From IMG/VR virus record IMGVR_UViG_3300017763_000232, positions 1 to 22,027 of that record: a stretch of DNA of 22,027 nucleotides; one strand, given 5' to 3'. Positions 1 through 22,027 of the stretch are shown here, in pieces; positions within the stretch are counted from its first letter, which is position 1; each line of letters begins with the position of its first letter. Below the pieces are notes generated by a model that searched no databases, was not told where the DNA came from, and was given only the letters and a program-made list of their open reading frames with translations. Both the position numbers and the translations under genes were made by a program. Origin of the DNA: a virus.

Positions 1-324
1 AATGGTCCCTTGGAAGAGACCAATATGGTACCTACTAAGGACCAAAACGGTCCCTTGGAAGGGACCAATATGGACTTAACTATAACTAATATATCTTCTA
101 ATATATCATCTAACAAATTATCTAAGAAGAATACTAGTATGGAGAAACCAAATGAACAATTGAAAAAGTATAACAATGCGGATAATGAGGATGCAAAGAA
201 AGGACATCTCAATTGGATGAAAAATATTGTATCCAAAGAACCTACCAAAGAGAATGCAAAAGTATGGATGGAATGTGAAGAGGCACTAAAAGTTTTGGAG
301 GAAACACTACCTCAACCTAATTAA
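1..324 (+). CDS. 3' part of an unidentified gene, possibly a phage replication initiator (5' end outside window)
   Basis: The reading frame is open from the first base, so this is the C-terminal part of a longer protein; the TTG at position 10 need not be a start. At least 107 codons are visible. The first 25 residues hold a repeat (NGPLEETNM, then NGPLEGTNM, 15 residues apart), encoded by DNA that forms palindromic iteron-like repeats. A low-complexity stretch rich in Asn, Ser, Ile and Lys follows, then a Lys/Glu-rich, probably helical tail ending at residue PQPN. No catalytic motif is visible. The iterons followed by A+T-rich DNA inside the gene resemble origins embedded in initiator genes such as lambda O; the replication role is inferred from that layout only. 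The next gene begins 18 bp downstream. Confidence 0.5.
   Translation, partial: NGPLEETNMVPTKDQNGPLEGTNMDLTITNISSNISSNKLSKKNTSMEKPNEQLKKYNNADNEDAKKGHLNWMKNIVSKEPTKENAKVWMECEEALKVLEETLPQPN
4..66. repeat. three palindromic iteron-like repeats, about 22-23 bp period
   Basis: Three imperfect copies of a hyphenated palindrome are seen: GGTCCCTTGGAAGAGACC at 4-21, GGTACCTACTAAGGACC at 27-43 and GGTCCCTTGGAAGGGACC at 49-66. The third is an inverted repeat with 8-base arms around GG; the first has one mismatch; the second is weaker, with a bulged base. Start-to-start spacing is 23 and 22 bp, close to two DNA helix turns, so bound proteins would sit on one face. More copies may lie left of the window. 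Confidence 0.6.
67..125. other. A+T-rich stretch beside the iterons, possible unwinding element
   Basis: Immediately right of the palindromic repeats the sequence is almost entirely A and T with short repeats such as CTAATATATC and CTAATATATCATC. In iteron origins an A+T-rich segment next to the initiator sites is where the duplex opens. Here it also encodes the Asn/Ser/Ile-rich part of the protein, so the composition may only reflect protein sequence. Confidence 0.3.
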
Positions 325-342
325 TTTAATATTTATAGATAT

Positions 343-621
343 ATGGAACTATACACAACATACCAATCATACATAGAAACCATTGAGAAGGATGGTAAGG
401 GATTTACTGCGGAGGATGGTACAAAGTATTCAAAGTATAGAATAAAGTTCGTTAATTACTCTCTAACGTTCCCTGCATATGTAAGGAAGGATTTAGTATT
501 GGAAGTGGGGGATAAAATATCATATGAAATAATCCTCAATCGTAAAAAGAAATTCCAACTATCCAAAATAAGAGTAATAAGTTATTCAATGCCAAGTAAT
601 CCTTTGTATAGACCCTATTGA
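343..621 (+). CDS. small protein of unknown function, possibly OB-fold-like
   Basis: A 92-residue protein with an ATG start 18 bp after the previous stop, preceded by an A/T-rich leader with TATTTATAG at 330-338 and no Shine-Dalgarno sequence. The pattern is alternating hydrophobic strands with glycine turns: GFTAEDG (about 20-26), a lysine/tyrosine strand, VRKDLVLEVGDKISYEI (about 48-64), then a basic strand KKKFQLSKIRVI. Short five-strand basic proteins of this kind are often OB folds that bind single-stranded DNA, but no defining motif is present, so that is only a guess. It follows the possible replication gene and is the last gene before the terminator at 754-799. Confidence 0.55.
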   Translation: MELYTTYQSYIETIEKDGKGFTAEDGTKYSKYRIKFVNYSLTFPAYVRKDLVLEVGDKISYEIILNRKKKFQLSKIRVISYSMPSNPLYRPY

Positions 622-753
622 TTATTAAAAATATTATTCATATATTAGTACTATAATTTTATATGTTTATAAGGTCAATCTGAAGTTCATCTCAACTCTC
701 TTTTTACTTTCACAATGTAAATAAAGAAACCAATTCAGATCGATTGTTGATAG

Positions 754-799
754 AACAACCCCTTACAGATACGTGGTGTTACTGAAGGGGTTGTTTTTT
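754..799 (+). terminator. intrinsic terminator ending the upstream (replication-side) operon
   Basis: An 11-bp perfect inverted repeat, AACAACCCCTT at 754-764 and AAGGGGTTGTT at 785-795, with a 20-nt loop that can pair further (CAG with CTG), is followed by a T run to 799. It lies about 130 bp after the stop at 621. The T run is on the + strand only, so it acts on rightward transcription. Confidence 0.85.
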
Positions 800-923
800 G
801 CAATTTATTTTCGTATACTTATACTACTATCTGGCGGAACTTGCGAAGTGGATCTTGTAGTCGGAATGATACAAACCACGCAGGTTAAGTTTAAACCCCA
901 ATCCCTTACGGTTGGGGTTTTTT
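800..923 (+). ncRNA. candidate small structured RNA ending in an intrinsic terminator
   Basis: This stretch has no usable reading frame but is noticeably richer in G+C than the flanking spacer from about 830 on. Around 846-882 it can fold as a nested hairpin: GTGG then TTGTA on the left, TACAA then CCAC on the right, around a roughly 10-nt loop, with a small ACTT/AAGT hairpin just before. It is bounded on the left by one terminator (754-799) and ends in a second (893-923), as expected of an independent short transcript. No tRNA pattern is present: there is no TTC T-loop and no acceptor pairing. The 5' end is unknown. An alternative is that it is a 5' leader of the downstream operon with an attenuator. 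Confidence 0.35.
893..923 (+). terminator. second intrinsic terminator, before the late-gene block
   Basis: The inverted repeat AAACCCCAA at 893-901 and TTGGGGTTT at 912-920, with a 10-nt loop, is followed by a T run to 923. It lies 38 bp before the ATG at 962. Being upstream of a same-strand operon, it could end a small RNA, block readthrough from the left, or act as an attenuator. Confidence 0.8.
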
Positions 924-961
924 AGTCTTTTCCTTTTTTGGGGGATATTTATAGAAAGTGT

Positions 962-1537
962 ATGGAACAAAACAATTGTAAGATTTGTAATGAGATAATC
1001 GATGATCCTGAGGATGGAACAAAAGACGGTTATTACCATAGGGTATGTTACTACCGCAAATATCACAAGTACAAGAAAGATAAATCCAAACCGTGGGAAC
1101 CACCAACATATCATAAACAGGTATTATTAAAACCTGGCGAGTGGTTTAACAAAAAACAAGAACAAGACACTGCAGTTCTATTACGTGCAATTGGGTGGAA
1201 GAAATATAAAGGTACATGGTACGATAATAAGATAAAAGATAAGGATGGTAATTGGTTAAAGACTCTAACGAAAAAACACGTACAAAGAAGGAAGGTACGT
1301 TCCAAGGCGAAAGAATGGATTGATTCCAATTATATACCAACTATCAAGTATAACGTCTATAAAGGGTGTAACGATTTTTCGGGGGATATTATAAAAGAAA
1401 TACAAGAACAATATTTCATAAAGAATAAAACAATAAAAAGTCTTTCAATAGAGTACAATATGGATAGAAAATATGTACAGTATATTATTACAAAGACTAA
1501 GACAAAAGTTAAAGAGTTAAGTAACAATGAAACTTAA
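962..1537 (+). CDS. small zinc-finger-like and helix-turn-helix protein, probable DNA-binding protein
   Basis: A 191-residue protein. The ATG at 962 is preferred to an upstream in-frame TTG at 938 because that lies only 15 bp after the terminator T run, and the ATG has the TATTTATAG leader seen at other starts. The N-terminus has C6-x2-C9 and H26-x2-C29, a likely zinc-binding site of treble-clef or HNH-like appearance, though no full HNH nuclease motif can be seen. The middle is rich in Lys, Trp and Tyr. Residues about 155-180 (TIKSLSIEYNMDRKYVQYII) read as a helix-turn-helix like those ending sigma factors. It heads a run of small overlapping genes leading to the sigma-like gene and terminase, so a regulatory or DNA-handling role is plausible. 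Specific function unknown. Confidence 0.7.
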   Translation: MEQNNCKICNEIIDDPEDGTKDGYYHRVCYYRKYHKYKKDKSKPWEPPTYHKQVLLKPGEWFNKKQEQDTAVLLRAIGWKKYKGTWYDNKIKDKDGNWLKTLTKKHVQRRKVRSKAKEWIDSNYIPTIKYNVYKGCNDFSGDIIKEIQEQYFIKNKTIKSLSIEYNMDRKYVQYIITKTKTKVKELSNNET

Positions 1538-1790
1538 ACGTGATCAATTAACAATACCAAACAACTACTTCAAATTACCTCAAGAAGAGAAGGATGATGT
1601 ATGTCTTGGAGTGTTAGAAGTTATGTATGAATTGTTAGTTAAAAAAACGGACCATAAACTATCAAAACTTGAACTAATGGAAAGAATATTGGATGCGACA
1701 TTAGAACACAACGAATCGTTAGAGGAGTATGAAAGTTGTCAAGTATTGTTAGACAGTAAGAAACTATTGGATGAATCCACGAGTGAGTGA
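1527..1790 (+). CDS. small acidic helical protein of unknown function
   Basis: An 87-residue protein, rich in Glu, Leu and Lys, predicted by eye to be mostly helical. Its ATG lies inside the end of the previous gene (11 bp overlap) and its end overlaps the next gene by 20 bp, so the three are almost certainly translated from one message. It has two Cys (about residues 27 and 72) but no spaced metal-binding pattern, no membrane segment and no signal peptide. I do not recognise a family. Position directly before the sigma-like gene would fit an accessory or anti-sigma partner, but that rests on location only. Confidence 0.6.
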   Translation: MKLKRDQLTIPNNYFKLPQEEKDDVCLGVLEVMYELLVKKTDHKLSKLELMERILDATLEHNESLEEYESCQVLLDSKKLLDESTSE

Positions 1791-2301
1791 GTACATCAAT
1801 GAGAACTTCAAGGAATTACAACAAATTTCAAGAAGAATAACTCAAGGAAGTCCACTGGCGGACGATCTCTTACAAGAGGTGGTCCTACAGATATATGAGA
1901 GGGGTTCGTTAAAATTGAGGGATTACGATGATGATAGTATAAAGTATTATCTGATTGCAGTAATGAAATTGAACTTTAATTCAAAGACTTCACCGTTCTA
2001 TTATAGGATACGTAAGGAAAGTCGTAACTATACAGAATTAAAACCAAATTATGTAGATTATAATAAGGGAGATACAATGGAAGAGGTATTAGAATATGAG
2101 AATCTAATATCAACAGTAGAAGAAGAATTTACCGAACTAACATGGTTTAGTAAGAGATTAATGGAATTGTATTTAACTCTTGGTTCATTGAAGAAAGTTG
2201 CAAACCAAACACAGATTCCAATTGCATCAGTTGGAAGATATATTCGAGAGATAAAGGTGGAGATAAAAATAAATGTTGAAAAACGATTAAGAAATGACTA
2301 A
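1771..2301 (+). CDS. phage-encoded sigma-factor-like protein (sigma70/ECF type)
   Basis: A 176-residue protein with the two-domain layout of small ECF-type sigma factors. Region 2-like sequence lies at about 10-75, with ADDLLQEVVLQIYE (residues 30-43) matching the usual region 2.2 core-binding helix pattern (AxDLxQExFL). After an acidic linker, residues about 115-165 contain a region 4-like helix-turn-helix (RLMELYLTLGSLKKVANQ, then IASVGRYIREIK) that would read a -35-type element. The length is typical for the family. The likely role is to direct host RNA polymerase to the phage's late promoters, like T4 gp55 by analogy, which fits its place just before terminase and structural genes. The start overlaps the previous gene by 20 bp. 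Very divergent members could instead be terminase small-subunit-like DNA-binding proteins, but the region 2 match makes that less likely. Confidence 0.72.
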   Translation: MNPRVSEYINENFKELQQISRRITQGSPLADDLLQEVVLQIYERGSLKLRDYDDDSIKYYLIAVMKLNFNSKTSPFYYRIRKESRNYTELKPNYVDYNKGDTMEEVLEYENLISTVEEEFTELTWFSKRLMELYLTLGSLKKVANQTQIPIASVGRYIREIKVEIKINVEKRLRND

Positions 2302-2599
2302 AAAAACAACAAAGAAAAAACCTTGTAAAACCTGTAAGAAAAAAGAGACCCTAACCTCATTAGAGGTACCTACAGACGAGGTTGTCATATCAGAGGTAGA
2401 TATACGTAAAGCGTGGACCTACCTAACTGTAAATAAGAGATTACAAGAAGAAGATAAACTATCATTTACCCAAACGATGTTTAAACAGGTTACAGGACAA
2501 TATCTCGATGCGGGGGGATGTACAAGTTGTAAAATAAGTAAATTTAAACGTATATATAAACATCACGCAGAAAAGTATTACAATATCATTCTCAAATAG
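2294..2599 (+). CDS. small basic protein with two CxxC pairs
   Basis: A 101-residue basic protein that overlaps the sigma-like gene by 8 bp. It opens with a Lys/Thr-rich stretch followed by C11-x2-C14, and near the end has C76-x2-C79; the two pairs could together bind one zinc ion. The middle (about 38-70) is helical and ends in KQVTGQYLDAGG. Proteins of this size and pattern are seen near terminase genes in phages, but I cannot name a family. A role in packaging or in transcription with the neighbouring sigma-like protein is possible; the sequence does not decide. Confidence 0.6.
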   Translation: MTKKTTKKKPCKTCKKKETLTSLEVPTDEVVISEVDIRKAWTYLTVNKRLQEEDKLSFTQTMFKQVTGQYLDAGGCTSCKISKFKRIYKHHAEKYYNIILK

Positions 2600-2614
2600 T
2601 TTATATTTTATAGT

Positions 2615-3007
2615 ATGAAAAAAGGTAGAAAAACAAATACAGTAGAAAGTGCAGAACGTTTCCAAAAGGCGTTTGACTTAATTGTATATAAACGATTGTC
2701 TTATACAGAGTTTAAAGTAAACTTCTCAAAAGAGATGGGTATCACTCAAAGACAAGCGGAGACTGTATATAAGAAAGTTAAGGATACACTTAAAGAAAGG
2801 TTCCAAGACGAACGTGAGGAGATATTAGAATCTCAAATCACTCGTTACTTTGATTTACTTGAGAGAGCAAAGGAGAACGGTAACAGAAGAATAGAAAGAG
2901 AAGTACTTGCAGATCTTAATAAACTATATGGGATAGAGTCAGCATCCAAAGTAGACATTGTGTCGGGTGGTGAACCAATCTCATTAAACATTATTTTAGA
3001 TAAGTAA
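2615..3007 (+). CDS. terS: terminase small subunit (TerS-like)
   Basis: A 130-residue protein directly upstream of the terminase large subunit. It should recognise phage DNA and load the packaging motor. Residues about 12-65 form an N-terminal helix-turn-helix-type domain, with GITQRQAETVYKKVKD (43-58) as the likely recognition segment. The following helices (about 60-110) are highly charged, as in the oligomerising part of small terminases, and the end (residues about 112-130, KVDIVSGGEPISLNIILDK) resembles the short beta tail common in this group. The length is usual for the family. The start has no Shine-Dalgarno sequence; TATTTTATAG at 2604-2613 sits just before it. The assignment rests on motif style plus position; confidence is good but not certain. 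Confidence 0.75.
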   Translation: MKKGRKTNTVESAERFQKAFDLIVYKRLSYTEFKVNFSKEMGITQRQAETVYKKVKDTLKERFQDEREEILESQITRYFDLLERAKENGNRRIEREVLADLNKLYGIESASKVDIVSGGEPISLNIILDK

Positions 3008-3055
3008 AAAAATTTTAAAAACAATGCAAGTAAATCTTCGTAAATCAGTAACCCT

Positions 3056-4417
3056 ATGACCAAAAAGAAACAGGAAAAGGAAAACAAAATAGATATCAGA
3101 CTCAGTAAAACACAGAGTCGTTGTTGGGAATTCCTAATGGATCAAAACAATACTGACATTGTTTTTGGTGGAGGTGTTGCAGGTGGGAAGACTTGGTTGG
3201 GGTCATTATACATTGCAACGATGTGTATAACGTATCCTGAGACACGATATCTAATTGGACGAACAGTTTTACAAACTTTAAAATTAACGACCTTAAAAAC
3301 GTTCTTAGAGGTTTTAAGAACTATGGGTCTAAAGTCAGGGGAACATTACAACTACAACCAACAAACTAATGTTATTACATTTTATAACAATTCTCAAGTT
3401 ATATTAAAGGATTTACAATACAATCCATCAGATCCTCAATTTGATTCCTTAGGATCGTTGGAGATTACTGCAGCATTCTTAGATGAGGCACAACAGTTAA
3501 CAAGGACTGCATATTCTGTGGTTAAGTCACGTATCAGATACAAGTTAAGTGATTATGGTTTAAAACCTAAAGTATTACTAACCTGTAACCCTGGCACCAA
3601 TTTTATCAAGACAGACTTCTATGATTCTTATATGAAGGACACCTTACCAAGTAAACATAAGTTTGTTCAGTCATTAATCACAGATAACCCACACATACCT
3701 CAAGACTATATTGAGAACCTTAAGACATTACCACCAATACAACAGAGAAGACTTCTACAAGGAGATTGGTCCTTCAATGAGGGTGAGGATAATGTGTACG
3801 ACTATGAGTCCATTACATCGTCTATATTTAAGTCACAACCTGATAGTAGTCAACAGAAATATTTGAGTTGTGATATTGCACGATTTGGATCTGATAAAAC
3901 AGTTATATGTATATGGGTTGGTTTATGTTTGGTTGACATCAAGATATTTGAGAAGATGGATACAGTACAAGTATCCAATGAGATTAAGACACTAATACAA
4001 CTACACGGTGTACACCCTAATAACATAGTGGTGGATAGTGATGGTGTAGGTGGTGGAGTTGCAGATCAGGTTAGAGGTAGGAACTTTATGAACAATAGTA
4101 AGGCACTACATGGTCAGAACTTTATTAATCTAAAGACTCAGTGTTATGTTAAAATGAGTGATCTCTTTAAATCGGGGGATATTTCAATTAACTTATTAAA
4201 CCCTGATGTTATAGATGAAATAACACAAGAACTATTAACAATAAAGTATAAGAAGTTAGATCAAGACACTAAGATACAAATAACATCAAAGGATGAGATA
4301 AAGAAAGTATTAGGTAGGTCACCCGATATTAGTGATTCAATGATGATGAGAATGATGTACGAAATTAAGAATAACGTCAAGGCAACAGGACGATACGGAA
4401 TAACAATATTAAGATAA
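3056..4417 (+). CDS. terL: terminase large subunit, DNA packaging ATPase and nuclease
   Basis: A 453-residue protein that drives ATP-dependent packaging of DNA into the prohead and cuts it. The ATPase domain shows Walker A GGGVAGGKT at 38-46, Walker B AAFLDE at 139-144 with catalytic E144, and motif III-like LLTCNPG at 173-179. The RNase H-like nuclease domain follows: D272 in CDIARFG, D326/D328 in VVDSDGVGGG, and D424/D427 in SPDISD, the three expected acidic clusters. Both domains are complete and the length is typical. It lies 48 bp after the small subunit, and its TAA shares one base with the ATG of the next gene, so those two are translationally coupled. This is the firmest anchor in the window for calling it a tailed phage. 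Confidence 0.97.
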   Translation: MTKKKQEKENKIDIRLSKTQSRCWEFLMDQNNTDIVFGGGVAGGKTWLGSLYIATMCITYPETRYLIGRTVLQTLKLTTLKTFLEVLRTMGLKSGEHYNYNQQTNVITFYNNSQVILKDLQYNPSDPQFDSLGSLEITAAFLDEAQQLTRTAYSVVKSRIRYKLSDYGLKPKVLLTCNPGTNFIKTDFYDSYMKDTLPSKHKFVQSLITDNPHIPQDYIENLKTLPPIQQRRLLQGDWSFNEGEDNVYDYESITSSIFKSQPDSSQQKYLSCDIARFGSDKTVICIWVGLCLVDIKIFEKMDTVQVSNEIKTLIQLHGVHPNNIVVDSDGVGGGVADQVRGRNFMNNSKALHGQNFINLKTQCYVKMSDLFKSGDISINLLNPDVIDEITQELLTIKYKKLDQDTKIQITSKDEIKKVLGRSPDISDSMMMRMMYEIKNNVKATGRYGITILR

Positions 4418-5199
4418 TGAAGAATTTAACATTTGAAGTAAACGATAAGGTTTACGAACTACCATCTTTTCTAAACGTAGAGAACTACGTAAAGATTTTT
4501 AAACTAAAGGATGTATTGGATGAGGAGTATGCAAATCCAAGAATCATACATGAGATTACAGGTTGTCCAATGGAAGACCTACTTGCAGCAAACTATCAGG
4601 AGATAAACTTCATTGGTAACTACTTATTAACATTGTTCCCTAAAACCGAAGAGGAATTTGTTGATAAGTTCGAATTGGATGGTGTAACCTATGGATTCTT
4701 ACCAAGTTGGAAGAAGATGTCCTTTGGTGAGTTTGCAGATTTAGATACCCTTGGTTCAAAGAAACCTGAAGAAATGGTTGACTACTTACACATACTTGCA
4801 GCAATCTATTACAGACCAATTATAAAGGAGAGAGGAGAACATGACTTTGATGTCGAGAAGTACGATAGTGAACTCGTCGATGAACGAGCAGAACTCTTCA
4901 ACAAGAAGTTAGATTGTAAGGTGGTCATGGGAGCACAGTTTTTTTTTATCAAATTCGCAAAGAAGTTACAGGATCCTACCCGAATATTTTCGACGATGAG
5001 TTGGTGGGAATCGATCAAGATGGTATGGACGATGAGGAGGATACTACCCAAGATTCTTTTGAGCAAAGATTCGGATGGTTTACAATTCTTAATAGAATCG
5101 CAGACGACGATATTACGAAGCATAGTAAGATCACAGAGAACTCCTTGGTGGCGGCGCTCAATCAACTCACTTTTATTTTGGCGAAAGAAAAAGAATTAA
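4417..5199 (+). CDS. tail-assembly-chaperone-like protein, zero-frame product
   Basis: A 260-residue product whose ATG overlaps the TerL stop by one base. Residues 1-177 look like a normal phage protein: an N-terminal beta hairpin (LTFEVNDKVYELP), a helical middle, FELDGVTYGFLP, then a conserved-looking block around GEFADLDTL and YLHILAAIYYRPI. That layout recalls phage proteins treated as tail assembly chaperones in Bacteroidota and marine phages. At residues 175-177 three TTT codons form a slippery run. Beyond it this frame becomes unusual: rich in Trp, Arg and Ser, with codons rare elsewhere here (CGG, CGC, AGC, TCG). The downstream protein-like sequence lies instead in the -1 frame. Either both products are made or the zero-frame tail is not used. 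It is far from the tape measure gene, unlike most tail chaperones, so the function is tentative. Confidence 0.6.
   Translation: MKNLTFEVNDKVYELPSFLNVENYVKIFKLKDVLDEEYANPRIIHEITGCPMEDLLAANYQEINFIGNYLLTLFPKTEEEFVDKFELDGVTYGFLPSWKKMSFGEFADLDTLGSKKPEEMVDYLHILAAIYYRPIIKERGEHDFDVEKYDSELVDERAELFNKKLDCKVVMGAQFFFIKFAKKLQDPTRIFSTMSWWESIKMVWTMRRILPKILLSKDSDGLQFLIESQTTILRSIVRSQRTPWWRRSINSLLFWRKKKN
4939..4947 (+). promoter_or_regulatory. slippery T9 run, probable -1 ribosomal frameshift site
   Basis: The bases CAG TTT TTT TTT ATC in the zero frame contain the heptamer T TTT TTT, a valid X XXY YYZ slip site. A -1 slip reads on as TAT CAA and enters a frame open for 99 codons. No strong pseudoknot or stable hairpin was evident directly downstream. 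A missing T in the assembled sequence (true T10) would give the same fused protein without frameshifting. Confidence 0.55.
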
Positions 5200-5246
5200 A
5201 CAAGAGACAACGTGAAGCAGCAGCGGCACAAGGTATTAAGATTTAA
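4947..5246 (+). CDS. -1 frame extension of the chaperone-like gene (fusion of about 276 residues)
   Basis: Reading in the -1 frame from the T9 run gives 99 codons: a basic start (YQIRKEV), an acidic linker (DQDGMDDEEDTTQD), then RFGWFTILNRIADDDITKH and a Leu/Lys helix ending in QREAAAAQGIKI. The segment starting at FGW resembles a recurrent small domain in phages that follows tail-chaperone-like proteins. The frame has no ATG near its beginning (only TTG/GTG at 5001 and an ATG further in) and no ribosome-binding signal, so joining to residues 1-177 of the upstream frame is the simplest way to express it. Codon use is closer to neighbouring genes than that of the overlapping zero frame. Both frames stay open together for about 250 bp. 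Confidence 0.6.
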   Translation, partial: YQIRKEVTGSYPNIFDDELVGIDQDGMDDEEDTTQDSFEQRFGWFTILNRIADDDITKHSKITENSLVAALNQLTFILAKEKELNKRQREAAAAQGIKI

Positions 5247-5280
5247 GATACGTAATAATAAAATTTATATTTAATTACAA

Positions 5281-5820
5281 ATGGTGAACTTTAAACAATT
5301 AATAACAGATTTGAGTGGTATGTGTTACTACCATCCTCAAGTACAATCTTTTGGTTTTGGTACTTTAGACCAACTGACGGTTGATATTGAGACAAAACAA
5401 GAACCAAAGTATACAAGAGTTTACTGTATACCTGGCGATGTTAACCTTAATCAGAATGTATTGACTTACAATCTGTCAATCGTTATTGCAGATAGGATCA
5501 ATGAAGATAACTCTAACCAAAGAGATGTGATGAGTGATACACTTGAGATTGCAAAAGACTTGTTTACAATATATTACAGATCTTATACTCAAGCGGAGGG
5601 TGCATTTACCTTAGACTATGAACCACAGTGGGGTCCAACTGTAACACCATTTTTAGAAAGGTATGAAACAATATTGGGGGGATGGACTCTCAACCTAACG
5701 GTAGATCAACCATTTGATTACAACAGATGTGTATTACCTGAATTACCGTTCGATAATAAAACTTGGTCTGAGATGGCAGAACTTTGGAACACTGTCGCTA
5801 AGGATTGGGATAAAGTATAA
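5281..5820 (+). CDS. putative tail terminator/completion-like protein
   Basis: A 179-residue protein. The opening, with YYHPQVQSFGFGTLDQL at about 16-32, followed by YTRVYCIPGDVNLNQNVLTY and the VIADRINEDNSNQRDVMSD block, is a pattern seen in many phages of Bacteroidota and marine origin, generally treated as a virion or tail protein. The alternating strand and helix order is compatible with the tail terminator/completion fold, in which a ring caps the tail tube. There are no catalytic residues and no membrane segment. The ATG lies 34 bp after the -1 frame stop and has TTATATTTAA at 5265-5274 upstream. The structural role is inferred from position and recalled family likeness. Confidence 0.55.
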   Translation: MVNFKQLITDLSGMCYYHPQVQSFGFGTLDQLTVDIETKQEPKYTRVYCIPGDVNLNQNVLTYNLSIVIADRINEDNSNQRDVMSDTLEIAKDLFTIYYRSYTQAEGAFTLDYEPQWGPTVTPFLERYETILGGWTLNLTVDQPFDYNRCVLPELPFDNKTWSEMAELWNTVAKDWDKV

Positions 5821-5839
5821 TATATAAGTAAAAATAGAG

Positions 5840-8320
5840 ATGGGAAACTTAACTAATCAGTTTATTAAAAATACCTATGATGGTCTTATCAAACTAAATG
5901 ATTCGACTGCAGGTATTCAACCTACCCTTCAACCATTAACAGATGGTTTGGGTAACCCCTTACCAGCAAAGGTAAGTGAGACAGAATTCATTATAACGGG
6001 TTCTTTACAAGGAACCGCAAGTTACGCGGAGAACGTAGAAAGTGCGTCACACGCAATTAATGCGGACAACGCAATCAACGCAACAAGTTCATCATACGCA
6101 CTCACAGCATCATTTGCAGAGAACGTATCGGGTGACATATATGTTAGTGGTGGTACATTCTACTCAAGTTCAGCAGTAGTACCTGGCCACTTACCTGGCG
6201 ACTTAGACCTATATAGAACAGAAGGTGAAGCAGACGTAACTATCAACCTTGATGGACGTTATCAGACATTAGCAGGAGCACAGAGTGGTGATCTAAGAAT
6301 TGATTTTCTTGAAGCGGAAGTTGATACACTACAAATAGAAAGTGCATCGATTAGATCTGACTTTAACACATTCACAAGTTCCCAAGACTCTACAAACACA
6401 GATGTAGACGGTAGATTAGATTCACTTGAAACTGAGAGTGGTTCTATCCATACGTATACTTCTTCTATGAACAACTTCACTGCATCTCAACAAGTAACAA
6501 ATACTGAAGATGCGGCGAGACTTGATAGTATAGAACAAAAGACAGGTTCATTTGCAACTACGGGTTCCAACGTATTTACAGGTGAACAAACTATAAACAA
6601 CGATTTAATCATCTCAGGTAACTTATATGTAAGTGGTTCTGAAACAATCATCTCATCTTCAACACTTGTAGTAGGTGACCGAGAGATCGAATTAAACGCA
6701 AACAGAACAGTAGGTAACGCAGGTATCATCGTATATGATGTTGTATCACCTGAAGGAACAGGTTCATTACAATGGGATGCAACCAATGACTATTGGATGG
6801 CGGGACAATACGGTTCTGAAGAAAGAATCCTAACAAGTTTAGACACAGGTTCGTTATCTGTTGCAGACGCACAGAGAACAATCATGAGTGTTAAGAACGT
6901 ACATGGTGCAACTATCTCTAAAGGTACACCATGTTTCATTACAGATTCAGGTACAAGTGGTAACTTAGTAGGTGTTGTACCTGCAGACAACAGTAATGCA
7001 AGTCTAATGCCAGCGGGAGTTGTTCTTGATGAAACGTTAAACGCGGGTGATGAAGGTATTGGTGTTGTTGTAGGATTTATACAAAACATATCAACTACAG
7101 GATTTACTGCGGGAGATAGTCTATGGGTTAATTCAAGTGGTGGTTACACTAATGTAAGACCAATTGGATCAGGTAATCTTGTACAAAAGATTGGTAATGT
7201 TATTAAAGTACACGATACCAACGGATCTATAGAGATCATGGGTGCGGGTAGAGCAAACGATATACCAAACATTGCAGAGGGTAACTTCTTTGTAGGTGAT
7301 ATCAATGGTGTTGGAGTTTCAGTATCAACAGGATCATTTGCAAGAAGAGACGAATCAAACACATTCACACAAGCACAATTTATTGATGGGTCAACTCAAA
7401 TGTATGTTAATGGTTTATTTGAAACAACTGGTCAGAATCTTGCAAAGGGTGGTATAGAGGTTACAGGATCCGCAAACATAAGTGGTTCTATGAACCTTAT
7501 CCAAGGAAAACCTGCAGTAGGTACACAAGCAAACATTATAGACATTGAGGGTCAATTAGGATACTACTCAGGGTTCCCATCAATGACTCAGACGAACCTT
7601 TCCCTACAATCTTACTCATCACAACAATACAATGGTCTTGTAACAGAGATGTGGGATAGTCCTTCATTTAATTGGGGTACAGATGTAGCAGTATCACCTA
7701 ACGGTTTCTTCGCCAATACAGTAGCGAAAGACACAGGTCAAGTTGCAGAACTTGAAGCATACTCAACATCGGGTGGATCTACATTTGTAAACGTTAAAGG
7801 TAGAACTATTAATATCGGTGCTGAAGGACAAACAAGTCTAATTGATATTGCTTGGGTAGGACCTGCAACGGGTACTACAAGAGTTAATGGTAAAACTATA
7901 AAGATAGGTTCTGAATTTGGATTTTCAGAGGATATAGATTTAAAATCAGTAACAGGAATAACATTAGACTCACCATCAATTGAGATTACAGGTTCTGTAG
8001 CACAAGATGTAGACAGTATTGCAATTGCATCAGCAACTGCATCGATTGACTTCTCAAACAGTAACTACCAAACTCTAACATTAGCGAGTGGTACTGCAAC
8101 ACACTTGATACCAACAAATATCAAAGCGGGACAAACAGTAGTAGTTGAGATTACACAAGATGGAGCATTGGCAGGAACAGTAACCGTAGATGGTTCACTT
8201 ACATTCCCTGGCGGTACACCATATACAGCAACAACTACCTTGGGTGGTAAAGATGTATTGACACTTGTATCGTTTGACGGATCGACCGTAAGAGCGGCAG
8301 GAAATAATGATTTTTCATAA
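5840..8320 (+). CDS. long tail fibre / adhesin-like structural protein
   Basis: An 826-residue Ser/Thr/Gly-rich protein of repetitive beta structure. Near the N-terminus, related motifs (GTASYAENV, SYALTASFAENV) repeat. Residues about 150-241 hold heptad-like segments (DLRIDFLEAEVDTLQ, RLDSLETESGS, RLDSIEQKTGS) expected to form a trimeric coiled coil. The block at about 253-339 (LIISGNLYVSGSETIISSST through GSLQWDATNDYW) is a pattern shared by many phage fibre proteins. Residues about 357-440 form a further beta module, and the C-terminus (about 760-826) is a separate beta domain beginning KAGQTVVVEI. There is no signal peptide. It probably projects from the tail and binds the host surface. 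It shows no chaperone or peptidase domain at the end. Preceded by a 19-bp A/T-rich gap. Confidence 0.75.
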   Translation: MGNLTNQFIKNTYDGLIKLNDSTAGIQPTLQPLTDGLGNPLPAKVSETEFIITGSLQGTASYAENVESASHAINADNAINATSSSYALTASFAENVSGDIYVSGGTFYSSSAVVPGHLPGDLDLYRTEGEADVTINLDGRYQTLAGAQSGDLRIDFLEAEVDTLQIESASIRSDFNTFTSSQDSTNTDVDGRLDSLETESGSIHTYTSSMNNFTASQQVTNTEDAARLDSIEQKTGSFATTGSNVFTGEQTINNDLIISGNLYVSGSETIISSSTLVVGDREIELNANRTVGNAGIIVYDVVSPEGTGSLQWDATNDYWMAGQYGSEERILTSLDTGSLSVADAQRTIMSVKNVHGATISKGTPCFITDSGTSGNLVGVVPADNSNASLMPAGVVLDETLNAGDEGIGVVVGFIQNISTTGFTAGDSLWVNSSGGYTNVRPIGSGNLVQKIGNVIKVHDTNGSIEIMGAGRANDIPNIAEGNFFVGDINGVGVSVSTGSFARRDESNTFTQAQFIDGSTQMYVNGLFETTGQNLAKGGIEVTGSANISGSMNLIQGKPAVGTQANIIDIEGQLGYYSGFPSMTQTNLSLQSYSSQQYNGLVTEMWDSPSFNWGTDVAVSPNGFFANTVAKDTGQVAELEAYSTSGGSTFVNVKGRTINIGAEGQTSLIDIAWVGPATGTTRVNGKTIKIGSEFGFSEDIDLKSVTGITLDSPSIEITGSVAQDVDSIAIASATASIDFSNSNYQTLTLASGTATHLIPTNIKAGQTVVVEITQDGALAGTVTVDGSLTFPGGTPYTATTTLGGKDVLTLVSFDGSTVRAAGNNDFS

Positions 8321-8345
8321 TATAAAAAAAATATCATAAATTAAT

Positions 8346-9092
8346 ATGTTAACTACTTTTCCATTTTCTTTATTTAATCAACCCGCAGCGGGAGGTAATG
8401 ACCTTGGTATCATTGACACAGACCTCTATATCTTATATGAGTATGGAAATACAAATTGTTATCCTGGCAGTGGAACTGCGGTGACTGACCTACAAGGTAA
8501 TTTTGATATGACACTTATCAATGGTGTTGGTTATTCATCAGACGACAGTGGTAAACTTGTATTCGATGGTAATAATGATTATGGTAACATTGATAGTGGA
8601 TTTATGACAGGTCTTACCAATGCAACGATCACTACGTGGTTCTACTATGAAGATAATGGTCGTTGGACAAGAGTATGGGATTTTGGGACAGGTTCATCAA
8701 ACTATATCTTCTTAACACCAAGAAACGGACAAAGTTATGGTGGACAATACAATGTAGATACATTGAGAGTTGGATACAGATATAATAGTGGTAGTGAGAC
8801 ACTTGTTAACATGAGTAGTCAACTTGCAAACAACAGTTGGCATGAAGTTACGGTTACACTTAGTGGAACTACAATGACAATGTATCACAATGGTACTTCT
8901 ATTGGTAGTACCACCAACGCTAACACAGTAACAGCATTTGGAACAACAAGTAACAACTATATAGGTAAAGCACAGTTCCCTGATCCATATTTCCAAGGTG
9001 ACCAAGGATTATTCTTTGTGTACAATGCATGTTTAAGTGCAACAGATGTGAGTAATAATTTTGACGCAGTAAAAGGTAGATACGGATTATAA
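8346..9092 (+). CDS. LamG/concanavalin A-like lectin domain virion protein
   Basis: A 248-residue protein. Residues about 25-245 form one jelly-roll lectin-like domain of LamG type: GKLVFDGNNDYGNI (about 71-84) is the typical strand with the DGxNDY turn, followed by ATITTWFYYED, a WDFG strand, NSWHEVTVTLSGTTMTMYHNG (two halves of the usual signature) and the closing NYIGKAQF strand. The last part (LFFVYNACLSATDV) matches the ending of many LamG_3 domains. The first 15 residues may attach it to another virion part. Such domains bind cell-surface sugars, so a role in adsorption beside the fibre is likely. Its stop shares one base with the next start. Confidence 0.75.
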   Translation: MLTTFPFSLFNQPAAGGNDLGIIDTDLYILYEYGNTNCYPGSGTAVTDLQGNFDMTLINGVGYSSDDSGKLVFDGNNDYGNIDSGFMTGLTNATITTWFYYEDNGRWTRVWDFGTGSSNYIFLTPRNGQSYGGQYNVDTLRVGYRYNSGSETLVNMSSQLANNSWHEVTVTLSGTTMTMYHNGTSIGSTTNANTVTAFGTTSNNYIGKAQFPDPYFQGDQGLFFVYNACLSATDVSNNFDAVKGRYGL

Positions 9093-9574
9093 TGGATTTA
9101 GATAAAGTAGGAGATATAATAGTAGACAACTTCAAACAAGCGTTGGAAGAAAAGAAGTACAAGTATGGTAACCCACCAAGGGGAACTAAACTTGGAAACA
9201 AGGTTTCAAGTGGTAGATTGAAGAACTCTATCTCTGCGGTATCAGGAAGAGATTCTATACAAATCAAGATGGAGGAGTACGGTATATTCGTACAAGGTGG
9301 TAGAAAAAGAGGAGACAAGGGTGTACCAATAGATGCATTACTTAAATGGATTCAACAAAGAAATATCAAGAGTCGTGATATGACTGATAGACAACTTGCA
9401 TTTGCAATCCAAAAGAATATAAAGAAGTTCGGAATCAGACCATCAAATTGGTTTGACGAAGCAATAGATAAAATGTTTGATGACCCAAGATTCATGGATG
9501 TGTTTGAAACAACAGTTCAGGAAGAGATAGACTTGAAACTTGAAGAAGTTATCGATATATTAGAAGGTATATAA
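9092..9574 (+). CDS. HK97 gp10-like / virion morphogenesis-like tail or neck protein
   Basis: A 160-residue basic protein whose ATG overlaps the previous stop by one base. It has an N-terminal helix (KVGDIIVDNFKQALEEKKY), a loop GKVSSGRLKNSISA-like segment with a following strand (DSIQIKMEEYGIFVQGGRK), then VPIDALLKWIQQRNIK, a helix that includes TDRQLAFAIQKNIKKFGIRP, and NWFDEAIDKMFDD. This order, with basic loop, YGxFVxxG, PxxxLxxWI and GIRPxxW, is the pattern of HK97 gp10-like and phage virion morphogenesis proteins, which complete the head-tail joint or tail. The domain is full length. It sits between adhesin genes and large tail proteins, so it belongs to the tail module. Confidence 0.65.
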   Translation: MDLDKVGDIIVDNFKQALEEKKYKYGNPPRGTKLGNKVSSGRLKNSISAVSGRDSIQIKMEEYGIFVQGGRKRGDKGVPIDALLKWIQQRNIKSRDMTDRQLAFAIQKNIKKFGIRPSNWFDEAIDKMFDDPRFMDVFETTVQEEIDLKLEEVIDILEGI

Positions 9575-9575
9575 T

Positions 9576-11213
9576 ATGGCGACATTTAATTATCCCCAAA
9601 TTTATTCAAACGGGTTAAACTCCAACACACAAATAAGACGAGCAGTTGATATGGGTTATCAACGTGGTGCAACCTACTCAATAACCCTAACAGGAGATAC
9701 TTATGTTCCTTCAATGGAATTGGTGGTTGATCAGTATGTCAACTACGAAAAGAAAGGTAGAATGAGTGTTGTACCGTTTGAGATCACATCAGAAGACTAC
9801 AGTAATGTTTGGACATACAAGTTTAATGTAAGACCCTATGAGTTTTTACAAAACTTTTTAGAGGCGGAACATTACAAGAACTATACGGGGATGAATTGGT
9901 CTCAGTCTAACTCTCAGATCAATGTTGACAACTCATATAAGAACTCATTTCAATTTAACTGTTTATACGGTTATAGATACACAAGTGGTACTACAGTAGT
10001 AACAGAGTATGGTGACGAACCTACAAGAGAGTTTGATCACTATACTGATATACCTAATTGTCCTAATTCAACAGGATACACTGCAAGTGGATTTACAAAT
10101 ACAGGTGGAGACTTCACATTAGTTGGAGGGGAATTCCAAATGTATGAGAAGTTCTACTTCCCTAATGAAGATCAAGAGATTGGTAGTGTTATAGGAACAG
10201 GAATGACTGTGAACACATTAGATACAAATAGATTGTTATCACCAATGTCACAATTCCTAATGGATTATCCTGAGGTACCTGAGAAGAGTCAATCATCACG
10301 ATTTCTCACGGAAGCACCACGCATACAGACAGTTGATGTCAACGATCACCATGCACTATACTACTTGTTTGGTCAAACGGGGGATAGACAAGTAATCGAA
10401 GCAGACTTTGCAGTCTTTAAGTTTTATGATATCAATAATGTAGAATTATTTAGATATGATCTTGACCTGCAACATAAACAACCTGGCGGTACTAAAACTA
10501 CGTTAGAAGTTAGAAAGATACCTGTAGGTCCAAGAGATATAGATACCATCTACATAGAGAACTTCTTTAACGGTGGTAGTGCATCAAGTGGAGTTGTATA
10601 CTATACAGTACAAATACAAGGATCTTATGGACAGTGGGATCCATCACCACCAATTGTACCTCTTCTTAATAAAGATGAGATGGGTCCAATATATCCTGTA
10701 TCTGAGAAATTCTATTTCTATACATCAGGTCATCAATCATCAATACGTCGTAGTTGTTACCCTGAGTCTACAAGATTATGTTTCTTGAACTCAAGAGGTG
10801 GATATGACTATTTCACATTTAAGGCGTACAGACAAGATGTAAAAAAGATTAGTAGAGAGACATTTGACAGTAAGTATTACGCACCTAATTACACTCAACC
10901 TGATCACTCATTTGGTAGAAGTACCAAACAATTTGCACAAGATGTAGATAGAGAGATGGTCTTAGAGAGTGATTTTCTAACAGTTGAGGAAGGAAATTGG
11001 TTGGAGGAGTTATTCTTATCACCACAGGTTTATCAAGTATTACCATCGTTCATCTCACCAATGGGATGTCAGGACACATATTACATGGACCTAAGACCAC
11101 TACAAGTATTATCAACCGAAGTAGAGACTATAACTAAGAAACATAAAAAATTAAATAAATACAGAATTACGTTGAAACACGCAGATTCTTGGTTCTCTAA
11201 TAAAGGTTTTTAA
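9576..11213 (+). CDS. large tail/baseplate structural protein
   Basis: A 545-residue protein starting one base after the previous stop. It is rich in Tyr, Phe, Asn and Ser, with no membrane segment, signal peptide or catalytic motif. The first 100 residues (GATYSITLTGDTYVPSMEL and the FNVRPYEFLQNFLEAE block) and the last 150 (RLCFLNSRGGYDYFTFK, GNWLEELFLSPQVYQV, ending KYRITLKHADSWFSN) fit a pattern I associate with Bacteroidota phages and prophages, always beside a long baseplate-like protein, as here. The middle (about 130-230) is a low-conservation Thr/Gly-rich insertion. Comparison with distal tail or baseplate proteins is plausible, but the precise place in the virion cannot be read from sequence. 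Confidence 0.6.
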   Translation: MATFNYPQIYSNGLNSNTQIRRAVDMGYQRGATYSITLTGDTYVPSMELVVDQYVNYEKKGRMSVVPFEITSEDYSNVWTYKFNVRPYEFLQNFLEAEHYKNYTGMNWSQSNSQINVDNSYKNSFQFNCLYGYRYTSGTTVVTEYGDEPTREFDHYTDIPNCPNSTGYTASGFTNTGGDFTLVGGEFQMYEKFYFPNEDQEIGSVIGTGMTVNTLDTNRLLSPMSQFLMDYPEVPEKSQSSRFLTEAPRIQTVDVNDHHALYYLFGQTGDRQVIEADFAVFKFYDINNVELFRYDLDLQHKQPGGTKTTLEVRKIPVGPRDIDTIYIENFFNGGSASSGVVYYTVQIQGSYGQWDPSPPIVPLLNKDEMGPIYPVSEKFYFYTSGHQSSIRRSCYPESTRLCFLNSRGGYDYFTFKAYRQDVKKISRETFDSKYYAPNYTQPDHSFGRSTKQFAQDVDREMVLESDFLTVEEGNWLEELFLSPQVYQVLPSFISPMGCQDTYYMDLRPLQVLSTEVETITKKHKKLNKYRITLKHADSWFSNKGF

Positions 11214-11216
11214 TGT

Positions 11217-14200
11217 ATGGGACAACAAACAATATTAAGGGTAGAAACAGGTAAGTCTAATCCTGTTATATCATCTGATGGTGTATACCCACCAACGTTT
11301 ACTACAAATGAGTTACCTGTCTATGACACATTAGACTTGTATAAGAATGCACCCATTAAGATTAACAAATCTTATGCGGAGGTACAAGACATATCCAAAA
11401 AGAATTCAGATTACTCAGTACCAATCAATATACCTGGCAGTAAAAAGAACAACAGATTCTTTGAAACCTTTTATAACGTTGATTCTGACACTTTATATTT
11501 TGATCCGACTCGTAGGGTCAACTGTCAAGTTTTAATTGACGACGTGGTCTATTTTAAGGGTTATTTAAAACTTAATAAGGTATCACTAAAGGATAACAAA
11601 GTAGAATACAATGTAACACTGTTTTCTGAACTTGGAGATTTGTTTGGTAAGATGGGTAACGGACTATTGTCTGATCTTAACTATACTATCAATAATGGTT
11701 GGAGACCTGAGTACACTCTTGAAGATGTATCAGACCCATGGAATGAAAGTCCTTACAGAGAAGAAGACTTACAACACAGAAGACCTGAAAAATATATGTT
11801 CCCAATTGTACACAATGGTTATGTGTATGATGATGACGGTAATGTTGCAACAGGAACAACGAGACTATACTCATCTACTATAGTAGGTGCATGGAACTCT
11901 CCAAGTGCAGCATCATCAGCGGGGGCAACTAACTACAATCTTAATAGTCCTACCAATGGATTATTCATTAACCAATTAAAACCTGCATTATCTGTATATC
12001 ACTTATTCGAATTTATATTTGACTTCTATGGTTATACTATAAAATCAGAATTCAAAGAAACACCTTGGTTCAAACAATTATACATGTATGGGTACTTTGC
12101 AAACGAGGATGTACTTGCAGGATACAAATACCCTAAGTACCAATCGTTCCCATTATCAGATGTTGAGATCATTGTACAACGTGTTACAGTCTTTTCAATT
12201 GATAGATGGTATGGAACTATTGTTAAGAAGAATACAAGAGTACCTTGTTATTGTGATGAAACAGTTGAGGTAACAATTAGAGACTTATGTACAGGTGTTG
12301 TTACAGATAAAACAATTACAATAGAACCATTCTCAAATCCTGGCTCTGTATCTGTAGGTTGTATTCCATTTGAACCTGAGATAATCAACAGTAATATTGC
12401 AATCAGTCCATATAACGACTTAGATACCAATGCGGGACCATCTTACTATCCTGCAAAACCTGGCACTGCAATTACATACTATAGTGGTAATACTGTAAAC
12501 CTAAACTTAATGATTGACCAAGAAATCAAACAGATAGATTTCTTATCGTCAGTTGCAAAGAAGTTTAACTTAGTATTCTCACCTGATCCTAACGAACCTA
12601 ATGTAATCATTATGGAACCACTACCGTTCTTTCTTGGTTCGGGTGATATAAAGGATTGGTCAGGTAAGTTATCCTATGATAAAGGATTTACGGTAGAACC
12701 TGCACAGAATTTTATAGAAAGTGAGATTATACTATCTGATAGTTCAGATAAAGACGGTGGTAACTCTGAGTTTGAAAGAATACATAACAGAGTTTATGGT
12801 GAAAAGAAAGTATACTCTAAAACAGACTTTAGATCTCGTAGTAAGAAGATAGAAACAATCTTCTCTCCTGAGGTAATTAGAAAATGGGATGTAATATCTC
12901 AATCAGGTCAAATTGATTTACCACTTGGTATCAACTATTCAGAATCATCTTCTGATGGTGACAATGGTAGTGTTACATGGACCTATGAAGGACTTAAGTC
13001 AAAACCTAAGTTATTCTACTATGTAGATAATGCAAGTCCATTCTTAAACAGTACAGGTGAGTTATTTACAGATCCTGCGGGTGGAGTAGAAACATTCCAA
13101 GTAAAGATATCAGAACCTGGCACATCTAACCAATTTGCAGCAAGATACAAGAAGATTCCAATTATATCTCATACCTCACCAATAGGTGCAGATGATGATG
13201 AGAAAATAAACAATGATACACTAAGTATTCTATTTGAATCAGAGAGATCATTGAACGTAGGAGTACAAGCATTCGATGCATATTCTAAGTTTGATCTATA
13301 CACAAGATTCTATGAGAATAATATCAATAACTTATTTGACAAAAATACAAGATTTTTAAAAGGTAAATTCAACCTAAATCTTGATGACATTCTTAATATC
13401 AAACCTAATGATTTAATTAAGTTAAAAGAACAATACTTCCAATGGAATAAAATTAAACAATACAACCTAACTGAATATGAATTAACAGAGGTTGAATTAG
13501 TACAATATAACAACGTGTTACAAACATACCCAACAAGATACTTTAATTACCATTACTTAGATAATCCTTCTGATGTATATAGGTTTAAGACCGATATGAC
13601 TAATGAAGAGTTATCAACAACTGCATGGGGTAGATCGGTTAGATACGATTACTTACAAGGTGCAAATGGTCTTGGTAATGTTGCAGTGGTTACGGGTGTA
13701 CGTGATCCATCTCAATCTTCTAACACTTATGTTGGACAAGAATGGATTGAAGTAACAGAAGAAGACTACAATACTAATGGTGGTATTGATAGAGAATATG
13801 ACTCATTATATGTGTACTCTTTATCAGGTGCATTTGGGTCATCAGGTAGTGATTTAAATAATATATTCTACCCTCTAATTACAGGACGCATATCAGGTGG
13901 TACATCTTACGATTGGTTTAACGTGTTTACAGATGCAGCAGACTTCAACACTAAATCAACAACATTTGGTTTTGTAACTGGTAGTAGTACAACTCACGGA
14001 GTAATTGCAACACCAACCCCAACTCCTGTACCTACCTTGATACCACCAACACCTACACCATACTACAATATAGATGGTGCAATGATCAGTACCTTCAACC
14101 CTGTCAACGGTCTTACATACAAAGTTGATATCTATGTTGATGGTGATTTACAAGAAACAATTAACGAACCTGTTGAAGATGGTTACTCAATACCAATACA

Positions 14201-16127
14201 AGAAGGACAAGACATTAAAGTTATTGTATACAGATTAACTGAGGTTAATGTATTGTTTGACTTAATTAGAAGAGATTTCACGAACGATAACGAGGGTGGT
14301 GATCTTGGTATAAAGGAAACAACAATAGTTCCTTCTAAGACAGAGTTTACTGATAGAGTAGAGTATGAATGGACTATTGAATTACCACAAGAAAACTGTA
14401 ACTACGAATACAGAATGGACGTAAGTAACTTAGCAGTACCTGTAGGTGCATGTAGTAGTGACTACGACTTTGTAATGACTGTTGATACAAGTATTAATAC
14501 AGGTGTTAATAACTCAGGACCAAGAAGATTTGAATTACCATTACTATTCGAAGGAACTTATAACTTTAATGTAGATTGGGGTGACGGTAATAATGATACA
14601 ATTACTTCATTTGATCCATCACCAACTGCACCACAAAACCATGACTATGCAACTGACGGTGTATACACAATTACAATCGTAGGTGAACTATTAGGATGGA
14701 GATTCGGTGGAGGTCGTGCAGACGATCATAAAGTAACTTCAGTATTAAGTTGGGGTTGTTTAGAGTTTAGTAGTATAGATACTGTATTTAGTCCTATGGC
14801 GGGAGCGTGGGAGAGTTGTATCAATGCAGACTTTACGTCAATTGCAGATACACCTGATCTTAGAAGAACACCAAGTCTTGCAGGATGTTTCGCAGCATGT
14901 GGTGTTAACCTAACAACTATAGATAAGTTAGATGAGTGGGATATGTACCATGTTACTGACATATCAACTATGTTCTTTAGTACAGCACATAACCAAGATC
15001 TAAACTCATGGTACACAGGTAACATAACAAACATGGCGGGTTGTTGGCAAGGAACAAGATTGTTCAATGGTAATATATCAGATTGGGATACAAGTAATGT
15101 AATATACTTTACGGCTATGTTTGATGCAGGATCTTCAACACCAAATATTGGAGTCTTTACAGGTGATATTAGTCAATGGAATACGTCAAGTGGACAGTTC
15201 TTTGTTAATATGTTCAGAGATCAAAAATCATTTGATGGTGACTTGAGTTTATGGAATATGAGTAGTGCACTTCGTGTAGATAGTATGTTCGAAGGTTGTG
15301 ATCTTTATGACAACAATGGTAATAACTCTATAAACAATTGGGATGTAAGTAATGTAACAAGATTCACTGAGATGTTTGCGGGTACTCCTTTCAATAGATG
15401 TATCAAGGATTGGGATACCAATAGTGCAGAATATATGGACTACATGTTCAACTACGCACAGATCTTCAACCAAAACTTAAGTGGATGGTGTACTGAAGCA
15501 ATCTTAGATTACACAGGATTTGATGATAATGCAACAGGATGGACTACACCTAACAGTAGACCTATCTTTGGAACATGTCCATCAGGACCAATACCAACGT
15601 GTGTTGATCAAACAGTACCAACACCTACTCCAAGTCCAACACCAACTGCAACATCAGTAGGACCTACACCAACTCCTACACCTACACCAACAACACCTGC
15701 AGGACCTGCACACGGTTATATGACAAATGTATCATTCTGTGATGGTGAGTTCATCTGTGACAATGCAATTGATACACAAGGACCTTGGATTCATTTGAAT
15801 ACACCATTTTGGTCTGACGAAACTACGTGTAACCCTGTATGGACAACACTTAGTAATTGTATTGACGTTGGTAATTATATTACGTATCCTGTAATACAGA
15901 CTGAAGGTTGGTATGGTCTTACACACATTGCAGACAGTTATGTAAACATAGATCCATTTGTGATATTCTATATCAAAACAACAGGGGAGATAACAAGTAC
16001 TAAACAATGTCAAAACGGTAATGTAGTTGGTTGGCCAAGTGATCAACCACCATTCGATGATGGAGATGTGACACCTACACCAATACCTGGCTGTCAAAAT
16101 CCACCAATTCCGACACCAACACCGTAA
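11217..16127 (+). CDS. giant tail/baseplate adhesin with PKD-like and BspA (DUF285)-like domains
   Basis: A 1636-residue protein, the longest here. Residues about 1-165 (DISKKNSDYSVPINIPGSKK, FDPTRRVNCQVLIDD, YFKGYLKLNKVSLKDNKVEY) match the N-terminal type of baseplate-like proteins I associate with Bacteroidota phages. The long middle carries no recognised motif. A Thr-Pro linker occurs at about 931-950. Residues about 1105-1158 form a PKD-like domain (NVDWGDGNN, then HDYATDGVYTITIVG). Residues about 1240-1423 contain several BspA/DUF285-type repeats (units such as ISDWDTSNV and INNWDVSNVTRFTEMF), found in bacterial surface adhesins. A second Thr-Pro linker (about 1467-1497), a Cys-containing domain, and a terminal Pro-Thr tail ending exactly at the stop follow. 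The ATG at 11217 is preferred over one at 11213, whose frame closes at once. Likely host-contacting. Confidence 0.75.
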   Translation: MGQQTILRVETGKSNPVISSDGVYPPTFTTNELPVYDTLDLYKNAPIKINKSYAEVQDISKKNSDYSVPINIPGSKKNNRFFETFYNVDSDTLYFDPTRRVNCQVLIDDVVYFKGYLKLNKVSLKDNKVEYNVTLFSELGDLFGKMGNGLLSDLNYTINNGWRPEYTLEDVSDPWNESPYREEDLQHRRPEKYMFPIVHNGYVYDDDGNVATGTTRLYSSTIVGAWNSPSAASSAGATNYNLNSPTNGLFINQLKPALSVYHLFEFIFDFYGYTIKSEFKETPWFKQLYMYGYFANEDVLAGYKYPKYQSFPLSDVEIIVQRVTVFSIDRWYGTIVKKNTRVPCYCDETVEVTIRDLCTGVVTDKTITIEPFSNPGSVSVGCIPFEPEIINSNIAISPYNDLDTNAGPSYYPAKPGTAITYYSGNTVNLNLMIDQEIKQIDFLSSVAKKFNLVFSPDPNEPNVIIMEPLPFFLGSGDIKDWSGKLSYDKGFTVEPAQNFIESEIILSDSSDKDGGNSEFERIHNRVYGEKKVYSKTDFRSRSKKIETIFSPEVIRKWDVISQSGQIDLPLGINYSESSSDGDNGSVTWTYEGLKSKPKLFYYVDNASPFLNSTGELFTDPAGGVETFQVKISEPGTSNQFAARYKKIPIISHTSPIGADDDEKINNDTLSILFESERSLNVGVQAFDAYSKFDLYTRFYENNINNLFDKNTRFLKGKFNLNLDDILNIKPNDLIKLKEQYFQWNKIKQYNLTEYELTEVELVQYNNVLQTYPTRYFNYHYLDNPSDVYRFKTDMTNEELSTTAWGRSVRYDYLQGANGLGNVAVVTGVRDPSQSSNTYVGQEWIEVTEEDYNTNGGIDREYDSLYVYSLSGAFGSSGSDLNNIFYPLITGRISGGTSYDWFNVFTDAADFNTKSTTFGFVTGSSTTHGVIATPTPTPVPTLIPPTPTPYYNIDGAMISTFNPVNGLTYKVDIYVDGDLQETINEPVEDGYSIPIQEGQDIKVIVYRLTEVNVLFDLIRRDFTNDNEGGDLGIKETTIVPSKTEFTDRVEYEWTIELPQENCNYEYRMDVSNLAVPVGACSSDYDFVMTVDTSINTGVNNSGPRRFELPLLFEGTYNFNVDWGDGNNDTITSFDPSPTAPQNHDYATDGVYTITIVGELLGWRFGGGRADDHKVTSVLSWGCLEFSSIDTVFSPMAGAWESCINADFTSIADTPDLRRTPSLAGCFAACGVNLTTIDKLDEWDMYHVTDISTMFFSTAHNQDLNSWYTGNITNMAGCWQGTRLFNGNISDWDTSNVIYFTAMFDAGSSTPNIGVFTGDISQWNTSSGQFFVNMFRDQKSFDGDLSLWNMSSALRVDSMFEGCDLYDNNGNNSINNWDVSNVTRFTEMFAGTPFNRCIKDWDTNSAEYMDYMFNYAQIFNQNLSGWCTEAILDYTGFDDNATGWTTPNSRPIFGTCPSGPIPTCVDQTVPTPTPSPTPTATSVGPTPTPTPTPTTPAGPAHGYMTNVSFCDGEFICDNAIDTQGPWIHLNTPFWSDETTCNPVWTTLSNCIDVGNYITYPVIQTEGWYGLTHIADSYVNIDPFVIFYIKTTGEITSTKQCQNGNVVGWPSDQPPFDDGDVTPTPIPGCQNPPIPTPTP
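14008..14064 (+). repeat. Thr-Pro linker coding repeat 1
   Basis: Low-complexity DNA of ACACCAAC/CCTACA-type units encoding Thr-Pro repeats, separating the baseplate-like part of the 1636-residue protein from its adhesin-like domains. It is one of four such tracts in this and the next gene. Confidence 0.7.
15617..15705 (+). repeat. Thr-Pro linker coding repeat 2
   Basis: Repeated CCAACACCTACTCC-like units encode a Thr-Pro-rich linker after the BspA-like repeats and before the last Cys-containing domain. At DNA level the tract is close to those at 14008-14064, 16071-16124 and 16662-16770, offering homology for recombination. Confidence 0.75.
16071..16124 (+). repeat. Thr-Pro tract at the very end of the adhesin gene
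   Basis: The last 18 codons include PTPIPGCQNPP and end PIPTPTP immediately before the stop. A linker with nothing after it suggests that a distal domain has been lost or moved to the next gene. Confidence 0.65.
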
Positions 16128-16170
16128 TAATTGAAATTGTAAGATTAAGAAAATTATATTTTAAAATAAG

Positions 16171-16980
16171 ATGAGTAAAAAATTTATACCACAGATACCA
16201 AACAATGATTTCGTCTATCCTAACAATGATAGGGTTGAATACGATCAGACAATTGTGCATGAGATAAATGATAATTGTCCATCAGGTACCATATCGGGAA
16301 TAACAATGACTCAAGTATCAAACGATGAGTTTACATTATCTTTTGATTATGATATTAATCTTAATGGTTCTATACCTTCTTTTATTGGTGCGGGTGATCA
16401 GTATGACAGACAAAGTCTTATAACAGTACACATGATGCAACCAAACAGAGTTTGGATGAAACCTTGGAAATTGGTTAACAACTATTCAGTTCCTAACGCA
16501 TCAAGTGGTCAAACCTTTAACGGTACTTTTACTGCAAATATATATTCAGCACAAATGGGGGAATTATACTTTCCGCCAGGTGACTACTCATTTGAATTTA
16601 GAATAATAAGTGAAGAGTGTGTTACTCCAATATGTGCAGTTGTAACATATACATGGACAGCACCAACACCTACTCCTACACCAACATTTGTTGGTAAACC
16701 AACACCGACACCAACGGCAACACCTACAGCAACTCCTGTGATTCCAACAGCTACACCGACTGCAACTGCAAACGTATGTACAACTTGGAGAATATCATCA
16801 CCATCTTACTCAGGTGAATCGATATATGGTGAGTATGTAGATTGTGATGGTTACACACAAAGTTTCGAATACTATTGGAATACAGGTAGTCACTACCTAT
16901 GTGTACAAGACGGGACAATGGTTGTGTATGACTATGGTATTGATGGTAATGCAGTAGATCAAGGAACCCCATGTACATAA
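16171..16980 (+). CDS. second fibre/adhesin-like protein with Thr-Pro linker
   Basis: A 269-residue protein, 43 bp after the giant adhesin. Residues about 30-160 form a beta-rich domain (FTLSFDYDINLNGSIPSFIGAG through PGDYSFEFRIISEE). Residues about 164-200 are a Thr-Pro-Ala linker. The last 65 residues are a compact Cys-containing domain (VCTTWRISSP, then EYVDCDGYTQSFEYY, HYLCVQDGTMVV, ending GTPCT), a type of C-terminal domain common after Thr-Pro linkers in phage virion proteins. The leader has TTATATTTTAAAA at 16154-16166. It may form the tip of a fibre or decorate the virion and bind sugars; the exact role is unproven. The stop TAA shares a base with the next start. Confidence 0.65.
   Translation: MSKKFIPQIPNNDFVYPNNDRVEYDQTIVHEINDNCPSGTISGITMTQVSNDEFTLSFDYDINLNGSIPSFIGAGDQYDRQSLITVHMMQPNRVWMKPWKLVNNYSVPNASSGQTFNGTFTANIYSAQMGELYFPPGDYSFEFRIISEECVTPICAVVTYTWTAPTPTPTPTFVGKPTPTPTATPTATPVIPTATPTATANVCTTWRISSPSYSGESIYGEYVDCDGYTQSFEYYWNTGSHYLCVQDGTMVVYDYGIDGNAVDQGTPCT
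16662..16770 (+). repeat. Thr-Pro/Thr-Ala linker coding repeat
   Basis: Repeated ACACCAAC/ACACCGAC/CCTACAGCAACT-type units encode the linker of the second adhesin. It is similar in DNA and protein to the tracts in the preceding gene. Confidence 0.75.
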
Positions 16981-17348
16981 TGAGAGAGTTAATAGAGAAA
17001 ATATCAAAGTGTAAAGACGATGTAGTCTTCGTTGGAAGTTTAGTAGGTAATACTGAAGATCCAAGTGACATTGATATTGTTATTACCTCTACGGATGGAT
17101 TAGAGACTATAGGAGAGTGTAAATGTCATGAGTCGAAGTCTGTGTTTGCAAAAGGTGCAAAACGTTGTAAGATCGTGGGAAATGATCTTATAGATATATG
17201 GTTGAAAGATGAATTACCTGAATATGAAATTATAGATGGTATAAAATATCAAACGATAGAAGATCAAAAGAAATACTATCAAGATGTACTCGATTCTACG
17301 GATGATAATTACATAATAGAATATATACAACAATGGCAAAGGAAGTAG
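16980..17348 (+). CDS. minimal nucleotidyltransferase (DNA polymerase beta superfamily fold)
   Basis: A 122-residue protein if it starts at the ATG at 16980, which overlaps the previous stop by one base like other coupled starts here; an in-frame ATG at 16971 would add three residues. It shows the nucleotidyltransferase signature: FVGSLVG with G19-S20, then D30-x-D32 in PSDIDIVI, and a third acidic residue D72 in NDLIDIWL. These residues bind the metal ions and nucleotide in the family, so the site appears intact. It is short, with no visible second domain for choosing a substrate, as in MNT-type proteins. Substrate is unknown: it could modify a protein, RNA or small molecule. Its end overlaps the tape measure gene by 16 bp, so it is co-expressed with virion genes. 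No HEPN partner was seen beside it. Confidence 0.72.
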   Translation: MRELIEKISKCKDDVVFVGSLVGNTEDPSDIDIVITSTDGLETIGECKCHESKSVFAKGAKRCKIVGNDLIDIWLKDELPEYEIIDGIKYQTIEDQKKYYQDVLDSTDDNYIIEYIQQWQRK

Positions 17349-19642
17349 CAATTAAAATTAAAGTTGATGGTAAAGAAATTCAAGTAACACAACAGTTATT
17401 AGATTTACTTAAGAACAGTGCTCAAATGTCCGCTGACGAGATACAAGAACTCGAGACAGCAATGACAGGTGTTGGTAAGGCGACAAGTGAAGCAACACAA
17501 GACCTTGACCAATTAGATGATGCATTAAAACAAACTAAGAAAGATACAGACAAACTAACCGAATCAGTAAATGAGGCGGAACAAGAGTACACCTCAATGG
17601 GTGAACGTATCGGTAAATTAGAAGACAAACTTGCTACATTACGTTTAGAGAATAAAGAGGGTACAGAAGAATATAAAAGAACTGCAAAGGAAATACGTAA
17701 GTTAAGAGACGTACAAGAAGAATTAGATATAACAACTCAGAGAACTCTTACAACGTTCGCAAGTATACCAGGTCCTATTGGATTTATTGCGGGTGCATTT
17801 GAATCCCTAAGAGTAGGTGCAAAGACACTACGACTTGGAATGAAGAACTTAGGTTTAGGATTCAAGACTTTAGACAAGGCAATCATGTCCACAGGTATTG
17901 GTGCACTTGTAGTCTTATTTGGATTATTAATTGCAGCAGTAGTTAAAGCGTTCAAGACATTCAAACCATTACAAGATGCGGTTGCAAGATTCGGAGTACT
18001 ATTTGAAGTATTGGGTGATGTAATACAACCTGTAGTAGATCTTATTGGTAAGGCACTAACAGCGGCACTGAACTTCCTATCCAAGGCGATAGCATTCGTT
18101 ACAGGTAATCTTGATGAGTTTAATAAGAAACTCGCAGACAAGGCGGCAGCAGAACAAGCACTAGCACAATACGAAAAACAAAGAAAAGAGTTTGAACTTA
18201 TGGGTGATACCATGAGTGAGGTTGAACAACAGATTACTCAAGCAAAGTTAGACGCATTTGCAAAGAGACAAGAGATCAATGAGGATGAGAAGTTAAGTGA
18301 AGCGGAGAAAACCTATTACATCAGACTTGTCAATGAGAGATTAGAAAGAGATATCACTGCAATACAGAAGGCGGAACAGGAGAAACGTAACGCAGCTGCG
18401 AAGGCACGAAGAGAGAAACGTAAAGCGGCGAGAGAACAAAGACTACGTGATGAACAAGCATTCCAAGATGAACTAACTGCATTAGAACAGAGTAATGAAC
18501 TAATGAGAATTGAGGAAGGGTTTGACAGACAGAAGAAAGCGTTGGAACAAGAAGAACAAAACGCAATCACCGCAGCGACAAGAAAATATAATGATAAAGA
18601 AAAGTTAGAACAAATACTATTTGAAATAGATCAGAAGTATGCACTCAAACGTAAAGAACTACAAGATAAGATAGATACTGATCGTGAAGCAAAGGTAAAA
18701 GAGAACGAACAACGTCTTTCAGATCTTAGAGCACAGATTAGAGATGCGGAGGCAAACACTGAACAAGAGTTTAGAAGTCTTGAACTTGAGAACGCAAGGA
18801 TGTTCTATGATGACCTTATTGCACTTGCAAAGGAAGAAGGTATATCAACTGCAGAACTTGAAAAGTCTAAGAATGAAGAGTTAAGAAGATTACAACAAGA
18901 GTTCTACCAACAAGATAAAGAACTTAAGGAACAACAAGCACAAGAAGAGAGAGATCGTGACGCAGCGATGGTTGAGTGGAAGATGACTCAAATGATGGCG
19001 ATCGCAGGTATCGCACAACAAGTTGCAGGTATCTTAGCGTCGGTAGCGGGTGAGAATAAGAAACTCGCAAAGGCGGCGGTAATATTAGAGAAAGCGGCAG
19101 CAATCGGACAGATAGTTGCAAACACTGCAATTGCAAACGCTAAGGCGGTCGCAGCATCACCATTAACATTTGGTCAACCTTGGGTTACTATCAACACAAT
19201 TAGTGCGGGTGTTGCAATTGCGGGTACTATCGCAGCGGCAGTCAAAGCGGTAAAAGAGATTGACGGTGGTGGTTCTTCAGGAGGTGATGAAGGTGGAGGA
19301 GAAGGTGGTGGAATGACATCACAACGTGGTTACGCTAAAGGTGGTATGATCGGTGGAGAGAGACACGCACAAGGTGGTACACTAATAGAAGCGGAACAAG
19401 GTGAAGCAATCATGACAAGAGGTGCAGTATCACTGTTTGGTCCAATGTTGTCAATGATGAATCAAATGGGTGGGGGAGTTGCATTTAACTCAGAAACATC
19501 TGTTACATCATTTGATAATCCAACAGTATCAAATCCTGCGGCTGAACAATCACCACAAATAATTAAATCATATGTTGTTGAACAAGAATTGACAAACAGT
19601 CAAGAACAGGCGGAACGACTTAAGGATTTAAGTACATTATAA
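17333..19642 (+). CDS. tail tape measure protein
   Basis: A 769-residue protein that should set tail length and help deliver DNA through the host envelope. Residues about 25-140 and about 265-560 are long coiled-coil regions rich in Glu, Lys, Gln and Ala. A hydrophobic segment at 184-207 (IMSTGIGALVVLFGLLIAAV) could span a membrane. Another hydrophobic region lies at about 610-641, followed by a Gly-rich stretch (about 644-660) and the motif YAKGGMIGGERHAQGGTLIE, typical near the C-terminus of tape measures in this host group. No peptidoglycan-hydrolase motif is visible. If roughly 1.5 angstrom per residue holds, the tail would be about 110 nm, which would suit a siphovirus or myovirus. The ATG at 17333 lies inside the end of the nucleotidyltransferase gene. 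Confidence 0.9.
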   Translation: MAKEVAIKIKVDGKEIQVTQQLLDLLKNSAQMSADEIQELETAMTGVGKATSEATQDLDQLDDALKQTKKDTDKLTESVNEAEQEYTSMGERIGKLEDKLATLRLENKEGTEEYKRTAKEIRKLRDVQEELDITTQRTLTTFASIPGPIGFIAGAFESLRVGAKTLRLGMKNLGLGFKTLDKAIMSTGIGALVVLFGLLIAAVVKAFKTFKPLQDAVARFGVLFEVLGDVIQPVVDLIGKALTAALNFLSKAIAFVTGNLDEFNKKLADKAAAEQALAQYEKQRKEFELMGDTMSEVEQQITQAKLDAFAKRQEINEDEKLSEAEKTYYIRLVNERLERDITAIQKAEQEKRNAAAKARREKRKAAREQRLRDEQAFQDELTALEQSNELMRIEEGFDRQKKALEQEEQNAITAATRKYNDKEKLEQILFEIDQKYALKRKELQDKIDTDREAKVKENEQRLSDLRAQIRDAEANTEQEFRSLELENARMFYDDLIALAKEEGISTAELEKSKNEELRRLQQEFYQQDKELKEQQAQEERDRDAAMVEWKMTQMMAIAGIAQQVAGILASVAGENKKLAKAAVILEKAAAIGQIVANTAIANAKAVAASPLTFGQPWVTINTISAGVAIAGTIAAAVKAVKEIDGGGSSGGDEGGGEGGGMTSQRGYAKGGMIGGERHAQGGTLIEAEQGEAIMTRGAVSLFGPMLSMMNQMGGGVAFNSETSVTSFDNPTVSNPAAEQSPQIIKSYVVEQELTNSQEQAERLKDLSTL

Positions 19643-19662
19643 TTTTTTTTATATTTAAAAGT

Positions 19663-21441
19663 ATGAGTAAGAAAGAACGTATCATAGAATTAAAGATCGA
19701 AGATGATGATTTAATCTCAGGAGTAGATCAAATATCATTAGTAGACGAACCTGCAATTGAATACGATTGGATCGCATTTAAAAAGGAAGATGAGAACTTC
19801 TGTATCCCTGAAGGAGATGAAGATAAGTACTTAGAACACATGACATCAATTGGTGAGAGTGTGGATAGTCTATTAGAAGATGGATGGGTGGAAGTAGAAT
19901 CAACATCAATGTCTAAGAGTGATTTTGCAGCAATATCATCATCACCAAACAAAGAATCAGTATTTGATACTGACACTACAAGAGTAAGATTCAGATACGG
20001 TCTTAACCCTATATTCAAAGGTCAACCACAAACAATACCTACATCAAGAAGATTCTGTAGAGAAATGGTTGCAAGTAACCGTGTATATAGATATGAAGAT
20101 ATAGAGACTGCAGACAATGGTATGAATTCTTCAGCACTATTGTGGAGAGGATCATACAACTGTCGTCACAATTGGTTTAAAGTAGTATACAAACAAGACA
20201 GTCGTATTGTAAACAAAGCGTCTGTAAACAAAGGTAAAATAGATGGTGGTCAAGATTATGGAGATTTACCTCCATTTGGTCAACCAAGTACACAAGTAAC
20301 AATGAGTAAAGAGAAATTCACTTTACCATTATTTGAAAACGAACAAGATGCAATCGACTATTCTAAAATGTTAGATTGTGAAACAGGTGCACATCCACAC
20401 GAAATCGGTGGGGTTACCTTATATATGCCATGTGTATCTCATCCTGAAGATATGGAAGAGGAATGTGGTTGTAAAAAAGAAATGGATATTGATGTAAGTG
20501 GATTACCACCATATGTTGATGAAGTTCCTGAATGTGAAGATCCAAAGAACTGTCCTAAGAAGAGAGATAACTTTGAGACTTATAATGACTATCCAAAGGC
20601 GGCATCAAACAACGCACAGATTGCATTAGACTACGCAGAGAAGAACGGTTGGGGATCTTGTGGCACCCCCGTGGGGAAGCGTCGTGCATCGCAACTCGCA
20701 AAGGGTGAAAATATTTCAGAGGAAACGATAGCGCGCATGGCAGCGTTTGAAAGACACAGACAACACTCTGATAGAAAATTAGGTGACGGATGTGGTCGTC
20801 TTATGTGGTTAGCATGGGGTGGTGACGAAGGAATTGAGTGGGCATCAAGAAAGTTAGACTCAATACGTGAAGATATGATAGAACCTAATCCATGTCAGCC
20901 AGGTTATGAGGCAATAGGAACTAAACGTAAAGATGGTAGAACAGTACCAAACTGTGTACCTGTACAAAACTCTAAAACTGTATTCTCATTCAATGCGGAT
21001 GACGAACAAATGGTTGTCGTGGGACCTGCAATGATTCCAAACAAAAAGATAATCAGAAGAGATGAGTATGGTAATGAATACTTTGTATACTTCTCAGAAG
21101 AAACTATCAAACAGATATCAGAGAAGTTTATGAAACGTGGGTATACTAAAGATAGTCAACACGATATCATGCACAACGGACCTGGCGAACAAGATGTATA
21201 TGTTGCAGAATCATGGTTGATAGAGGATCCTGAAAACGATAAGAGTAGAATGTATGGATTCGATGACCTACCAAAAGGAACTTGGATGACCAAGATGAAA
21301 GTAAACAACAAGGATGTTTGGGAAAAGGTTAAGAGTGGTGAACTACGTGGTTTCTCTGTATCAGGTTACTTTGAGGAGTACGAGGTAGAGAAGATCAACG
21401 AAGAGTTATTCTTAAAAGAATTAGCAAAGTTATTATCTTAG
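19663..21441 (+). CDS. mosaic head morphogenesis protein: Mu F-like segment plus XkdF-like putative protease domain
   Basis: A 592-residue protein built from several modules. Residues about 1-35 (DLISGVDQISLVDEPAIEYD) are the usual opening of XkdF-like proteins. About 105-180 resembles the C-terminal part of Mu F-like minor head proteins (RRFCREM with C132, and NCRHNW at 166-171). About 220-270 holds a Cys/His block (GAHPHEIGGVTLYMPC). About 310-390 is a repeated phage module (NGWGSCGTPVGKRRASQLAK, then GCGRLMWLAWGG). About 420-435 is a short Cys loop. Residues about 450-592 form the XkdF-like putative prohead protease domain (VVVGPAMIPNK, VYVAESWLIED, GELRGFSVSGYF). The likely role is prohead processing. 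TTATATTTAAAA at 19649-19660 precedes the start. A G+C-rich patch lies at 20650-20745. Confidence 0.8.
   Translation: MSKKERIIELKIEDDDLISGVDQISLVDEPAIEYDWIAFKKEDENFCIPEGDEDKYLEHMTSIGESVDSLLEDGWVEVESTSMSKSDFAAISSSPNKESVFDTDTTRVRFRYGLNPIFKGQPQTIPTSRRFCREMVASNRVYRYEDIETADNGMNSSALLWRGSYNCRHNWFKVVYKQDSRIVNKASVNKGKIDGGQDYGDLPPFGQPSTQVTMSKEKFTLPLFENEQDAIDYSKMLDCETGAHPHEIGGVTLYMPCVSHPEDMEEECGCKKEMDIDVSGLPPYVDEVPECEDPKNCPKKRDNFETYNDYPKAASNNAQIALDYAEKNGWGSCGTPVGKRRASQLAKGENISEETIARMAAFERHRQHSDRKLGDGCGRLMWLAWGGDEGIEWASRKLDSIREDMIEPNPCQPGYEAIGTKRKDGRTVPNCVPVQNSKTVFSFNADDEQMVVVGPAMIPNKKIIRRDEYGNEYFVYFSEETIKQISEKFMKRGYTKDSQHDIMHNGPGEQDVYVAESWLIEDPENDKSRMYGFDDLPKGTWMTKMKVNNKDVWEKVKSGELRGFSVSGYFEEYEVEKINEELFLKELAKLLS
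20650..20745. other. G+C-rich patch inside the XkdF-like gene
   Basis: Within a gene and genome of about one-third G+C, this stretch is well over half G+C by hand count and uses codons rare elsewhere (CCC, GTG, GGG, CTC, CGC, and a GGC glycine at 20662). It encodes WGSCGTPVGKRRASQLAK and the following helix. It may mark a recently exchanged module. Confidence 0.55.
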
Positions 21442-21445
21442 AATT

Positions 21446-21484
21446 AAAAAACCCCCACTGCGAATGGAAAACGAACAGTGGGGG
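21446..21484 (-). terminator. hairpin with terminator layout for leftward transcription
   Basis: The arms CCCCCACTG (21452-21460) and CAGTGGGGG (21476-21484) form a 9-bp G+C-rich stem with a 15-nt loop. The adjoining A run at 21446-21451 makes a T run on the minus strand, so the full terminator pattern reads leftward. On the + strand there is no T run after the stem; there it may simply be an mRNA hairpin. Confidence 0.5.
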
Positions 21485-21495
21485 ATGACAATATG

Positions 21496-21529
21496 CAAAA
21501 ATTAATTAAGGGTTTCGGGTCTTAATTAA
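21496..21529 (-). terminator. weak A+T-stem hairpin, T run on the minus strand
   Basis: TTAATTAAG (21502-21510) and CTTAATTAA (21521-21529) form a 9-bp stem with a 10-nt G-rich loop. Five A bases lie directly left, giving a T run on the minus strand. The stem is weak, and each arm is itself a TTAATTAA palindrome, so a protein-binding site is as likely as a terminator. Confidence 0.3.
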
Positions 21530-21601
21530 CTCTACACAAATATATAACATTATTTTTTAACTATCAAACTATTCTCATATATTTTATACTAATATATACA
21601 A

Positions 21602-21629
21602 TTGATAAAAATACCCCTATATTATATTT
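21602..21629 (+). promoter_or_regulatory. possible Bacteroidota-type promoter for the head genes
   Basis: TTG at 21602-21604 and TATATTTA at 21622-21629, 17 bp apart, approximate the Bacteroidota pattern TTG, 17-23 bp, TAnnTTTG, with one mismatch in the right-hand box. It would place the transcript start some 50 nt before the ATG at 21686. In DNA this A+T-rich, chance matches are common. Confidence 0.3.
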
Positions 21630-21685
21630 ACAATTAGAAGAGAACCATTAGGGTTCGATAATCAAAACTTTATTAAACATTTAAT

Positions 21686-22027
21686 ATGTCTAAAGAAAAC
21701 AAAAACGTTGTTTCAGAGATTAAGAACTTAATGGTAAAATTTGGATTCATGTCCCCTGAGGATAAGAAGAAAGAGGACTACATTGCATTGATCGACGGAA
21801 CGGAAATTCGTGTAGAAGGAGAACTTGCTGAAGGATCTGCAATATTTGTAGTAACTGAAGAAGGTGACATTCCTGCACCTGACGCGATTCATGAACTTGA
21901 AGACGGAACTAAAGTTGAAACAGAAGGTGGTATCATCAAATCTATCGAAATCAAAGCGGAAGCGGAAGAGATAGAAGAAGAAGAGAAAATCGAAGTTGAA
22001 GCGGAGGAAGAAATCAAAGAGGAAATT
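21686..22027 (+). CDS. scaffold-like or head protein, 5' part (cut by window end)
   Basis: The frame runs from ATG 21686 to the window edge without a stop, giving 114 residues. After a short helix (SEIKNLMVKFGFMSPEDKKK) come beta-type segments: YIALIDGTEIRVEGELAEGS, AIFVVTEEGDIPAPDAIHEL and EDGTKVETEGGIIKSIEIK. From about residue 90 it becomes almost purely acidic with repeated Glu-Ile-Glu-Ala units. This pattern (DGT..V.EG, FVVTEEG..PAPD, LEDGT) occurs in proteins right after XkdF-like genes in Bacteroidota phages, commonly treated as scaffolding or head proteins; acidic helical stretches suit scaffolds. The major capsid gene would be expected next, outside the window. It is separated from the protease-like gene by the spacer, so it may have its own promoter. 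Confidence 0.65.
   Translation, partial: MSKENKNVVSEIKNLMVKFGFMSPEDKKKEDYIALIDGTEIRVEGELAEGSAIFVVTEEGDIPAPDAIHELEDGTKVETEGGIIKSIEIKAEAEEIEEEEKIEVEAEEEIKEEI

Follow-up and report, generated by a model that had tools for sequence, protein, structure and literature searches.

A gene that lies directly after the terminase gene in the virus record IMGVR_UViG_3300017763_000232, of which a stretch of 22,027 bases (the window) was analysed, raises the question of whether a run of nine T's (T9) gives one gene two C-terminal ends, at which level the reading frame would be shifted and what the two products would do. The gene starts with an ATG at 4417 which overlaps the stop codon of the terminase large subunit gene (TerL, 3056-4417, + strand as are all features of this locus; phrog_2 at 3e-36, Pfam Terminase_3). 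Its first 177 codons (4417-4947), common to both products, end with three TTT codons at 4939-4947, read CAG TTT TTT TTT ATC, and this run is the sole homopolymer of nine or more bases within the window. Past the run, the zero frame remains open for 83 codons (4948-5199, stop codon at 5197-5199), leading to an ORF (4417-5199) of 260 residues, and the -1 frame, which re-reads T4947, is open for 99 codons (4947-5246, stop codon at 5244-5246), leading together with the N-terminal part to a product of 276 residues; the two extensions overlap by 249 nt. The zero-frame tail is basic and Trp-rich (18 Lys and Arg, 5 Asp and Glu, 6 Trp), and the -1-frame domain consists of an acidic linker followed by a helical domain with the layout F-G-W..LNR..DDITKH. 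No start codon is present near the beginning of the -1 frame, the first listed one being a TTG at 5001. The initial annotation had read the three TTT codons, the extents of the two frames, the sizes of both products, the Trp/Arg-rich character of the tail and the lack of a credible start in the -1 frame from the letters of the window, and all of these readings agree with the computed values.

To place the gene among its relatives, IMG/VR was searched twice with the N-terminal part and once with the -1 domain, giving sequences of 31-75% identity. The first searches gathered 136 loci, 131 of which span the slippage site, the remaining five being truncated at the end of a contig or disrupted in the N-terminal part. 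The two-frame arrangement was found in 131 of these 131 loci, which come from many metagenomes, and the T run suspected by the initial annotation of being a slippage site proved to be conserved in all of them, as T9 in 130 and as T10 in a single locus (L055), where the next base is also a T and the frame relation is the same as in the T9 loci. In an alignment of 35 sequences, CAGTTTTTTTTTA is invariant at the slippage run. In the first 24 relatives, identity over the shared N-terminal part ranges from 47 to 75%, and this part carries the conserved motifs YGF..P.W..SFGEFADLDTL and YRPI, and the -1 domain has invariant F/G/W/N/R/H/N positions among the relatives. TerL is syntenic upstream in nearly all relatives long enough to tell, and almost every locus of sufficient extent has the order TerL, T9 gene, conserved gene (5281-5820 in the window, syntenic in both of the clades described below). 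Upstream of the terminase genes, many relatives also share the gene found at 1771-2301 in the window, whose 176-residue product resembles by eye a small sigma factor, with no Pfam match.

A search reaching further gave matches to 509 relatives, from which 80 were retrieved, and clustering at 80% identity led to 56 groups. The run is T9 in 49 of these clusters, T10 in 6 and T7 in one; L203, called T7 automatically due to a shorter run just upstream of its T9, was counted as T9, this T9 being visible in L087 from the same contig. Over the 56 clusters, the slippage run occurs in three codon phases. In clade 1, the window's own group, it reads CAG TTT TTT TTT A and the zero-frame tail has 59-97 codons, whereas in clade 2, composed of marine relatives, it reads GTT TTT TTT TGG, one base out of register relative to clade 1, and the tail has 27-36 codons. 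The sole T7 relative (L205, 3354-3360) has the bare T TTT TTT heptamer and a zero-frame tail of 7 codons, a design resembling the classical tail-chaperone frameshift, and could be a natural ribosomal counterpart of the T9 relatives. Two viral proteins, A0A6J5N0W0 and A0A516L5A8, match both the zero-frame and the -1 structure models, so that one-frame fusions are possible; loci with both frames fused into one, or with a -1 frame that is not conserved, were looked for and none was found among the loci inspected. No relative was found in 84,980 bacterial and archaeal species genomes. The group of phages carrying this gene is large and almost entirely uncultured, with Bacteroidota as probable hosts.

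Among cultured phages, the arrangement was recognized in the Nonlabens (Persicivirga) phage P12024L, a phage of about 35 kb that is distant in sequence, with no tblastn match to the window protein. Its gp40 lies directly after TerL, the N-domain carries YGF and YRPV, and T9 is found at 24388 of the record; the zero-frame tail has 24 codons and the -1 frame runs into the annotated gp41, which has a KWGWY motif. T9 is thus common to P12024L and the window, but the overlap is shorter in P12024L. The record annotates gp40 and gp41 (23946-24640) as two hypothetical proteins; they seem to form a single gene with a T9 slippage site, and gp40 of phage P12024S is 99.4% identical to that of P12024L. No homologue was detectable in four cultured phages with a related TerL (Flavobacterium 11b, Cellulophaga phi10:1, Bacteroides Versailles and Polaribacter P12002L), in which TerL is followed by a portal or another gene. 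Flavobacterium phage 6H gave a structural match to the N-domain, and no clear -1 arrangement was found in its gp10, taken as the matching protein.

The constraint on each frame was assessed by several comparisons. In the openness test, the -1 protein was kept fixed, codons were drawn at the phages' usage and the length of the zero frame was scored; a zero frame open at least to the observed length has a chance probability of 4.5e-6 in the window (represented by its copy L025), and in the 31 clade-1 clusters the median is 1.6e-4, with at most 0.029 in each. As a control, the median open length past the run is 8 codons in the third (+1) frame versus 68 in the zero frame. For the clade 2 tail, openness is not significant (P 0.06-0.4), and dual coding, judged from these clusters, is not universal, the long overlap being confined to clade 1 and some other groups. 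Synonymous changes were compared over 28 sequence-disjoint pairs. Synonymous codon differences amount to 26.1% in the singly coded N-terminal part (zero frame); for the -1 frame, they drop to 12.3% across the overlap and stand at 29.6% past the zero-frame stop. At columns 61-100 of the -1 frame, the value is 9.4% for pairs with an open zero frame versus 28.2% for those with a closed one (Fisher 8e-12). The zero-frame identity is 78.7%, versus 70.2% in simulations that preserve the -1 protein and avoid zero-frame stops, and 0 of 500 simulations gave a value as high. None of 147 synonymous third-position changes of the -1 frame created a zero-frame stop, and the mean BLOSUM62 score of the same changes in the zero frame is -0.01 versus -0.71 expected, with 0 of 5000 as conservative. 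In the overlap, changes at codon positions 1 and 2 stand in a ratio of 1.8, no different from -1 sequence coding in one frame alone, and this measure is neutral. The pairs are disjoint but nested on a tree, so that the P-values overstate their independence. Five tests agree and indicate that, in clade 1, purifying selection acts in both frames across the overlap. These data are in agreement with the roughly 250 bp of dual-coding DNA suspected in the initial annotation, and the synonymous-site constraint, together with the conservation of the run and of both downstream frames, favours a programmed shift with dual coding.

Other readings of the same locus have to be weighed against these data. 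Homopolymers are error-prone in general, and a sequencing or assembly error could have shortened ten real T's, which would make this an ordinary single gene; however, in the local context of clade 1, IMG/VR contains T9 in at least 119 stretches and neither T8 nor T10 (0 and 0), and T9 is also found in the separately sequenced P12024L. An assembly artefact as the source of T9 was rejected on these two grounds, and the codon statistics, which point to selection on both frames, also stand against an error, to which we give a negligible probability. The lack of T8 or T10 variants in the clade-1 context of IMG/VR bears equally on phase variation at the DNA level, where mixtures of T9 and T10 in the population would switch the C-terminus on and off. 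Homopolymers this long can mutate in DNA replication (PMC3711429), but phase-variable tracts should differ in length between close relatives, and this explanation appears very improbable. The zero-frame tail could also be a passive by-product, the -1 product being the sole functional extension and the zero frame being open by chance or delaying termination. The short tail of clade 2 and its non-significant openness, the low-confidence model obtained for the tail, the ratio of 1.8 and the fact that conserved zero-frame residues such as DG mirror the FGW of the -1 frame all fit with this proposal, which is nevertheless improbable in view of the openness of the zero frame in the window, of an identity above that of the simulations, of tolerated changes that are conservative in the zero frame and of a constraint that stops where the zero frame stops.

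With programmed slippage at T9 as the preferred reading, either the ribosome or RNA polymerase could be responsible, the peptide being identical whether an extra U is inserted by RNA polymerase or the ribosome slips by -1. The initial annotation proposed a ribosomal slip on T TTT TTT, and purely ribosomal -1 frameshifting as in lambda G/GT, with the dual coding retained, is a serious possibility that we place somewhat below even odds. The heptamer is present in the right phase at every site, U_UUU_UUU is one of the heptamers listed as -1-prone in E. coli (PMC4066793), the lambda-type tail-chaperone shift, the best known of its kind, is ribosomal (PMC5009743) and L205, with its bare heptamer, looks classical. 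However, seven T's suffice for a ribosomal heptamer, yet the run is kept at 9 or 10 in every codon phase, none of the clusters having 8. Similarly, TTC represents 20-31% of the Phe codons elsewhere in the N-terminal part and U_UUU_UUC is also slippery in E. coli (PMC4066793), yet no slippage run is interrupted by a C. In phase 0, the Phe codons and their aromatic neighbours supply the nine T's partly for free. Downstream of the run, in a search that covered pseudoknot-free structures, RNAalifold predicted no conserved base pair for the 35 sequences, and in 12 single-sequence folds L010 alone stands out (z -2.6, the others having z > -1.6); U-rich slip sites may need no stem. A role of T9 as an intrinsic terminator was rejected, a scan showing no stem before the run. 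Regarding transcription, runs of nine A or T are efficient slippage sites for bacterial RNA polymerase (PMC5009743), the slippage threshold for a homopolymer being eight (PMC3711429), and the T9 and T10 runs have the length typical of transcriptional slippage (about 8-9 or more A or T, in any codon phase). Since 55 of 56 clusters have T9 or T10, whichever of the three codon phases is used, and a conserved RNA stem was not found, RNA polymerase is mildly favoured, and we put its slippage at about even odds, somewhat above that of the ribosome. Of the slip as originally proposed, the heptamer is thus retained, whereas the run length, the codon phases and the missing stem lean to the polymerase.

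Known systems offer a comparison for both mechanisms. In Thermus thermophilus, dnaX contains a homopolymer of nine T's, in the wording of a review, which leads to two C-terminal forms (PMC5009743), and in Citrobacter rodentium a run of 11 A in tssM1 also leads to two C-terminal forms, both of which are needed, as is their ratio (PMC4256274). These are cases of programmed transcriptional slippage in other protein families, whereas slippage at the RNA level is only a candidate at T9, and the T9 gene has instead a long selected tail in the unshifted frame. The likeness to lambda G/GT put forward initially holds for the two-isoform design: one start and a -1 shift at a slippery site would give a short product and a longer product with a -1 domain, in the structural operon of a phage encoding a tape measure protein, and a recognised slippery sequence, T TTT TTT, is present inside T9. 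It does not extend to the length of the overlap or to the position of the gene. In lambda, the zero frame ends 18 nt after GGGAAAG, and in the SEA-PHAGES data it ends on average 26 nt after the slip (PMC10885494), versus 252 nt in the window with the stop codon included; such an early end is not seen in the window or in clade 1, L205 and P12024L being nearer the norm. Lambda G/T abuts the tape measure gene, whereas the T9 gene follows TerL, as noted initially, and about 12 kb separate it from the downstream tape measure gene (17333-19642, + strand; phrog_339 at 1.4e-14).

Regarding function, no Pfam match was found for the product of the T9 gene, no sequence similarity to lambda G/G-T or to the HK97 chaperone, and no match by sequence to a named chaperone family, the only PHROGs above noise being of unknown function. 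One of these, PHROG 32199, is matched by 48 of 54 family members (best 4e-5) and by clade-2 records at 3e-19; neither a function nor a frameshift is listed for that family. The AlphaFold2 model of the N-domain is well folded (pLDDT mostly 67-88), that of the zero-frame tail is helical with low confidence (pLDDT 43-65), and the -1 domain, modelled by itself, reached low confidence (pLDDT 63) and had weak viral matches only. Searches of the PDB returned no Foldseek match to the model below E 1.6 and no sequence match better than E 0.1. Residues 2-75 of the N-domain match weakly the fold of 2ob9, the tail assembly chaperone of HK97 (Z 3.4, rmsd 3.7, 70 residues). Chaperones of the lambda type bind the tape measure and major tail proteins and are absent from the virion. 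The analysis suggests that the gene probably encodes a tail assembly chaperone which, as in lambda G/GT, would have two C-terminal forms.

Several other genes of the window were described in passing. Just upstream of the tape measure gene, which is the usual place of tail chaperones, a small nucleotidyltransferase-like protein is encoded at 16971-17348 (match below the Pfam cut-off). Directly behind the tape measure ORF, the few bases that separate it from the following gene contain a T8 run (19643-19650). The product of that following gene (19663-21441), 592 residues long, carries an XkdF-like serine protease domain (PF14550) in its C-terminal third and matches a portal PHROG (33693) over one stretch; it may be a fused head protein. 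At 11217-16127, a 1,636-residue protein has DUF285 repeats (PF03382, 2.4e-39) near its C-terminus and Pro-Thr linkers, and is perhaps a host-binding tail protein.

Altogether, we propose, with a probability of roughly 0.8, that the conserved T9 is the site of programmed slippage in a gene resembling those of tail assembly chaperones, 249 nt of which encode two selected peptides. Most transcripts or ribosomes would keep the frame and lead to the 260-residue protein, made of the N-domain and the basic, Trp-rich tail. A minority would shift at the run, by an extra U from RNA polymerase or by a -1 slip of the ribosome, and lead to the 276-residue protein, in which the N-domain would be followed by the acidic linker and the FGW...LNR...DDIT helical domain. 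The conserved run, the conservation of both frames and the doubly selected overlap are established by comparison among relatives; the synthesis of both proteins, their ratio and the chaperone role are inferred. A more specific version, that it is RNA polymerase and not the ribosome that slips at the fixed T9 to make the chaperone, with the unshifted frame as a second functional C-terminus and the ratio set at transcription, is put forward tentatively, its chances being a little under even.

Frameshifted tail chaperones such as lambda G/GT and transcriptional slippage as in dnaX and tssM1 are already known. In the literature searched, which included few subscription papers, no description was found of a 59-97-codon zero-frame tail selected in both frames on a fixed T9. 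For annotation, the consequence is that gene callers will give a single frame or, as in P12024L, a pair of unrelated hypothetical proteins. The zero frame of frameshifted chaperones normally just stops, whereas here, in several dozen divergent phage lineages, a long overlap is kept by selection in both frames, and the unshifted protein may thus not be just a shorter version. If RNA polymerase is the one that slips, transcription and the length of the run would determine the proportions of the two assembly chaperones.
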